Below are positions 1-64,000 of a DNA stretch of 64,000 nucleotides, piece after piece. Position numbers and translations under genes: made by a program. Source of the DNA: Balneolaceae bacterium (GTDB lineage Bacteria; Bacteroidota; Rhodothermia; Balneolales; Balneolaceae); NCBI GenBank assembly GCA_034521495.1, contig JAXHMK010000011.1:1-64000 (forward strand). Reading direction: 5' to 3'. A model generated the notes under the pieces. It made no database searches and was not told the DNA's origin. It saw only the letters and a program-made list of their open reading frames with translations. Each line of letters begins with the position of its first letter. Position 1 is the stretch's first letter.

Positions 1-2873
1 GTAGTCATTAAAATAGGGCGGAATCGAACGGCAGCTGCGTCCATAATTGCATCCATCACTCCCATCCCCTGTTCCTGCCGTTGGTTGGCAAACTCAATAA
101 TCAAAATTCCGTTTTTAGCAATCAGTCCAATCAACATAATAGCCCCAATCTGGCTGAATATGTTCAGGGTTTGATTGAAATACCAGAGTGATAAAAGTGT
201 ACCAAAAATTGCAAGGGGTACGGTAAACAGGATAATAAACGGATCACGAAAACTCTCAAACTGTGCTGCAAGTACCAGGTAGATCAATACAAGTGCCAAC
301 CCAAATATAAAGTTCAAACTGGCCGCACTCTCCGCAAAATCTCTTGAGGGGCCACTTAAATCTGTTATAAATGTACTTGGTAAAACTTCCGCAGAAATTT
401 CGTTCATAGCATCAATTCCATCGCCAATAGTGTAGCCTGGTGAGAGTGCTGCTGAAACAGTTGCAGAGTTAAACCGGTTAAATCGGTAAAGTTGTGGGGG
501 TGCACTTGTCTCAGTTAAAGTTACGAGGTTATCAAGCTGTATCTGCTCGCCTGTTGAACTTCGAACGGAAATGGTTCTCAGATCAATCGGTTCATTCCGA
601 TATTGCCGTTCCATCTGGCCAATTACTTCATATTGTTTTCCGTCGATGATAAAATACCCAAACCGACTTCCTGAAAGTGACAATTGCAACGTTCTGGCTA
701 TATCACGAACAGAAACTCCCAATACTCTGGCACGGTCGCGGTCAATACTCAACTGAATTTCAGGTTGATTAAATTTCAAATCTACCTCGGCAAAGTTAAA
801 TGCCGGGTGATTATTTGCAGCCTGGAGAAAATCAGGAATAACCTCTTCCAATGAAGACAAATTTTGAGCCTGAAGTACATACTGTACAGGTAATCCCCCG
901 CGGCGGTTCCCGATAGATTGTGGTTGAGAAACAAATGTCTGGGCTCCCGATAAATCTGTCATCAACGAAGAAAGCTGGTCGGCAATCTCCTGTTGAGACC
1001 GGTCGCGCTCACTTTTATCCACCAGTGTTAAAAATCCAAAGGCAGAATTTGTAGATGAGGAAGCCCCAAAGCCCGGCGATGTAACAGTATTGATAGCAGC
1101 TAATTCGGGCACATTTTCCTCGACAACTTTAATCATACGGTCCACATAATTGTCCATATACTCGAAAGAAGCACCTTCGGGAGCTGTAGCAAAAATTCGC
1201 AGCTGTCCCCTGTCTTCAAGCGGAGCCAGTTCTTTTGGAATGTTTACATAAAAAAGTGCAATAATTCCGAAAGCAGCAGCTAAAATAACAAATGCCATCC
1301 AGCGCACTTTCATAAAAGACGCCAGTGAATTTTTATATATGTTATTTATCCTGATGAAAAACGGCTCCGTCATTTTATAAAACCGATTCTTGTTGGCTCC
1401 CTGCGACAAAATTTTAGTTGCCAGCATTGGGGTCAATGTTAATGCTACAAACGAGGATATAATAACTGCACCCGCAATTACAACACCAAACTCTCTAAAA
1501 AGACGACCGGTAGTTCCACCAAGAAAAAGGATCGGCAGAAATACAGAAACCAATGCAAGGGATGTGGCAATTACTGCAAAAAAGATCTCTTTCGAACCGA
1601 TAATACCTGCTTCTACCGTTGGTAAACCCTGCTCCATCTTGGCATAGATATTTTCGAGTACCACAATGGCATCATCCACAACTATACCAATCGCAAGAAC
1701 GATAGCCAGCATCGTGAGTACATTAATCGAAAAACCTGCCACATACATCACGAAGAATGCACCAATCAGGGCGATAGGAATTACGATGATTGGAATCAGA
1801 GTTGTTCTCCAGTCTCTCAAAAAGAGAAAAATAACCGCAATTACAAGAAGAAGGGCCAAAAAGATGGTTTGTTCAACCTCATCCACAGATTGCTGAATAT
1901 ACTCACTTGTATCAAAACCGACAGCAAGACTGATATCTTCCGGGAGATCGCGTTCAATTCGTTCAACCCGATTAAAAAACTCTTCGGCAATATCCAACTG
2001 GTTGGATCCCGGCTGGGGCATGGCTACAACTCCAACCATCGGCACACCATTTCGTTTTAAAACTGTGCGCTCATTGAGTGCACCTAATTCGGCTGTACCA
2101 ATATCTCTGAAGCGAACTTTCCGCCCCTCCTCTTCGCGGATAATTAGGTTATTGAACTCTTCTGCTGTTTCCAGCCGGCCCATTGTTCGAACAGACAGTT
2201 CGGTAGACTGTCCCTCAATTCTACCTGATGGCAATTCCACATTTTCGCGTTCCAGTGCAGCTTGCACATCCAAAGGAGTTACACCATAAGCCGAAAGCTT
2301 CAGCGGATCCATCCACAGACGCATCGAATATTCTTTATCTCCCCAAATTTGAATTGAACTAACACCGGGAATGGTTTGAAGCTGCTCTTTGAAAATATTA
2401 TCTGCAATAGCTGAAAGATCCAACAGATCCCGGCGATCACTGTCTACATTCAAAAAAACTATGGGGGTACGATCCGCATCCGCTTTGGTAACAGTTGGAG
2501 GATCGGCATCCGCCGGCAGTTGGCCCTGAGCACGAGAAACCCGGTCTCGTACATCATTTGCAGCCGTTTCAAGATCCACTTCCAGATCAAACTCAACAGT
2601 GATGGTACTTCGCCCTTCCCGGCTTACAGATGTCAGCGTTCGAATACCCGCAATTCCGTTAACCGATTCTTCAAGAGGTTCCGTAATCTGCGATTCAATC
2701 ACCTCTGCATTTGCACCCACATAGCTGCTCGATACCGTTACAATCGGGGGGTCGACCGAGGGATATTCCCTTACGCCGAGATAGAAAAACGATATCACAC
2801 CGAATAGAATAATGACGATAGACATCACCGACGCCAGAACAGGCCGGCGAATACTTAGTGAGGATAAACTCAT
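1..2873 (-). CDS. RND efflux pump, AcrB/HAE1 type (3' end outside window)
   Basis: Inner-membrane resistance-nodulation-division exporter that uses the proton gradient to expel hydrophobic compounds. It reads from the ATG at 2873 and runs off the left edge, so about 957 residues of the usual 1,030-1,050 are present. The first membrane helix is at residues 11-31. The paired acidic residues of the proton relay sit in GIVVDDAIVV near residue 399. A conserved late-helix motif, GLIAKNGILIIEFAN, lies near residue 925. The ATG overlaps the stop of the upstream adaptor gene (ATGA), implying translational coupling. No outer-membrane channel gene is in view. The substrate cannot be inferred. Confidence 0.95.
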   Translation of the reverse strand, partial: MSLSSLSIRRPVLASVMSIVIILFGVISFFYLGVREYPSVDPPIVTVSSSYVGANAEVIESQITEPLEESVNGIAGIRTLTSVSREGRSTITVEFDLEVDLETAANDVRDRVSRAQGQLPADADPPTVTKADADRTPIVFLNVDSDRRDLLDLSAIADNIFKEQLQTIPGVSSIQIWGDKEYSMRLWMDPLKLSAYGVTPLDVQAALERENVELPSGRIEGQSTELSVRTMGRLETAEEFNNLIIREEEGRKVRFRDIGTAELGALNERTVLKRNGVPMVGVVAMPQPGSNQLDIAEEFFNRVERIERDLPEDISLAVGFDTSEYIQQSVDEVEQTIFLALLLVIAVIFLFLRDWRTTLIPIIVIPIALIGAFFVMYVAGFSINVLTMLAIVLAIGIVVDDAIVVLENIYAKMEQGLPTVEAGIIGSKEIFFAVIATSLALVSVFLPILFLGGTTGRLFREFGVVIAGAVIISSFVALTLTPMLATKILSQGANKNRFYKMTEPFFIRINNIYKNSLASFMKVRWMAFVILAAAFGIIALFYVNIPKELAPLEDRGQLRIFATAPEGASFEYMDNYVDRMIKVVEENVPELAAINTVTSPGFGASSSTNSAFGFLTLVDKSERDRSQQEIADQLSSLMTDLSGAQTFVSQPQSIGNRRGGLPVQYVLQAQNLSSLEEVIPDFLQAANNHPAFNFAEVDLKFNQPEIQLSIDRDRARVLGVSVRDIARTLQLSLSGSRFGYFIIDGKQYEVIGQMERQYRNEPIDLRTISVRSSTGEQIQLDNLVTLTETSAPPQLYRFNRFNSATVSAALSPGYTIGDGIDAMNEISAEVLPSTFITDLSGPSRDFAESAASLNFIFGLALVLIYLVLAAQFESFRDPFIILFTVPLAIFGTLLSLWYFNQTLNIFSQIGAIMLIGLIAKNGILIIEFANQRQEQGMGVMDAIMDAAAVRFRPILMT

Positions 2874-3949
2874 ATCTCTGTGGATTTAGTAATTTCGGTA
2901 ATATTTACTTCCATTCCGGTCCGAACCTGCAGAAGGCCGGTTGTCAATATAATATCTCCCTGTTGCAGACCTTCAACCACCTGTACTTTTTCACTATTTC
3001 TAATACCAGACCGAATAATTCTTTCCTCCACGATCCCGTCATTCACTACAAAAACTTTTTGTGAGTTTAATCCCGGTATGATGGAGATACTTGGAACCAT
3101 CAGAGCATCGTCAATTTTATCCAATATCAGAGTGATGTTTGCAAAAGCACCGGGATACAAAAGCTGTTCGGAATTTTCACTAATTGCTCTAATTTGAAGA
3201 GTACGCGTTTCGGTATTAATGCGGGGTTCAATGGCGTAAACTTCTCCGGTAAATGTTGAATCAACTCCCTGTACGTTAAATTTGATCTCATCACCCACAG
3301 TAACCCGGGAGATATATCGCTCGGGAACGGAGAAATCGATCTTAATAGGATCGACCTCCTGCAATGAAGCAATGCGTGTATTCGGGCCTATATAGGAACC
3401 AACGCTTACATATTTAAGTCCAATAACACCAGAGAATGGAGCACGGATTTCTGTCTTGTCGATCTGAGCGTTGATTAACTGTATTTCAGACCGAAGCACA
3501 TTTACTTCGTTCAGCGTGGCATCATAATCCTCCTGACTGATACCGCCTCGTTCCAGTAATCGTCGTTGTCGGTCTTCGCGCTGCTCAGCCAAAGTCAGCC
3601 GGAATTCAGCACGCTGTTTCTGAGCCTGAAGTTCGCTGTCATTGATTTTCAACAATAACTCTCCTTCCTGAACTTCACGACCTTCCTCAAAATAGATGTC
3701 CATAACAATTCCGGAAGCTTCCACACTGAGCTCTACCACTTGATTTGCCTGGATCGTACCGCTTGAAAAAATTTCATCGTCGATGGTCTCATAATCCACC
3801 TCTACAGCCTCGACTTCTAAAAGGCTGTTGGCACTGGAATTTGAAGAGTTCTGTCCCTCTGCGGATGAACTCAATAATGGTTTAACTTTGGGGTACGACA
3901 ATCCCCCAATCACCACAAGAACAATGATTATTGTAACTACTCTTTTCAA
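2870..3949 (-). CDS. RND efflux membrane-fusion protein (periplasmic adaptor)
   Basis: HlyD/AcrA-family adaptor that links the pump to an outer-membrane channel. One N-terminal membrane anchor lies at residues 4-22. A split biotinyl-lipoyl domain is visible as SGIVMDIYFEEGREVQEGE near residue 77 and IRAPFSGVIGLKYVSVGS near residue 168. A Gln/Arg/Glu-rich coiled-coil hairpin separates the halves, followed by a beta-barrel and membrane-proximal domain. Length (359 aa) is normal. The start is TTG: an in-frame stop lies five codons upstream and no ATG fits, so the N-terminus is fairly secure. Its TGA overlaps the pump ATG. Confidence 0.93.
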   Translation of the reverse strand: MKRVVTIIIVLVVIGGLSYPKVKPLLSSSAEGQNSSNSSANSLLEVEAVEVDYETIDDEIFSSGTIQANQVVELSVEASGIVMDIYFEEGREVQEGELLLKINDSELQAQKQRAEFRLTLAEQREDRQRRLLERGGISQEDYDATLNEVNVLRSEIQLINAQIDKTEIRAPFSGVIGLKYVSVGSYIGPNTRIASLQEVDPIKIDFSVPERYISRVTVGDEIKFNVQGVDSTFTGEVYAIEPRINTETRTLQIRAISENSEQLLYPGAFANITLILDKIDDALMVPSISIIPGLNSQKVFVVNDGIVEERIIRSGIRNSEKVQVVEGLQQGDIILTTGLLQVRTGMEVNITEITKSTEI

Positions 3950-4075
3950 AAAAATATCTGTTTAACTACGATTTGCATTTATAATGTCTGAAAACACCAA
4001 AATTTAAAACATAGTTCTCAATAAAGAATGTTTTCAATGTAAAATTATGTTGTGAATAACATTGATATAGCAATT

Positions 4076-4109
4076 AAAAAAAGCGATGAATGATGAGTTC
4101 ATCGCTTTT
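4076..4109 (-). terminator. Rho-independent terminator after trxA
   Basis: On the minus strand a 12-bp stem (AAAAGCGATGAA pairing with TTCATCGCTTTT) closes a 7-nt loop and runs into seven T residues (4082 to 4076). It lies about 70 bp past the trxA stop and upstream of the efflux operon on the same strand, so it should separate the two transcripts. Confidence 0.85.
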
Positions 4110-4181
4110 AATCTCTATCCAATATAAAATTCACAGTAAAGGCAATTCAAAAACTACCTTTACTAATTTAGTTGGATGTAA

Positions 4182-4508
4182 TTACGCAATTTGCGAGTCG
4201 AGTTGTTTCTTAATTTGGGTTTTAGGTACTGCACCCACAATCTGGTCTACAACTTCGCCATCTTTAAAAATCAGCAGAGCCGGAATACTTCTGATTCCAT
4301 ACTTCACAGAAACTTCCGGGTTATTATCTACATTTACTTTGCCAACTTTCGCTTTACCTTCGTACTCTCCGGCAAGCTCCTCTACAATCGGCCCGACCAT
4401 TCGGCATGGCCCGCACCATTCGGCCCAAAAGTCTACAAGTACTGGCGAATCGGAGCTTTCTACTTCATCAGCAAAATTGCTGTCTGTTAATTCAAGTGGT
4501 TTACTCAT
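4182..4508 (-). CDS. trxA: Thioredoxin
   Basis: Small cytoplasmic dithiol-disulfide oxidoreductase that keeps protein thiols reduced and supplies electrons to reductases. The 108 aa are the normal length. The active site WCGPC is at residues 31-35, the buried Asp of the fold at 26, and the cis-proline loop (SIPALLIF) near residue 75. It stands alone between dnaE (upstream on the same strand, 130-bp gap) and the efflux operon, with a clear terminator 3' of it. No thioredoxin reductase is nearby. Confidence 0.97.
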
Positions 4509-4640
4509 AATAATACGTTTGTTTTTTTATCAATTCGATTAAAGATCGTAAAATTAAATTCAATAACCATATATCAAATAGTTATCAATCTGATTGCAAA
4601 ATCTTATTAATATCTCGACTGTATAATGCTCAATATATTA

Positions 4641-7600
4641 TCAGTGAGTCTTTTGATTATTGTTCATTAAATAAACAGACTCCTGTCCAACAACATTTCG
4701 CAATCCTTTTAACAGTTCGTTAGATGGGTCCACAACATATTTTCTTACGTTCATTCGAATCGGCTTGCTGGCATGATCTGATTTTATCTGAAGTTTCACG
4801 GGTGTTTCGCCTGTATTACTGTCAAAAAGTGTGGCCATTTCATGAAGATCATCCTCAGAAATTTCCGAGGTATCCAATTTAATATTCAATTGTAACTGAC
4901 TCTGAAATTTCTCCCGCAGGTTTTCAATGCGTTCAAGACTATTTGCAATAATTTTGGGTTGACTGTCACGCAGAGAGATCGTCCCTTCAATCAGAAGAAC
5001 AGTATCCGGGGCAATAAGTCCCTGGTGTCTGTCGTACACTTCGCTAAATACCAACACCTCAACACTTCCATGCAGGTCTTCTACCTGAATAAATGCCATG
5101 GGCCGGCCTTTTTTATCAGTAATTCTTTTCACAGCCGTAATAATTGCCACTACTTTCACTTTGTCACGATCGTTCAAATCAGATAGTTCATCTACTGACA
5201 ACGTGTGGCTCGCAAAAAGTTCTGTATCTTCTTTGTATCGGTCTAACGGATGTCCGCTTAAATAAAAACCAATTAATTCCCGCTCTTTGTTGAGACGCTC
5301 GATATTTGTCCAGGGCGGACGATCCCTCAGTTTTGGTTCCTGAACAAAACCACTGCCGGATGATCCATCACCAAACAAGCTGACTTGATTGAGCCTTTCC
5401 TCTTCCTGTTTTCGTGATGCATAACTCAGCACATCTTCAATACTTGCCAAAAGCTGAGCCCGGTTTTCGTGAAGTGTATCAAACGCGCCGGCTTGTGCCA
5501 AACTTTCCAATGTTTTCTTATTGCATACACGAGTATCAATACGGGATGAAAAATCAAAAATAGTTCTGAACTCACCTTTCTCATTTCTGTTTTTAACAAT
5601 TTGTTCAATTGCACCGGATCCCACACCCTTGATAGCCAGTAAACCATATTGCACGCGTCCATCTTTCGCCACGAACTTTCCCTCGGCAGTATTAATATTG
5701 GGCGGATCAACAGGTATTCCAATTCTCTGACACTCTTCGATAAAGAAACTCACTTTTTTGATATCGCCCATGTTGTGGCTCAGCACCGCCGCCATGTACT
5801 CGGCAGTATAGTTCGCCTTGAAATACATGGTTTGATACGCCACAACCGAATATGCCGCCGAGTGCGATTTGTTAAATCCGTAACCCGCAAACATCGCCAT
5901 CTTGTCGAACACTTTTTTGGCAGTGTCCTTCTCATAACCTTTTTCGATAGCCCGGCCAACGAATTTTTCTTCTTCAGGAGGCAATAGTTCAGGCTGCTTC
6001 TTACCCATAATTCGCCGCAACACATCCGCTTCACCCAGTGTATAACCGCCCATTCGCTGTGCCACCTTCATAATCTGCTCCTGGTAGATCATGATACCAT
6101 AGGTCGGTTCCAGGATATCCACCAGGTCTTCATGATCATATACCACTTTCTCCTCGCCATGCTTCCGTTTGATATAATCCGGAATGAACTGCATAGGGCC
6201 GGGCCGGTACAATGCGTTCATAGCAATTAAATCGTTGATACTCGATGGTTTTAATTGCTTGAGATATCTCCGCATACCATCCGATTCAAACTGAAACACA
6301 CCCACCGTAGCCCCTTTTTGGAACATTCGGAAAGTCTTTTCATCATCCAGCGGTATATCATCGAGATCATACTCATCTCCATGATTCTCTTTTACAAAAT
6401 GAATGGCTGTTTTCAGGATCGAAAGTGTCTTCAAACCGAGAAAATCCATCTTCAGCATCCCGGCATCTTCAATTACTTTGCCGTCGAACTGGGTAACGTA
6501 GAGATCCACATCCTTGGCCGTACAAATCGGGATATATTTTGTGAGTTTATCCGGGGCAATAATAACTCCCGCCGCATGAATCCCGGTATTTCGCACGGAC
6601 CCTTCAAGAGTTTCGGCCATTTGAAGCGTCCGGCCCTCAAGGGATTCCGATTCTTTGATCTCCTTCAACTCTTTCACTCCCTGGAAGGCCTCTTCAAGAG
6701 AGATCCCAATGGTTTCAGGAACAAGTTTGGCAAGCCGGTCTGCATCAGACAGCGGAAGATCCAGTACACGAGCTACATCACGCACGGATGAACGAGCTGC
6801 CATTGTACCAAATGTAATGATATGTGCAACCTGGGCTTTGCCATATTTATCCACTACATAGTCGATCACTTTTTGACGGCCATCATCATCAAAATCGATA
6901 TCGATATCGGGCATGGACACACGTTCGGGATTCAGGAATCGCTCAAAAAGAAGATCGTATTCAAGCGGATCGATATTGGTAATCCCCGTACAATAAGCCA
7001 CCACAGAACCGGCGGCAGAACCACGTCCCGGTCCTACATAAACACTCATCTCTTTCGCAGCCGCAATAAAATCCTGTACAATCAAAAAGTAACCGGCAAA
7101 TCCCATCTCTCCGATAATCTTCAGTTCGAGATCAATTCGGTCCAGAACCTCATCATTAATCTCGGGATATCTCTCCTTGGCTCCTTCAAGTGTCAAATGG
7201 CGCAGGTATTCATCTTCCGTTTCAAAAGAATCCGGCAGTGAAAAATGAGGGAGAATCACTTCACGGTCCAGATCAATCATTTCCACCTTATCGGCAACCT
7301 CAACTGTATTGGTGATCGCCTCGGGAACATCCGCAAAAAGAGATTTCATCTCCTGCTGCGTTTTGAAATAAAACTCGTCATTCGGGAATCCGTATCGTTT
7401 CTCTCTTCCTTTACCAATCGGTGTAGAGATCGATTCGTTGTTATCTATACAAAGCAGCGCATCGTGAGCTTTCGAATCATCTTCCTCCATATAGAAGGTG
7501 TTGTTGGAGGCAATTACTTTAATGTCGTACTTCTCAGCAAACTCCAGCAAGATGCCATTCACACGCTCTTCCTCTTCCAAACCGTGACGCATCAGTTCGA

Positions 7601-8864
7601 TATACAGATCATCTCCAAACAGATCGTGCCACCATTTCAACGCCTCCTCAGCCACCTCTTCACCCCGGTTCAAAATCAGGTCAGGTACTTCCCCGCCAAT
7701 TCCCCCCGTGGTTGCAATTAATCCCTTTCTGTATTTCTGAACTAACTCGCGGTCAATTCGTGGAAACTTGTAATAATATCCTTCAATGAATCCGAGTGAA
7801 CACATCTCCGCGAGATTTTCATATCCCTCCCGATCTTTTGCCAGGAATACCTGCCGGAAACGTTTGTCTTTTCGATCACGGGTAAACTTTTTCTCATGCC
7901 GGTCCTCAACAAAATAAGCTTCCAGACCAATAATCGGTTTAATTCCTGCGGCTTTTGCCGCCTTCACAAAATGGAAGACACCATACATATTTCCGAGATC
8001 AGTCAGAGCCACCGCCGGCATTCCATCCTCCTTGGCTTTCTTCACCAAATCCTTCACTCCCGATGCGGCTTGCAAAACCGAATATTTGGAGTGGTTGTGA
8101 AGATGTACAAATGCTGAATCTACCTGCGGGCCGGTTTGATCTTGCTGCAGATCGATAATTGATGAAGCTTCCTCTTCCTCACCCGTAACACCACGCCGTT
8201 TCAAATCTTCAACCTTTGGCATGTAATGGTTGGGATCAATCAGTTTTGACGGGTTTGGCGGAATTGAGCCCGGTTCTGCGGGAAACGTTGGCTGAATAAC
8301 CCCGATTCTCACCAATTCGAGAAAGGCTCTTGCTGTGGCATCCACATCAGCGGCTGCATTATGAGCTTCCTCAAAGCCTATATCAAAAAGTTTATCGTGC
8401 AACTCCGACAACGTCGGCCATTTGTATCGGCCACGCCCGCCCGGAATAGCGCAGTATTCAGTGGCGTCATCCTTGGTATCGATATGGATTTTTTCGGTGA
8501 GCGGATTCTCCCGTTCCATTCGCAGATATTCAGATCCCATAATATTGAGATCGAACTCCAGGTTGTGGCCAACAATGAACGTGCTATTTTCTACATCCTC
8601 ATCAAAAGCATCCATTACATCGGCAAGTGGAATCCCCTCCTTCTCTGCACGTCCGGTTGAAATACCGTGAATTTTCTCAGAGTTGAATGGGATTGTAAAC
8701 CCATCGGGCTTAACGATATAATTTCCTTTTGAGATCAGTTTCCCGGTTTCATCATGCACCTGCCAGGCAAGCTGAACACAGCGCGGCCAGTTGTCGAAAT
8801 CGGTCAGCGGAGCTGAATAATTATCAGGAAGGCCGGTTGTTTCAGTGTCAAAAATCAGGTACAT
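4641..8864 (-). CDS. dnaE: DNA polymerase III alpha subunit with fused N-terminal DnaQ-like 3'-5' exonuclease
   Basis: Replicative polymerase of 1,407 aa. Residues 1-190 form a DEDDh exonuclease: DTETTG (D6, E8), GHNLEFD (D105), H168 and D173 are all present, so proofreading should be active. A PHP domain follows from residue 251 but lacks several metal ligands: the usual Asp is Gln265 and the usual His after Thr-Asp is Leu290. Polymerase Asp residues are in PDIDIDF near 652-654 and in MDFLGLKTL near 806. A helix-hairpin-helix, a clamp-binding motif QVSLFG near 1160 and an OB fold near 1215-1290 complete it. Polymerase and proofreader are therefore one chain here, unlike the separate DnaE and DnaQ of E. 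coli. Start ATG at 8864. Confidence 0.95.
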   Translation of the reverse strand: MYLIFDTETTGLPDNYSAPLTDFDNWPRCVQLAWQVHDETGKLISKGNYIVKPDGFTIPFNSEKIHGISTGRAEKEGIPLADVMDAFDEDVENSTFIVGHNLEFDLNIMGSEYLRMERENPLTEKIHIDTKDDATEYCAIPGGRGRYKWPTLSELHDKLFDIGFEEAHNAAADVDATARAFLELVRIGVIQPTFPAEPGSIPPNPSKLIDPNHYMPKVEDLKRRGVTGEEEEASSIIDLQQDQTGPQVDSAFVHLHNHSKYSVLQAASGVKDLVKKAKEDGMPAVALTDLGNMYGVFHFVKAAKAAGIKPIIGLEAYFVEDRHEKKFTRDRKDKRFRQVFLAKDREGYENLAEMCSLGFIEGYYYKFPRIDRELVQKYRKGLIATTGGIGGEVPDLILNRGEEVAEEALKWWHDLFGDDLYIELMRHGLEEEERVNGILLEFAEKYDIKVIASNNTFYMEEDDSKAHDALLCIDNNESISTPIGKGREKRYGFPNDEFYFKTQQEMKSLFADVPEAITNTVEVADKVEMIDLDREVILPHFSLPDSFETEDEYLRHLTLEGAKERYPEINDEVLDRIDLELKIIGEMGFAGYFLIVQDFIAAAKEMSVYVGPGRGSAAGSVVAYCTGITNIDPLEYDLLFERFLNPERVSMPDIDIDFDDDGRQKVIDYVVDKYGKAQVAHIITFGTMAARSSVRDVARVLDLPLSDADRLAKLVPETIGISLEEAFQGVKELKEIKESESLEGRTLQMAETLEGSVRNTGIHAAGVIIAPDKLTKYIPICTAKDVDLYVTQFDGKVIEDAGMLKMDFLGLKTLSILKTAIHFVKENHGDEYDLDDIPLDDEKTFRMFQKGATVGVFQFESDGMRRYLKQLKPSSINDLIAMNALYRPGPMQFIPDYIKRKHGEEKVVYDHEDLVDILEPTYGIMIYQEQIMKVAQRMGGYTLGEADVLRRIMGKKQPELLPPEEEKFVGRAIEKGYEKDTAKKVFDKMAMFAGYGFNKSHSAAYSVVAYQTMYFKANYTAEYMAAVLSHNMGDIKKVSFFIEECQRIGIPVDPPNINTAEGKFVAKDGRVQYGLLAIKGVGSGAIEQIVKNRNEKGEFRTIFDFSSRIDTRVCNKKTLESLAQAGAFDTLHENRAQLLASIEDVLSYASRKQEEERLNQVSLFGDGSSGSGFVQEPKLRDRPPWTNIERLNKERELIGFYLSGHPLDRYKEDTELFASHTLSVDELSDLNDRDKVKVVAIITAVKRITDKKGRPMAFIQVEDLHGSVEVLVFSEVYDRHQGLIAPDTVLLIEGTISLRDSQPKIIANSLERIENLREKFQSQLQLNIKLDTSEISEDDLHEMATLFDSNTGETPVKLQIKSDHASKPIRMNVRKYVVDPSNELLKGLRNVVGQESVYLMNNNQKTH

Positions 8865-8966
8865 AGAACGGTTCTCTTTTAGTGGATTATGAGGAAGCTG
8901 GAACTGCTTTAAAATATACTAAGCGAGAAGGGAAAAGAAGAATTATAATCAGGAAATTTCGAGAGG

Positions 8967-9028
8967 TTCATCGGATGAGTGTGAACGGTAAAAAACCAGA
9001 ATATTAGCAAATTTACTCATCCGATGAA
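8967..9028. repeat. 62-bp inverted-repeat element, copy 1
   Basis: TTCATCGGATGAGT at 8967-8980 is matched by its exact reverse complement at 9015-9028. The 12-bp core arms enclose 38 nt. A second element with the same 12-bp core and the same 38-nt centre lies at 12011-12072. This copy lies just 3' of the alpha/beta hydrolase gene and could also act as an mRNA 3'-end hairpin. No U-tract follows it. Confidence 0.8.
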
Positions 9029-9039
9029 TAGCATGAAAC

Positions 9040-9894
9040 TCATTTATTTTTCTGTATTTTCGGTTTTATCTGCTTATCAACAAGCTGCAAAAACTCTCGC
9101 CAATTTTTTCTGTGTATATCCACTGATGCATGAAAATTATCATTATGGCCGCCTCTTAACTCAACAAATGTTTTCGGCTCCTTTGCAGTCCCAAACAAAG
9201 ATTTTCCGTGAGAAATATCCACAATGCTATCATTTGGGCTGTGCATAATCATCACCGGAATGCCCGAAAGTTGTCGGAGGTAATGCTCCGCAGGAAATTC
9301 GTATGCAGCCAAAAAAGCCGGTACAAATGGGTAGAGGTCGCTCACCATTGCTTTCAAGTTTTTAAAAGCAGAATCCATCACCAAGCCTCCTGCGTTAAAT
9401 TTAGCAGCTGCGTAAGCTGCCACCGCTCCGCCCATCGATCGTCCATACATAATCATCTGCTTCTCTGAGTATCCCTTTTCTGTTTGCAGGTAATTTACAA
9501 CCGCCTCAATATCACTATATAATCCCTCCTCACTGGGTTTTCCCGAACTTTGTCCATATCCACGATAATCGTAAATCAAAACGGCGAGTCCCATTTCTTG
9601 CAGAAACTTAGCGATATCAATCCGGTTACTGATGTTCCCTGCATTCCCATGAGAAAGAACCACTATATATTCTGTAGAATTGTCTGGGAAAAACCAGCCG
9701 TGAAGTTGTTCGCCGTCATCCGTCTCAACCCAAATATCTTCAGCCTGAAGTCCTGCTTTTTGCGGAGTGATTAAAAAATCTGACGAGGGCAAAAAAAGAA
9801 GTTTGTTTTGAAATAGATACATGAATAAAAGGAGTAGAATATACCCCCCTGCAAGTGTAGCTAATAGTGAAATCATTGCTTTTAGATATCTCAT
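9040..9894 (-). CDS. Membrane-anchored alpha/beta hydrolase (Bem46/YfhR-like, S33 superfamily)
   Basis: Serine hydrolase of 284 aa with an N-terminal membrane anchor at residues 7-29 and the catalytic domain probably outside the cytoplasmic membrane. The oxyanion motif SHGNAGN is at 81-87, the nucleophile elbow GRSMGGA puts Ser153 in place, and Asp222 (HSPND) and His250 (GGHNDN) complete the triad. This is the pattern of the Bem46/ABHD13 group, whose substrates are poorly known. The gene lies between dnaE and thpR, all on the minus strand, with a 36-bp gap to thpR. Confidence 0.85.
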   Translation of the reverse strand: MRYLKAMISLLATLAGGYILLLLFMYLFQNKLLFLPSSDFLITPQKAGLQAEDIWVETDDGEQLHGWFFPDNSTEYIVVLSHGNAGNISNRIDIAKFLQEMGLAVLIYDYRGYGQSSGKPSEEGLYSDIEAVVNYLQTEKGYSEKQMIMYGRSMGGAVAAYAAAKFNAGGLVMDSAFKNLKAMVSDLYPFVPAFLAAYEFPAEHYLRQLSGIPVMIMHSPNDSIVDISHGKSLFGTAKEPKTFVELRGGHNDNFHASVDIHRKNWREFLQLVDKQIKPKIQKNK

Positions 9895-9930
9895 CTACAT
9901 TTCATTAGGAAAATAGAATCTAACAAATCT

Positions 9931-10458
9931 TTATGAATAGCTTAGAAGAACAATATGTTCACTTCCGGACGACTTCAAAATACTCTGTTTTAGCTGGAAA
10001 GACTCCACCTCAACAACTAATTTCTCTGTTTCTTTTCGAAGCATCTGTTTCAGATCATAATTGATTCCTTTGTTCGATTTTTTCCGAGCCAGCGTGATAT
10101 GGGGAATGTAAGAATCAGAATGTTTTGATTTGATATAGTCTTTTAGCGAATCCGAAATACTCTGTTGTAAATTTATTAATTCTTCGCAATGCTGTACACC
10201 CGCCCATATAATTCTCGGTGCCGATTCATTCGGAAATGCTCCCAAACCTTCAATTACCATATCAAATGGAGTAAATTCTATTTCTGACAATATTTTATGA
10301 ATCTCGTCTTTCTCTTGTGCTGAACAATCACCCAAAAAAACCAATGTCAGATGCATCTGGTGCAGAGATGTTTTCTTCCACCCCGCTTGTTCGGGAATCC
10401 AGGATTGAATTGTTTTCAAAATGCTTTCAGGAAAATCGATAGAAACAAAAAGTCTCAT
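9931..10458 (-). CDS. thpR: RNA 2',3'-cyclic phosphodiesterase (LigT/ThpR family)
   Basis: 2H-phosphoesterase of 175 aa that hydrolyses 2',3'-cyclic ends on RNA and can ligate tRNA halves in vitro. Both signature HxTx motifs are present: HLTL at 36-39 and HITL at 120-123. The length matches the family. The ATG overlaps the stop codon of the acylphosphatase gene by four bases (ATGA), so the two form a coupled pair. Confidence 0.92.
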   Translation of the reverse strand: MRLFVSIDFPESILKTIQSWIPEQAGWKKTSLHQMHLTLVFLGDCSAQEKDEIHKILSEIEFTPFDMVIEGLGAFPNESAPRIIWAGVQHCEELINLQQSISDSLKDYIKSKHSDSYIPHITLARKKSNKGINYDLKQMLRKETEKLVVEVESFQLKQSILKSSGSEHIVLLSYS

Positions 10459-10736
10459 CGGCGGATGGTAAAATCGTTAAAGTTATCTGTATCCGTTGTC
10501 AGTTCTACCTCTTCAACATTTTGCACTTTTGCACTTGCCGGTCCCTCTTTTAACTCTTCCATCATGTTATAAACATTTTCGGGAGAGCCTGTGAACACGG
10601 TTTCAACGGTTCCATCCTGTAAATTTTTTACCCATCCCTTAATATTTAATTTTTTGGCCGTTTTGTATGTAAAATAACGGAACCCAACGCCTTGTACCCG
10701 CCCTGAAATTATTAAATGTTTACTTGTCGTCTCCAT
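10455..10736 (-). CDS. acyP: Acylphosphatase
   Basis: Small cytoplasmic hydrolase of acyl phosphates, 93 aa. The phosphate-binding loop GRVQGVGFR gives the catalytic Arg20, and KNLQDGTVE gives Asn38. The reading frame continues upstream to 10796, but the family begins just before this loop, so the ATG at 10736 is preferred. It is the first gene of a pair with thpR and is divergent from oxyR across a gap of about 230 bp that must hold both promoters. Confidence 0.93.
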   Translation of the reverse strand: METTSKHLIISGRVQGVGFRYFTYKTAKKLNIKGWVKNLQDGTVETVFTGSPENVYNMMEELKEGPASAKVQNVEEVELTTDTDNFNDFTIRR

Positions 10737-10962
10737 TGTAAAATCTATTATTTCTTTGATAATTTGCTTAAACCTGCAATAAATACTGAACAACAATCAA
10801 AAATAGTTTTCTTACTTGTTTATATAAATATTTTGGTGTCTTAAAAATTCAATCATAATCTTGACTAATGCACCATTGGTTTATGTTTGCCCTCAATTTC
10901 GTACATTTTATCCACAGGTAAGACAACTAACAAATTCCATAACGGACTACACCTTTTAACCA

Positions 10963-11898
10963 ATGACACTTACACAACTCTCATACATTGTTGCCGTTGA
11001 TAAATACCGGCATTTTGCTACGGCAGCTGAAAAAAGTTTTGTTACCCAGCCTACGCTCAGCATGCAGATTCACAAACTGGAGGATGAACTCGGCATCACC
11101 ATTTTCGACCGGTCAAAATCGCCCGTCATTCCAACTGAAATTGGTGAAAAAATCATTGATCAGGCTAAAACGATTTTAAAGGAGTCGAAACAACTATCAG
11201 ATATTGCCAATTTCAAAGAAAACGAGTTGAAGGGTACATTCAAGGTGGGAATCATTCCAACAGTTGCACCTTATTTAGTTCCGTTATTTCTTCGATCATT
11301 TCTGAAGAAATATCCCCAGGTAAATCTGGTATTTGAAGAACTTTTAACCCAGGAAGTGATAGAACAACTTGGTAATGACCAGTTGGATGCCGGCATCATA
11401 GCCACACCCACCGATCAAAGTTTTATCTATACAGAAGATCTTTTTGTCGAGCCGTTTCTTGGATATCTGTCCCACAATCACCCTCTTAATGAAAAAGAAA
11501 AACTTTCGGTTGATGACCTGGATCAAACCAATATCTGGTTATTAAACGAGGGTCACTGCTTTAGAGACCAGGCAGTTAAGCTTTGTAAGGAAACCACCAA
11601 GAAAAACAATCACTCCCCAATTGAATTTAAGAGTGGAAACCTGGAGACATTAAAACGCCTTGTAGAACAAAACTTTGGCATGACTCTACTCCCATGGACA
11701 GCCGTTCAGGAGTTCGACAGCAACTGCGCCAATGCCGTCATCAAAGAGTTCCAGGATCCTGTTCCATCCCGTAAACTGCGCCTCATTTTTGGCCGGAAAC
11801 ATCTCAAACAGACCATTATCGGGGCGTTTAAAGAATCGATCTGCAGCTCGATTCCAAAAGCATTGAAAACAACTGAGAAACGAGTGTTGATTGAATAG
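10963..11898 (+). CDS. oxyR: Hydrogen-peroxide-sensing LysR-type regulator OxyR
   Basis: LysR-family activator of 311 aa with an N-terminal winged helix-turn-helix (residues 1-60) and a substrate-binding-like sensor domain (91-300). The peroxide switch is intact: GHCFRDQAVKLC places cysteines at residues 199 and 208, the same numbering as in E. coli OxyR. It should activate peroxide-defence genes when oxidised. No catalase, peroxiredoxin or Dps gene is adjacent, so its targets are elsewhere. It is divergent from acyP. A possible Bacteroidota-style promoter (TTGG at 10876, TACATTTT at 10902) is only tentative. Confidence 0.95.
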   Translation: MTLTQLSYIVAVDKYRHFATAAEKSFVTQPTLSMQIHKLEDELGITIFDRSKSPVIPTEIGEKIIDQAKTILKESKQLSDIANFKENELKGTFKVGIIPTVAPYLVPLFLRSFLKKYPQVNLVFEELLTQEVIEQLGNDQLDAGIIATPTDQSFIYTEDLFVEPFLGYLSHNHPLNEKEKLSVDDLDQTNIWLLNEGHCFRDQAVKLCKETTKKNNHSPIEFKSGNLETLKRLVEQNFGMTLLPWTAVQEFDSNCANAVIKEFQDPVPSRKLRLIFGRKHLKQTIIGAFKESICSSIPKALKTTEKRVLIE

Positions 11899-11905
11899 TC
11901 ATTGT

Positions 11906-11928
11906 CACAAGCGGGACGCTTGCGCCAT
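11906..11928. repeat. 23-bp dispersed repeat, copy A
   Basis: This 23-bp stretch is identical to the reverse complement of 56949-56971. Its last 15 bases, GGACGCTTGCGCCAT, recur at 23824-23838. It contains the small palindrome CAAGCG/CGCTTG. It starts 8 bp past the oxyR stop. A 70-codon open frame across it at 11902-12114 looks spurious. Confidence 0.8.
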
Positions 11929-12010
11929 CACATCAAAAAGATAGCGGGCAGGCATCTCGTTCGTGCTTATTGTAAGGATTTTCTCGGCGGGAGAATCACA
12001 CACCGATTCA

Positions 12011-12072
12011 TTCATCGGATGAGAATATTTACCAATTATTTTAAAACTACATCCAAACATTCATCCGATGAA
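12011..12072. repeat. 62-bp inverted-repeat element, copy 2
   Basis: TTCATCGGATGA at 12011-12022 and TCATCCGATGAA at 12061-12072 form a perfect 12-bp inverted repeat around 38 nt, exactly as at 8967-9028. The outer half of the centre resembles copy 1 when one copy is inverted (roughly half the positions overall), so the two look like diverged copies of one small element. It lies between oxyR and the TerC gene. Confidence 0.8.
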
Positions 12073-12178
12073 TCTTCAAAAAAGAGATCTACTCGACAAC
12101 TGATCGAATCATAAATTTAATCCTCAAATCAAAATCCCGTACCTTTCTCTCTTTTGAAATTACGACCCCAAAAATTTA

Positions 12179-13123
12179 ATGGACCACAGTCTTACCCTTT
12201 GGATTTTATTTAATGCCTTTATCCTGACAATGCTGATTGTTGACCTGAAAGTCTTCAACCGCAAACCTCACGAAATCAGCATCAGGGAAAGCCTTATCTG
12301 GACCGGAATCTGGATAGCTATGGCTGTTGTTTTTGGCATTGGGCTCTACTTTTTCATGGACCCACAATCCTCACTCGATTATTTTACGGGTTACTTGATT
12401 GAAAAATCTCTCAGCGTCGATAATATCTTTGTCTTCCTGTTGATTTTTACCTACTTCGGTGTGGATTCTATTTACCAGCATAAAGTACTTTTTTGGGGAA
12501 TTTTTGGCGCTCTTGTTTTTCGACTCCTGTTTATCATGGTGGGCGTTGCATTGTTGGAACAGTTCCACTGGATTATTTATGTGTTCGGTGCATTTCTGAT
12601 TTTTACAGGTATTAAACTTGGCCTGGAAAAAGACAAAGAGATCCACCCGGAAAAGAACCCGATTCTTAAATTGGTACGCCGTTTTATTCCCATTACCAAA
12701 AACTTTCACGGACCGGATTTCATCATCAAACGCGGCAAACGAATTATCGCCACACCTATGTTTGTGGTGCTTGTTGTGATTGAAACTACAGATATTATTT
12801 TTGCACTCGACTCCATTCCCGCAATCATGGCTATCACCCGTGATACCTTTTTAATCTACAGTGCTAACGCATTCGCTATCCTCGGCCTTCGGGCACTTTA
12901 CTTCGCACTTTCCGGAGTGATGCGTCTGTTCCACTATCTGCACTATGGGCTGGCTTTTATTCTTGTGTTTATTGGAGTGAAGATGTTGATCGAAAGTTTC
13001 ATCCATATCCCAACGCTTTTTACTCTTGGTGTAATTGTTGTGACTCTAACGATTTCTGTGATCTTTTCTATCAAATACCCTAAGGAGGAAGAACTTGAGG
13101 TACCGGAAGATGATTTGCAATAA
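12179..13123 (+). CDS. TerC/Alx-family integral membrane protein
   Basis: Polytopic inner-membrane protein of 314 aa with about eight or nine hydrophobic segments. Family hallmarks are FTGYLIEKSLSVDNIFVF near residue 75 and a second acidic repeat, VVIETTDIIFALDSIPA, near residue 200. The family includes E. coli Alx and tellurite-resistance TerC and is linked to manganese or other metal handling. No yybP-ykoY manganese riboswitch is recognisable in the 280 bp upstream. The C-terminus is a short acidic tail. Confidence 0.92.
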   Translation: MDHSLTLWILFNAFILTMLIVDLKVFNRKPHEISIRESLIWTGIWIAMAVVFGIGLYFFMDPQSSLDYFTGYLIEKSLSVDNIFVFLLIFTYFGVDSIYQHKVLFWGIFGALVFRLLFIMVGVALLEQFHWIIYVFGAFLIFTGIKLGLEKDKEIHPEKNPILKLVRRFIPITKNFHGPDFIIKRGKRIIATPMFVVLVVIETTDIIFALDSIPAIMAITRDTFLIYSANAFAILGLRALYFALSGVMRLFHYLHYGLAFILVFIGVKMLIESFIHIPTLFTLGVIVVTLTISVIFSIKYPKEEELEVPEDDLQ

Positions 13124-13199
13124 AATGCCTTTAATGAAACTCATAAATGTAATAGCCATTACGGGCAATCCGTCAGCCGATGGAAAGAGCGGCATTTTA
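13121..13199. repeat. Inverted repeat after the TerC gene
   Basis: TAAAATGCC at 13121-13129, which includes the TerC stop codon, is matched by GGCATTTTA at 13191-13199 around a 61-nt centre. It could be a transcript-end hairpin or a small palindromic element. No T-tract follows. Nothing else is seen in the 158-bp gap to the next gene. Confidence 0.45.
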
Positions 13200-13281
13200 T
13201 AAATTCAAATAAAGGCAGAAAATTACCGCTTTTTCACTTCGTTCTTCTACTCAATGACCCATACAAATTTGTTTTAAATCT

Positions 13282-13716
13282 ATGGAATACTTTTCAACAC
13301 AGTGGTTTATGGCTTACTATATTGCTCTCGGAGCACTGCTGGTAAGCTTTGGGATTTATCTTCTGATAAAAACCGATATCGTGAAAGAGTATCTTATAAA
13401 CACTGCGAGTGAGGATAAACCACCCGCCTTATGGCGAAAAGTTTTAAAATATTTTCTTCTTTTTACGATTCCATGCCTCGTATTGTCATTTTATCCATTT
13501 TCGTGGATCGAACTTTTTTTCTCGATCTGGTCTCTGTTGATTGTTTTTATGCTGGGACAGCTTTTAGTAATGTGGACTCAAACCTCTCAAGCGATTATCA
13601 AAAATGTCGGTGATCTGGACAGGAAGATTCGTTTTGTAGCTGCCAATCTGATCTCTCTCGGAATTATTCTGTTCCTGCTATGTTATGTTTTGATAGAGCG
13701 AACGAGTTCAACGTAA
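13282..13716 (+). CDS. Small four-helix membrane protein, function unknown
   Basis: Hypothetical protein of 144 aa with four hydrophobic stretches (about residues 9-29, 53-70, 74-97 and 117-138) and a charged loop between helices 1 and 2. I do not recognise the family. It is 43 bp upstream of the ligase-associated nuclease gene on the same strand, so it may be in that transcript, but nothing in its sequence ties it to DNA repair. Confidence 0.75.
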   Translation: MEYFSTQWFMAYYIALGALLVSFGIYLLIKTDIVKEYLINTASEDKPPALWRKVLKYFLLFTIPCLVLSFYPFSWIELFFSIWSLLIVFMLGQLLVMWTQTSQAIIKNVGDLDRKIRFVAANLISLGIILFLLCYVLIERTSST

Positions 13717-13759
13717 AAATTTCTCAGCCTCAGTTAAGTACGGCAAGGTCATACAAATT

Positions 13760-14743
13760 ATGAAATTTCAAAAAGCTGGATATCAAGGACTTTATTTTCC
13801 TGATCTGAAAGTGGCCGTGGATGGTCACCATCCGGATGCGGAGTACGTTTTTGTGAGCCACGCTCACGCCGATCACATGCCCCGTAACCGTTCATCGAAG
13901 GTGTACTCATCTAAAGCTACCATCGACTTGATGCGGAAAAGAGGATTTAATGGAGAGGGTCATGCACTTGATTTTGGAGAGCTGATTGAATCAGATCGAT
14001 TCCGGGCCAAAATTTATCCCGCCGGCCATATTTTGGGATCAGCGATGATCTACCTCGAATCAGATAAAGAATCACTCCTCTATACCGGTGATTTCAAAAC
14101 ACCACCCTCCCCCGCTTCGGAAGGATTTGAAGCTCCCGATCAGGTTGATATTTTAGTCACCGAAGCAACTTTCAGCCTGCCTGTTTATCGCTGGAAAACC
14201 ACTGATGAACTTGCTGAAGAGATTCGCAATTTTGCATCAAATACTCTCGCTGAAAATTACACACCGGTTTTCCTGGCATACAATCTCGGAAAAGCACAGG
14301 AGATCATGCACCTGCTCGCACCATTAGATCATTCGGTTATGATACACGGAGCCGGCTACAAAATGTGTCCGGTTTATGAAGAGAATGGCATTGATCTTGG
14401 AAGATATCAAGCCTACGATCGTGAGACGTGTAAAGGAAATATCCTGATCTGTCCCTCCTCAGCGTTGTCAAATGGATTTGCATCAAACGTATCCAAAAAA
14501 CGAATTGCGTACTGTTCGGGATGGGCTTCAAATGAATCGAGACGAACTCAACTTACGGTCGATAAACTGATTGCCCTTTCAGATCATCTTGATTTTTTTG
14601 AGTTGATTAAATTTTGTAAGCAGCTAAATCCAAATAAGGCCTATATCACTCACACACCAAATCCTGCGGTGGTTAAGCACTATCTTGCAGAAGAAAATAT
14701 CGATGCCGGCCATATTGATATCGAGATAAACGAAGATGATTAA
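13760..14743 (+). CDS. Ligase-associated DNA exonuclease, metallo-beta-lactamase fold
   Basis: Predicted nuclease of 327 aa of the beta-CASP/CPSF-like kind that is typically encoded beside an ATP-dependent DNA ligase. The metal-binding motif HAHADH is at residues 34-39. Further conserved His and Asp residues lie in PAGHILGSAMIYLE near residue 92, YTGDFKTP near 112 and THTPNP near 300. The length fits the family. It is 12 bp upstream of the ABC ATPase gene and about 1 kb upstream of the ligase gene, all on one strand, which supports a repair operon. The helicase and phosphoesterase partners often found with this set are not in the window. Confidence 0.9.
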   Translation: MKFQKAGYQGLYFPDLKVAVDGHHPDAEYVFVSHAHADHMPRNRSSKVYSSKATIDLMRKRGFNGEGHALDFGELIESDRFRAKIYPAGHILGSAMIYLESDKESLLYTGDFKTPPSPASEGFEAPDQVDILVTEATFSLPVYRWKTTDELAEEIRNFASNTLAENYTPVFLAYNLGKAQEIMHLLAPLDHSVMIHGAGYKMCPVYEENGIDLGRYQAYDRETCKGNILICPSSALSNGFASNVSKKRIAYCSGWASNESRRTQLTVDKLIALSDHLDFFELIKFCKQLNPNKAYITHTPNPAVVKHYLAEENIDAGHIDIEINEDD

Positions 14744-14755
14744 AAAATTCACTCT

Positions 14756-15583
14756 ATGAACGAAAAAGAAGATCAAAGCCTACCTCCAATTCTGGAGATG
14801 AACAACGCTACAGTACGGCGCGATGGAATCAATATTCTGGATCAACTTTCAATAAAGATACACCTGAATGAACATACAGCGATTATTGGTCCGAATGGCT
14901 CCGGAAAATCAACTTTCATAAAACTTATTACGCAAGAGATTTATCCACTGGCCAATAAGGAAGGTTCAGCACCGGTTCGGATGTTTGGCAACGATCATTG
15001 GGTACTGGAGAAATTACGGTCAAAGCTGAGCATTGTCTCAAGTGATCTGCAAAATGATTTTCTCCATAACACGAAGGATGGACAAATTTCGGGCCGTGAT
15101 GTTGCAATAACAGGCTTCTTCTCGAGCCTTCGCCTTTTTCCGCATCAAACCATAACCAACTCAATGCTTGAAAAGGCAAATGAGGCTCTTTTATTGATGG
15201 AAGCTGACCACCTGGCGGATAAAATGCTCAACGAGATGTCAACCGGAGAGGTTCGCCGGGTACTCATTTCCAGGGCGCTCATCACAAGACCTGAGGTTCT
15301 GATACTCGATGAGCCCACTACCGCACTGGATTTTGTAGCAAGACACAATTTTATGGAGCAGATTCGAAAAGTGGTGCAGAGCGGAACAACGCTGATCCTG
15401 GTTACTCATCACATTGAAGAAGTCATTCCTGAAATTGAACGAGTCGTTCTTCTGAAGAATGGACAAAAAGCGTTTGACGGATCCAAAAAGGAAATACTAA
15501 CTTCGAAGAATGTGAGTGAAATTTATGATCATCCGGTAAAACTGAATGGAAATAACGGCCTCTATAAAGTTCATGTTGATTGA
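14756..15583 (+). CDS. Stand-alone ABC-type ATPase (YlmA/ModF-like)
   Basis: Single nucleotide-binding domain of 275 aa. Walker A GPNGSGKS is at 45-52, the signature is the non-standard MSTGEVRR at 161-168 in place of LSGGQ, Walker B LILDEP is at 182-187 and the H-loop His is at 218. There is no membrane domain and no permease gene nearby. The STGE signature is shared with YlmA and ModF (PhrA) type ATPases of uncertain role. It sits between the repair nuclease (12-bp gap) and the ligase, so either a DNA-linked function or simple co-transcription is possible. Confidence 0.88.
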   Translation: MNEKEDQSLPPILEMNNATVRRDGINILDQLSIKIHLNEHTAIIGPNGSGKSTFIKLITQEIYPLANKEGSAPVRMFGNDHWVLEKLRSKLSIVSSDLQNDFLHNTKDGQISGRDVAITGFFSSLRLFPHQTITNSMLEKANEALLLMEADHLADKMLNEMSTGEVRRVLISRALITRPEVLILDEPTTALDFVARHNFMEQIRKVVQSGTTLILVTHHIEEVIPEIERVVLLKNGQKAFDGSKKEILTSKNVSEIYDHPVKLNGNNGLYKVHVD

Positions 15584-15634
15584 TGCATAAGAGATCTTTT
15601 GAATACAATGGATACTGGTATTTTACCTTTTTTG

Positions 15635-15710
15635 GACCCATCCCCCCTGCCAAAAGTCCCTCCTTGTTTCGCCGAAGTTTGGCGGAATAGGGAGGGATTT
15701 AGGGTGGGTC
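15635..15710. repeat. Nested GC-rich hairpin between the ABC ATPase and ligase genes
   Basis: About 76 bp that fold into three stacked arms. GACCCATCCC pairs with GGGTGGGTC at the base, GTCCCTCC with GGGAGGGAT in the middle, and TTCGCC with GGCGGAA at the tip. It resembles the palindromic C/G-rich intergenic repeats common in Bacteroidota. It sits in the ligase leader and could influence read-through from the upstream genes. Confidence 0.75.
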
Positions 15711-15744
15711 AGATTGGCTGAAATGTTTTTTTAATCTCAGGAAA

Positions 15745-17478
15745 ATGATTGCTAAAAACTTCAACTTTTATACGCTTTGCAAAGTTATCCAGACAATTCG
15801 TGAAACCCGGAGTACGAATTCTAAAATTCAAATTTTTGCAGAGTATCTGCGTCAGCTAAAATCAGACCGAAACCTGCATCTTGCTACGCAATTTACTGCC
15901 GAGGGAGCCTTTGAAGAGGTGAGTGGGAAACGCGCATCGGTCGGGAGCCGTACCAGCGGATTGGCCGCCGCAAAATTTTGTGAGATTGATTACGACCTCG
16001 TTTTTAAACCCTGCCGAACGGCCACCGGCAGCAGCTCTGAGGCAATTGAACGATTGATGAACAACATTCCCGAAGCTATTGCGAAAAGAGAGCCGAAAAA
16101 TCTATCTCTTGAGCAGGTTGATGAAATTTTTGACCGGCTTTATGCAGTATCATCCCGGGCAGATAAAGAGAAAATTCTCTGGGAAACCTGGCAGCGAATG
16201 ACACCGGTGGAGATTAAATACTTTATTCGAATGTTGAGTCAGGGTTCGCTGCGAATTGGGTTTGAAACACGCAGTGTGGTTTCCTCCATTGCCAAAGCGT
16301 TTCAACAGGATCGTGAAGATGTTCGATATGCTCATATGATTACGGGAAGCATCGGGAAAACTGCTATTCTGGCTAAGCACAATCAACTTGAAAAGGCACA
16401 GTTTAAGCTATTTCATCCACTCTCCTTTATGCTGGCCTCACCCATTGAAAGCCGTGCCGTTGATAATATTGAGGAATATATTGCTGAGGAAAAGTTCGAT
16501 GGCATGCGTGCTCAGGTGCATCTGGACGGAGATGAGATCAAGATTTTCTCGCGGGATCTGAATGATATCACTCGTTCTTTTCCCGATATCATCTCTTTTT
16601 TCAGAGAAAGAAAACTTCCGCCAACAGTTTTTGATGGAGAAATTTGTGTGTATAAAGACGACACCATCCTGCCGTTTCAACTGCTTCAAAAACGGATGGG
16701 TATTAAAAAACCAGGTAAGAAAATCCTCAAAAAATACCCGGTGTTGTTCATTGCATACGATCTGCTCTTCACAGATGGAACACCCATTTTTGATTTGATA
16801 CTACCCGAACGGCGAGCGTTGTTGGAAGAATTATCTGAAAAGTATCATCTCCCAACATCCAATCAATTTGAAATTTCGGATGATGCTGATATTGAACATC
16901 TGTTTCAACGAGCTCTTAAACATGGCAATGAGGGATTGATGTTAAAACATAAAGAGAGCAAATATGAATACGGGCAGCGGCGTAAATCCTGGCTAAAGGT
17001 AAAAAAACCGGGTGGCTCATTTGATACAGTTATTATGTACGCACACGCCGGCAGCGGGAAACGGGGTGGAACTTATTCAGATTTTACTCTTGGAATTTCG
17101 GTTAAAGAGGATGAAAGATATGAGGAGGAATTTATCCCAATCGGAAAAGCGTATGGTGGTTACACCGATGCCGAACTCAAAAAAATCAATCAAAAAGTAA
17201 AAGAGCTAACGGTTGAACGATATGGGCCAACTCTTGGCTTAATTCCCGAACTGGTTGTGGAGATTGAGTTTGATGATATCCAGGTTAATAAACGAACAAA
17301 AGCCGGGTACACCTTACGGCTTCCCAGGTTCAAAGCGATCCGCTGGGATTTGGGGCCTGCTGATGTGAATACCCTGCATGATGTTGAACAATTCTATCAA
17401 CAAAAGATTGAAAATGAACCTCTTTCACAAAAAGAAAATCCATCTTTTTCATTTTCAACTTCATCTAATCAAACTTAA
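15745..17478 (+). CDS. ATP-dependent DNA ligase
   Basis: Ligase of 577 aa that joins nicks using ATP. The N-terminal DNA-binding domain spans about residues 8-215. The nucleotidyltransferase motif I, EEKFDGMRAQ, gives the AMP-accepting Lys250. Motif III (FDGEICVY) is near residue 296, motif IV (GNEGLMLKHKES) near 392, motif V (SWLKVKKP) near 414, and an OB fold follows to about 555. This is the bacterial LigB/LigC-like class, accessory to the essential NAD-dependent LigA, and it usually travels with the metallo-beta-lactamase nuclease found upstream here. A Ser-rich tail ends the protein. Confidence 0.95.
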   Translation: MIAKNFNFYTLCKVIQTIRETRSTNSKIQIFAEYLRQLKSDRNLHLATQFTAEGAFEEVSGKRASVGSRTSGLAAAKFCEIDYDLVFKPCRTATGSSSEAIERLMNNIPEAIAKREPKNLSLEQVDEIFDRLYAVSSRADKEKILWETWQRMTPVEIKYFIRMLSQGSLRIGFETRSVVSSIAKAFQQDREDVRYAHMITGSIGKTAILAKHNQLEKAQFKLFHPLSFMLASPIESRAVDNIEEYIAEEKFDGMRAQVHLDGDEIKIFSRDLNDITRSFPDIISFFRERKLPPTVFDGEICVYKDDTILPFQLLQKRMGIKKPGKKILKKYPVLFIAYDLLFTDGTPIFDLILPERRALLEELSEKYHLPTSNQFEISDDADIEHLFQRALKHGNEGLMLKHKESKYEYGQRRKSWLKVKKPGGSFDTVIMYAHAGSGKRGGTYSDFTLGISVKEDERYEEEFIPIGKAYGGYTDAELKKINQKVKELTVERYGPTLGLIPELVVEIEFDDIQVNKRTKAGYTLRLPRFKAIRWDLGPADVNTLHDVEQFYQQKIENEPLSQKENPSFSFSTSSNQT

Positions 17479-17552
17479 ATTATTGCTTGAATTAAAGAAA
17501 TCTCCCTTTTTGGAGATAAAATAATTGGTTCAGTAACGCTCAAGCATTCAGA

Positions 17553-18599
17553 ATGAAGCAACTCATTACCGGAATTCAACAAATAGGCATCGGTGTAACA
17601 GATATAGATGAAGCATGGGCCTGGTATCGTAAATTTTTTGGGACTGACGTACCCGTGTTTGATGACGTTGCCCGGGCAGAACTAATGACGCGTTATACCG
17701 GAGGGGATGCACATTCAAGGAGGGCTGTCTTAGCATTAAATATGTGCGGAGGAGGTGGCTTTGAAATTTGGCAGTATAAAAGCAGAAAACCGGTTGAGTG
17801 TAATTTTGATATTCAATTGGGAGACCTTGGAATCAATGCTGTAAAAATAAAAACAAAGGATGTTCAAAAAGCCCATCAGAGATTCAAAACGCTTGGTAAT
17901 AAAACACTTTCTGAGCTCTATAAACTACCCAATAAAGAACTTACTTTTTGGACTAAAGATCCCTATGGAAACTTGTTTCAGGTTGTAAACGGAAACTCCT
18001 GGTTTAAAGAAGGATCTCATTGTACCGGTGGTGTTTGCGGCGCAATTATTGGGGTAAGTGACATTGATGCTGTTTTACCTTTATACACGATGGCACTTGG
18101 CTTTAATGAGATCATTTATGATGAATCCGGAACATTTGAAAACCTTGATGAACAACACTCTTACAGACGACTTTTATTGAGAAAAAAACAGAAAGATGAA
18201 GGCGCATTCAGCCGTCTGTTTGGTCATATTGATATTGAACTAATCCAGGTTTTGGACAGGGAACCCAGAAAAATTTATGGAGACCGCTACTGGGGAGACC
18301 CAGGTTTCATCCATCTCTGTTTTGATGTGAATAACATGGATCTGCTTAAAGAGAAGTGTATTGATCTCGGCTATCCTTTTACAGTAGACAGCTCTTCCTC
18401 CTTTGATATGGGCGAAGCCGCAGGACAATTTTCATACATTGAAGATCCCGACGGAACCCTTATAGAGTTTGTAGAAGCTCATAAACTCCCGATTTTTAAA
18501 AAATGGGGATGGTTTATCAACCTAAAAAAACGCAAACACAAAAAACCTCTGCCCGACTGGATGCTGAAAACGATGAGTTTTAACCGCGTGAGGGGTTAA
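17553..18599 (+). CDS. VOC-family (glyoxalase/dioxygenase fold) protein with two domains
   Basis: Protein of 348 aa with two vicinal-oxygen-chelate modules. The first starts with GIQQIGIGVTDIDEAWAWY (residues 7-25). The second starts near residue 157 with GAIIGVSDIDAVLPLY and includes IHLCFDVNNMDLLKEKC and the metal-ligand-like EDPDGTLIEFVE near residue 298. The fold covers glyoxalase I, extradiol dioxygenases and epimerases. The specific reaction cannot be read. The last 35 residues are basic. A cluster of palindromic repeats begins right after the stop. Confidence 0.8.
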   Translation: MKQLITGIQQIGIGVTDIDEAWAWYRKFFGTDVPVFDDVARAELMTRYTGGDAHSRRAVLALNMCGGGGFEIWQYKSRKPVECNFDIQLGDLGINAVKIKTKDVQKAHQRFKTLGNKTLSELYKLPNKELTFWTKDPYGNLFQVVNGNSWFKEGSHCTGGVCGAIIGVSDIDAVLPLYTMALGFNEIIYDESGTFENLDEQHSYRRLLLRKKQKDEGAFSRLFGHIDIELIQVLDREPRKIYGDRYWGDPGFIHLCFDVNNMDLLKEKCIDLGYPFTVDSSSSFDMGEAAGQFSYIEDPDGTLIEFVEAHKLPIFKKWGWFINLKKRKHKKPLPDWMLKTMSFNRVRG

Positions 18600-18600
18600 T

Positions 18601-18628
18601 GTACAACGGGCAGCTTGCCCGTTACTAC
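18601..18628. repeat. AACGGGCA palindromic repeat, copy 1
   Basis: AACGGGCA (18605-18612) and TGCCCGTT (18616-18623) form a perfect 8-bp stem with a 3-nt loop, flanked by GTAC and ACTAC. A degenerate copy is at 18891-18909. Related copies are at 43681-43722 and 43830-43848. Confidence 0.8.
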
Positions 18629-18720
18629 AAGACATAAATTGCACTTCAATTCGTGGTGCGGTGCAAACAAACGCAAGATAACCAACACCTCGAATAGCAC
18701 TGTTTCATAGTTAGGAGGTG

Positions 18721-18880
18721 AGGCGTTCCAAAAAGGATGTCATTCTGAACTCGATTCTCCAAAGGAGTCCTTGGGACAGAATCTCCACTCTTTAACTATG
18801 TTTGGAGATACCGGATCGGAGTCCGGTATGACAAAAATGAGAATATTGATTTCTTTCACATCCTTTTTGGACAGCCTCTT
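18721..18880. repeat. MITE-like inverted-repeat element of about 160 bp
   Basis: CCAAAAAGGATGT at 18728-18740 is mirrored by ACATCCTTTTTGG at 18860-18872. Partial matching extends outwards (AGGC at 18721, GCCTC at 18876). Inside are two further palindromic motifs, one around TCATTCTGAAC...GACAGAATC and one around GATACCGGA...TCCGGTATGACA. It fills much of the 500-bp gap between the VOC and Gfo/Idh/MocA genes, and no gene is seen there. A frame extending the downstream gene up to 18771 crosses it and is not believed. Confidence 0.7.
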
Positions 18881-19006
18881 ACTTGTACAACGGGTAGCCT
18901 GCCAGTTACTACTGTTCATCGTTCCGCCGCGGTCTGTCAAATTCTGGCTGAGAACCATATTCGGTATCTGTATTTCCCTTTCTCAGGTGGCTTCGGTGTT
19001 TGTGAG

Positions 19007-19025
19007 GCCGGACAAGCTGTCCGGC
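19007..19025. repeat. GCCGGACA palindromic repeat, copy 1
   Basis: GCCGGACA (19007-19014) and TGTCCGGC (19018-19025) form a perfect 8-bp stem with a 3-nt loop. The same palindrome is at 43567-43585, and a half copy (GCCGGACA) is at 43731-43738. Confidence 0.8.
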
Positions 19026-19100
19026 GTACAATCCCTTTGCACCTTTCCGTCTATCCTGCTATTATCGCAGTCAAATCAACAAAAGAGAAAACCGAGAATT

Positions 19101-20177
19101 ATGCCTGATAAAATTAACGTACTGGTTGTAGGATGCGGAAACATGGGGACCTCTCATGCCCGCGCATATCATAAACTGGATGATTTTAATATTGTAGGAC
19201 TCGTCAGCCGGGGCGACAGTAAAAAGAAACTCTCCGATGAACTGGGTGGCCTCCCATTGTTCGATAACTTTGACGACGCCCTCGCCAAAACCTCTCCCGA
19301 TGCGGTTTGTATCAGTACCTATCCCACAACTCACGCAGAGTATACCATCAAATCTTTGGAAGCGGGAGCACACGTTTTTGTAGAAAAACCAATTTCCGAA
19401 ACCGTTGAAGATGCCGAGGCAATTGTTGCAGCTGCTGAGAAAGCTGACAAAAAAGTGGTGGTTGGATATATCCTGAGACATCATCCCGGCTGGAAGAAAT
19501 TTATTGAACTGGCCGAAGGACTTGGCAAACCTTTGGTGATGCGCATGAACCTGAACCAGCAGAGTACGGGTGATGAATGGAACGTTCATAAGAATATCAT
19601 GGAAGCGATGTCTCCCATCGTGGATTGCGGCGTTCATTACGTAGACGTAATGTGCCAGATGACCAAAGCCAAGCCGATCAGCGTACACGCAATTGGCGCA
19701 CGTTTGAGTGATGAAATTGCCGAAGATCAGTACAATTACGGTCAGCTGCAGGTTCGGTTTGATGATGGATCAGTAGGTTGGTATGAATCCGGCTGGGGAC
19801 CCATGATGAGCGAGCAGGCTTATTTTGTGAAGGATATTATTGGTCCAAACGGAAGTGTGAGCATCAGTAAAAACACATTCGATCTGCCGCGCGGTTCTTC
19901 AGCTGACATTGGATCTCATACCTCCGTAAATAAATTCCGACTACATCATTCCGAAAAAGATCAGAATGGTAAGCTAACAAAAGAAGATGAAATCATTGAT
20001 GCGCCGGACGAAGCGAGCCACGATGAACTTTGCTACTTCGAGCAGGAGTATTTTCTGAAAGCGATCAAAGAAGATTTGGATCTGTCAGATCACTTGAGAG
20101 AGGTGGTTCATACGCTGAAGATTGTATTGGCGAGCGATGAGTCGGTGAAGACCGGAAGGGCTGTGGAGTTGGAATAG
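19101..20177 (+). CDS. Gfo/Idh/MocA-family NAD(P)-dependent oxidoreductase
   Basis: Oxidoreductase of 358 aa. A Rossmann domain has VVGCGNMG at residues 9-16 and the catalytic EKP at 95-97. The C-terminal substrate domain includes DCGVHYVDVM near 176. The family oxidises or reduces sugars, inositols and related polyols. The ATG at 19101 is chosen because the upstream frame (to 18771) is made of intergenic repeats and the fold begins at residue 5. The gene is isolated, so the substrate is unknown. Confidence 0.93.
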   Translation: MPDKINVLVVGCGNMGTSHARAYHKLDDFNIVGLVSRGDSKKKLSDELGGLPLFDNFDDALAKTSPDAVCISTYPTTHAEYTIKSLEAGAHVFVEKPISETVEDAEAIVAAAEKADKKVVVGYILRHHPGWKKFIELAEGLGKPLVMRMNLNQQSTGDEWNVHKNIMEAMSPIVDCGVHYVDVMCQMTKAKPISVHAIGARLSDEIAEDQYNYGQLQVRFDDGSVGWYESGWGPMMSEQAYFVKDIIGPNGSVSISKNTFDLPRGSSADIGSHTSVNKFRLHHSEKDQNGKLTKEDEIIDAPDEASHDELCYFEQEYFLKAIKEDLDLSDHLREVVHTLKIVLASDESVKTGRAVELE

Positions 20178-20275
20178 ATATCCCATTTTCTTCGCTGCGG
20201 TTGGCTTTATTAAAACTTCAGCTTATCAAACTTTTTTCAGCAGTAAATTGAGTATATTCAACAAAAATCCTGACT

Positions 20276-20535
20276 ATGTTAACAAAGAACAAAGTAAAAA
20301 AGACGATTGAAAATCTTCCAGACTCGTTTACAATTGATGAGTTAATCGATCAGTTAATTTTTATTGAAAAAGTTGAGGAAGGAATTCAAATTCAATGCGA
20401 AGAAGTTGAAAAATGATGATTTAATCAACAGAGTTGATATGAAAATAGTCTAGACGGATTCTAACAATCGAGATGATTTAAAAGTTGTTTCAAGTGAGGA
20501 TATAAAAAGACTTAATTGATAAATGGTCAAGTTAG
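20276..20535 (+). pseudogene. Decayed antitoxin gene, copy 1 (ParD/Phd-like small protein)
   Basis: A 46-codon open frame (20276-20416) encodes DSFTIDELIDQLIFIEKVEE and then loses homology. After about 60 bp of unrelated sequence the tail reappears as KVVSSEDIKRL and, after a one-base frameshift, IDKWSS and a stop at 20535. The intact paralogue is at 21017-21172. This is a broken copy of the antitoxin of a ParE/RelE-type pair. Confidence 0.75.
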
Positions 20536-20936
20536 TTTGGACGGAGTTATCAAGAGAAGATTGTCAATAGAGATATTTCATTAGAAAGCCGAAGACTCAA
20601 AGATATCATTGATAACCGTCAATAGACGTATAAAAGACCAGGATATTAAGATTTCTTGGTAAGAATTTAGCCGTATTAGAACCAGGGATATCCATCAAAA
20701 GAAATGAACAAGAAAGCCATTAAATTACTTAAGAGCAAAGAACTAATCGTGGACCTTGTTAAATAATGACTCAGTAAAAGAAAGATGGATTAAACTCTTG
20801 TTGCGAGATCGACTAAATTTTCGGGCTTACAACTACCCGAAAAGCGAAACTTTTATAAAATAGTCTCTGATCAATCAAGGTAGATATCCTAAGAGTTTAT
20901 CATTCTTCTCGTTCTATAACTGATTCTAAATTCTGA
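20523..20936 (+). pseudogene. Decayed ParE/RelE-type toxin gene, copy 1
   Basis: It starts with MVKLVWTELSRED overlapping the antitoxin tail, as in functional operons, then hits a stop at 20568. Scattered remnants follow, and a recognisable C-terminus in other frames (FYKIVSDQ, then DILRVYHSSR and DSKF with a stop at 20936) matches the typical end of ParE toxins. Several stops and frameshifts make it non-functional. The span is longer than the usual 100 codons, suggesting an insertion. Confidence 0.7.
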
Positions 20937-21016
20937 ATATTCCAGCTTGCTCTTATGGATACAGATGAAAACGTTCCGAAATCCGCACTATGCTTATACT
21001 TGACCGTTAATAAAAA

Positions 21017-21172
21017 ATGACCAAAAACCATCCCGACTCCTTTACAATTGATGAGTTAATCGATCATTTAATCTTCATTGAAAAAGTTGAAGAGGGAATT
21101 CAACAATCAGAGAAGGGAAAAGTTGTTTCCAATGAAGACATCAAAAACCTGATCGATAAATGGTCAAGTTAG
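21017..21172 (+). CDS. Small antitoxin-like protein, copy 2 (intact)
   Basis: 51-aa protein, MTKNHPDSFTIDELIDHLIF followed by a helical acidic stretch and a short tail (NLIDKWSS). It matches the small antitoxin-like proteins that precede ParE/RelE toxins in Bacteroidota. The downstream toxin start overlaps its last codons but is knocked out (see 21160). Whether it is expressed is unknown. It is shorter than most annotated genes and easily missed. Confidence 0.65.
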   Translation: MTKNHPDSFTIDELIDHLIFIEKVEEGIQQSEKGKVVSNEDIKNLIDKWSS

Positions 21173-21246
21173 TATAGACGGAGTTATCAAGAGAGGATTT
21201 AAAAGAAATCATATACAAATTTAAAATCCATGCACATTATACCTGA
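21160..21246 (+). pseudogene. Toxin N-terminal remnant, copy 2
   Basis: Reads MVKLV, then a TAG at 21175 where copy 1 has TGG (Trp), then TELSREDLKEIIYKFK and a stop at 21244. Only about 22 residues match the toxin; the rest is deleted. The start codon of the following TPR gene (21230) lies inside this remnant, which marks a recombination or deletion joint. Confidence 0.7.
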
Positions 21247-22279
21247 GTTTGAAATTCTTAGCGAAGAACCCAAAGAAATAGGAGCGTTCCAACTATCTCC
21301 GGTTGATGAGGAAACAGATGATTTGATTTTGGAGGCGGAGGAGATGTATTTCGAAATGGAGTTTGGCAAAGCCAAGCAAATACTTGAAAAAATCATCAAA
21401 CAAAATCCCTCATATATAGACTCCTACTTTATTCTGGCTGATATTGCACGGCAGGAGAACAGAATCGGAGAGGATGAAGCGATTCTGAATCGGGGTATTG
21501 AGTATTACAAAAGTGGAATACCTTCAGATTTTGACGGGGAAATTCCCTGGGGATTCAATGATAACAGGCCTTTTTTAAGATTGTTGCACGAACTGGTTCT
21601 TACGCTCGACCGAAACGACAATCATGAGAAAGCTATAAATAATGCGGAATTAATATTGAAATACAACCCAAACGACAACCAGGGTATACGCTATTTGATT
21701 GGCGATCTTTACATAAAAAACGGGCAACTGGAAGAAGCTGAAGATTATTTAAAGAAGAGTGCAGATCAATATCCGCCCAATCGCTATAGCTATGCCCTGG
21801 TACTGGCAAAACAAAATAAACGGTGGGATGCCATTACGCAGTTCAGACTTGGATTTCTGGAAAACATCTACGTTTCTGAAATGCTTCGGTTAAAATCGCC
21901 CATGATACCATATGATGTTTTTGAGTCATCAAATTTTAACGGAATTGATGTTGCCGGAGATTATTATATGATGATGGGAAATTATTGGTTTAATGAGGTG
22001 GAACCGCTGCAACTGCTGGATTATATATTTACACATCCAACAGTAGCCACAGAAATCAACGAAGTTTTTGGTCTGCTCAATGAATTAAACAATCTGCCGG
22101 TAAGTGAAGATTTTATTGGTGCATTCGATAATTTTGATAGTGATGTAACTGTAGAACAGATAAACAGGGAAACCCGGGAAGAAATCTTAAAAGAGATTGA
22201 TAAAATTAAAGGGAAGATTCATACATCATCATCTAAAAAGATTTTAAGGGATTTTGATAATTATTTTAGTGATAACTAA
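21230..22279 (+). CDS. Tetratricopeptide-repeat protein (ST7/SEC-C-associated type)
   Basis: Cytoplasmic protein of 349 aa. TPR-like helices run from about residue 40 (AEEMYFEMEFGKAKQILEK) to 205. IPWGFNDNRPFLRLLHELV near 107 and KYNPNDNQGIRYLIG near 143 are typical of bacterial ST7-like TPR proteins. The C-terminal 130 residues lack clear repeats. It probably mediates protein interactions, with no known partner. The ATG at 21230 falls within a decayed toxin gene, so its promoter may be recent. Confidence 0.8.
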   Translation: MHIIPEFEILSEEPKEIGAFQLSPVDEETDDLILEAEEMYFEMEFGKAKQILEKIIKQNPSYIDSYFILADIARQENRIGEDEAILNRGIEYYKSGIPSDFDGEIPWGFNDNRPFLRLLHELVLTLDRNDNHEKAINNAELILKYNPNDNQGIRYLIGDLYIKNGQLEEAEDYLKKSADQYPPNRYSYALVLAKQNKRWDAITQFRLGFLENIYVSEMLRLKSPMIPYDVFESSNFNGIDVAGDYYMMMGNYWFNEVEPLQLLDYIFTHPTVATEINEVFGLLNELNNLPVSEDFIGAFDNFDSDVTVEQINRETREEILKEIDKIKGKIHTSSSKKILRDFDNYFSDN

Positions 22280-22289
22280 TGGTGTCCTT

Positions 22290-22322
22290 ACCCGTCTGAC
22301 CGCTCAAAGCGGTCTGACGGGT
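22290..22322. terminator. Hairpin between convergent TPR and amidase genes
   Basis: A 14-bp stem with one mismatch (ACCCGTCTGACCGC against GCGGTCTGACGGGT) closes a 5-nt TCAAA loop, 11 bp past the TPR stop and 7 bp before the stop of the opposite gene. It is well placed to terminate both transcripts, although the T-tract is poor on both sides. Confidence 0.65.
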
Positions 22323-22328
22323 ACTTGT

Positions 22329-23129
22329 TCACAACACCCGGTGCTCCAGCGACGGTAGTTTTTTCCTGACTTCTTTCAAATATTCTAAATCCAATGTTGC
22401 CGTTGCCATTCCGGATTCTTCACCGGCATCATCAAGAACTTTTCCCCAGGGATCGATAATCATTGCGTGACCGTAGGTTTCTCTTTTTTCTCCATGTTTC
22501 CCGGTTTGGGCGGGCGCTACTACAAACGCACTGTTTTCGATCGCTCGTGCTTTTAGAAGAGTTTTCCAATGCGCTTTCCCAGTCGGCCGGGTAAACGCTG
22601 AGGGAACAAAAAGCAGATGCGCTCCCTGTTTTGCCATCTCCCGGTAAAGTTCAGGAAATCGAACATCATAACAGATCGATAACCCGGTTTTCATACCAAA
22701 TTCTGGGAGATCTGCAACCACCAAATCTTTCCCGGCCTGCACCATATCCGATTCCCGATATGTTTCTTTATCTGAAAGCTCCACATCAAACAGATGGATT
22801 TTGTTATACACCGCAATCGTCTCCCCTTTTGGATTGATTAACTTTGCCCTGTTAAACACTTTTCCATCTTCTGCCGGCACAGGGTAGCCGCCTCCAAGCA
22901 GATAGATTTCGAACTCTTTAGCCCATTCAACCAGCAAATTCTCAACCTTCTCAGAAATTTTATCAGCCTGCTCCAATCTCTGTTTCTCATCTCCCATGAA
23001 TGCAAAATTTTCAGGCAGAGCTACCAAGTCGGTTCCGTTATCAACTGCCTTTTTCAGAGACTTATACACGGCTTTCATGTTCTGTTCAAGATCCGGTTGG
23101 CTGTTGAGTTGTAGGGCTGAAACTTTCAT
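22329..23129 (-). CDS. Carbon-nitrogen hydrolase (nitrilase superfamily, Nit1/YafV-like amidase)
   Basis: Amidase of 266 aa. The catalytic Glu-Lys-Cys triad is visible as Glu40 (ALPEN), Lys110 (VYNKIHLFD) and Cys153 (LSICYDVRFPE). The closest described group removes the omega-amide from deaminated glutathione and similar compounds (metabolite repair). The frame extends two codons up to a TTG at 23135, but the ATG at 23129 fits the family start (MKVSALQLNS). It is convergent with the TPR gene and divergent from the epimerase gene. Confidence 0.9.
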   Translation of the reverse strand: MKVSALQLNSQPDLEQNMKAVYKSLKKAVDNGTDLVALPENFAFMGDEKQRLEQADKISEKVENLLVEWAKEFEIYLLGGGYPVPAEDGKVFNRAKLINPKGETIAVYNKIHLFDVELSDKETYRESDMVQAGKDLVVADLPEFGMKTGLSICYDVRFPELYREMAKQGAHLLFVPSAFTRPTGKAHWKTLLKARAIENSAFVVAPAQTGKHGEKRETYGHAMIIDPWGKVLDDAGEESGMATATLDLEYLKEVRKKLPSLEHRVL

Positions 23130-23240
23130 AATCAAATTTGTTTATTTTCGTTGGCGAAAAATTGAGAGAGTCTTATAACACTCAATAATTTACAAATCTA
23201 TTGACACTCATCCGGGGTCTGAATAGTTTACACAAGAGAA

Positions 23241-23309
23241 CCTGTAAGAGTTCGGAATCAAAATTCCGCGATTCTGTGAACTTCTACTTTTTGGTAGTAC
23301 TCTTACAGG
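23241..23309. repeat. Inverted-repeat hairpin in the amidase/epimerase divergent gap
   Basis: CCTGTAAGAGT at 23241-23251 is mirrored by ACTCTTACAGG at 23299-23309, with a smaller inner palindrome GGAAT...ATTCC. It occupies the leader of the epimerase gene, 39 bp before its ATG, so it could affect expression or be a mobile palindromic element. Confidence 0.6.
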
Positions 23310-23348
23310 GCACTCAAACTTTTTTAATAATAATCAAAGAGGAAGAAA

Positions 23349-23747
23349 ATGCACATCGATCATATTGGTATTGCTGTTAAAGATCTGGACTCAGCTGTTG
23401 AAACGTATGAAACGCTTTTACAGACATCTTGCTACAAGAGGGAAGTTGTAGAAAGCCAGAAAGTAGAGACAGCTTTTCTTCAAACCGGAGAATCAAAAGT
23501 GGAATTGCTCGGTGCGACCGATCCCGAGTCTGTAATCACCAAATATATTGAAAAGAGAGGCGAAGGAATGCATCATGTGGCTTTTGAAGTGGATGATGTT
23601 GAAGCTGAAATAAAACGCCTGAAAAATGAAGGGTTTACTCTGCTCAGTGACCTGCCTAAACCCGGTGCTGACAACAAAAAGATCGTTTTTATGCACCCAA
23701 AAAGTAGTAATGGTGTTTTAGTGGAGCTTTGCGAGTCTGTTAAATAA
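23349..23747 (+). CDS. mce: Methylmalonyl-CoA epimerase
   Basis: VOC-fold enzyme of 132 aa that interconverts (S)- and (R)-methylmalonyl-CoA in propionate and odd-chain or branched acid metabolism. MHIDHIGIAVKDLDSAVETY begins the protein. Metal-ligand candidates are His5, the histidines in GMHHVAFEVDD near residue 76, and Glu in VLVELCE at the end. The length is typical. No mutase gene is adjacent. Confidence 0.92.
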   Translation: MHIDHIGIAVKDLDSAVETYETLLQTSCYKREVVESQKVETAFLQTGESKVELLGATDPESVITKYIEKRGEGMHHVAFEVDDVEAEIKRLKNEGFTLLSDLPKPGADNKKIVFMHPKSSNGVLVELCESVK

Positions 23748-23775
23748 TTGAGTTCGACAATCTGTTATAATTGGC

Positions 23776-23840
23776 GTATGGCACAAGAGAGTCTACTACG
23801 CCAAAGGCTTCGTCGTTGACCATGGACGCTTGCGCCATAC
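23776..23840. repeat. Imperfect inverted repeat with dispersed-repeat arm
   Basis: GTATGGCACAAGAGAGTC at 23776 is mirrored imperfectly by GACGCTTGCGCCATAC (23825-23840). The right arm shares 15 identical bases (GGACGCTTGCGCCAT) with the repeats at 11914-11928 and, inverted, at 56949-56963. It lies between the convergent epimerase and ribE genes. Confidence 0.65.
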
Positions 23841-23875
23841 TTAAAACAGAAGTATCCGCTCGTGTCTGAAAATGA

Positions 23876-24472
23876 CTACCCCTCTTCCCTGCTTTTTAGG
23901 TATTTAAGAATATATTTTCCAAAAATATCGAACTCCAGATTCATGTGGTCGCCCGCTTTTCTTATTTTGAAATTGGTATTCTCCCAGGTATAAGGAATAA
24001 CCGCAACCGTACACGAATTTTCACTTTCACGGGCAACAGTCATACTAATACCATCTATCGCAATACTTCCGCGGCCAACTATATAGTCGGTGTATTCTTT
24101 CGGAAATGTGAAAGTAAGAAGCTTATCAGCTCCCTTTTCATCCACTTTTGTAACGGTTCCAACCGTATCTACGTGGCCCTGGACTATATGACCTTCAATT
24201 GCTTTTTCAAGCGTAAGCGATCGTTCGAGATTGACGGGATCTCCCTTTATCAAATCACCAAGATTAGTTTTTCTGAGTGTTTCATTCACACATTGTACGT
24301 TAAATGATTTTTCATCAAAAGAAACGACGGTCAGGCAAACGCCATTCACCGCAATGCTTTCATCCACATGGACTTCCGACACAAAAGGAGCTTCTATAGA
24401 AAGCTCTTTTGCACCATCCATCTCCGTTATTTTATTGATGGTACCTAACTCTTCAATAATTCCTGTAAACAT
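23876..24472 (-). CDS. ribE: Riboflavin synthase, alpha chain
   Basis: Catalyses the last step of riboflavin synthesis, the dismutation of two lumazine molecules. The 198 aa contain two lumazine-binding repeats: MFTGIIEELGTI opens the first, and GHIVQGHVDTVGTV near residue 94 opens the second. INGVCLTV-like (VNGVCLTVVSFDE) and IDGISMTVA motifs match across the two repeats. It lies 3 bp downstream of ribD, so the two form an operon. No FMN riboswitch is recognisable upstream of ribD. Confidence 0.95.
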   Translation of the reverse strand: MFTGIIEELGTINKITEMDGAKELSIEAPFVSEVHVDESIAVNGVCLTVVSFDEKSFNVQCVNETLRKTNLGDLIKGDPVNLERSLTLEKAIEGHIVQGHVDTVGTVTKVDEKGADKLLTFTFPKEYTDYIVGRGSIAIDGISMTVARESENSCTVAVIPYTWENTNFKIRKAGDHMNLEFDIFGKYILKYLKSREEG

Positions 24473-24475
24473 AAT

Positions 24476-25594
24476 TCAAAGATTTGCTGTTAATAAAATA
24501 TCCTGTCCCGACTGCCGCCAGGTAAAGTCTCGGAAGGGTACGATATCTTCCATTCTGTTAATATCCAGGCTGACAATAGATTTTGTGCCGCCACCCAATA
24601 GTTTCGGCGCAATAAAAAGCTGCAGACGATCCACTAATCCTTTTTTTAAAAGTGCTGAAGAAAGCTGCTGACCGCCTTCCACAAGTAAGGATGTAATTCC
24701 ATGTTCAGCCAGTTTTCTCATTCCCTCCTTTAATCGCGAATGACCCTGTACTTCTTTTACATGAATAATCTCACCCCGAAAATAATTGCTTTGAAACATT
24801 TTAAGCATCGGGTCGGCTTCCGTTTGTGATTTTTCTATGTTATGCGTGATGACAATCGTTTTCTCTTCAAACTGATCTGAAAATAAATTCAGATTTTTTG
24901 GCAATTCAAACGGTCCGTCAATAACCACTCGCTTTGGCTGCCGCCCTTCTACCAATCGAACTGTAAGTGATGGATTATCATGCAGGGCCGTATTACGGCC
25001 AACCATCACCGCATCATTCTGGCTGCGCCAAATATGAACCTGCTCACGTGATTTTTTCGAACTAATCCACTTTGAATCACCGTTTGGAGCCGCAATATAT
25101 CCATCTGCAGTTTGGGCAATTTTCAGCGTTACAAAAGGCCGGTTGAACTCTATATAGTGCAGCCAGCTTTCATTGAGTTCCCTGGCTTCTTTTTGTAGAA
25201 TTCCTGTATCCACTTCAATACCGTTTTTTCGAAGCTGATCCAACCCACGGCCGTTCACTTTTTCGGACGGATCCTTCATAGCTACAACAACGCGTTTAAT
25301 CGGTTTCTTGGCCAGCATATCTGCACAGGGCGGGGTTTTCCCTTGATGTGAACAGGGTTCAAGCGTTACATAAACGGTAGCATTTTTTAACTTATCAGAA
25401 TCCTCAACACGATTTATCGCATTTACTTCTGCGTGTGCCTGCCCATACCGTTCGTGGTATCCTTCACCTATTACATCGCCATCTTCCGAAACAATAACAC
25501 AACCAACCATCGGGTTTGGAGATACATATCCCCTCCCTTTCTCAGCAAGACTGAGAGCGCGCTGCATCCAAATTTTGTCTTGTTTTGCTGTCAA
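24476..25594 (-). CDS. ribD: Bifunctional riboflavin biosynthesis deaminase/reductase RibD
   Basis: 372 aa. The N-terminal zinc deaminase has HAE at residues 54-56 and the zinc cysteines 81 and 90 in PCSHQGKTPPC. The C-terminal NADPH reductase begins near residue 150 (FVTLKIAQTADGYIA) with SSKKSREQVHIWRSQNDAVM following and VEGGQQLSSALL near 313. It performs steps 2 and 3 of riboflavin synthesis. The start is TTG at 25594. An ATG ten codons later exists, but the family has conserved residues before it. Confidence 0.95.
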   Translation of the reverse strand: MTAKQDKIWMQRALSLAEKGRGYVSPNPMVGCVIVSEDGDVIGEGYHERYGQAHAEVNAINRVEDSDKLKNATVYVTLEPCSHQGKTPPCADMLAKKPIKRVVVAMKDPSEKVNGRGLDQLRKNGIEVDTGILQKEARELNESWLHYIEFNRPFVTLKIAQTADGYIAAPNGDSKWISSKKSREQVHIWRSQNDAVMVGRNTALHDNPSLTVRLVEGRQPKRVVIDGPFELPKNLNLFSDQFEEKTIVITHNIEKSQTEADPMLKMFQSNYFRGEIIHVKEVQGHSRLKEGMRKLAEHGITSLLVEGGQQLSSALLKKGLVDRLQLFIAPKLLGGGTKSIVSLDINRMEDIVPFRDFTWRQSGQDILLTANL

Positions 25595-25652
25595 AGTTTC
25601 TGAGCTTTAAAGGCTGGATGAATTACAAATGAAGTAACACCTTCTTAAAAAT

Positions 25653-25680
25653 AAAAAAGGGTAAGAGATTTCCCTTACCC
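25653..25680 (-). terminator. Rho-independent terminator after the ppiD-like gene
   Basis: On the minus strand GGGTAAG and CTTACCC pair around an 8-nt loop and are followed by TTTTTTATTTTT. It lies 30 bp past the stop of the foldase gene and 59 bp before the ribD start, separating the two units. Confidence 0.88.
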
Positions 25681-25709
25681 TATCTTTAAATTATAATAAT
25701 TTTGGCTTT

Positions 25710-27482
25710 TTACTGAAGCATCTCTCGTCTGTTGTCTACAATATCGGCTTCTGCTTTAAGCTGATCCAAAAATACCTGGTTAAACATCATAAATTTCTGC
25801 TGTTCAAGACGGCTCTGAATCTGTTGACGTTGTGTATCCGTCATATTTTCGGGGTCTGCCATAGAGAGTTCGGTAACCTCCAGAACATAGACTCCATTTT
25901 CACCTTGAAAAGGATCCGACAGATCGCCCTGTTCCATACCGAAAATCTTACCGATAACGCCCACTTCACGTCCGGCATCGGGAATTCGGGTTGCTGCCAT
26001 TCGCAGATCTTGTGCTTCTTGGATCTCTTTATCAGACGCTGCGGCAATTGCTTCAAGTCCGGAATTGCTTTGATACAACTCCTGAACCCGTTCAAGCATC
26101 CTATCCTTCCGCTTGTTGTCGACCACAATGTTTTCGACCTGGCTTCGAACTTCGGAGAATGGACGGGGGCCCGCCGCAGTCTTTTGAATCATCTGAACGA
26201 CCAGGAAATAATCATTCGTTTCAATCGGATCAGAAATCTCATTACTTGAAAGATTTTCCAACACCCGAAGTGTTTTTTGGCTTTGTCCTATTCCGGGGAT
26301 GAATGCACTCCCTTTCGATGCCCTTGCTTCCTGTACCTCCAGGCTTCTTCGCTCAGCTTCCTCTATAAACCCTTCCGAGGATGCGTAAAACTCAAACTCA
26401 CTTGCTTGTTCTGCAAGCCGGTCGATAGTTGCAATCGGATCGGCCACAACCGGGTAGGAAAGCACACCAAATTTAATTTCATTTCCGCGTTGATCCACTT
26501 TTTTAAATAGATGCGGATTACCGTTAATCATAACTACGTCAGACACTTCTCCAACTTCCAGATCCACCACAGGCTGATATTCTTCCCGAATCTCATCGGC
26601 CGGAACATATGCTCCTGTATAATCAACCGATGAACCATATCTGTCCAGGAAGAGCGAATCGTCCTGAGCATTCGAAAATGCAGCTCGCAGGTCTGCTACC
26701 TCGTTTACAATATTGGTTGTATCCTGCGCTGTTGGTGTTTTATCCCAACTTACATACCTGAATTGGTAGGTTTCTTCCCGCTGAAAACGATCCTGGTTGT
26801 CTTGATAGAAAGCTCGTAATTCCTCTTCCGTTGCCGTGATCTCTTCTGCCGGAATATCAGCATAGGGGAATCGAAGATATCGGATATTAGCATATGAGTT
26901 TTCTTTGATATACTCATTCTTAATTTCAAGCGAGTTTACTTTCAGCCCTGATGAGATATATCTGCTCATTTTTTGCTGGCGTCGCGTATCACGCAATTGC
27001 TGTTCCACCTGAATCCACGCCTCGCTGTTTTCAGGAGACTCAATTGCTGCACGAAGTGCAACCCTGTCTATCGAACCATCTTCTGCCTGGAATCGCTGGC
27101 GGATAAATGGGGCTGGATTATCTCCCGTTACCATCTCAAGCAACTCATTATCAGTTACAGTTATACCAATCTCATTCATCTTCTGCTGAATCAGCTCAGC
27201 CGCTACGAGGTCTTCCCACGCCTGATTTTCGTAATTAGCTCTCATTTCCGGAGTAACTGAACCACCGGTTCGCTGACTGTATTGTTCGGTGTAATAATTT
27301 ACCCGCTGATTGTACTCATTCAGAGAGATCTCCTGGCCATTTACACTGCCAAGTGATCTCGGTCCAACTGTCATAGCATCAAATACCTGGGTATCTGCCA
27401 ACACCCATAAAATTCCAAATGAGAATATCAGTATCCAAAGAATGGAGGCTGTACTGTTTCTCATTTTTTCCATTACACCCAT
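25710..27482 (-). CDS. ppiD: Membrane-anchored SurA/PpiD-like peptidyl-prolyl isomerase
   Basis: Periplasmic chaperone of 590 aa anchored by one helix (residues 13-30). A SurA-N-like helical region follows (VNGQEISLNEYNQRVNYY near 48 to about 190). Parvulin-like modules are degenerate: the segments FGVLSYPVVADP near 338 and VGVIGKIFGMEQGDLSDPF near 510 are the clearest. By family it helps outer-membrane and secreted proteins fold as they leave the Sec channel. It lies downstream of mlaD (125-bp gap) on the same strand. Confidence 0.88.
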   Translation of the reverse strand: MGVMEKMRNSTASILWILIFSFGILWVLADTQVFDAMTVGPRSLGSVNGQEISLNEYNQRVNYYTEQYSQRTGGSVTPEMRANYENQAWEDLVAAELIQQKMNEIGITVTDNELLEMVTGDNPAPFIRQRFQAEDGSIDRVALRAAIESPENSEAWIQVEQQLRDTRRQQKMSRYISSGLKVNSLEIKNEYIKENSYANIRYLRFPYADIPAEEITATEEELRAFYQDNQDRFQREETYQFRYVSWDKTPTAQDTTNIVNEVADLRAAFSNAQDDSLFLDRYGSSVDYTGAYVPADEIREEYQPVVDLEVGEVSDVVMINGNPHLFKKVDQRGNEIKFGVLSYPVVADPIATIDRLAEQASEFEFYASSEGFIEEAERRSLEVQEARASKGSAFIPGIGQSQKTLRVLENLSSNEISDPIETNDYFLVVQMIQKTAAGPRPFSEVRSQVENIVVDNKRKDRMLERVQELYQSNSGLEAIAAASDKEIQEAQDLRMAATRIPDAGREVGVIGKIFGMEQGDLSDPFQGENGVYVLEVTELSMADPENMTDTQRQQIQSRLEQQKFMMFNQVFLDQLKAEADIVDNRREMLQ

Positions 27483-27606
27483 AAGGGAACCTCAAAAAAT
27501 CTGTTTAATTGTTAAATATGCGATTGTTTTATAGCCTCAAAATATACAATAACTCTACACGAAGCACAACGAATTGGTATTGGCTCTCGTTGTTTATGGG
27601 AGGATT

Positions 27607-28536
27607 TTAAAACACCTCAATGATACTCATGTGTTTTAAATATTTTCCAGGGTCTTCGTTAATCCCTTTTACAAGTTTGTTTAGTTCAACAGTCAGAGAA
27701 TCGATGTTGTCATATACAGAGGGATCGTTAATAAGTTTACCCATAGTGCCTTCTCCGCGATTCAATTTGTCCAGGAGTTGATTGAGACTGCCTGAAGCCA
27801 CTTCCAGCTCTTCGCGCACTACAGAAAGCTGCCTGACATTCTCTTCAATCGACGTCATCAGGCTATCAACTTTTGGGCGATTGTTGGTTGTGAGCGTATC
27901 CAGCTGACTGATAACACGACTTCCAGATTCAATCGCTTTGTCTATATCACCCTGTTTTTCTTCCAGAAGATTGGCCACTCTGTCTGAAGATTCCAAGAGG
28001 TTGTTCAACGTTTCATCGAGTTTACCCCGTGTTTCATCATCTACAGTTTTATTTAACTGACGCAGAAACTGGTTCAATTCGTTTATGGAGTTCGAAACAT
28101 CCGACCCAAGCTGTTCTCCCTGTGCACCTAACGTTTCCATCATGGTCTGAGCGTAAGTTCCGGCAATTTCATCTCCGCTTTCCAGCATTCGCGAGGAACT
28201 GCCAAGTTCTATTACAATCGATTTGCCCTCTACAATGCCAAGTGAAGTGAGATTCGCCCGGGAATCCTCCGGAATATTAATATTTGTATCAATACTCATT
28301 CCCACACGCACGTTGCTTTCCGGCGTCAATTGTACTGAATTTACCGATCCTACACGAACACCTTTAATGTACACAAGGCTTCCATTGCTAATTCCATCCG
28401 CTTTCTCAAATGTACTGCTGATCGTTAGGGATGTACCGAAAATTGGTACGTCCCGCATGAATCGAAATCCAATAATGGCTACAATCACAGCCAGGAAAAC
28501 GGTTATTCCTACTTTAGCTTCGTTACTCAAATTCAT
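27607..28536 (-). CDS. mlaD: MCE-domain substrate-binding protein of a Mla-type lipid transporter
   Basis: 309 aa with an N-terminal membrane helix (residues 8-25), one MCE domain (about 38-115; SLVYIKGVRVGSVNSVQL near 53) and a long coiled-coil-forming tail (120-290) that is longer than in E. coli MlaD. It shuttles phospholipids between membranes as part of the MlaFED-like complex. It lies 5 bp downstream of the ATPase gene. No lipoprotein or periplasmic carrier (MlaA or MlaC) is in the window. Confidence 0.92.
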   Translation of the reverse strand: MNLSNEAKVGITVFLAVIVAIIGFRFMRDVPIFGTSLTISSTFEKADGISNGSLVYIKGVRVGSVNSVQLTPESNVRVGMSIDTNINIPEDSRANLTSLGIVEGKSIVIELGSSSRMLESGDEIAGTYAQTMMETLGAQGEQLGSDVSNSINELNQFLRQLNKTVDDETRGKLDETLNNLLESSDRVANLLEEKQGDIDKAIESGSRVISQLDTLTTNNRPKVDSLMTSIEENVRQLSVVREELEVASGSLNQLLDKLNRGEGTMGKLINDPSVYDNIDSLTVELNKLVKGINEDPGKYLKHMSIIEVF

Positions 28537-28541
28537 CCTTT

Positions 28542-29282
28542 TTAATGTTTAACTTGATGTTCACTGGCTGTAATGAAATCGACCAGGTTTTTCTGGTTAC
28601 TATTTTTCATCTCTTCAATTGTACCATGCCAACTTAGCTCCTGTTGATCCAAAAATGCAACTTTATCGGCTACTTCAAGAACGCTGTGCATATCGTGGGT
28701 AACCACAATGGAAGTAACATCAAACTGGTTTGCCATCTCCAGAATCAACTCATTAATTTCATCAGCCGTTTGCGGATCGAGACCTGAAGTTGGCTCATCA
28801 TACATAATATACTTGGGTTCCAGGATAATAGCCCTGGCAAGGCCTACGCGTTTTCTCATACCACCTGATAGTTCTGCTGTTTCCTGCTGCGCTGCACTTT
28901 CGAGATTTACATATCCCAAAGCCCGCATTACATTCTCATTAATTTCTTCTTCGGTTTGATTTGTAAAATATCGAAGTGGAAATGCCACATTTTCAAACGT
29001 ATTTATAGAATCAAACAATGCCGATCCCTGGAATAGTACACCAAATTTCTGGCGAAGTTTTCTTTTATCAACATAATCGAGTTCAAAAATATTCTTTCCG
29101 TCGATAATAACCTCTCCTGTATCCGGCTCTAAAAGGGCATTAATATGTTTCAAAAGTACGGATTTTCCGCATCCGGACCGACCGATTATAGCAGTGATCT
29201 CGCCCTCTTCAATACTGAAAGATACATCCTGCCAGACCAAGAGGTCACCGAAACTTTTTTTAAGATTTTTGATATCGATCAT
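28542..29282 (-). CDS. mlaF: Mla-type ABC transporter ATPase
   Basis: 246 aa. Walker A GRSGCGKS is at about residues 34-41, the signature is LSGGMRKR near 138, Walker B IMYDEPTSGLD is near 161, and the H-loop THDMH is near 197. It drives lipid movement by the MlaE permease. The stop of the permease gene overlaps its ATG (ATGA), indicating coupled translation. Confidence 0.95.
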   Translation of the reverse strand: MIDIKNLKKSFGDLLVWQDVSFSIEEGEITAIIGRSGCGKSVLLKHINALLEPDTGEVIIDGKNIFELDYVDKRKLRQKFGVLFQGSALFDSINTFENVAFPLRYFTNQTEEEINENVMRALGYVNLESAAQQETAELSGGMRKRVGLARAIILEPKYIMYDEPTSGLDPQTADEINELILEMANQFDVTSIVVTHDMHSVLEVADKVAFLDQQELSWHGTIEEMKNSNQKNLVDFITASEHQVKH

Positions 29283-30016
29283 AGTAACAATGCAGCTAAA
29301 ATAAAGTCAGCCAATAGAATATAAATACAGCCTAATACGGTTGCCTGTGTTGTACTGTTTCCCACACCTTCAGCGCCGCCGGTTGCAAAATAACCTTTGT
29401 AACAGGCGATAGATGTTATAATAAAACCAAAAACAAATGATTTCACGACTCCAAATGCAACATCCCAGGGGTAGAAATACATCCGCGCACCTTCAAGAAA
29501 ATCAGCCGGGGGAACCTGCCCTGAAAAATATCCTGCTGCAACACCACCTGCTAACCCACAAACACTGGCTACAACGTAAATAACAGGAAACATTAAAATA
29601 CCTGCCAACACTCGTGGAACTACTAAAAATGAAACAGAGTTAAATCCCATAGATTCCAAAGCATCAATCTGTTCGCTTACACGCATTGTTCCCAGTTCCG
29701 TAGCAACCCTCGCTCCCACCTTTCCGGCAAGAACCAGACCTGAAATTACAGCGGCCAATTCAATTAAAATAGATTGTGATACAATGGCTCCAATGGTAGA
29801 AAGCGGAATAAATGCCGAATCAAGCTGGTAGGCAGACTGAAGTGTCATTACCGAACCGGTAAACACCCCAACCAGTATAATAATTGGTACAGAATCGTAG
29901 CCCACCTTCACTAATTCCTGAAACAGGTTTTTGCGGTAGGTACTAAACTCCGTAGAAGAACGAAGTCCCTGGTATAGCAGGGAACTGTATTTTCCTAATT
30001 CTTTAAATACACGCAT
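29279..30016 (-). CDS. mlaE: Mla-type ABC transporter permease
   Basis: 245 aa with five or six membrane segments and the MlaE-family core: ILVGVFTGSVMTLQS near residue 47, a Gly/Ala-rich segment GLVLAGKVGARVATELGTMR near 94, and EQIDALESMGFNSV near 114. It is the first gene of mlaE-mlaF-mlaD, possibly continuing into the foldase gene. A 278-bp AT-rich gap separates it from the divergent aroC. That gap must carry both promoters, and I see no other feature in it. Confidence 0.94.
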   Translation of the reverse strand: MRVFKELGKYSSLLYQGLRSSTEFSTYRKNLFQELVKVGYDSVPIIILVGVFTGSVMTLQSAYQLDSAFIPLSTIGAIVSQSILIELAAVISGLVLAGKVGARVATELGTMRVSEQIDALESMGFNSVSFLVVPRVLAGILMFPVIYVVASVCGLAGGVAAGYFSGQVPPADFLEGARMYFYPWDVAFGVVKSFVFGFIITSIACYKGYFATGGAEGVGNSTTQATVLGCIYILLADFILAALLL

Positions 30017-30294
30017 GCAGCGTATTTTTCGTAGAAATTTATTTTTTTTGTGATACTTTTTTGGGGATTTTAGCCCGCTAATATTACAAAAGTTTTTTCC
30101 AAAATGTGGCTTACATTAAGTAGCAATCACAACGGTATAAAACTACAAAAGGTTTTTGCAAAGTGAAGATTTTTTGATCCGACAAATCTACTTCTTTATT
30201 TGGCAAGATGAATCAAGCAGATCGTTGGTATAACTCTTATTTTTCCCGCCACTCTTTGTTAACTTACGTTTTTTAAAACAGACACCATTATTTA

Positions 30295-31476
30295 ATGATC
30301 CGATATTACACAGCAGGCGAATCTCACGGTCCCGGTCTCACAGGAATTGTTGAAGGCGTTCCCGCCGGCCTTGAAATTACAGAAGATTATATTGAACAAC
30401 ACCTTGTCCGCCGCCAAAAGGGGTACGGGCGCGGTGGACGTATGGCATTCGAAAAAGACCATGCAGATATACAATCCGGTGTTCGATTTTCGAAAACTAT
30501 GGGGGCTCCTATTGCGCTTTCAATGGTGAACCGCGCCTATGAAAAAGACGATAGCAATTGGCCAAAAGTGATGGCCAAAACCGGTGAACGCGGTGATGTT
30601 GAAAAAATAACACTGCCAAGGCCCGGCCATGCTGATCTTGTGGGACTCCAAAAATATCGGTTTGATGATATCCGCCCCGTGATTGAACGATCCAGTGCCC
30701 GGGAAACGGCTATGCGTGTTGCCTGCTGCTCAGTGGCAAGAAAGTTTTTAAAGGAGCTCGGGATAGAGATCGGCGGCCACGTGATCCAGTTAGGCTCTAT
30801 TGGTTACAGCGGATGGGAATCCGTACGAAAAATTGCAGATCCACTTGCCGAAAATGGTGCAGAAACGATCTATAAAACCGCTGACGAATCGGATGTTCGC
30901 TGCCTGGATGATGAACTTAGCCATCAGATGCGCGAGGAGATCAAAATTAAAAGAAAAGAGGGGACCTCGCTTGGAGGTATATATGAAATTGTTGTGACCG
31001 GTTTACCCGCAGGCCTTGGCAGTCATGTTCACTGGGATCGCAAACTCGACGGTCAGCTGGCCCAGGCCATTATGAGCACTCAGGCAATGAAAGGTGTTGA
31101 AATAGGACTCGGCTTCGATGCAGGTAAAACACACGGCCACAATGTACACGATGAAATCATCTACGAAGATGGATCCTTCAAACGCAGAACGAACCGGCTG
31201 GGAGGCTTTGAAGGCGGTATGACAACCGGAATGCCAATCATTTTGCGTGGAGTGATGAAGCCGATACCTACGATGATAAAACCCCTGAAAACTGCCGACG
31301 TTGTAACAAAAGAGGAACAAGACACTCGCTACGAACGATCCGATGTTTGTGCTCTTCCACGTGCAGTTGTAGTTGCAGAGAGTGTAATAGCACCCGTGAT
31401 TACGAATGCTATCCTGGAAAAATTCGGCGGCGACTCTATGTCTGAAATTCTGGAACGTTATCCTCATGAAAAATAG
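30295..31476 (+). CDS. aroC: Chorismate synthase
   Basis: FMN-dependent enzyme of 393 aa that makes chorismate, the last shared step to aromatic amino acids and folates. Signatures: GESHGPGLTGIVEGVPAG at residues 8-25, RSSARETAMRVA near 132, and GGFEGGMTTGMPI near 301. The length is normal for the long bacterial form. The next gene starts inside its last four codons. Confidence 0.97.
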   Translation: MIRYYTAGESHGPGLTGIVEGVPAGLEITEDYIEQHLVRRQKGYGRGGRMAFEKDHADIQSGVRFSKTMGAPIALSMVNRAYEKDDSNWPKVMAKTGERGDVEKITLPRPGHADLVGLQKYRFDDIRPVIERSSARETAMRVACCSVARKFLKELGIEIGGHVIQLGSIGYSGWESVRKIADPLAENGAETIYKTADESDVRCLDDELSHQMREEIKIKRKEGTSLGGIYEIVVTGLPAGLGSHVHWDRKLDGQLAQAIMSTQAMKGVEIGLGFDAGKTHGHNVHDEIIYEDGSFKRRTNRLGGFEGGMTTGMPIILRGVMKPIPTMIKPLKTADVVTKEEQDTRYERSDVCALPRAVVVAESVIAPVITNAILEKFGGDSMSEILERYPHEK

Positions 31477-31813
31477 CAGACAAAAGATCCGGGACCTTGC
31501 CTCTTCATTGAAAGAGAATCCAGACGATTCGTTTACTAAATTTGCATTGGCACTGGAACTGCTTAAGAAAGATGGCGTATCAAAAGCAAAGGTATTATTT
31601 GAATCAATTTTAAAGCAAGATCCCGATTATTTGGGCGTTTATTATCATCTCGGCAAGCTTTATGAGCGAACCGGTCGTCTTGATGATGCTCAACAAACGT
31701 TTCTCGACGGCCTTGAAGTTGCAAAAAAACAAAATAATGAACGAACGGCCCTTGAATTAAAAGAAGCCCTTGAATCTATTAACACCGAACTGAATGATGA
31801 TTCTATCTCTTAA
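31466..31813 (+). CDS. Small TPR protein
   Basis: 115-aa protein made mostly of two or three TPR helices (YYHLGKLYERTGRLDDAQQT near residue 60). The frame extends to 31406, inside aroC, but the ATG at 31466 overlaps aroC by only 11 bp and gives the usual start MKNSRQKIRDLAS. It overlaps the next gene at its 3' end, so aroC, this gene, the LysM gene and the CPBP gene look like one tightly packed operon. Function unknown; such proteins usually act as scaffolds. Confidence 0.8.
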   Translation: MKNSRQKIRDLASSLKENPDDSFTKFALALELLKKDGVSKAKVLFESILKQDPDYLGVYYHLGKLYERTGRLDDAQQTFLDGLEVAKKQNNERTALELKEALESINTELNDDSIS

Positions 31814-32969
31814 AAAAACTGTCCTCCCCTCTCTTATTTTATGCATCTTACTTGTATCAGGTTTTTCTGAATCAATCCGTGCTCAACAGACCGAACAAAA
31901 ACATACCGTGCAACAAGGGGAAACGCTTTTTAGTATCTCTCAGCAATATGATCTGTCCGTTGGCCAGTTAAAAGAGTGGAATAAGCTGCAATCAAATGAA
32001 CTCCAACCCGGCCAGGTACTCATTGTGGTACCTCACGCCAACGATGAACGAATACTGCATAAAGTACAAGCAGGTGAATCGCTGTTTGGTATTTCACGGC
32101 AGTACAATGTAACGATTGCCGAAATCCAGGAGTGGAACAACTTAGAAAATACCAATCTTGAAGCGGGCACCGAACTAATTATCTATCCTCAGCAGGAGAA
32201 TGCTCAACAGCAACCCTCAATCGATGATCTTGAAGAGATGGATGAAGAAGAGCGAACCTCTGTCGTAGAGCAGTATTCCGAATCAGCGGCTGAAAGCGAA
32301 ACTTATACCGTAAAAAGCGGGGATACACTTTATGGCATTGCCCGCCAACACGATATGACCATCACTGAACTTCGTCAAATCAACAATCTTCAGGATGATA
32401 TGCTTCGGGTCGGCCAGCGTATTACCGTAAAAAAAATACAAACGGCTCCATCGGTTGCAGAAGGTGCAGAAAACTCCACACCACAGGGTAAATTTACAAC
32501 TTACCGGGTTCAGAGAAATGAAAATACAGAGTCAGTTCTTGACAAATTTAATATGACCCGTGAAGAGTTTGAGGCTCTGAACCGGGGCATGAGTGCAGAT
32601 AATATTTCAGCCGGACAGCAGATTACTGTACTTCTTCCTCCCACCCGACATTTCGACAATCCATATCTCCCGGATGCGAATCTCGAAGATCTCGGAACTG
32701 TTCCGGTAATGAGTTATTCAGAAAGTGATAAAGCCTCACCCACAACCAGTGGTGAGTTATATAACCCTGAACAACTGTCTGCTGCTCATTCTAATATGGC
32801 TCTTGGTAACATTATTTTTATTGAGAATCCATCCAATGGCAAGGGAGTATTCGTCCAGGTTAATGACCGGCATTCAGGAGAAGGGTTAAAATTATCACAC
32901 AAAGCTTTTGAAATGCTTGACTTTTCAAGTATTGAACAACCGGTAGTAACTATTTACCTCGATAATTAA
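31794..32969 (+). CDS. Secreted LysM-repeat protein with C-terminal RlpA-like double-psi beta-barrel
   Basis: 391 aa with a signal peptide (about residues 1-30; ...SESIRAQ cleavage region). Four LysM modules follow: HTVQQGETLFSIS near 37, HKVQAGESLFGIS near 85, YTVKSGDTLYGIA near 168, and a divergent YRVQRNENTESVL near 236. The last 90 residues (NMALGNIIFIENPSNGKGVF and VQVNDRHSGEG) look like the RlpA double-psi barrel. It should bind peptidoglycan in the periplasm. Two adjacent Met codons are possible starts. Confidence 0.85.
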   Translation: MMILSLKKTVLPSLILCILLVSGFSESIRAQQTEQKHTVQQGETLFSISQQYDLSVGQLKEWNKLQSNELQPGQVLIVVPHANDERILHKVQAGESLFGISRQYNVTIAEIQEWNNLENTNLEAGTELIIYPQQENAQQQPSIDDLEEMDEEERTSVVEQYSESAAESETYTVKSGDTLYGIARQHDMTITELRQINNLQDDMLRVGQRITVKKIQTAPSVAEGAENSTPQGKFTTYRVQRNENTESVLDKFNMTREEFEALNRGMSADNISAGQQITVLLPPTRHFDNPYLPDANLEDLGTVPVMSYSESDKASPTTSGELYNPEQLSAAHSNMALGNIIFIENPSNGKGVFVQVNDRHSGEGLKLSHKAFEMLDFSSIEQPVVTIYLDN

Positions 32970-32971
32970 AG

Positions 32972-33691
32972 GTGCTACGAAAGTCGCGTTCATACCTGGA
33001 TCAAACCAAAGGAATATTATACAGTTACCTGATCTCCATTCCTCTTTTGATGCTTTACGAACTGTTGATTTGGATATCTCAGCCACCGGATCAAACAGTA
33101 CGAATCTCTGTGGATGTTCTGTTTAAATCGTTCTTTCAATTCCTGGGAATGAATGCAATCTCAGCAACACTTTTAATTGCTGCTTTTATCGGTGCTGTGG
33201 TTTTGTACCGGAAACGGTCTGAACTTCCTCATCTTCGGTCAACATACTTTATTTCGATGCTCCTTGAATCAGCAGTTTATGCGGTTTTGATTACCGTTTT
33301 AATTGTTGGATTGCTTGATACAATTTTAACGATGAATCTGTCCGAAAGTGCCGGTACGCTTAATAACGTTCAGTTGTTTGCTCTCTCTTTGGGTGCAGGC
33401 CTTTATGAAGAGTTGTTTTTCAGGGTGATTTTAGTGGGTGGTTTATCACTTTTTTTTATGAATTTTTTCTCAAAAAAGACAACTGCGTATGCTTTTTCAA
33501 TACTTATTGCTGCATTCATATTTAGCGGAGTTCATTATATCGGCCAATACGGTGATTTTTTTACACTTGGGTCGTTTTTGTTCAGGTTCTTATTTGGCTT
33601 AGCACTAAATCTTATTTATGTTATAAGAGGATTTGGGATTGCAGCCTGGACTCATGCACTTTATGATATTTTTGTAATTTCACAAATGTAA
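32972..33691 (+). CDS. CPBP-family intramembrane metalloprotease
   Basis: 239 aa, about six or seven membrane helices. All three family motifs are present: Glu146-Glu147 with Arg151 in YEELFFR, His188 in FSGVHYI, and His228/Asp232 in THALYD. It is related to CAAX prenyl proteases (Abi). In bacteria the roles range from peptide maturation to immunity. The start is GTG, 2 bp after the LysM gene stop. No bacteriocin-like peptide gene is seen nearby. Confidence 0.88.
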   Translation: MLRKSRSYLDQTKGILYSYLISIPLLMLYELLIWISQPPDQTVRISVDVLFKSFFQFLGMNAISATLLIAAFIGAVVLYRKRSELPHLRSTYFISMLLESAVYAVLITVLIVGLLDTILTMNLSESAGTLNNVQLFALSLGAGLYEELFFRVILVGGLSLFFMNFFSKKTTAYAFSILIAAFIFSGVHYIGQYGDFFTLGSFLFRFLFGLALNLIYVIRGFGIAAWTHALYDIFVISQM

Positions 33692-33873
33692 AGTAAGGAA
33701 CGAATTAATTATTCATTCAAGTTAGTAGTAGGTGTAAAAAAAATTTACATACCCAATCAATTCTATCAATTAGTTAATTTGATTTTGGTATCTTAAATTT
33801 TGACTGCAAAAATTGATAGATCAGCATAATTAATTAATAATTAAAAGCACTGTTCTGACAAAAAAATAAAGGG

Positions 33874-34449
33874 ATGGCAGAACTCACAAAAAAAGAATTA
33901 AAAAAACAGGAAGATTTTAACGAAGAGATTATTCCTCATCTGGATGCATTATACAACTTCGGATTGCGGTTAACTTCTGATCCGAATGATGCTGAAGATC
34001 TTGTGCAAGATACGATCGTTAAAGCTTATCGCTTCTTTAGCAGCTACGAGAAAGGTACGAATGCAAAAGCCTGGCTCTTTCGAATTTTAAAAAACTCGTA
34101 CATCAACAACTACAGGAAAAAATCTAAAAAACCTCAACAGGTTGATTACGATGAAGTTTCTACATTTTACGAGACAATCCGGGCGGAGCGAACAGACACC
34201 TCGGATCTTGAAGACAAAATGTTTAGAGAGCTCATAGATGATGAACTCTCCAATGCACTTGATAATATTCCGGAAGATTTTCGAACTGTGGTTCTTCTCT
34301 GCGATGTAGAAGATTTTACTTACGAAGAGATTGCCAACATGCTGGATGTTCCAATCGGTACTATTCGATCCCGATTGCACAGAGGCAGAAATCTGCTGAA
34401 AGCTGAATTGATGGATTACGCTGCAAACCGAGGATACGCTGATGATTAA
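33874..34449 (+). CDS. ECF-type RNA polymerase sigma factor
   Basis: 191 aa. Region 2 spans about residues 20-85 (LTSDPNDAEDLVQDTIVKAY and KAWLFRILKNSYINNYR). Region 4 spans about 130-180 (DFTYEEIANMLDVPIGTIRS). It should direct polymerase to a stress regulon. No anti-sigma gene sits beside it on the same strand. Its TAA overlaps the TAA of the opposite histidine kinase gene (shared TTAA at 34446-34449). The 180-bp AT-rich leader contains a weak inverted repeat, TGTAAA...TTTACA. Confidence 0.93.
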   Translation: MAELTKKELKKQEDFNEEIIPHLDALYNFGLRLTSDPNDAEDLVQDTIVKAYRFFSSYEKGTNAKAWLFRILKNSYINNYRKKSKKPQQVDYDEVSTFYETIRAERTDTSDLEDKMFRELIDDELSNALDNIPEDFRTVVLLCDVEDFTYEEIANMLDVPIGTIRSRLHRGRNLLKAELMDYAANRGYADD

Positions 34450-35726
34450 ATAGGCAGTATAATCCGGATAACTGTTCCCTTATTGATCTCAGTTTTATAT
34501 ATAAATATTTTTCCTTTGTGATATTCTTCAATAATCCGTTTCGTCAGGCTTAATCCAAGTCCCCATCCCCTTTTCTTTGTGCTATAACCAGGTTTAAACA
34601 CCTCTTTGAGATATTTCCTGTCGATTCCTGATCCTGAATCTTCAACATCAATTACCATCTGGTCTCCATCTTTTTCTACCGTAATTGCCACATAAGCATC
34701 TGTTACAGTTTCTTTAATGGCATCCATAGAGTTTTTAATCAGATTTTCAACGGCCCATTGAAACAGTTCAGGGTTTAAATGTGCTTTCTCATCCGTATTA
34801 ATACTTTTTCGTACATCAATAGATTTTCCGAGAGATGGTAAACGACGTTTCATATATGAGATTACTTCATCAATAATCGGTTCGGGGTGAACCATTTTCA
34901 ACTCCGGTTGCGATCCAATTTTATTGAACCGTTCAGCAATCCCTTTTAACCGAGTCACATCATTTTCAATCTCGTAGGCAATAGACAGACTCTCTTCATC
35001 ATTTTGGTTTTTATCTTTCAAAAGCTGCAGCCAACCATAAATACTTGACAGAGGAGTGCCCAATTGATGGGCGGCCTCTTTGGTCATACCTACCCATAAG
35101 TTCGATTGCTCCGAACGTGTAATACTTTTGTAGGTGATATACCCAACTCCAAGAAGAAGGGCTAAAATTCCAAATTGTACATAAGGGAAAAACCGAAGAT
35201 AACGGACCGTGGGACTTTCGCCGTAATACACATACTGGTTTTGCATCTGGTTATCTTCTCCAAATGTAATGGTAATCGGTTCATGATGTTCAGCAAAACC
35301 CTCAGCCAGAGATTCCAAATCTGTATCTTCATTTTCAATAAATCGATAATGGACTACAAAACCGGACTCATCCATTACAATTACCGGGATATTAAATAGG
35401 TCTGGCGGAGTGATGATCTCTTGTGTAACAAAATCCTCTGTAAATCTTGCGGCCTCTGCAGAACGAATCATTCTTGCCAGGCTGTCGGGCACATTCGGAT
35501 ACATACTCAACATATCTGCTACCCGATTTAATGTTGTGCTAACCTCCAGGTGAACAGGATCATAATTGAATTCGAATGCTTTTGCCCAAAGCTCTACACT
35601 CTTTCTCTCCTGTTCCATAATTTTGTTGATAAGAACCTGGTTGTACACAAAAGAGGCACCAGCCAAAAGAATCAGAAAGGAAACAAGAATAATCTTTATC
35701 CGGCTGGATGGTAGTAGTGTATTCAT
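34446..35726 (-). CDS. Membrane sensor histidine kinase
   Basis: 426 aa with helix 1 at residues 10-30, a periplasmic sensor region of about 150 aa with no recognised domain, helix 2 at 182-200, and a HisKA domain with phospho-acceptor His220 in KEAAHQLGTPLSS. The HATPase follows: ENLIKNSMDA near 312, DSGSGI near 360 and WGLGLSL near 388. No response-regulator gene is adjacent, so it is an orphan. It lies 82 bp downstream of clpX on the same strand and ends tail-to-tail with the sigma gene. Confidence 0.93.
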   Translation of the reverse strand: MNTLLPSSRIKIILVSFLILLAGASFVYNQVLINKIMEQERKSVELWAKAFEFNYDPVHLEVSTTLNRVADMLSMYPNVPDSLARMIRSAEAARFTEDFVTQEIITPPDLFNIPVIVMDESGFVVHYRFIENEDTDLESLAEGFAEHHEPITITFGEDNQMQNQYVYYGESPTVRYLRFFPYVQFGILALLLGVGYITYKSITRSEQSNLWVGMTKEAAHQLGTPLSSIYGWLQLLKDKNQNDEESLSIAYEIENDVTRLKGIAERFNKIGSQPELKMVHPEPIIDEVISYMKRRLPSLGKSIDVRKSINTDEKAHLNPELFQWAVENLIKNSMDAIKETVTDAYVAITVEKDGDQMVIDVEDSGSGIDRKYLKEVFKPGYSTKKRGWGLGLSLTKRIIEEYHKGKIFIYKTEINKGTVIRIILPI

Positions 35727-35808
35727 GGTTGAGCCCGATTAAAAAGACGGAGCTTTATTGCCAAAAACTGTATAAAAAACACAACGTTAATACATTGTGC
35801 CTGAATGG

Positions 35809-37062
35809 TTAAGCGGTCGCCTTATGTTTTTCGTAAATCGGAGGTGCTTTTTTCTCAACAGTTTCGCGTGTAATAATGCACCGTTTTACATTTTTCATGG
35901 AAGGAATCACAAACATAATCTCCAGCATGGATTCCTCAAGAATGGACCGCAATCCCCGGGCACCAGTTTTTCTCTTACGTGCTTTTTCTACAATTGCTTC
36001 GAGTGCTTCCTCTTCGAACTCAAGCTCAACATCTTCCATATTAAACAACTTCTTGTATTGCTTAGTAATTGCATTTTTAGGCTTGAGTAAAATCTCAATC
36101 ATCGCTTCATCAGATAGCTCCTCAAGACCACAAATAACAGGCAACCGGCCGATCAGTTCAGGAATCAATCCAAATTTCTGCAGATCTTCGGGCTCTACAT
36201 GTGTAAATATTTTTGGGTCATCCTTATCAAACTTATTCTGGTCTTGAGAATGGAAACCCATAGCACTTGTTGAGAGACGGCGGGCTATCACTTCTTCCAA
36301 ACCGCTGAATGCACCACCGCAAATAAAGAGTATTTCTGAGGTATCCAGTTGAATAAAGCTCTGTTCAGGGTGTTTACGTCCGCCTTTGGGTGGAATATTA
36401 GCAGTCGTACCTTCAAGAATTTTCAGTAGCGCCTGTTGTACGCCTTCGCCCGACACATCTCTGGTTATAGATGGATTATCACTTTTACGCGATACTTTAT
36501 CAATTTCGTCGATATATACAATTCCGCGGCGTGCCCGTTCAACATCATAATCGGCAGCTTGCAATAAATTACTGAGCATACTCTCCACATCTTCTCCCAC
36601 ATAACCGGCTTCGGTCAGAACTGTGGCATCGGCAATGGTAATGGGAACATCAATAATGTTGGCGAGAGTTCGTGCAAGAAGAGTTTTACCCGAGCCTGTA
36701 GGCCCCAAAAGCATAATATTACTTTTCTCGATGATGGTATCATCAATCTGAATTTCAGAACTTTTTGAAATTCTTTTGTAATGATTATAAACAGCAACAG
36801 AGAGAGTTTTTTTGGCTCCCTCCTGACCAATGACATATTCGTCCAGCCTGTTTTTAATCTCAACAGGCTTAAGAATTGGCTTGTATTGTTTTTCGCGTCG
36901 TCTTGCAAGTGATGAGAGATCACTCTGAATGATGCTGGATGCATCTTCAACACAGTGATTACAAATGTATACATCCGGTCCCGCCACCATAGAATTCACA
37001 TCATGGCTGGATCGCCCGCAAAAAGAGCAATAGACCGAGTCGTTATCTTTCTTTTTACTCAT
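35809..37062 (-). CDS. clpX: ClpX, ATP-dependent unfoldase of the ClpXP protease
   Basis: AAA+ unfoldase of 417 aa that delivers proteins to ClpP. An N-terminal zinc finger has Cys12, Cys15, Cys34 and Cys37. Walker A GPTGSGKT is at 120-127, the pore loop GYVG follows near 154, Walker B is VYIDEID near 184, and the ClpP-contact loop reads MGF where IGF is usual (in [10 protein letters not shown]). It is preceded on the same strand by clpP and tig, the standard order. Confidence 0.97.
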
Positions 37063-37198
37063 ATTTGGTCGTGTTTATTGCTTTAAAAATATGCAATCTC
37101 TGCTATTATTCAGAATAAATTTAAGAGTTGCAATCATCTCCTAATGATAGGTAGAATGAAAAAAATGTAAAAATCAGAATTTAAATTAAGTATTATTG

Positions 37199-37843
37199 CT
37201 ATTCGTTACGTCTCATAACGGCGTCAATCAAACCATAATCTTTTGCTTCGTCCGATGACATCCATTTGTTCCGGTCCGAATCTTCAATAACCCTGTCAAT
37301 TGACTGGCCGGTATGTTCTGCCAAAATACTACTTAACTCTTTCTTAAGGCGTACAATCTCCTGAGCTTCAATTTCTATATCGCTGGCCTGTCCCTGAACT
37401 CCGCCCAACGGCTGATGAATCATTACACGTGAGTGTGGAAGTGCATGGCGTTTACCTTTTGTTCCGGCAGTAAGCAGAAGAGCACCCATGGATGCGGCCA
37501 TACCTACACAAGTTGTGGCTACATCACTTTTTACGAACTGCATTGTATCATAGATAGCCATTCCGGCAGAAACAACACCACCGGGACTGTTGATGTAAAG
37601 ATTAATATCTTTTTCAGTATCCTGCGAATCCAAAAAGAGCAGTTGTGCTACAATAGAACTTGCAACGGCATCATTCACGGGAGTACCTAAAATTACAATA
37701 CGGTCTTTTAATAGACGCGAATATATGTCATATGCTCGCTCACCCCGGTTGGTTGTTTCCACCACCATGGGAACCAGGTTATTCTGCACTTGTGTAATAT
37801 CACTCATTTCGGGTAATTCAAAAAGGGGTTGTTTGTAATTCAT
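37199..37843 (-). CDS. clpP: ClpP protease subunit with Asn in place of the catalytic Asp
   Basis: Serine protease subunit of 214 aa that forms the degradation chamber for ClpX. Nucleophile Ser118 (AASMGA) and His143 (MIHQPLGG) are present and spaced 25 residues apart, as in E. coli Ser97/His122. The third position, 49 residues after the His, reads DSDRNKW: Asn192 (codon AAC) where E. coli has Asp171. A Ser-His-Asn triad is known from Listeria ClpP1, where it lowers activity. It lies 6 bp downstream of tig. Confidence 0.95.
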
Positions 37844-37849
37844 AAAAAT

Positions 37850-39157
37850 TTATACCTGTGGAATTTGATTCTTTTCGTTTTCCTCTTCTCTCTTTTTACG
37901 AAATTCATCCTTCGAGAGTTCATTGATAGTAACTTCTTCACTCAATTTATCAAAAACTTTATTTTCTCTGATGCTGTTTCGGAGGTTTTCAAGTTGTCCC
38001 GGATTCTGAGCATAATAACTCTTTAACTGTTCAGCCGTGGCTCCATACTTAGCAGCTTCAACTGCAATATATTCATCAATATCTTCCGGTTTGATCTCAA
38101 TATCATCGAACTTTTCCTGGAGTTTTTTACTGATAAACGCCCATTTTGCTTCCTGCAGTGCCTGGTCACTCATTTTCTCTTTGTACTCCTCAACATCAAA
38201 ATCAGGTGGCAACTCGCCCCCGGACTGCTGCTTGGCGTACTCAACAAAATTATTTTTAACCTGTTCCAGCATTACCTCAGGGACTTCAAATTCATGGGCT
38301 TCGGACATGGCCTGAACCGCATCCTGACGGAACATATCATCAGATGACTGATCGTAATAATCCTGCATTTGGCTTTTAATGTAGCTCTTAAACTCATCCA
38401 CATTTTTAGCCTGCCCGTTGGACTGTTCCTTTGCAAGTTCATCCGTCAGTTCTGCTTCGTGGTTAATTTCAACCTTCTTCACATGCAGTTCAAAACGGTC
38501 AACATCTTCATCTTCACCAAGTTCCATCTCTACAACATCACCTGCTTTGTGCCCAACAAGATGCTCCCGGAAGTCGGCGGCCGCATCCTGCCGAAGATCC
38601 AGCTTTTGGTCTTCATCCTTTTCGCCTTCTATAGGATTTCCATCTTCATCTAATGAGACTGCATCAACGGTTACACGGCTTTCTTCAGTAATCTCGTCAT
38701 CAACTTCTTCCCAATTCCCCTGGCGCTGAAGAGTTCTTTCGATCTCTTCTTCAACTTCTTCATCCGTTACATCGTGTACCATCTTATCGATGGTAATTTC
38801 CTGCAGATCTTTAAGCTCAAACTCAGGTTTTGCCCCTATCTTAAAAATTACTTCAAGCTCATCATTTTCCCAGCTCATGTTCAGCATTTGGGTCTCACCT
38901 ACCGGTTCGTGCTCAGGCACAATCTCATTTTCGTACACCTCCTCAACATAACTGTTGATCTCTTCCATCTCGATCTCTTTCCCAAAACGTTTCTTTATAA
39001 GACCGATTGGCACTCTGCCAGGCCGAAAACCCGGCATCTGAATTTGTGATTTATACTTTTTATAAGCCTTATCAAATTTTTCAGACAAGTCTTCCCGATT
39101 CGCCTTGATTGTTATTTCTTTGTCTACGGAGGTGAGTTCCTCAACGGATAGTTCCAC
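37850..39157 (-). CDS. tig: Trigger factor
   Basis: Ribosome-bound chaperone of 435 aa. The N-terminal ribosome-binding domain has the GFRPGRVP-type signature (QMPGFRPGRVPIGLIKKRFG near residue 38). A PPIase-like middle domain is at about 150-250 and the C-terminal arm is helical and acidic. The start is GTG at 39157, with AGGTAA eight bases or so upstream as ribosome-binding site. It is first in tig-clpP-clpX, just downstream of a co-directional tRNA-Leu gene (40-bp gap). Confidence 0.96.
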   Translation of the reverse strand: MELSVEELTSVDKEITIKANREDLSEKFDKAYKKYKSQIQMPGFRPGRVPIGLIKKRFGKEIEMEEINSYVEEVYENEIVPEHEPVGETQMLNMSWENDELEVIFKIGAKPEFELKDLQEITIDKMVHDVTDEEVEEEIERTLQRQGNWEEVDDEITEESRVTVDAVSLDEDGNPIEGEKDEDQKLDLRQDAAADFREHLVGHKAGDVVEMELGEDEDVDRFELHVKKVEINHEAELTDELAKEQSNGQAKNVDEFKSYIKSQMQDYYDQSSDDMFRQDAVQAMSEAHEFEVPEVMLEQVKNNFVEYAKQQSGGELPPDFDVEEYKEKMSDQALQEAKWAFISKKLQEKFDDIEIKPEDIDEYIAVEAAKYGATAEQLKSYYAQNPGQLENLRNSIRENKVFDKLSEEVTINELSKDEFRKKREEENEKNQIPQV

Positions 39158-39196
39158 TTGTGTTACCTAAATGTTTTTTAAATATTTGGATTGAGT

Positions 39197-39283
39197 TGGT
39201 ACGAGAGGGGGGACTCGAACCCCCACACTGTTTAGAGTACCAGATCCTAAATCTGGCGCGTCTACCAATTCCGCCACTCTCGC
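39197..39283 (-). tRNA. tRNA-Leu (anticodon UAG)
   Basis: Cloverleaf on the minus strand. The acceptor GCGAGAG pairs with CTCTCGT. The D-loop contains GGTAGACGC. The anticodon stem CCAGA/TCTGG has loop TTTAGGA, giving TAG. A long class II variable arm follows, with T-arm GGGGGTTCGAGTCCCCC, discriminator A and an encoded CCA. The G1-U72 pair at the end of the acceptor is a wobble. It reads CUA and related leucine codons. Confidence 0.95.
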
Positions 39284-39479
39284 TTATATTCCAATAAATT
39301 TATATCAGAGCCTGATAAAATACGGTTTTTCATTTGTGGTTTCAACTATTCAATTATATTAGAAACGTTTTTAAGTATTGAAGAATTTCTTCTGCTATCC
39401 TTTGCACTTCCAGAAATTACATCCCTATTTTTTTGATATTTTGTAATCTAATATAAATACATAAACTGCTCATTAACTC

Positions 39480-39842
39480 ATGTTCAGAAATCTCCGCTTA
39501 GTTTACGTAACAACCAAGAATCGCAATGAAGCCAAAAAAATTGGTTCTACCATTGTTGATGAAAAACTCGCAGCCTGTGCTAATATTATTGATGGTATGG
39601 AATCCATCTATCACTGGAAAGGCAAAATTGAAACCAGCAGCGAGTGTATATTGATTTTAAAAACCAGCTACAATAATGTTGGAAAGCTAACCCGCCGTAT
39701 TAAAGAGCTTCACTCATATGAGGTTCCATGTGTAATCAGCCTGAATATTGCCGAACAGGAGGGCAACCCGGAATACCTGAACTGGATTCGGGACTCTGTT
39801 CGCAAACCCCTGCCCCAGGATGAAGACCTGCGAACTGACTGA
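39480..39842 (+). CDS. cutA: CutA family divalent-cation tolerance protein
   Basis: Small trimeric cytoplasmic protein of 120 aa. Family motifs are VYVTTKNRNEAKKIG near residue 8, LAACANII near 30, and SYHWKG-like (SIYHWKGKIE) near 42. The C-terminal segment contains SLNIAEQEGNPEYLNWI. CutA is linked to copper tolerance in E. coli, but its molecular job is unsettled. It lies 2 bp before the hydratase gene, in the same operon. Confidence 0.93.
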   Translation: MFRNLRLVYVTTKNRNEAKKIGSTIVDEKLAACANIIDGMESIYHWKGKIETSSECILILKTSYNNVGKLTRRIKELHSYEVPCVISLNIAEQEGNPEYLNWIRDSVRKPLPQDEDLRTD

Positions 39843-39844
39843 CC

Positions 39845-40588
39845 ATGTCATTAATAATCAAAAAAGAGCCGTTCATTACCGAAGTCAAAATTCATCGCCC
39901 CGGAGCGATGAATGCGATCAATTTTAATGTAATGGATCAGCTCGAATCCCTGCTGGATGAGATTGAAAAAGATAATGAATTGCGAGTTTTTACACTCACT
40001 GGTTCGGGTAACAGTTTCATCTCTGGTGGGGATCTCCGTGAATTTCATCAAATTAAAGATGCTGAAGGCGCAAAAAAGATGACCCGCCGAATGATTTCCA
40101 TTCTTAAGCGTATTGAGAACCTTCCTTGCTGGACGCTTGCAGCCGTCAATGGCCCGGCATATGGGGGCGGATGGGAAACGATGTTGGCTTTCGATTTTCG
40201 AATCGCTGTGTCCACAGCCACCATTGGATTTACCCAGGGCAAATTTTATCTGCCACCAGGCTGGGGCGGTATTACCAAACTGACTGAAGTTGTTGGCAGG
40301 AACCAAGCGCTCTACTGGCTGGCTTCCCAAAAAGTGATTGACGCAAAAACAGCTCTTCAATCCGGCTTGATTCAAGATGTTTTTGATGAAGATGAATACG
40401 ACGAGAAACTCGCCCGCCTGAAAAAATCTCTCATTAAAAATGATCGGAAATTTATCGAGTACATTAAAAGAAAAGATCTTCGGAAATCTGAAGATGAGAT
40501 TGAACCGTTCAGTACCTTTTGGGAGAGTGAAGAACATTTGAAACGGGTTGAGAAATTTTTAAATCGAAAAGAAAATAAAAAATCTTGA
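39845..40588 (+). CDS. Enoyl-CoA hydratase/isomerase family protein
   Basis: 247-aa crotonase-fold protein. RPGAMNAINFNVMDQLE near residue 20 starts the fold. SGGDLREF near 60 and GPAYGGGWE near 101 form the two halves of the oxyanion hole. The usual catalytic Glu positions are not clearly conserved (TQGKFYLPPGWGG near 126), so the exact reaction is open. It could be a hydratase, isomerase or CoA hydrolase. Coupled to cutA. Confidence 0.85.
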   Translation: MSLIIKKEPFITEVKIHRPGAMNAINFNVMDQLESLLDEIEKDNELRVFTLTGSGNSFISGGDLREFHQIKDAEGAKKMTRRMISILKRIENLPCWTLAAVNGPAYGGGWETMLAFDFRIAVSTATIGFTQGKFYLPPGWGGITKLTEVVGRNQALYWLASQKVIDAKTALQSGLIQDVFDEDEYDEKLARLKKSLIKNDRKFIEYIKRKDLRKSEDEIEPFSTFWESEEHLKRVEKFLNRKENKKS

Positions 40589-40623
40589 TAACGGCTTTAA
40601 ACACTCCTAACCAAGTAATACAT

Positions 40624-40986
40624 CTATTGCTGGTATAACACAAAATCAAAATCTTTTATTTTCTGAAAATCAACATCTGCAGTAAATAGCTTATATCCAT
40701 ATTCGATTGACGTGGCAGCTATAATAGCATCTAACAATTATATACCATTGTTACGCCGTAATTGAATGGCTCTGTGTTTTAGCTGATCTGTAAATCCAAT
40801 AATGGTTACAGCATCTAAATATTCCTTTAACCGTTGTTCTTCTTCCTCTTACATTCGTGAATAAGAAAGTAGCTCCATCTCTGAAATAACTGACAGATGA
40901 ATGTGATTTCCCTTTAAATATTCAGAGAGAACTCGATCACCATTAGCATGATAGATAACAATATTTGTGTCAATGATAAGATTCAA
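40624..40986 (-). pseudogene. VapC-type PIN-domain toxin with two nonsense codons
   Basis: Read through, it gives a 120-residue PIN ribonuclease. NLIIDTNIVIYHANGD has the first Asp, SVISEMELLSY the Glu, LLDAIIAATSIEYGYKLFTA the third acidic residue, and DVDF the last. In-frame TAA codons interrupt it at 40849-40851 and 40738-40740 with no frameshift. The probable start is TTG at 40986, inside the end of the antitoxin gene. Catalytic residues are otherwise intact, so inactivation looks recent. Confidence 0.82.
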
Positions 40987-41152
40987 ATCGCTCTCTTCGG
41001 GCTTCTCTTTGATATTCTATTGGATCGATATCCCAGTCAATAATGCCACAGTATTTATCAGCATCAAATCCTTTTTTATCGGATTTTTTTCTTTTCTTCA
41101 GCTTCTTTTTGGCCGATTCCTTCGATTCTGATCTTTTTATTACTTGTACCAT
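40970..41152 (-). CDS. Antitoxin partner of the PIN-domain toxin
   Basis: 60-aa protein with a Lys-rich N-terminus and the tail GFDADKYCGIIDWDIDPIEY followed by QREARRERFESYH. This tail type (F-DA-KY-G...D..E.Q) is common in small antitoxins that precede PIN toxins in Bacteroidota. It overlaps the dead toxin by 17 bp. The frame is intact while the toxin is not. Confidence 0.75.
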   Translation of the reverse strand: MVQVIKRSESKESAKKKLKKRKKSDKKGFDADKYCGIIDWDIDPIEYQREARRERFESYH

Positions 41153-41196
41153 TTCATTCGTTTTTTAAAATCTATCACTAATATACAAAACAATCT

Positions 41197-42429
41197 TTAA
41201 ATCGCTCTGATCGCCCGAATTCTCTTCAACACCGGCGGATGGGAATAATTCAGAAACACATAAAAAGGATGCGGTGTGAGATTGCTTAAATTATCTTTTG
41301 ATAGTTTCTTCAGCACATTCACCATCTCTTCTGAATTTTTGAGAGTTGTTGATGCAAAATGGTCCGCTTCATACTCATGAACTCTGCTTAATTTTTGCAT
41401 GCCAATCCCCAAAATAGTTTCAATGGGCGAATAGAGCATCCCAAAAAAGAGAAGACCAGCATAGACGCTCATCTCTTCCATATAAAATGCTTCAAAAAGT
41501 GCCGGTACTTGCAGAAAGATCGAAAGCAAAGCAAACATAATTCCGGTGTGAAGAATACTGATCGCCATATTCTTTACAATATGCTTCTTCTTGTAGTGGC
41601 CAATTTCATGTGCCAGAACCGCCACCAACTCCTCTTTCGTGTGATTTTCGATCAACGTATCATAAAGAGCGATGCGTTTGTTCTTGCCAAACCCTGTAAA
41701 AAATGCGTTCGATTTAGAAGATCGTTTTGAACCGTCCATCACAAAAATTTCCTGCAGGGGAAAATCAACTTTATCGGCATAATTTTCGATCGCCTCGCGA
41801 AGTTCTTCATCCTCCAGCGGTTCAAATTTGTTGAAAAGCGGCATAATCCAAGTGGGAGCGATGTACTGCATGATCAGAGTAAAAGCTGTAACAACCAGCC
41901 AGGCGTAGACCCACGCCCAGCTTCCGCCATATTCAAAAAAGGCGATGATACCCGCCAAAAGCGGTGCACCAATTACAACTGACAGCAGTAATCCTTTAAT
42001 CCGATCCATTGCAAATGTTTTTGGAGTGGTTTTGTTGAAACCAAACCGCTCTTCAATCACGAATGTAGAATAGATGCTAAATGGAAGTGAAATAATTGTT
42101 TTTGCTAAAACCAACACGCCTATAAAAATCAATCCGGTGATGATCACTCCAAAATCAAAGCCTCTCGCCCACTGATCCAGCCAGTTGAATCCCCCGGCAA
42201 ACCAGAACACAAGGAGCAGTACCAGATCAAATGTACCGGTAAAAAAACCAAATTTTGTATTTACACGAGTGTACTCCTGCGACTTGGCATAGGTTTCCTC
42301 ATCGTAAACATCTTCAAATTCATCTGGCAACTCTTTAGACAAGGCTTTCAAATTAAGCCGATCGGATACAATTTCGAGTACAAAATCGACCAAAATTGCG
42401 GTTAAAATAATGACTGTAAAAATATTCAT
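41197..42429 (-). CDS. M48-family zinc metalloprotease (Ste24/CAAX protease-like)
   Basis: Integral membrane protease of 410 aa. The zinc motif HEIGHYKKKH is near residue 274. A downstream EYEADHFA near 352 gives the third ligand, and the substrate-groove motif KRSSKSNAFFTGFGKNKRI is near 235. Several helices precede and follow the site, as in yeast Ste24 and bacterial homologues. Its role here may be membrane protein quality control. It stands alone, divergent from the dioxygenase-like gene. Confidence 0.92.
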   Translation of the reverse strand: MNIFTVIILTAILVDFVLEIVSDRLNLKALSKELPDEFEDVYDEETYAKSQEYTRVNTKFGFFTGTFDLVLLLVFWFAGGFNWLDQWARGFDFGVIITGLIFIGVLVLAKTIISLPFSIYSTFVIEERFGFNKTTPKTFAMDRIKGLLLSVVIGAPLLAGIIAFFEYGGSWAWVYAWLVVTAFTLIMQYIAPTWIMPLFNKFEPLEDEELREAIENYADKVDFPLQEIFVMDGSKRSSKSNAFFTGFGKNKRIALYDTLIENHTKEELVAVLAHEIGHYKKKHIVKNMAISILHTGIMFALLSIFLQVPALFEAFYMEEMSVYAGLLFFGMLYSPIETILGIGMQKLSRVHEYEADHFASTTLKNSEEMVNVLKKLSKDNLSNLTPHPFYVFLNYSHPPVLKRIRAIRAI

Positions 42430-42627
42430 AGACAGTTCTCAGGTAAAAATTACTTCTTTTGTTGACTATTGAATTTCGATCTCAAAGGTACAAAAATCAC
42501 GTCACACCAACATATTTGGCTGTGCTGTTTTTTTGATTCGATGATTCATAAGTCTATTTAATTTAATATTAAACTATTGATCTGATATTTTAGTTATTAT
42601 TCACCTACATCATTAAACAGAAAAGTT

Positions 42628-43560
42628 ATGGCAGATAAAATTAAAGGATTGCATCATATCACAGCCGTTTCGGGTCCGCCCGAGGTGAATTACGATTTTT
42701 ATACCCGGGTTTTAGGACTTCGGTTCACAAAAAAAACCATCAATTTTGATGATCCGGGCACCTATCATCTGTATTACGGGAATTACGAAGCCACTCCCGG
42801 CAGTTCCATCACATTTTTTCCGTGGCAAGGGGTACCGCAGGGCGTACCAAAATCGGGTGAAGCAACGGTTGTATCGTATGCAGTTCCGAGAGGTTCTATC
42901 GGTTTTTGGCGAGATCACTTCAAAAAACAGGATGTTGAAATACTGGGTGATATTGATCGCTTTGGTGATTTGGGAATTCGAGCGAAGGATATCGAAGGGA
43001 TGACAATTGAGATTGTGGAATCTGAAAAAGTGGATCAGGTCAAGCCAAATGAAACAGATGATATTCCCAATGGATATGCAATTCGCGGTTTTTACGGTAC
43101 AACACTTTCTCTCGCTGATGTGGGACGAACGGCCGAATTACTGCAAGAATTTGGCTGGAAAAAATCCGGTGAAGAATCTGATACAACGCGGTTTTTATCT
43201 GAACCTGAAAACCACCTGGGAGCGGTCATCGATCTCAAACAAGAAAATCTGAATGGTGTATTTGGCCGTGGATCGGTTCACCATATCGCGTTTCGGGTTC
43301 CCGATGATGACACACAACTTGCATGGCGCAAAAAGCTGAAAGAGTTGGGATTCAATCCCACACCGGTTCAGGATCGTCAATATTTTCGATCCGTCTATTT
43401 CCGGGAGCCGGGAGGGGTTTTGTTTGAAATTGCAACGGATATTCCCGGCTTTACAAAGGATGAAGAGTTGGAAAATCTTGGAACGGAACTAAAACTCCCA
43501 CCCTGGTATGAGAAACACCGGGAGGAGATTGAAAGCAATCTGGTGTCCTTGGAGCCTTAA
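42628..43560 (+). CDS. Ring-cleaving dioxygenase, MhqO-like (two VOC domains)
   Basis: 310 aa. Two VOC modules start at GLHHITAVSGPPEVNYDFY (residue 7) and at about 150 (GYAIRGFYGTTLSLADV). Metal ligands fit His9 or His10, His of SVHHIAFRVPDD near 218, and Glu of GGVLFEIATD near 266. The family is induced by hydroquinones and diamide in Bacillus subtilis. A serine esterase of the MhqD kind is the next gene on the same strand, about 300 bp on, as in mhq operons, which supports quinone detoxification. Confidence 0.85.
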   Translation: MADKIKGLHHITAVSGPPEVNYDFYTRVLGLRFTKKTINFDDPGTYHLYYGNYEATPGSSITFFPWQGVPQGVPKSGEATVVSYAVPRGSIGFWRDHFKKQDVEILGDIDRFGDLGIRAKDIEGMTIEIVESEKVDQVKPNETDDIPNGYAIRGFYGTTLSLADVGRTAELLQEFGWKKSGEESDTTRFLSEPENHLGAVIDLKQENLNGVFGRGSVHHIAFRVPDDDTQLAWRKKLKELGFNPTPVQDRQYFRSVYFREPGGVLFEIATDIPGFTKDEELENLGTELKLPPWYEKHREEIESNLVSLEP

Positions 43561-43566
43561 ATGTAC

Positions 43567-43585
43567 GCCGGACAGCCTGTCCGGC
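43567..43585. repeat. GCCGGACA palindromic repeat, copy 2
   Basis: GCCGGACA (43567-43574) and TGTCCGGC (43578-43585) around GCC, 7 bp past the dioxygenase stop. Same palindrome as at 19007-19025. A half copy follows at 43731-43738. Confidence 0.8.
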
Positions 43586-43680
43586 CATACAGCCTTTGTT
43601 TCAGATACATGATAGAAGTGGAGTATTGAGTTACAATGGATAACTTCATCCATAGATTCATCGTTATGACGTTATTGGGT

Positions 43681-43722
43681 AACGGGCAAAGCCTGTCCCG
43701 ACTCAATTCGGGGCTGCCCGTT
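43681..43722. repeat. AACGGGCA palindromic repeat, copy 2
   Basis: AACGGGCA (43681-43688) is mirrored by TGCCCGTT (43715-43722) with a GC-rich centre containing CTGTCCCGACTC and TTCGGGG, itself self-complementary. It is a longer relative of the repeat at 18605-18623. Flanking GTAC is shared. Confidence 0.75.
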
Positions 43723-43829
43723 GTACATACGCCGGACAATTTATCTGGATCTTTAAATGTATATCATTGACAAATCAATTTTTTGATCATACAAATCTAC
43801 AAGACACATTTTAATTAAGTTTAGGAGGT

Positions 43830-43848
43830 AACGGGTCAGCGATCCGTT
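43830..43848. repeat. AACGGGTC/GATCCGTT palindrome in the esterase leader
   Basis: AACGGGTC (43830-43837) and GATCCGTT (43841-43848) pair with one wobble, 9 bp before the esterase ATG. AGGAGG at 43823-43828 lies immediately before it. The 25-30 bp distance from AGGAGG to the ATG would be bridged only if this stem folds, or the true ribosome-binding site is another sequence. Confidence 0.6.
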
Positions 43849-43857
43849 GTACATATT

Positions 43858-44514
43858 ATGTTCAGAGCAAATTCAGAAAAACCATTTGAAGGACCTCATC
43901 AAAATTCAAATATCGTAACTCATGGTATCTCGCCGGGTGAAGCCGACCTGGCCATGATTATGATTCATGGGCGTGGAGCATCTGCACAAAGCATTATCAC
44001 TCTATCCAATGAGTTTGACACCGGAAAGATCCACTACCGGGCACCTCAAGCCAATCAATTTACATGGTATCCATATTCCTTTCTTCAACCCACTGAACAA
44101 AACGAACCGGGTTTGTCATCCGGCCTTCAGCTAATTTTTGATATCATTTCTGATTTGGAAAACGAAGGCATTCCTAAAGAAAAAATTGTTTTGCTTGGAT
44201 TTTCTCAGGGAGCGTGTTTATCTACTGAATTTGTGGCACGCCATCCTGCAAAATATGGTGGCTTGATCGCCTTAAGCGGTGGGCTGATCGGTAAATCAGT
44301 TGAAAAAGAAAAATATAAGGGCGACTTGGCCGGTACTCCCTATTTCGTTGGGTGCTCAGATGTTGATCCGCATATTCCCGTTGAACGAGTGGATGAATCG
44401 GTGGAAGTACTAAAAAAACTGGGTGCTCATATAACCAAGAAAATCTATCCCGGAATGGGACATACGGTTAATCAAGACGAGATCGAACAGATCAAAAAAA
44501 TTCTCAAATCTTAA
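43858..44514 (+). CDS. Alpha/beta hydrolase, phospholipase/carboxylesterase family (MhqD-like)
   Basis: 218-aa cytoplasmic serine esterase. IHGRGA at 36-41 is the oxyanion loop. Ser116 is in GFSQGA, the Asp is 168 or 170 in CSDVDPHIP, and His202 is in GMGHTV. The family includes MhqD, encoded with ring-cleaving dioxygenases such as the gene upstream. Substrate unknown. Confidence 0.88.
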   Translation: MFRANSEKPFEGPHQNSNIVTHGISPGEADLAMIMIHGRGASAQSIITLSNEFDTGKIHYRAPQANQFTWYPYSFLQPTEQNEPGLSSGLQLIFDIISDLENEGIPKEKIVLLGFSQGACLSTEFVARHPAKYGGLIALSGGLIGKSVEKEKYKGDLAGTPYFVGCSDVDPHIPVERVDESVEVLKKLGAHITKKIYPGMGHTVNQDEIEQIKKILKS

Positions 44515-44567
44515 TAACATCGTTAAGCTAAAAGCGTTTATAGCTTATAAAATTTGTATATTTGTTC

Positions 44568-44939
44568 ATGAGTAATTTTTCAAAATTTAGTTCTTGGTTT
44601 CTGGCTGCAGCCGTTGTTCTGGCAACTTTCGGGCAGATTCAAAACTCATCCGGGGAAGCACCCTTTTTTCAGCATCCACAGGAATCAAATATTCCTGCTT
44701 ACTCAGGAATTACAAGCCACATTTTATGGGATTTAATTGATTTTAATAGTAGCTCTTCACTATTCAATCTCTATTCGAATACCAATTCTGAAGAAGATTC
44801 CAATGATCATTTAGAGGCCGAAGCAGCCCGGGAATCTTCTCTTGAAGCGATATCTGCATTATATCTTTCTACCGCCAGAGATATTGATATCAGCCCCACT
44901 ATTGGCGAATTACTTTACCCTTTCTATTTCTACTTTTAA
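44568..44939 (+). CDS. Small secreted protein, function unknown
   Basis: 123 aa from the ATG at 44568. Residues 1-30 look like a signal peptide (Ala/Val-rich core FLAAAVVLATFGQ). The rest is acidic and Ser/Asn-rich, ending in an aromatic run (YPFYFYF), which can resemble an outer-membrane or secretion end signal. I recognise no family. It lies 53 bp after the esterase gene. A weak TAAGCTA/TAGCTTA hairpin lies between them. Confidence 0.55.
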   Translation: MSNFSKFSSWFLAAAVVLATFGQIQNSSGEAPFFQHPQESNIPAYSGITSHILWDLIDFNSSSSLFNLYSNTNSEEDSNDHLEAEAARESSLEAISALYLSTARDIDISPTIGELLYPFYFYF

Positions 44940-45241
44940 TTCACTTCATCTTAGATCTGTCTGAAACTCAATTTCAGAGTTTCTCTCTTAAAACAATCTA
45001 ACATACACTCGGGGCCAACCCATCCTGAAATACGTATGTAGCGATCTGTCGAAATATCCCGAATTCGGGGCTATCATAGTTGCGGATAGCTATATCAGGC
45101 TGGATAGAACTTTGGTCCAGACGCCGCCCAGAAACTGTGGTTTCGATTCCAAATTCTTTGTATTGAGGCGTGCTGCAACTACATCCCAAAGGATCTGTTT
45201 ATACGACCTGAGTGTATCTAATCAATAAAAATATTTCGAAA
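44940..45241. other. Gap with an unresolved minus-strand open frame
   Basis: About 300 bp without a confident gene. A minus-strand frame at 44998-45189 (63 codons, TTG start, end QIATYVFQDGLAPSVC) has a protein-like composition but no upstream start or family that I recognise. It may be the tail of a decayed gene. No palindrome of the repeat families is seen here. Confidence 0.35.
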
Positions 45242-45769
45242 ATGAAAGTAGATTTACCCTCTCTGATTATTGGAATCCTTGCATTGGCTACCTTTTTTGT
45301 GCCGATTACCTGGTATCAAATATCAGAAAAAATAAAAGAAAAGAGATTAAACAATGAACTGACGCAGTATGCACAAAAAGAGAATCTCACTCTTACCAAT
45401 ACTGAGATTTGGAGCGACCATTATGCGTTGGGAATTGACAAAAAATGTAAAAAGCTTGTGTACCTGAATCAAAGTGAGAACAAGGATCAAAAAAAGGTTG
45501 TTGATCTTTCGAAAGTTCAAAAATGCAAAGTGTCGAATGGTACGAAAACGGTTCGCAGTGTAAGCGGAAATAAACGTATTCTCACCAATATTGATCTCCT
45601 ATTTCACTATCGCGAATCGGGGAAAAGCGCTACATCACTGGAAGTTTATAATAATAATAACGGACGAACACTGAGTTACGAAATATCAATCGCTAATAAA
45701 TTAGCCCGTTCCATTCGGCCTCTGCTGAATTCAACTTCAGAACACAGTTACAGGATTCCGAAGTCCTAA
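45242..45769 (+). CDS. Hypothetical protein with one N-terminal membrane helix
   Basis: 175 aa. A single hydrophobic segment (residues 6-26, IIGILALATFFVPITWY) is followed by a Lys-rich soluble domain with mixed alpha/beta character (IWSDHYALGIDKKCKKLVYL near 62). No known domain is recognised. The frame extends upstream to a GTG at 45212, but the ATG at 45242 is better placed. A hairpin with a T-tract follows the stop. Confidence 0.7.
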   Translation: MKVDLPSLIIGILALATFFVPITWYQISEKIKEKRLNNELTQYAQKENLTLTNTEIWSDHYALGIDKKCKKLVYLNQSENKDQKKVVDLSKVQKCKVSNGTKTVRSVSGNKRILTNIDLLFHYRESGKSATSLEVYNNNNGRTLSYEISIANKLARSIRPLLNSTSEHSYRIPKS

Positions 45770-45774
45770 TTATA

Positions 45775-45806
45775 ATCCCAAGGCTTAAAAAAGTCCTGGG
45801 ATTTTT
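45775..45806 (+). terminator. Rho-independent terminator
   Basis: ATCCC-A-AGG (45775-45783, one bulged A) pairs with CCTGGGAT (45795-45802), and T residues continue to 45806. It sits 6 bp past the stop of the upstream hypothetical gene. Confidence 0.75.
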
Positions 45807-45901
45807 AAGCTGAGGACTTACCCCATTTTTGTAAGTGTAAACTTATTGCATGTTGTATGTCCTTTTGTCTTGATACAAAAGAACGAAAAATCAAGACTGT
45901 G

Positions 45902-46041
45902 AATACTTGGCGGCGGACACGAGTTCACCGTGGAATCCTTTCAATGGTCCATCAGGCTTTCAGCCCTTAAATTTCGCTCCTCGCCGGTATGAAAGGATTC
46001 TTCTCACGGTTCACTCGTTGTCCTTTTTCCCGCCAACTATT
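45902..46041. repeat. 140-bp MITE-like imperfect inverted repeat
   Basis: The left arm 45902-45943 (CTTGGCGG, CGGACA, CGAGTTCACCGTG, GAATCCTTTCA in order) is mirrored by the right arm 45990-46041 with small insertions. The centre is about 46 bp. Just upstream, at about 45863-45887, CTTTTGTCTTGATACAAAAG is a further palindrome. An 81-codon frame that starts in the right arm (45989) is taken as spurious. The rest of this 455-bp gap is AT-rich leader of the antiporter gene. Confidence 0.75.
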
Positions 46042-46224
46042 CAAGGTCGGTTATTTTCCCAAAATCCCATTTCCACTTGTTAAATGTATTAAACTGCTGT
46101 TATTTAATACTTTAGCATACTTAAACTTAAAATTTCGGGGTAACTTCTCTTTTAAGCTGGCGTGTATCACTCTAAAACAATTGGTACCTTCTCTATTTAA
46201 ATTTGAAGAAGAAATTTTTTGTAG

Positions 46225-47775
46225 ATGGACATAATTTGGGTAGGCGTCGCTTTTTTATTCGGCTTTGGTGTATCGAAGGTTAAACTTCCCCCACTGGTTG
46301 GATTTCTCCTGGCCGGTTTAATATTGTCAATTGCAGGTTATGAGGCAGGCGATATGCTCCACGAGATTTCACATCTTGGAGTGCTTTTTTTGTTGTTTAC
46401 CGTTGGTTTGCACATCCGACTCAAGAATATTCTTCGGTTTGATATTTTAGGAGTGAGCCTTATACATCTACTCTTCTCTACCCTTATTTTTACTCCTGTA
46501 GCCATTTTTTTTGGACTTGGAATTGAAGCGGCTGTCATTATTGCTGTTACTCTCGGTTTTTCAAGTACTGTATTAACAGCAAAAAATCTTGAACGAAGAA
46601 ATGAACTTGGAGCATTTTACGGGAGAACTGCTATCGGGATTCTTATCGTTCAGGATCTTGTAGCCATTGCACTAATTGCCTATATGGGCGGAGGAATTCC
46701 ATCTTTATGGGCACTATCCCTACTTGCGCTTCCGGTTCTCCGGCCACTATTGCTTAACATTCTAAGTGAGATTCGGGAGGATGAAATCTGGATGCTCCTC
46801 GGTCTTGCTCTTGCCCTGGGGGGAGCGGCGCTTTTTGATGCTTTTCATCTTTCAGGAGAGCTTGGGGCTCTTGCCACCGGAATGTTGATAGCTTCTGATG
46901 AAAGAGCCGATAAAATTGGCAAAAAGATGTGGGGAATAAAAGAGGCCTTTCTGGTTGGTTTTTTTCTTGAAGTGGGTCTTACGGGATTTCCTGAAACCAG
47001 CGGTTACTATTTCTTAGGAATTTTGATCGTTCTATTACCTCTAAAATCTATTCTTTTTTATTTATTATTTACACGGTTCAGGTTGCGTGGTCGAACCAGT
47101 TTTCTGGCTACTGTTTCACTAACCTCTTATAGTGAATTTACTCTTATTGCCGGGGCTGTTGCTGTATCCACCGGTGTTTTTTCATCTGAGACATTGGTTA
47201 TTTTGGGTTTAACTACTGCTGTTTCCTATGCATTGAACTCGCCAATCAGCATAAAAGAAGAGAAACTTTGGAACTTATGGCACGATTTCCTGATGAAGTT
47301 TGAACAGGAAGGCAAGCACCCGGAACACGAAACAGTGTCTTTGGGATCAGCAGAATTTCTGATTGTTGGAATGGGTAATGCCGGGCGAGCTGCTTATGAT
47401 AAATTGAAAACCGATGGAAAACCTGTTGTAGGTATGGATATTGACCCTGAAAGAATTGAGCGAAACCTTGCCGATGGCAGGCGTGTTGTTTATGGTGATA
47501 TACAGGATAGTGATTTGTGGCTAAATCTGGACCTAAGCAACATAAATTCCGTTATGATTGCAATGGGAAACGAAACAGTAAAAGTTAATGCCACCAAAAC
47601 TCTTCGGGCTATCGGTTTTGATGGTTTGATTTATGTATTAACCATGCGCGAAGAAGAGGCAAAAATTATGCAGGAAGCCGGGGCCAGTGCCGTTTCCATT
47701 CCCATTAAAGAAGCGGGGGAACGATTGGCTGAGTTCAGTGCTGAAATTGCAAACAACAAAAAAGCTTCAATATGA
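46225..47775 (+). CDS. CPA2-family cation:proton antiporter with RCK/TrkA-N domain (KefB/C-like)
   Basis: 516 aa. Residues 1-350 contain 11-13 membrane helices with the CPA2 signature GILIVQDLVAIALIAYMGGG near 145. From 375 a Rossmann RCK domain begins (FLIVGMGNAGRAAYDKL, Asp at VVGMDID) that usually senses nucleotides and gates K+ or Na+ exchange. Its stop overlaps the ATG of a thioredoxin-fold protein by four bases (ATGA), so the two are made together. Confidence 0.92.
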   Translation: MDIIWVGVAFLFGFGVSKVKLPPLVGFLLAGLILSIAGYEAGDMLHEISHLGVLFLLFTVGLHIRLKNILRFDILGVSLIHLLFSTLIFTPVAIFFGLGIEAAVIIAVTLGFSSTVLTAKNLERRNELGAFYGRTAIGILIVQDLVAIALIAYMGGGIPSLWALSLLALPVLRPLLLNILSEIREDEIWMLLGLALALGGAALFDAFHLSGELGALATGMLIASDERADKIGKKMWGIKEAFLVGFFLEVGLTGFPETSGYYFLGILIVLLPLKSILFYLLFTRFRLRGRTSFLATVSLTSYSEFTLIAGAVAVSTGVFSSETLVILGLTTAVSYALNSPISIKEEKLWNLWHDFLMKFEQEGKHPEHETVSLGSAEFLIVGMGNAGRAAYDKLKTDGKPVVGMDIDPERIERNLADGRRVVYGDIQDSDLWLNLDLSNINSVMIAMGNETVKVNATKTLRAIGFDGLIYVLTMREEEAKIMQEAGASAVSIPIKEAGERLAEFSAEIANNKKASI

Positions 47776-48419
47776 AACCGACTCTGATTTATACTTTTGA
47801 TCCACTTTGCGGATGGTGCTTTGGATTTCACCCCATCATGAAAAAATTGAAAGAGCGTTTTGAGGATGAATTATATGTGAAAGTGATACCGGGTGGTTTA
47901 GCAACGGGCGAAAATGCTCAAAAAATAAGCGAAGGCTACGATTATATCTTAAATGCACTGAAACGGGTTGAAGATACAACAGGCGTTCAGTTCGGTGAAA
48001 ACTTTAAACTTCTGGCTGAAGAGGGGTCATATTTCTATAATTCTGAGCCTTCATGCAGAATTCAAAATGTAGTTAATGAAATAAAACCGGATGAGTCACT
48101 AAAATTCGCCGGCACTTTGCATGAAGCATTTTTTGTTGATGGAAAAAACATGAATGAATGGGATACATTTGCTGACCTGCTTACTCAACACTCTGTCGAT
48201 TTGGAAAAAGCAAAATCTCTATACGAGTCGGAAGAAATCAAACAAAAAACAACCGAGCAGTTTGAATGGTGTGCTAAAAATGAAGCAACTGCCTTTCCAA
48301 CGCTTCTTCTTCATATCGGTGATGAGATTGGCGTAATGTCCCGCGGTTATCGTCCATTTGATATTCTTGAATCTCATTTACATCACCTGTTGAACAACAT
48401 TAAAAAAGTTCAGGATTAA
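47772..48419 (+). CDS. DsbA/FrnE-like thioredoxin-fold protein
   Basis: 215 aa. The active site DPLCGWCFGF places a CxxC (CGWC) at residues 13-16, an all-helical insertion follows, and the cis-proline segment is FPTLLLHIG near 176. There is no signal peptide, so it is probably cytoplasmic. The family (FrnE, DsbA-like isomerases) handles protein or small-molecule thiols. Coupling to a Kef-like antiporter hints at redox control of ion flux, but this is inference. Confidence 0.87.
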   Translation: MKPTLIYTFDPLCGWCFGFHPIMKKLKERFEDELYVKVIPGGLATGENAQKISEGYDYILNALKRVEDTTGVQFGENFKLLAEEGSYFYNSEPSCRIQNVVNEIKPDESLKFAGTLHEAFFVDGKNMNEWDTFADLLTQHSVDLEKAKSLYESEEIKQKTTEQFEWCAKNEATAFPTLLLHIGDEIGVMSRGYRPFDILESHLHHLLNNIKKVQD

Positions 48420-48469
48420 GCTTAACGTAAAGCACTTTTAAATACATCTCTTTTGATGTAGTATGCGGT

Positions 48470-49366
48470 ATGCAAAATCAAGACACTCGCATTTGCTTTA
48501 TTTTCAATCCTGCGGCCAATCGAAACCGCTCCCTTCAGCATGTTGACTGGCTTCGACAGAAGGCGTCATCATTCTGGAAAAATTACGAGATCGTGATTGC
48601 TGACAAAGGGGAATCACTGATTGATCTTGCCCAATTAAAATCAAAATTTTTTGATGTAATTGTTGCTTGCGGCGGAGATGGAACTATCAGCCAAATCGTA
48701 AACGGACTTGCTCAAACCGATACCGTTTTAGGTGTGCTGCCAATTGGTTCAGGAAATGATTTTGTGAAATCAATCGGACTCAATAAACCCCTTCCCGAAT
48801 GTCTTGAAATTATCCATCAACAAAATATCTCAACCATTGACTTAATACGATATGAAGGAGATGCCGAGGGGTGGTGTGCAAATACAATTGGCATGGGCAT
48901 AGATGGATGGGCAAATTATTATGCAGATCAGATATCCTGGATTAAAGGGCGAATGCAATATTATTTGGGAGCTTTAAAGGCAATTTTGAATTTCCGGGGA
49001 TCTCATATAACTATTCAATCAAAAGAGTTCTCAGAGAACGGTAAATTCATGATGGCAACGATCTGCAACGGAAAATGGGAAGGGGGAAACTTCTTTGTTG
49101 CCCCGAATGCTGATATGGGAGATGGAAAGCTGGATATATTAACAATAAAAAAGGTTTCCGTTCTGTTTCTTATTGCATATCTGTTGAGGTTTAGGTGGGG
49201 ACCCGCACCCTGGATGAAAGGAATAAAAACGTTCAGGACTGAAAGTATTGAACTTTCGAGTTCGGCCCCGGTTGCCGTTCACAGGGATGGTGAACATCTT
49301 GGAACAGACATCCGTCATTTAAAATTTACCGTTGCAAAAAAAGCCTTACGGGTGATAACTCCATAG
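48470..49366 (+). CDS. Diacylglycerol-kinase-family lipid kinase
   Basis: 298 aa. The nucleotide-binding GGDGT is at 68-72, with LGVLPIGSGNDFVKSI following near 87 (GTGND motif as GSGND). A C-terminal beta-sandwich includes APNADMGDGKLDILTI near 209. It phosphorylates diacylglycerol, ceramide or a related lipid. An alpha-oxoamine synthase family gene that could make a sphingoid base lies about 2.7 kb downstream, which makes ceramide a candidate, unproven. Confidence 0.9.
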   Translation: MQNQDTRICFIFNPAANRNRSLQHVDWLRQKASSFWKNYEIVIADKGESLIDLAQLKSKFFDVIVACGGDGTISQIVNGLAQTDTVLGVLPIGSGNDFVKSIGLNKPLPECLEIIHQQNISTIDLIRYEGDAEGWCANTIGMGIDGWANYYADQISWIKGRMQYYLGALKAILNFRGSHITIQSKEFSENGKFMMATICNGKWEGGNFFVAPNADMGDGKLDILTIKKVSVLFLIAYLLRFRWGPAPWMKGIKTFRTESIELSSSAPVAVHRDGEHLGTDIRHLKFTVAKKALRVITP

Positions 49367-49368
49367 AA

Positions 49369-49569
49369 CTACTGAATTTGATAATACTCTTCATAAACGT
49401 AATTCCACAAACCGGCAAGATTAGATCCTTTGTTGTGTGGATTTTTTGAGGAAGATGATTTCATGGCGTCAATACAGGCTCTTTCACGAGCATGCCGAAT
49501 GGCTTTCATCTGGTGTTTGGTAGGATTCTCAATCATTTCTTCGTACATCTCAATATCGGAATCAGACAT
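49369..49569 (-). CDS. Small conserved-looking protein, function unknown
   Basis: 66-aa acidic/basic protein (MSDSDIEMYEEMIENPTKHQ at the start, LAGLWNYVYEEYYQI at the end) with no recognised domain. It ends 3 bp after the stop of the lipid kinase on the opposite strand and is divergent from the LVIVD lipoprotein gene. ATG start and coherent composition argue for a real gene. Confidence 0.6.
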   Translation of the reverse strand: MSDSDIEMYEEMIENPTKHQMKAIRHARERACIDAMKSSSSKNPHNKGSNLAGLWNYVYEEYYQIQ

Positions 49570-49686
49570 AATATTTGTTTGTATATTAGAGGTTGATGGT
49601 TGGTTCTTCTAAAATGGCAGAAGTTCTCGTTAAATCAAGTTTTAACGCTTACTCTTCAAAGCCGCACATTATTTATAACGGATTTT

Positions 49687-50988
49687 ATGGCTAAAATGTT
49701 TCGTTATTTCGTTGTTTTAAGCGTTTTATCAACACTCCTCATAGTAAGCTGCCAGTCGAATACTTCACCCGAAAAGCCCTCTTACACTCCTTGTACCAAT
49801 GGATTTTCAGATGGTTTTCCCTGTAACAATGTAAGTCTTTATGCCCATGTTGATACCTCTCAACTCTCCGGGGAACTGTTAAGTGATATCTGGGGATGGA
49901 TCGACCCGGAAACTGGTAAAGAGTACGCCATCGTTGGATTAAATAACGGCGTTGATATTGTAGATGTAACAGATCCATCAGATCCTGAGGTCATCGGATT
50001 TATTCCTGAGCCAAATACCTCCACTGAAAAGTCTATTACATTCCAGGCTCACGATGACGGTGACGGCCTGAAGGAAAACTCTGCCTGGCGTGATATGAAA
50101 GTACATAAGAATACACTCTATATTGTGAGTGAACAGGCCAGCTACGGACTTCAATTTTTTGATTTGACCCTGCTTCGGGAAGTTGAAAATCCACCGGTCG
50201 AATTTTCCGAATATGGCAGATATACTGAGTTTGGGAATGCTCATAATATTTTTGTCAACGAAAATAGTGAATATCTCTATGTTACCGGCAGCACTACAGG
50301 TGTACTATGTGCAGAGCAAGGTGGTTTGCATATGATTGAGATCTCCTTTCCCCATCAACCCAAATTTGCAGGATGTTATGTGGATGAAAACGCCGGCGGA
50401 TTTACAACGAGCGGTTATATTCACGACACTCAGTGCGTTATCTATTCCGGTCCTGATGCAGATTATCAAGGCAAAGAGATATGTTTTAATTCCAGCGAGG
50501 AAGTTTTTTTGATATCTGATGTAACGGATAAAAATGATCCAGCCACAATTTCAATGGAGACCTATCCCGGCTCAAGTTATATTCACCAGGGCTGGCTGTC
50601 TGAAGATCAGCGATACTTTTTTATGAATGATGAGTTGGATGAACGATACAATCACACCAATACCCGAACCTATGTTTGGGACTTGCAGGATTTAGATCAA
50701 CCTGAAATGATTGGACATTATCAGCACAGCACTCCCGGTATCGATCACAATCTCTACATTAAAGATGATTTTATGTACCAGGCAAATTATACTGCCGGCC
50801 TTAGAGTTCTGGATATATCTGATCCAACTCCCGCAAACATTTCTGAAGTAGCCTATTTTGATACAACACCCCAAAATGAGTCTGTTACTTTTGGCGGACT
50901 TTGGTCAGTATACCCGTGGCTTTTGGGCGACAAAATTATCGTAAGCGATATTAACCAGGGACTTTTCATTTTAAAATTTCAACCATGA
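49687..50988 (+). CDS. LVIVD-repeat lipoprotein (choice-of-anchor B family)
   Basis: 433 aa from the ATG at 49687 (the frame extends to 49600). A lipoprotein signal ends at Cys22 (LLIVSC). Repeats of the form VDIVDVTDPSDPEVIGFI near 85 and LRVLDISDPTPANISEVAY near 376 build a beta-propeller. GNAHNIFVN, YIHDTQCVIYSG and IDHNLYI are typical of this extracellular family. It is cell-surface exposed, ligand unknown. Its TGA overlaps the reductase ATG. Confidence 0.88.
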   Translation: MAKMFRYFVVLSVLSTLLIVSCQSNTSPEKPSYTPCTNGFSDGFPCNNVSLYAHVDTSQLSGELLSDIWGWIDPETGKEYAIVGLNNGVDIVDVTDPSDPEVIGFIPEPNTSTEKSITFQAHDDGDGLKENSAWRDMKVHKNTLYIVSEQASYGLQFFDLTLLREVENPPVEFSEYGRYTEFGNAHNIFVNENSEYLYVTGSTTGVLCAEQGGLHMIEISFPHQPKFAGCYVDENAGGFTTSGYIHDTQCVIYSGPDADYQGKEICFNSSEEVFLISDVTDKNDPATISMETYPGSSYIHQGWLSEDQRYFFMNDELDERYNHTNTRTYVWDLQDLDQPEMIGHYQHSTPGIDHNLYIKDDFMYQANYTAGLRVLDISDPTPANISEVAYFDTTPQNESVTFGGLWSVYPWLLGDKIIVSDINQGLFILKFQP

Positions 50989-51902
50989 CACAAACAGAAT
51001 CAAACCGAATAAATCTACACCATAACGGACCTGAATTTTCTAAACTTGCAGCCGGATTTTGGCGACTGAACGAGTGGAACATCTCCACTACCGAGCTGAT
51101 CGATTTTATTGAAACTTGCCTGGAAGTTGGCATTACTACTATGGACCATGCTGATATTTATGGGGACTATCAAAATGAAGGTATTTTTGGCAAAGCGTTG
51201 AAAGAACGGCCCGATCTGCGGGAAGAGATAGAGATTGTATCGAAGTGTGGAATTTGCCTGCCGGTTGAAAGTCGGCCACAATATAAACTTCAGCACTATA
51301 ACACAACAGCAGAACATATTCGAACCTCTGTTGAAAATTCCCTTCAACAATTGAATACAGAATACCTGGATTTGATACTCATCCACCGCCCGGATCCTTT
51401 GATGGACGCTTCAGAAATGGCAGATATTTTCATGAAGCTGCTTGACGAGGAAAAAATTAAATATGTGGGTGTTTCAAACTTCACAACATCGCAGTTTAAA
51501 CTTCTTCAAAGTAAGTTAGATATTCCTCTCGTCACCAATCAGGTTGAATGTTCACTGCTTCATCTTGATGCTATTTACGACGGCACGTTCGATCAATGCC
51601 AGGAACTCAATATCTCTCCTATGCTTTGGTCGCCATTTGCAGGCGGGAAGCTCTTCACGGATAACACTAAACGGATCAAAAGAATTAAAAAAACCGGGGA
51701 TAAACTTTGCAAAAAGTACAACATCGAATTCGATCAGCTTGCATTAGCCTGGTATCTGCGGCTCCCCGGTAATCCACTTGTTGTTCTTGGAACCGGCAAG
51801 AAAAAGCGCATCAAAAAAGCCTCAAAAGCCTTAAACATAAAACTCGAGCGCCAGGATTGGTTCCGAATGCTTGAAGCATCACAGGGAGAACCGGTGCCTT
51901 AA
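50985..51902 (+). CDS. Aldo/keto reductase (YdhF-like)
   Basis: NADPH-dependent reductase of 305 aa with the tetrad Asp (TMDHADIYGDY), Tyr, Lys (IVSKCGI) and His (LILIHRPDPL) near residues 46-130. The C-terminal NADPH-binding segment VVLGTGKKKRI is near 266. It sits in the YdhF group of oxidoreductases with unknown substrate. Translationally coupled to the preceding lipoprotein gene. Confidence 0.9.
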   Translation: MTQTESNRINLHHNGPEFSKLAAGFWRLNEWNISTTELIDFIETCLEVGITTMDHADIYGDYQNEGIFGKALKERPDLREEIEIVSKCGICLPVESRPQYKLQHYNTTAEHIRTSVENSLQQLNTEYLDLILIHRPDPLMDASEMADIFMKLLDEEKIKYVGVSNFTTSQFKLLQSKLDIPLVTNQVECSLLHLDAIYDGTFDQCQELNISPMLWSPFAGGKLFTDNTKRIKRIKKTGDKLCKKYNIEFDQLALAWYLRLPGNPLVVLGTGKKKRIKKASKALNIKLERQDWFRMLEASQGEPVP

Positions 51903-52045
51903 GTATCATATTTTAATCTACACAACTCTCTTATAACTTTTGACATGCTTGCCAATTTCCTTACTTTTGAAAAGTTCAACAAAAGATAAATATAGTACTG
52001 TTTCAGTAAATATTACCAGTATAAAAATTTAGCTTAAATCTCTTT

Positions 52046-53275
52046 ATGGATCTATTTAAAAAGCTGGAAAACCGTCCAAGTCCTTTAGGGGAATTCACAT
52101 CAGACGGATACGGCTATTATACATTCCCCAAACTTGAAGGACCTTTGGGGCCCAAAATGAAATTTAATGGTAAAGATGTTGTCGTTTGGAGTATTAACGA
52201 TTATTTAGGCATCGGTGCCAATCCAGACATTCACGAAGTCGATCATCAGGCAGCCAAAAAACACACGTTCAGTGTACCAATGGGAGCCCGGCTTATGACC
52301 GGCAACTCCGATCAACACGAAGCGCTGGAAAAAGAACTGGCTGATTTTGTTCATAAACCTCATGCCCTGTTACTTAACTACGGATACCAGGGAATTATGA
52401 GCGTAATACACGGACTGGTTGATCGCAATGATTTCTTGATTTATGATGAATTGAGCCATGCTTGTATTGTGGACGGGAAGCAGCTCGCTATGAGTGATAA
52501 ATCCGTTTATAAACACAATGATATTGAAAGTCTCGAGAAACAACTGAAACGGGCAGCATCCAGGGCTAAGGAAAACTCTTCTATCCTGGTGGTTACCGAA
52601 GGAGTTTTTGGAATGACCGGCGATCTCGGGAAACTAAAAGAGATCATTGCTCTGAAAGAAAAATACGATTTCCGTCTGCTTGTGGATGATGCACACGGCC
52701 TTGGCACCCTCGGTGAAGATGGATCGGGTACCGGAACACATTTAGGTGTTCAGGATGGAGTTGATATCTACTTTGGTACTTTTGCAAAATCAGTTGCGTT
52801 AATCGGTGCTTTTGTAGCGACCGAACCGCGCGTTGTAGAATTTTTGAAAGCAAACACCCGGAGCCAGATTTTTGCCAAATCACTGCCGCTGGCTATTGTT
52901 GAATCGGCCCGAAAACGTATTAAGCTGATCAGAGAAAATCCCCAGTGGAGAGAAAAACTTTGGGAAAACACTCTGAGACTTCGAAATGGATTGAGAGATA
53001 TTGGTTACAATGTATTACCGTCTGAGAGTCCCGTTACACCCGTTCTTACAGAAGGAAGTACCGAACTTTGTACCACAATTATGCGTGAACTTCGGGAAAA
53101 ACACGGCGTATTTGTCAGTGGTGTTGCCTACCCGGTGGTTCCGCGCGGCATGGTTTTGATTCGGCTGATCCCGATGGCATCACACACAGATAAGCATATC
53201 GATAAAACGCTTAATGCGTTTGAAGCGATCAAACCAATTGTATTTCAGAACGTGAGCGAAAAAATTTCTGCCTGA
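52046..53275 (+). CDS. Alpha-oxoamine synthase family PLP enzyme
   Basis: 409 aa, fold type I. The PLP lysine is in FGTFAKSVALIGAF near 248. Asp and His of LLVDDAHGLGTLG are near 216, and VWSINDYLGIGANPDI near 50 opens the fold. The family joins an amino acid to an acyl-CoA or ACP: 8-amino-7-oxononanoate synthase, 2-amino-3-ketobutyrate ligase or serine palmitoyltransferase. Absence of biotin or threonine genes nearby leaves a lipid role possible. The reaction cannot be fixed by sight. A strong terminator follows. Confidence 0.85.
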   Translation: MDLFKKLENRPSPLGEFTSDGYGYYTFPKLEGPLGPKMKFNGKDVVVWSINDYLGIGANPDIHEVDHQAAKKHTFSVPMGARLMTGNSDQHEALEKELADFVHKPHALLLNYGYQGIMSVIHGLVDRNDFLIYDELSHACIVDGKQLAMSDKSVYKHNDIESLEKQLKRAASRAKENSSILVVTEGVFGMTGDLGKLKEIIALKEKYDFRLLVDDAHGLGTLGEDGSGTGTHLGVQDGVDIYFGTFAKSVALIGAFVATEPRVVEFLKANTRSQIFAKSLPLAIVESARKRIKLIRENPQWREKLWENTLRLRNGLRDIGYNVLPSESPVTPVLTEGSTELCTTIMRELREKHGVFVSGVAYPVVPRGMVLIRLIPMASHTDKHIDKTLNAFEAIKPIVFQNVSEKISA

Positions 53276-53311
53276 TTCAACAGCAGAAGTTTTTAGCACT
53301 TTATTAAACAT

Positions 53312-53362
53312 TGTCTCTGTTGATTCTAACACTAATTTGCAATCGACAGAGACATTTTTTTT
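53312..53362 (+). terminator. Strong Rho-independent terminator
   Basis: TGTCTCTGTTGATT (53312-53325) pairs with AATCGACAGAGACA (53341-53354) over 14 bp with one G-U, loop 15 nt, followed by eight T residues. It ends the oxoamine synthase transcript. The ATG of the next gene follows seven bases after the T-tract, so that gene needs its own promoter inside or beyond the hairpin. Confidence 0.9.
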
Positions 53363-53368
53363 CTGCTT

Positions 53369-54439
53369 ATGAGACTCCGCTTCTTACTTTACACAACTTT
53401 TCTTTTTGGGCTTATCCTGCTGCCGGGGTGCGACTCATCTTCCACCAGTTCTGAAGTTGAGGATAGTATTATACCAACCGAAAACCTCGAAGCCGCCCGC
53501 ACCTACGCAATGGAAAACGAAAATGGCGATCCCAAGGGGCAGGCTCTTGTTATTTGGCACAATGGTAACATTTTACTTGAAGAGTATAGATCCAACTTCG
53601 ATGGACAACAATTGCATCCGTTGTTCAGCGGTTCAAAAAGTTTTGCCGGAATGCTGGCCGCGATCGGTGTTGAAAATGAGCTTTTCACCTTTGAAACCAC
53701 TCTTGGCGAACTCATCCCCGATTGGGATCCCGACAGTGAACGCGGAAATATTACCATTCGTCAGCTTTTGAACCTCACATCCGGAATTGAAACCCCATCG
53801 GCCGGAACCGTCCAAACCGCCGAAGAGTGGCTGGGCGCCGATATGGAGTTCGAACGAGGTTCCACGTTTACCTATGGCCCCACCCCGTTTTATATCTTTT
53901 CATGGATTTTTATAGAAGTACTGGGAATTGATCCAATCGAATACCTCGATAAAAATGTTTTCACTCCATTGGGGCTTGTACGCGGCAATTGGAACAATAT
54001 GGACTTTTTCTATCCCAATTTGGCTTACGGAGCTCGATATCCTGCACTTGACTGGCTCCAAATTGGAATCATGTTGATGAATGGCGGCACATTAAACGGC
54101 ACCAAAATCATTTCCGAAGATCTCCTGAATGAACTATTAACACCAAGTGATGCCGAACCCGGCTATGGAATTACATTCTGGCTGAATACACCTGTTGGTC
54201 AACAGAAAAGATCGGTGAACAATATTCCTGAACACGCGAAAAACCAGAACACTGATAAGATGATATCGGATCTGATGCCGGATGATCTTTTTATGATGTC
54301 AGGTTTTTTAGGGCAGAAATTATATGTAATTCCCTCTCTGAATCTCGTGATCGTACGCTTTGGGTTAATCGGTGTCTTTACCGATGAGGAGTTCTTTTCG
54401 AGACTGATGGAGGGAGTGGATCAAACTTCTTTAGAATAA
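53369..54439 (+). CDS. Serine hydrolase lipoprotein (class C beta-lactamase fold)
   Basis: 356 aa, lipoprotein signal to Cys21 (LLPGC). The nucleophile motif S-x-x-K is Ser87/Lys90 in FSGSKSFAG. The second motif is Tyr-Gly-Pro (FTYGPTPFY near 168) where Tyr-x-Asn is usual, and the third is GFLGQ near 311 in place of KTG or HxG. It is more likely an esterase, peptidase or D-aminopeptidase-like enzyme of the outer membrane than a true beta-lactamase. Its start is close behind a terminator. Confidence 0.85.
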   Translation: MRLRFLLYTTFLFGLILLPGCDSSSTSSEVEDSIIPTENLEAARTYAMENENGDPKGQALVIWHNGNILLEEYRSNFDGQQLHPLFSGSKSFAGMLAAIGVENELFTFETTLGELIPDWDPDSERGNITIRQLLNLTSGIETPSAGTVQTAEEWLGADMEFERGSTFTYGPTPFYIFSWIFIEVLGIDPIEYLDKNVFTPLGLVRGNWNNMDFFYPNLAYGARYPALDWLQIGIMLMNGGTLNGTKIISEDLLNELLTPSDAEPGYGITFWLNTPVGQQKRSVNNIPEHAKNQNTDKMISDLMPDDLFMMSGFLGQKLYVIPSLNLVIVRFGLIGVFTDEEFFSRLMEGVDQTSLE

Positions 54440-54492
54440 AGAATACTGAACAAGGAATAACGAATATCGAAATTTCTTAATTCTTACTCGTT

Positions 54493-54534
54493 CCGATGCT
54501 CTGCTTCGGGACGCACTCCCGGAAGCTCCGCTTC
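54493..54534. repeat. Tandem pair of short palindromes
   Basis: CCGATGC/GCTTCGG around TCT and GGAAGC/GCTTC around TCC, separated by GACGCACTCCC. It belongs to a 387-bp gap that holds no gene I can support, with further short self-complementary bits (CCTGAAAAGTTCGG near 54560) and an AT-rich leader for the peptidase gene. Confidence 0.6.
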
Positions 54535-54826
54535 TAATAAATTCTCTCGCTACCATCCTGAAAAGTTCGGGCTAAAGATTCGCGAACTCTTCGAAAACTT
54601 CGCGGATCTCAGGAATGTATCCTCTTAAATCGCTTGATTCAAACTCAGAATCCCGTTATCGTGTCAACAAATTAAATCAGTCGAAGACATTGTATTTTTT
54701 CTTACTACTACAATCTATTGCAATAGGCAAAATGTAATTTTCCGTTTCTGAGCATATTACCAGCACTAAAAATACAATGTCTCACACACATCGATCCGAT
54801 CACTCCAACAATTTAATCAATATCTC

Positions 54827-56920
54827 ATGCGGCGTTTTTTATTCTGTTTGATCCTTCTTCTTGGTTTTATATCCCAGGATGTTTTTTCTCAAAATGTCCC
54901 AACTGATCTCACCCTCAAAAAAATCTTTCTCGAACCGATGATTCCGGGTATCCGGCCTGAATTCGATTTCGTTTCGGGAGATCAATCCAAAATCTTTTTT
55001 GAGTGGAATGATTCATCCTACTACGAAACCAGTTTATATTCAGTGGATTGGAACGGCAACAATCTTAAAGATGTGGACGATGAAGAAGTTTATGAGCCCG
55101 TCCATTCACCTGATGGATCAAAAATAGCCTATACAAAAGATGATGACATTTATGTTGCAAATGTGGATGGATCAAATGAAGAACTCATCGTACAATCGCT
55201 GGAGGATGAATCGGAATTAAACTGGTCACCCGACAGCCAGAAACTTGCGTTTGTTATGGACGGTAATGTGTGGGTTACAAATGTAAATTCACCGGCCATT
55301 CAGCAGATCACAAAGAAGGAAAACGAAGCCCCAAATTTTTCAATTTACGAGTGGGCCGGGAATGATCAGTTGATTGTTGGTCAGGCTGATTATTCAGATA
55401 CCCGAACCCTTTATTTCCCCGAATATGTTGATAAATTTGTTGAACCGGGTGAAGAGCAGCGTGGAATCCCTGAGGTATCCATTTTCGTAGCTTCGTTTGA
55501 TACAACGGCCCTTGACACACTCGTCACCGGCAAGCATTGGTCGTCCGTCAGTACATCTCACAACGGTCGATATGTAGGCATCGACTGGGCAGATCCGCCG
55601 CTGAAACATCGCAAGATTTTCGTTCACGATCTTCAGGAACGTTCAAAAACCATTGTATTTGAGGATTCAACCGACGGCTGGATTAGCGAACGGGAACGAG
55701 ATATGCAATTTGCGCCGGAAGGCGATCAGCTTTTCTTTTTGTCTGAGCAGGATGGCTGGAATCACATCTACACGGTACATGCAGACGGATCAAACCTCAC
55801 ACAACATACCTCTGGTGATTATTATGTACCCTGGGCAAGCTGGGTTGATGAGGAAACGATCCTATTTGCGAGCAATGAAGAAGATTATGGCGTCCGCCAG
55901 ATCTACAGCTTAGATGTTGATGACAACGATGTTGAACAACTGACCGAAGAAACCGCCTACCGCTATCAATTTGAACTCACGCCAGACCGATCTAACCTGA
56001 TTTATGCCAAAACATTCTTCAACCGTCCGTACGATCTGTATCGGCTCAACCTGGAAAATCCTGATGAAGAGATCCAACTGACAAATTCAGTCCCCGACAG
56101 TTTTTATGATTACGACTGGCAGCGTGAGGAGTATGTTCGGTTTACGGGCCGTGATGGAGAGACAGAAATTTCGGCTTCACTTCTCTATCCCCAAGATTAT
56201 GATGAGAGTCAGGAGTATCCGGTTGTTGTTTTTGTTCACGGTGCAGGATCGCTTCAAAATGTGTATCAAGGCTGGTCGCAGAACTATTGGCGCGAGTATA
56301 TGTTCAACCAGTTGCTGAACAAGCATGGGTACATTGTACTGGAAGTGGATTATCGGCACAGCCTGGGGTATGGGCGCGATTTTCGCGAAGATGTAACCAA
56401 CTGGATGGGCAAGTATGAAACGCACGATATCGTAGACGGGCTCGATTGGGCTGAGGAGCACACCAATGGAGCGTTAGATCTGGACAGAGTTGGAATTTAT
56501 GGCGGCAGCTACGGCGGATTTATGGCGCTCTATGCTCTCACCGCTGCCCCCGAACGATTTGATGCCGGAGCCGCACTCCGTAAAGTAACCAATTGGAGAA
56601 ATTACTACTATGCCAATCCCTGGTACACGCTTCCGCGACTGGGTGATCCCGAAGAGGTCCCTGAACACTACGACCGGAGCTCTCCCCTCACCTATGCCGA
56701 TGAATTGGAACACCCGGTTCTGCTTCTCCACGGACTGGAAGATGACAACGTTGGATTCCAGGATGCCATGCAATATGTGCAGGAACTTATAGAATCCGGG
56801 CACCAGGAGTTCGACCTGATGGTCTACCCCAACGAAGCACACAGCTTCCAGGATGCCGATTCATGGTACGATGAGTATAGAAGAATTTTTGAGTTTTTTG
56901 AGGAGGAGTTGAAGGAGTGA
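54827..56920 (+). CDS. S9-family prolyl oligopeptidase/dipeptidyl-peptidase IV-like protease
   Basis: 697 aa with a signal peptide (1-21). The beta-propeller domain (about 30-430) contains TolB-like WSPDSQKLAF repeats. The hydrolase domain has Ser near 561 in YGGSYGGFMA, Asp near 638 in HGLEDDNVGF and His near 670 in PNEAHSF. It cleaves peptides, probably in the periplasm or outside the cell. Monocistronic by position. Confidence 0.94.
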   Translation: MRRFLFCLILLLGFISQDVFSQNVPTDLTLKKIFLEPMIPGIRPEFDFVSGDQSKIFFEWNDSSYYETSLYSVDWNGNNLKDVDDEEVYEPVHSPDGSKIAYTKDDDIYVANVDGSNEELIVQSLEDESELNWSPDSQKLAFVMDGNVWVTNVNSPAIQQITKKENEAPNFSIYEWAGNDQLIVGQADYSDTRTLYFPEYVDKFVEPGEEQRGIPEVSIFVASFDTTALDTLVTGKHWSSVSTSHNGRYVGIDWADPPLKHRKIFVHDLQERSKTIVFEDSTDGWISERERDMQFAPEGDQLFFLSEQDGWNHIYTVHADGSNLTQHTSGDYYVPWASWVDEETILFASNEEDYGVRQIYSLDVDDNDVEQLTEETAYRYQFELTPDRSNLIYAKTFFNRPYDLYRLNLENPDEEIQLTNSVPDSFYDYDWQREEYVRFTGRDGETEISASLLYPQDYDESQEYPVVVFVHGAGSLQNVYQGWSQNYWREYMFNQLLNKHGYIVLEVDYRHSLGYGRDFREDVTNWMGKYETHDIVDGLDWAEEHTNGALDLDRVGIYGGSYGGFMALYALTAAPERFDAGAALRKVTNWRNYYYANPWYTLPRLGDPEEVPEHYDRSSPLTYADELEHPVLLLHGLEDDNVGFQDAMQYVQELIESGHQEFDLMVYPNEAHSFQDADSWYDEYRRIFEFFEEELKE

Positions 56921-56948
56921 AAGGGCAAAAGTGAAAAGTGAGAGGTGG

Positions 56949-56971
56949 ATGGCGCAAGCGTCCCGCTTGTG
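56949..56971. repeat. 23-bp dispersed repeat, copy B (inverted)
   Basis: Exact reverse complement of 11906-11928. It starts ATGGCGCAAGCG and lies between the S9 peptidase stop and the end of the opposite small gene, again right after a coding region. Confidence 0.8.
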
Positions 56972-56974
56972 CAC

Positions 56975-57244
56975 TCAGTCACCCTGCTTTGACGGATACT
57001 TTTCGTTAAGAATCCAAACACTTTCAGAGCCTGATTCTTCAGAATCAATAATTCCCTGGTCTCTCAGGCGCTTGCCAATCCAGGTAAAATCATATTGCCA
57101 GCTCCTGAAATGTTTGCCAGAATCGTGCAATTCCTTCTTATGATTTCTCCAGGTCTGTTTTGCAACCTCCATCATAGAAGCTTTTCCACCGAGATCATGT
57201 AAAGCTTCAATTGCCCATTGATCCAGATCATTCATATCAGCCAT
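56975..57244 (-). CDS. Small winged-helix-like protein
   Basis: 89 aa. The order of helices (ALHDLGGKASMMEVAKQTW, then SWQYDFTWIGKRLRDQGIID and a short strand ESVWIL) fits a winged helix of the Mrr-N or HARE-HTH kind, here as a stand-alone domain. It could bind DNA or protein. No partner gene is visible. ATG at 57244, convergent with the S9 peptidase. Confidence 0.7.
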   Translation of the reverse strand: MADMNDLDQWAIEALHDLGGKASMMEVAKQTWRNHKKELHDSGKHFRSWQYDFTWIGKRLRDQGIIDSEESGSESVWILNEKYPSKQGD

Positions 57245-57462
57245 CGTAATTAGATTTATTTATCTCTTGCTTGAACCCAAAAAAGTACCCAACAAATTAT
57301 AACCAGTTTAAAAGATCCCTGCAAAATTCGATAAATGCTGAAGATCTGGTAAAAAATTGTAACTCAGGATCTTTGTAATTTTACTCTTCCTCTTATTCTT
57401 TATCAGTCTGATAAAAACCTTATTATTCTATTTCAAATTTTTAAACAATTGTTCAAATTCTG

Positions 57463-58521
57463 GTGAAAAAATTAATGCTCTGGATACTCAGCATCCTCAT
57501 CTTTATTGCTTTAGGAATAATGTTTTTGGGATGGTGGTTTTCCGCCCCTGTTTATAACGGACCAAACTCCGGCCATTTCAACGGAACAACTTTCGAAAAT
57601 CTCGAAGATGTTGAAGCCAAAGGTTTTATTGATCTTTTAAAATGGTCCTTTAATCGCGATGAGGGCGAATGGACAGAACTAACAGAAGAGGATGTAAGTT
57701 TCGCTGAAAAGCCCGCCTCCAGAGTTACAAATTCTCTGGCGATTACTTATGTGAATCACGCCACTTTTCTCATTCAAACCGGCGGATTGAATATCCTCAC
57801 TGATCCGGTGTGGAGTGACAGGGTAAGCCCGCTGAGTTTCGCGGGCCCCAAACGGATGCGTCCGCCCGGCTTAAAATTCGAAGATCTCCCGGAGATTGAC
57901 CTCGTACTGATCAGCCATAACCACTACGATCATCTGGACATTGAAACTCTTAAGAAACTCAATGCTCAATATGCACCCGAGTTTCATCGTACCGCTTGGG
58001 GTTGATCTTGTACTTAAATCAACAAGGCATTTCTAATACAACAGCTTCCTTGGACTGGTGGGAGGATCAGTCCGCTTCAGAATCCGTGAATAGTCACATC
58101 GGTTCCTGCTCAACACTTTTCATCACGCGGACTGTTTGACAGGAATAAAACACTTTGGTCCGGCTATGTTTTGGAGACAAATTCGGGAAATGTGTACTTC
58201 GCCGGAGATACTGGTTACGGTGCGTTCTTTCAGGAGATTGGTGAAAGGTTTGAAAACATCACCGTTGGATTAATTCCCATTGGTGCGTATAAACCTGAAT
58301 GGTTTATGAGTCCGATTCACGTCAATCCTGAAGAAGCGATCCAGATTCATAAAGATGTGAATGCAGAGATCAGTTTTGGAATGCATTTTGGTACGTTTCC
58401 ACTTGCCGATGACGGAATGGAAGAACCGGTGAATGATTTTACTAAAGCGATGAAAAAACCGGAAAATGCCGGGGTTAATTTCAAACTCTTAACGGAGGGG
58501 GATACGTTTATGCTTCAGTAG
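57463..58521 (+). pseudogene. NAPE-PLD-like metallo-beta-lactamase-fold hydrolase, broken by frameshifts
   Basis: The first frame (57463-58005) carries a membrane anchor and the metal motif SHNHYDHLD, then ends early. Homology continues in a second frame (IVPLGVDLVLKST near 57985), a third (GISNTTASLDWWEDQ near 58028), and a fourth (SVPAQHFSSRGLFDRN then TLWSGYVLETN, FAGDTGYG and GMHFGTFPLA to 58521). At least three frame changes fall within about 170 bp. Read in order it would be a normal protein of about 350 aa. Start GTG at 57463 or ATG at 57475. Confidence 0.85.
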
Positions 58522-59169
58522 ATCATTCCCATTTTAAAAGCAGAGTCTATTGTTATGCCAACTCATACCTGTCAGTTGTGTGAAGACCTGACAGCATTCC
58601 CGGTGCCCGTGTTTTTCTGGTCCCGTTTTCTCAAAGCATTTCAGACAGCAAATTATTTGACATAAAATGTAGTCAAACTGAATGTATGTATAGCTATTAA
58701 GGCGATACATTCATACAATACCAATAGTAATTTAAATTGTGGTAATGAATGTCGGCTAAAGCCACCGATTTGGTGGAGCTATCCGCGCCGGTCAGCTGAA
58801 GCATGACGGTAATTCCAAACACAGTCCTCTATTGCCAGCTTGACTTTAGTCAACTGGTTGTCAAATCTCGACTCAGCAGCTGGAGCGTTAGCCGCATGCG
58901 CCACCATTATTCATTTAACAAAACCTGCAGTAAATTGAGTCTGATATCACTTGATTTGAAAAGATGTGTTCACACGATAGGATCATCTGTAAGTATTCCA
59001 AGCTTTCCGTCTGCAACGTATCTTTTGAAAAGGATGAACATATGGCGATTTTCCGAGGCCAATGCTGTCAGATCCCCAATAGGGATCCCGTCGAGACAGT
59101 AGGTGCTGACAGATTTCGACCGACATTGCATCATTGACTTGACACTATTCTGTTTCGTAAACCGGGCGT
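58522..59169. other. 650-bp gap with palindromes and an unresolved open frame
   Basis: No confident gene. CTGTCAG/CTGACAG (about 58571-58592) and GAATGTAT/ATACATTC near 58681-58720 are palindromes. On the minus strand a frame near 58970-59165 reads STYCLDGIPIGDLTALASEN followed by HMFILFKRYVADGKLG, which is protein-like but unplaced. It may be the end of a decayed gene. A plus-strand 99-codon frame at 58803 overlaps it and is less convincing. Confidence 0.4.
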
Positions 59170-59700
59170 TCAGAACTGACGATTTTCCCCGAAAGCAATA
59201 TCAGAAAAATCACGCTTCAGTTCATTGATTGGAAATGCCTCACGAAGAATCGAATGCAGCATTTCAAGTGGAATCTCAGTTCTTTTTATTGGACTGGAGT
59301 CGCGGGAGATCCCAGGCAGTGAATGTTCAGCTATCTCATCATTCACAACCTCAACACTTACTTTGGCAATCCCGGAATCAATAATCTCAAGCCGGCGGGC
59401 TGCCTCCATTGAAATGTCAATAATTCTCTTTTTGATAAATGGTCCGCGGTCGTTAATCCGTACGATAACCGACTTCTTGTTTTTCAGATTTGTAACTCTC
59501 ACTCGCGTATCAAACGGTAATGTTGGGTGAGCGGCCGTGAGCTCATTCATATCAAAAACCTCCCCTCCGGCAGTTGTATTAGTATGCAATCCGGGGCCGT
59601 ACCAGCTTGCAAGTCCGGTTTCAGACTGCGAAAATGCCATTTTATCAAATCCAAGAAAAATAAAAGCAACTAATAAGAATCCCTTCAGATATCTATGCAT
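59170..59700 (-). CDS. rlpA: RlpA-family septal-ring lytic transglycosylase-like protein
   Basis: 176 aa with a signal peptide (1-25). The double-psi beta-barrel has GLASWYGPGLHTNTTAGGE near 29 and VRINDRGPFIKKRIIDIS near 78, with Asp and catalytic-region residues conserved. RlpA cleaves denuded glycan strands at the division site in Pseudomonas. There is no SPOR domain, so recruitment must differ. It lies opposite to the PVC-type heme lipoprotein gene. Confidence 0.9.
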   Translation of the reverse strand: MHRYLKGFLLVAFIFLGFDKMAFSQSETGLASWYGPGLHTNTTAGGEVFDMNELTAAHPTLPFDTRVRVTNLKNKKSVIVRINDRGPFIKKRIIDISMEAARRLEIIDSGIAKVSVEVVNDEIAEHSLPGISRDSSPIKRTEIPLEMLHSILREAFPINELKRDFSDIAFGENRQF

Positions 59701-59912
59701 GAGAGATTGGTATAACGGGAATACTGAGAGTCAGGTTTGTTTCATTGTTAGAGAAAATTAAGATTATCATACCTGAAAGTCATCTGGTTATTGATGATTG
59801 TCTACTGTTAACTGCTTCCTGAATCCTCTTTTGCGAATAAAAGTTTTTCATTTACATTATCGGTGTTGTCTATCAAAAATAAATAGTACCGGATAAAATT
59901 ACTTGGGTAAGT

Positions 59913-62900
59913 ATGAAGGATATACAGATATGGATGGTAATAGTTGCAATTCTCATCGCCATCCCGGGATGTTCGCAAGACGAAACACCAGATTACAGCG
60001 AACTGACCGATGAACAAAAACGAAGTGCAGAATATGCTCTCGCCGGATTAGAAACACGCGATGGACTGGAAACTACTCTTTTTGCCGCAGAAGATATGCT
60101 GGTCAATCCCACCAACATGGATGTAGATGCAGAGGGCCGCGTGTGGGTTACGGAAGGATATAACTACCGGTCGGAGCTCAACCCGGAAAATCCAATCAGA
60201 GAAGAGGGCGACCGAATTGTGATTCTGGAAGACACCGACGGCGACAGCAAGGCCGACACCAGTAAGGTATTTTACCAGGGAAACGATATTAATTCTGCAC
60301 TTGGAATTATGGTGCTGGATAACCGGGTATTTGTTTCCCGAAGTCCGCACATTTTTATTTTTACCGATACAGACGGAGATGACAAAGCCGATGAGAAAGA
60401 AGTTCTGTTTAGTGGAATTGAAGGTGTTCAGCATGATCATGGTGTTCACGCATCAATTTTTGGGCCGGATGGCAAACTCTACTTCAATATGGGGGACCAG
60501 GGCAACGTGATTAAGGATGCAGAGGGAAATATTGTCAAAGATATTTTTGGGAATGAAGTCAGAACGGATGGACATCCATTTCGAAAAGGATTGGTTTTTC
60601 GAAGCAATTTGGACGGTTCTGAATTCGAGGTCTTGGGGTACAATTTCAGAAATAATTACGAAGTCGCCCTCGATTCCTACGGCACTCTCTGGCAATCAGA
60701 CAATGACGACGATGGCAACCAAAGCGTTCGCATCAATTTTGTAATGGAGTATGGAAATTACGGCTATACCGATGAGATGACTGGTGCCGGATGGCGGGCA
60801 CGCCGAACCAATATCCCCGAGGATATTCCCTCGCGCCACTGGTATCAAAACAGCCCGGGTGTGGTTCCCAATCTGTTACATACCGGCGCGGGCTCTCCAA
60901 CCGGGATTGTTGTGTATGAAGGCGATCTGCTGCCTGAAATTTTTCAAAATGAGATGATACATGCAGATGCAGGTCCAAATATCATTCGTTCGTATCCCAC
61001 CGAAAAAGATGGTGCGGGATATACGGCCACCATTGAAAATATTCTTGAAGGCGAGAAAGACCAGTGGTTTCGTCCCTCGGATGTGACGGTGGCACCTGAC
61101 GGTTCTATCTTTGTAGCTGATTGGTACGATCCCGGAGTGGGCGGCCACCGAATGGGCGATCAGCAACGCGGACGAATTTTCCGAATTGCTCCTGAAGATG
61201 TTCCTTATGAAATTCCTGAATTTGATTTGAGTTCGCCAGAAGGTGCTGTCGAAGCATTGAAAAATCCCAACTTGAATCTGCGGGCACGTGCATGGTTAAA
61301 GCTTCACGAATGGGATGCAGAAGCGGAGGAAGTTTTGGCTGAACTTTGGGAGTCAGACAATCAACGATACCGGGCCAGGGCACTTTGGTTATTGAGCAAA
61401 CTGGAATCAAACGGAACTGAATATATTGATGAGGCACTGCAGGATGATAATGAAGATATTCGAATCACAGGATTTCGGGCTGCCCGCCAGTTGGATGTTG
61501 ATATTACTCCTTATATAGAACAGTTGTCTGATGACCCCTCGCCCCAGGTTCGGCGTGAACTTGCGATTGCCCTTCACAGAAATGACTCACCGGAAGCGGC
61601 AGAATTGTGGGCTCAACTTGCAGCACAACACGATGGTAATGATCGATGGTACCTGGAAGCCCTCGGAATTGGAGCGGCCACGCAGTGGGACTCATTTTTT
61701 GATGCATGGCTGAATGAAGTTGAAGGCAACTGGAATACGCCTGGCGGACGAGATATTATTTGGCGGTCGCGCGCAGAGGCGGCTATCCCGATGTTGAGTG
61801 AATTGATCAAAGATCCTGAGACAGAACTGGATGATAAACTCCGCTATTTCCGTGCGTTCGATTTTCATTCCTCATCAGCAAAGCAAGAGGAGTTGATCAG
61901 TCTACTACAAACGGATCTGCCCAGTCAGGATCAGATTCAATTGCTGGCACTGAATCATCTCAATTCTTCTGCATTGGAATCTCCCATCGTGAAAGAAAAA
62001 CTTGATGAGACTCTGGTAACCGTTCAGGGTACACAAGATTATCTTGACCTGGTTGAAAAGTTTGAACTGGAAACCCGTCACAACGAACTGCTCCGCCTCA
62101 TGGCTACCTACCCGGATAGCAGCCTTGGAATTCGTGCAGCAAATGTATCGCTTCAAAATAATGGGGAAGAAATGATCAAATCCGTTTTACAGGCAGATGA
62201 TACGCAGAGACAAAAAACGGTGATTGAAGTGCTTGGATATGCACAATCTTCCCGTTCACTTCAAATACTCCGCGAGTTTATGATGAATGAGGAAAACAAT
62301 CTCGAAATACGGCAAAGTGCCGTACTGGCTTTTGGCTCAGGCTGGGGCGGCGAGCAGCAGCTTTTTGAGATGGTGAACAACGACGAAATTCCGGAGCCGT
62401 TAAAATTTGCGGTTGGACAGGCACTCTCCGATTCATGGCGTGGAGATGTACAAAAAGTAGGAAATGATTTAATTGGTGAAACTGCAGCCGAAAGTGATCT
62501 GCCCCCCATTACCGAACTTGTATCCATGGAGGGCGATCCGCAAAACGGACGGGAAGTTTACGCCCGATCCTGCCAGATCTGCCACCAGGTGAATGGCGAG
62601 GGAATTAATTTTGGCCCGGCGTTAACAGAAATTGGCTCAAAACTTCCAAAAGAGGGTTTATATGATGCGATTCTGAATCCCAATGCGGGAATTAATTTTG
62701 GATATGAAGGATATATTTTGACGATGAACGACGGATCTCAAATGGCTGGAATCATCCAGAGCGAAACCGGTCCGGAACTGACTCTGCTGATGTCCGGTGG
62801 ATATACCACCACAATCAATAAATCAGAAATAGCAAGCCGGGAACAGATGGAGCAATCCCTCATGCCGGAGAACCTGCACGCGCAGATGAGTCAGCAGGAA

Positions 62901-62939
62901 TTGGTGGATCTTGTGGAATATTTAACGACTTTGGAATAG
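59913..62939 (+). CDS. PVC-type heme-binding lipoprotein/dehydrogenase with HEAT-like repeats
   Basis: 1,008 aa, lipoprotein signal to Cys20 (IAIPGC). A six-bladed propeller (about 50-430) carries NPTNMDVDAEGRVWVTEG and HDHGVHASIFGPDGKLYF. A helical HEAT-like region follows (about 440-850). The C-terminus has a c-type heme site CQICH near 887-891 and a Met-rich tail. The family is abundant in Planctomycetes and Bacteroidota and is tied to carbohydrate oxidation. Substrate unknown. A TIM-barrel sugar-isomerase-like gene follows on the same strand. Confidence 0.9.
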   Translation: MKDIQIWMVIVAILIAIPGCSQDETPDYSELTDEQKRSAEYALAGLETRDGLETTLFAAEDMLVNPTNMDVDAEGRVWVTEGYNYRSELNPENPIREEGDRIVILEDTDGDSKADTSKVFYQGNDINSALGIMVLDNRVFVSRSPHIFIFTDTDGDDKADEKEVLFSGIEGVQHDHGVHASIFGPDGKLYFNMGDQGNVIKDAEGNIVKDIFGNEVRTDGHPFRKGLVFRSNLDGSEFEVLGYNFRNNYEVALDSYGTLWQSDNDDDGNQSVRINFVMEYGNYGYTDEMTGAGWRARRTNIPEDIPSRHWYQNSPGVVPNLLHTGAGSPTGIVVYEGDLLPEIFQNEMIHADAGPNIIRSYPTEKDGAGYTATIENILEGEKDQWFRPSDVTVAPDGSIFVADWYDPGVGGHRMGDQQRGRIFRIAPEDVPYEIPEFDLSSPEGAVEALKNPNLNLRARAWLKLHEWDAEAEEVLAELWESDNQRYRARALWLLSKLESNGTEYIDEALQDDNEDIRITGFRAARQLDVDITPYIEQLSDDPSPQVRRELAIALHRNDSPEAAELWAQLAAQHDGNDRWYLEALGIGAATQWDSFFDAWLNEVEGNWNTPGGRDIIWRSRAEAAIPMLSELIKDPETELDDKLRYFRAFDFHSSSAKQEELISLLQTDLPSQDQIQLLALNHLNSSALESPIVKEKLDETLVTVQGTQDYLDLVEKFELETRHNELLRLMATYPDSSLGIRAANVSLQNNGEEMIKSVLQADDTQRQKTVIEVLGYAQSSRSLQILREFMMNEENNLEIRQSAVLAFGSGWGGEQQLFEMVNNDEIPEPLKFAVGQALSDSWRGDVQKVGNDLIGETAAESDLPPITELVSMEGDPQNGREVYARSCQICHQVNGEGINFGPALTEIGSKLPKEGLYDAILNPNAGINFGYEGYILTMNDGSQMAGIIQSETGPELTLLMSGGYTTTINKSEIASREQMEQSLMPENLHAQMSQQELVDLVEYLTTLE

Positions 62940-62943
62940 GAGG

Positions 62944-63038
62944 AAAGACTTCCGAAGTCTTTAGCACTTTTGTTAAAATCTAAATCATTTAAATTGTTAC
63001 GAAGTATTTGAGACAGATTCGAAAGACTTCGGAAGTCT
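62944..63038. repeat. Pair of related palindromes
   Basis: AAAGACTTC/GAAGTCTTT at 62944-62962 and AGACTTC/GAAGTCT at 63024-63038 are near-identical palindromes 60 bp apart, just after the heme lipoprotein stop. Together they can also fold against each other. Confidence 0.7.
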
Positions 63039-63069
63039 CCTTTACTCAGAAGTAACAGCACTTGAATAA

Positions 63070-63210
63070 TTCCCCTTCGAAGGGGAAAGTGAAATGAGCG
63101 TTTAGCGAATGAACTCGGGGTGTGTTGAATCCTGTACACATACACATGCGAAACACACCCCTGATAGCTTCGCTTAACGCTACGCTATCTATCCCCTCTC
63201 AAGAGGGGAG
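63070..63210. repeat. 141-bp nested inverted-repeat element
   Basis: The ends are the perfect palindrome TTCCCCTTCGAAGGGGAA (63070-63087) and a similar CCCCTCT/AGAGGGG unit (63192-63209). Inside, GCGTTTAGCGAA (63098-63109) is mirrored by TTCGCTTAACGC (63169-63180) and GGGGTGTGTT (63117-63126) by AACACACCCC (63152-63161). The whole can form one long hairpin. It ends about 20 bp before the next ATG. Confidence 0.8.
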
Positions 63211-63231
63211 TTAATCATAAAAAACAAAATC

Positions 63232-64000
63232 ATGACCATAACACGACGAGATGCCTTAACAAAAATTGGAGCTGCTGCCGGTTCAACTGCGCTGGCTGGA
63301 TGGCTCGGAAGCCTTGAAAATATGAACAATTCACTACCACAAGACCTGAAAGGACGAGTGAAGCACTCTGTCTGCAAATGGTGCTATAATGATATTCCGC
63401 TGGATGAATTCGCCAAAGCGGTCAGCGATTTAGGGATGCACTCTATCGAGCTAATCGGGCCCGATGAGTGGGCAACCGTACAGGAACATGGCCTGACCTG
63501 TGCCATGCCCTGGGGAGCCGGAAATGGAATTGAGGAGGGCTTTAATGATCCCGCTCTGCATGATGAACTACTGGCCAGCTATGAAGAGGTGATTCCGCAG
63601 GTAGCAGAGGCCGGATTGGACAAGATCATCTGTTTTTCCGGGAACCGAAACGGAATGGACGATGAAACCGGACTTGAAAATTGTGCAGCCGGTTTGAAGA
63701 AATTAATGAGCACTGCCGAACAGCATGGCGTTACGGTCTGCATGGAGTTACTGAATAGTAAAATCGACCATGAAGATTATATGTGTGATCGTACTCCCTG
63801 GGGCGTAGAGCTTGTGGATCGTGTTGGCTCCGATAACTTCAAACTGCTGTACGATATCTACCACATGCAGATTATGGAAGGCGATGTGATTCGCACCATT
63901 CGCGAGAATTACGAGTATATCGCTCACTATCATACCGGTGGTGTGCCCGGACGAAATGAGATTGATGATACCCAGGAACTCTATTATCCTGCCATCATCG
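63232..64000 (+). CDS. Tat-exported TIM-barrel isomerase-like protein (3' end outside window)
   Basis: 256 residues visible, with a twin-arginine signal (TRRDALTKIGAAAGSTALAG, Arg5-Arg6). The xylose-isomerase-like TIM barrel has VCMELLNSKIDHEDY and LLYDIYHMQIMEGDVI with the usual Glu, Asp and His metal ligands. The closest described enzymes are hydroxypyruvate isomerase and sugar-phosphate epimerases. Periplasmic location and the adjacent heme lipoprotein suggest sugar oxidation or isomerisation outside the cell. Confidence 0.88.
   Translation, partial: MTITRRDALTKIGAAAGSTALAGWLGSLENMNNSLPQDLKGRVKHSVCKWCYNDIPLDEFAKAVSDLGMHSIELIGPDEWATVQEHGLTCAMPWGAGNGIEEGFNDPALHDELLASYEEVIPQVAEAGLDKIICFSGNRNGMDDETGLENCAAGLKKLMSTAEQHGVTVCMELLNSKIDHEDYMCDRTPWGVELVDRVGSDNFKLLYDIYHMQIMEGDVIRTIRENYEYIAHYHTGGVPGRNEIDDTQELYYPAII

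Follow-up and report, generated by a model that had tools for sequence, protein, structure and literature searches.

The window analysed here is a stretch of 64,000 nucleotides from a Balneolaceae bacterium, in whose intergenic DNA lie two small inverted elements. Element 1 sits between two minus-strand genes: an ORF at 4641–8864 (−), which we take to be a dnaE-like DNA polymerase III alpha gene and used as the anchor for comparison with relatives, and which lies downstream of the element when read along the minus strand; and an ORF at 9040–9894 (−), presumably an alpha/beta hydrolase-like gene, the end of which adjoins the element. Element 2 lies 3' of an ORF at 10963–11898 (+) that we take to be a LysR-type (OxyR-like) regulator gene, and an ORF at 12179–13123 (+), presumably a gene for a TerC-like membrane protein, follows downstream.

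Each element contains TTCATCGGATGA...TCATCCGATGAA, at 8967–9028 and 12011–12072, with 38 nt between the 12-mers, so that the coordinates and spacing given in the original prediction are confirmed. Because the outermost base of the 12-mer is unconserved in the family and the next base outward is A, the real units run from about 8966 to 9029 and from about 12010 to 12073. Within these ~64 bp a 15-bp odd palindrome, A-N-TCATC-S-GATGA-N-T, occurs twice in inverted orientation, with centres 49 bp apart. The left REP of element 1 (G-T-TCATCGGATGA-G-T, 8966–8980, plus strand, core 8968–8978) and its inverted right REP (A-C-TCATCCGATGA-A-T, 9015–9029, minus strand, core 9017–9027) enclose a middle (8981–9014) that comparison of middles shows to be unconserved; the same holds for element 2, with its left REP (A-T-TCATCGGATGA-G-A, 12010–12024, plus strand, core 12012–12022), unconserved middle (12025–12058) and inverted right REP (A-T-TCATCCGATGA-A-T, 12059–12073, minus strand, core 12061–12071). 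As DNA, both copies are predicted to fold on either strand into hairpins (14 and 13 bp; z −4.2 to −5.6).

These hairpins belong to a family. Genome-wide (4.565 Mb, 22 contigs, 97.38% complete) the 11-mer core TCATCSGATGA has 60 exact copies, against none for the reversed-pattern control and about two expected by arithmetic from base count alone, which bears out the proposal that the pair is more than chance hairpins. Pairing each core with its best partner 40–56 bp away, at no more than two mismatches, gave 27 doublets and 21 single cores, so that the further genomic copies the original prediction asked for do exist; as arms were located by exact search, this sample is biased toward intact arms. 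Both arms are exact in 12 of the 27 doublets, and in all 12 the centre bases are complementary (nine G..C, three C..G), as they are in 23 of the 27 overall. All but one of the doublets (26/27) are intergenic; by the same test, with ORFs of at least 150 aa, 64% of 60-mers drawn at random from those segments fall inside ORFs. Nine of the 21 single cores lie inside such ORFs and may be chance occurrences. The distance between centres clusters at 47–49 bp and is 45–51 bp in 26 of the 27 doublets. The remaining one (C10:454096, spacing 55) is doubtful because its core has a better partner at 64. The exact 38-nt centre is thus common to both window copies but is no rule of the family.

The conserved part of an arm is well defined. 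At position −2, two bases out from the core, 38 of 39 exact arms have A, the exception being the left arm of element 1; the mirror position toward the middle is T in 38, and the bases between vary. The 12-bp inverted ends first described are therefore present in both window copies, but their outermost base drifts (G 20, T 10, A 5, C 4) and the fixed A lies outside it. Beyond A(−2) and the mirror T we saw no conservation outside the arms and no conserved T-run beside them. Over positions −8 to −1 of the same 39 arms strong conservation is confined to A(−2), and neither a GTAG foot on the palindrome nor a terminal CGTC tag is present in these columns of this genome's copies. The middles (28–38 bp trimmed, n = 27) have a mean pairwise identity of 0.603, against 0.608 when shuffled; two doublet pairs (C19:90044/92323 and C10:153499/250489) have a middle in common, and outside those two pairs no recent common copy was seen in this genome. 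The partial likeness reported for the two window centres does not generalize, and the window pair itself is outside the eight best pairs listed. Retention of arms beside randomized middles may reflect a function that persists, gene conversion, or a mode of amplification for which the arms alone matter.

These properties bear on what kind of element this is. A MITE mobilized by a classical DDE transposase through short terminal inverted repeats would account for short inverted ends on repeated, intergenic copies, but the copies have no common middle, their length varies, and inspection by eye of the two window copies revealed none of the target-site duplications that had been suggested as a check; given also that the transposase genes found with the core are of the Y1 type (see below), we regard this origin as very improbable. 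The initial idea of a mobile or structural small element holds in so far as there are further copies, and an association with RAYT (REP-associated Y1/HUH transposase) genes in some relatives, but not as a fixed 62-bp unit, since length varies and the middle is not common. Ordinary RNA features, i.e. terminators or mRNA-stabilizing hairpins with a common sequence, would likewise fit a hairpin in intergenic DNA. Against this, conservation of a T-run is absent, an Rfam scan of 8800–12300 returned no family at gathering score, and distant Bacteroidota have the same palindrome, outer A/T included, a recurrence that a terminator would not call for; this reading, too, appears improbable.

Expansion of the family is patchy. 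At least 25 cores are found in nine of 92 family (Balneolaceae) genomes (124, 80, 64, 61, 60, 39, 30, 25 and 25), the others having 0–17 and the controls 0–3 (n = 92), and in seven of 296 phylum genomes, two of which lie outside the family (108 and 43 cores). Named genome contigs, scanned for doublets with G..C centres only, yielded 67 loci, mostly from Bacteroidota. Counted over 66 of the 67 (L101 omitted), A(−2) is kept by 129 of the 142 arms in Bacteroidota and Ignavibacteria/Kapabacteria and by none of the ten in other phyla; because it is absent there, we judge the five loci from those other phyla to be chance matches. Spacing in these other loci ranges over 20–54 bp (20–70 scanned), with clusters at 47–49 bp in Fodinibius.

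At the two window sites themselves, 20 congener stretches (dnaE found in 17, the regulator gene in 18) contain no exact core anywhere. G066 lacks a doublet at site 1, where G068 (88% identity across the start of dnaE) retains a decayed one. We saw no doublet at site 2 in G066, G058 or G051, and most of terC seems to be missing there in G068. Seven loci of the own genome were compared with relatives' loci from the contig scan: a doublet stands at the same place in the relative at two of them (L094, L086), one arm is common to both genomes at L096, the corresponding interval contains a doublet or core in each genome at L100, where the alignment is unsure, and no doublet is seen at the aligned place at L078, L080 and L107, whose flanks align poorly. 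From this mixture of shared and absent doublets it appears that the copies are partly old and that their presence differs between genomes; no clean empty site was obtained at the sites compared with relatives.

In some relatives the same core surrounds RAYT genes, a partial answer to the proposed search for a REP-associated transposase, since no such gene is core-surrounded in this genome. A RAYT gene has the core within 1 kb on each side in two congeners (L143, L157), three Pedobacter genomes and one Ignavibacteria bacterium (L061, L083, L102 and L108 among these four), and in Alkaliflexus (L068) the core occurs inside and downstream of the gene. The 67 loci L051–L117 (504 kb) include five RAYT genes, with the core around or in all five. 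These loci were picked by doublet pattern and not for RAYTs, so the core there is no surprise but the presence of RAYTs is: the expectation for that length is 0.16 (P 8e-7), calculated with the Balneolaceae density for loci that reach other families too. Among 52 family RAYT loci (40 selected for their RAYT score or because they were additional RAYTs, plus 12 from core-rich genomes), only two are flanked by the core on each side within 1 kb, both in congeners (G065, 39 cores, and G044, 25 cores). The doublets beside the G065 RAYT are alike in their middles by eye, as expected of recent copies.

In a tree of 54 RAYTs, whose halves depend on a midpoint root, all seven TCATC-linked proteins fall in one half (29 rows, support 99/97), and the TCATC label needs two changes, a number that none of 500 shuffles was low enough to match. 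Other RAYTs of this group are accompanied by different repeats: an inverted 10-mer present at least three times over both flanks was found at 28 of 56 RAYT loci and in nine of 101 control windows, and at four copies in 20 of 56 and three of 101, respectively.

The main rival to a reading based on movement is that the core is the site of a dimeric protein that binds double-stranded DNA, either a regulator or a chromosome-organizing protein, with pairs ~48 bp apart serving as looped or cooperative operators. Much of the anatomy suits such a site: each arm is a symmetric dyad with a near-fixed outermost A/T and a variable base inside, arms are kept while middles sit at shuffled identity, 26 of 27 doublets are intergenic, and the 47–49 bp clusters appear both here and in Fodinibius. 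But spacing extends from 18 to 64 bp beside RAYTs and over 20–54 bp in other loci, dense arrays of cores occur around and inside RAYT genes of relatives, copy number runs from 0 to 124 within one family, and the arms have a polarity and matching centres, neither of which independent operators need. We thus consider a protein-binding site unlikely, though clearly less so than the MITE and RNA alternatives.

The protein beside the element in relatives has, by prediction, a Y1/HUH fold together with its catalytic motifs. Two His residues and a Tyr are invariant in 11 RAYT sequences. Matches to the Y1_Tnp profile are weak, L108 being above the cutoff and L061, L068 and the own-genome L011 below it. 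The curated cutoff of NF047646 (80 bits) is not reached by L108, L061, L068 and L011 (53–59 bits) or by L143 (50), while all 11 members of A2 match that profile at E up to 0.001. Against the PDB, the RAYT profile has a single match at E 0.01, to TnpA-REP (4ER8, E 4e-5). For L108 with four relatives, Foldseek ranked the same structure first among matches to the AlphaFold2 model (mean pLDDT 85.9; E 1e-8; TM 0.61, normalized by query length), and IS200/IS605 transposases came next.

The REPIN/RAYT reading is weakest in one respect: no matching RAYT was found in this genome or in most of the expanded ones. Searching this genome with Y1_Tnp returned 13 matches; the core flanks none of them on both sides, nor any RAYT found in this 97.38% complete assembly. 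The three closest own RAYTs fall in the opposite half of the tree, and other repeats adjoin all three (4, 4 and 3 copies); two own IS200-like genes have the core on one side only, more than 1 kb away. One of the three closest RAYTs (C6:38289) has a single doublet ~180 bp upstream, on one side only, and was rejected as the cognate on the evidence of its inner repeats, AGACCCGWCGGGTYT, and its place in the tree. A RAYT of G068 does belong to the TCATC half, and the corresponding own interval (C22:71426–71557, 130 bp between aligned ends) is without the gene; because the repeat adjoining it is a different one, ACCCGTCTGACCGCT, it is not demonstrated to be the lost cognate of the TCATC family. No examined RAYT locus is core-flanked in G075 (124 cores), G248 (108), G068 (80), G078 (64), G016 (61), G231 (43) or G066 (30); in G070 (25) nothing matched a RAYT at E 1e-8. 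Dense arrays on contig C3 of G075 enclose two ordinary genes and no RAYT. In those genomes and here the driver may be missing, may act from elsewhere, or may be something else. The family in this genome seems to be an orphan remnant, whose matching RAYT may have been lost, lie in unassembled sequence, have been missed by the searches, or never have been resident.

Taken together, we think it probable, at roughly 0.7, that the window elements belong to a family of REPIN type, built on a REP that lacks GTAG, which was disseminated by a RAYT and is orphaned in this genome. Under this interpretation the two inverted REPs would fold into one hairpin in single-stranded DNA, where the arms would be recognized by a single-strand HUH/Y1 transposase of RAYT type. 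Such a RAYT (as in L143 or L108) would bind and cut single-stranded ANTCATCSGATGANT, and by cutting and joining at the arms would spread doublets into intergenic DNA; only the arms would be needed, and the middle would therefore drift. A RAYT probably spread the family; the action of the RAYT seen in relatives on this REP, the movement of doublets, and an origin of the present copies by that route are steps we infer from sequence comparison.

By the anatomical definition of REPINs, i.e. REP doublets that form hairpins (Bertels and Rainey, 2011, PMC3116915; the 2021 paper, PMC8049555), as given in the accessible text of the latter, the doublets described here are REPINs: inverted REPs with a short, diverse spacer, a predicted single-strand hairpin, repeated extragenic copies, and a REP that flanks a RAYT in some genomes. 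A resident cognate RAYT, usual for REPINs but outside that definition in the same text, was not found in this assembly (97.38% complete, 22 contigs). The REPINs compared in this literature are mostly from Proteobacteria and have GTAG-tagged REPs, whereas the Bacteroidota REP described here, an odd palindrome of 15 bp, has no GTAG, the spacer is at shuffled identity, and our searches of this genome found no cognate RAYT.

Beyond this family, we tentatively propose, as a possibility short of even odds, a Bacteroidota REP dialect of the form x5-N-x5', often with A/T outside, each version beside its own RAYT, from a group that probably belongs to a subclass reported as REP-less, and at least two families in this genome outliving their RAYT with arms intact. 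Examples may include A-N-TCATC-S-GATGA-N-T, ACTTC-S-GAAGT, ACCCG-W-CGGGT, ACCTG-W-CAGGT and TCGTG-S-CACGA. The same odd 5-N-5 palindrome occurs on both flanks at nine of 29 loci of one tree half (six of them TCATC) and five of 28 of the other; such palindromes have densities of 3.72 and 1.76 per kb in the two halves against a background of 1.08, which serves as a density measure only. Outer A..T is found in 34 of 127 and 20 of 59 palindromes, against 14 of 182 in the background; it is not universal, as copies at L083 and L157 lack it on one or both sides. A common code for the TCATC half, A-N4-TC-N-GA-N4-T, was abandoned: it matches in only six of 29 loci, nearly all TCATC. If families do outlive their RAYT with intact arms, the arms would serve the host and not the transposase alone, and such an orphan family lets persistence via the transposase be tested against persistence via the host. 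A different REP format with its own RAYT group would also offer a new substrate for the question of how RAYTs read REPs.

The accessible literature contains no report of the TCATC palindrome as a REP, text matches to TCATCGGATGA concerning unrelated subjects, and the available part of the RepRanger paper (PMC12306157) mentions neither RAYT nor the palindrome letters; the dialect is absent from the literature found, while the doublet, or REPIN, as a kind is already known. The GTAG/CGTC REP superfamilies (Di Nocera, 2013, PMC3733652) are similarly short palindromes, often in inverted dimers, and according to the accessible text CGTC REPs are reported from Bacteroidetes among other phyla and have no association with transposase genes. 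In contrast, the copies in this genome have no terminal tag, and their core adjoins RAYTs in some relatives; CGTC does appear in the L083 copies, which read CGTCATCSGATGACG. Among the TnpA-REP/RAYT subclasses (Quentin, 2018, PMC6006769), with which our RAYTs have HUH and a single Tyr motif in common, the motifs closest to NHFH ... FQ ... YIHxNP of our RAYTs are those of subclass 2.1, and we would guess from the motifs that they belong there. In the available text, genes of that subclass have no REP-like sequences beside them and a median length of 238 aa, than which the RAYTs here are shorter. Finally, E. coli TnpA-REP (PDB 4ER8) is the best match in both sequence and fold, yet is only 21% identical to the L108 model over the aligned part, and it needs the GTAG motif (PMC8266576, accessible text), whereas the REP described here is built without one.

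Each of the REP-associated Y1/HUH transposase (RAYT) genes at loci L131, L132, L136 and L139 of the Balneolaceae genome is adjoined by inverted repeats of its own kind, and at L132 one copy of these repeats sits within the RAYT frame. A doublet of the TCATC core is found inside the open RAYT frame of Alkaliflexus (L068:5120-5148). In G075, a genome with 124 such cores, no RAYT flanked by a TCATC core was found; tandem arrays of the core there flank two ordinary genes on both sides (L270:988-3233).

Around element 2 itself, a short repeat around CACAAGCGGGACGCTTGCGCCATC (window 11903-11938) lies about 80 bp away, and matches to it occur at many sites in this genome and in congeneric ones. In the congener G068, most of terC, the TerC-like membrane protein gene downstream of element 2, seems to have been deleted (L200:4998-5600), with a fragment resembling its 3' end coming after the LysR-type regulator gene.

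Two further palindromes in the window have RAYT-associated versions in congeners. The pair AGACTTCCGAAGTCT ... AGACTTCGGAAGTCT, 78 bp apart (62946-63040), consists of the same palindrome that flanks a RAYT on both sides in G055 (L236). A version of the palindrome ACCCGTCTGACCGCT..AGCGGTCTGACGGGT (22290-22328) adjoins a RAYT in G068; this RAYT is not at the corresponding place in the Balneolaceae genome, where at least 21 places match the G068 version. The ACCCGTCTGACCGCT..AGCGGTCTGACGGGT palindromes perhaps constitute a second orphan family, that is, one whose matching RAYT is not found in the same genome.
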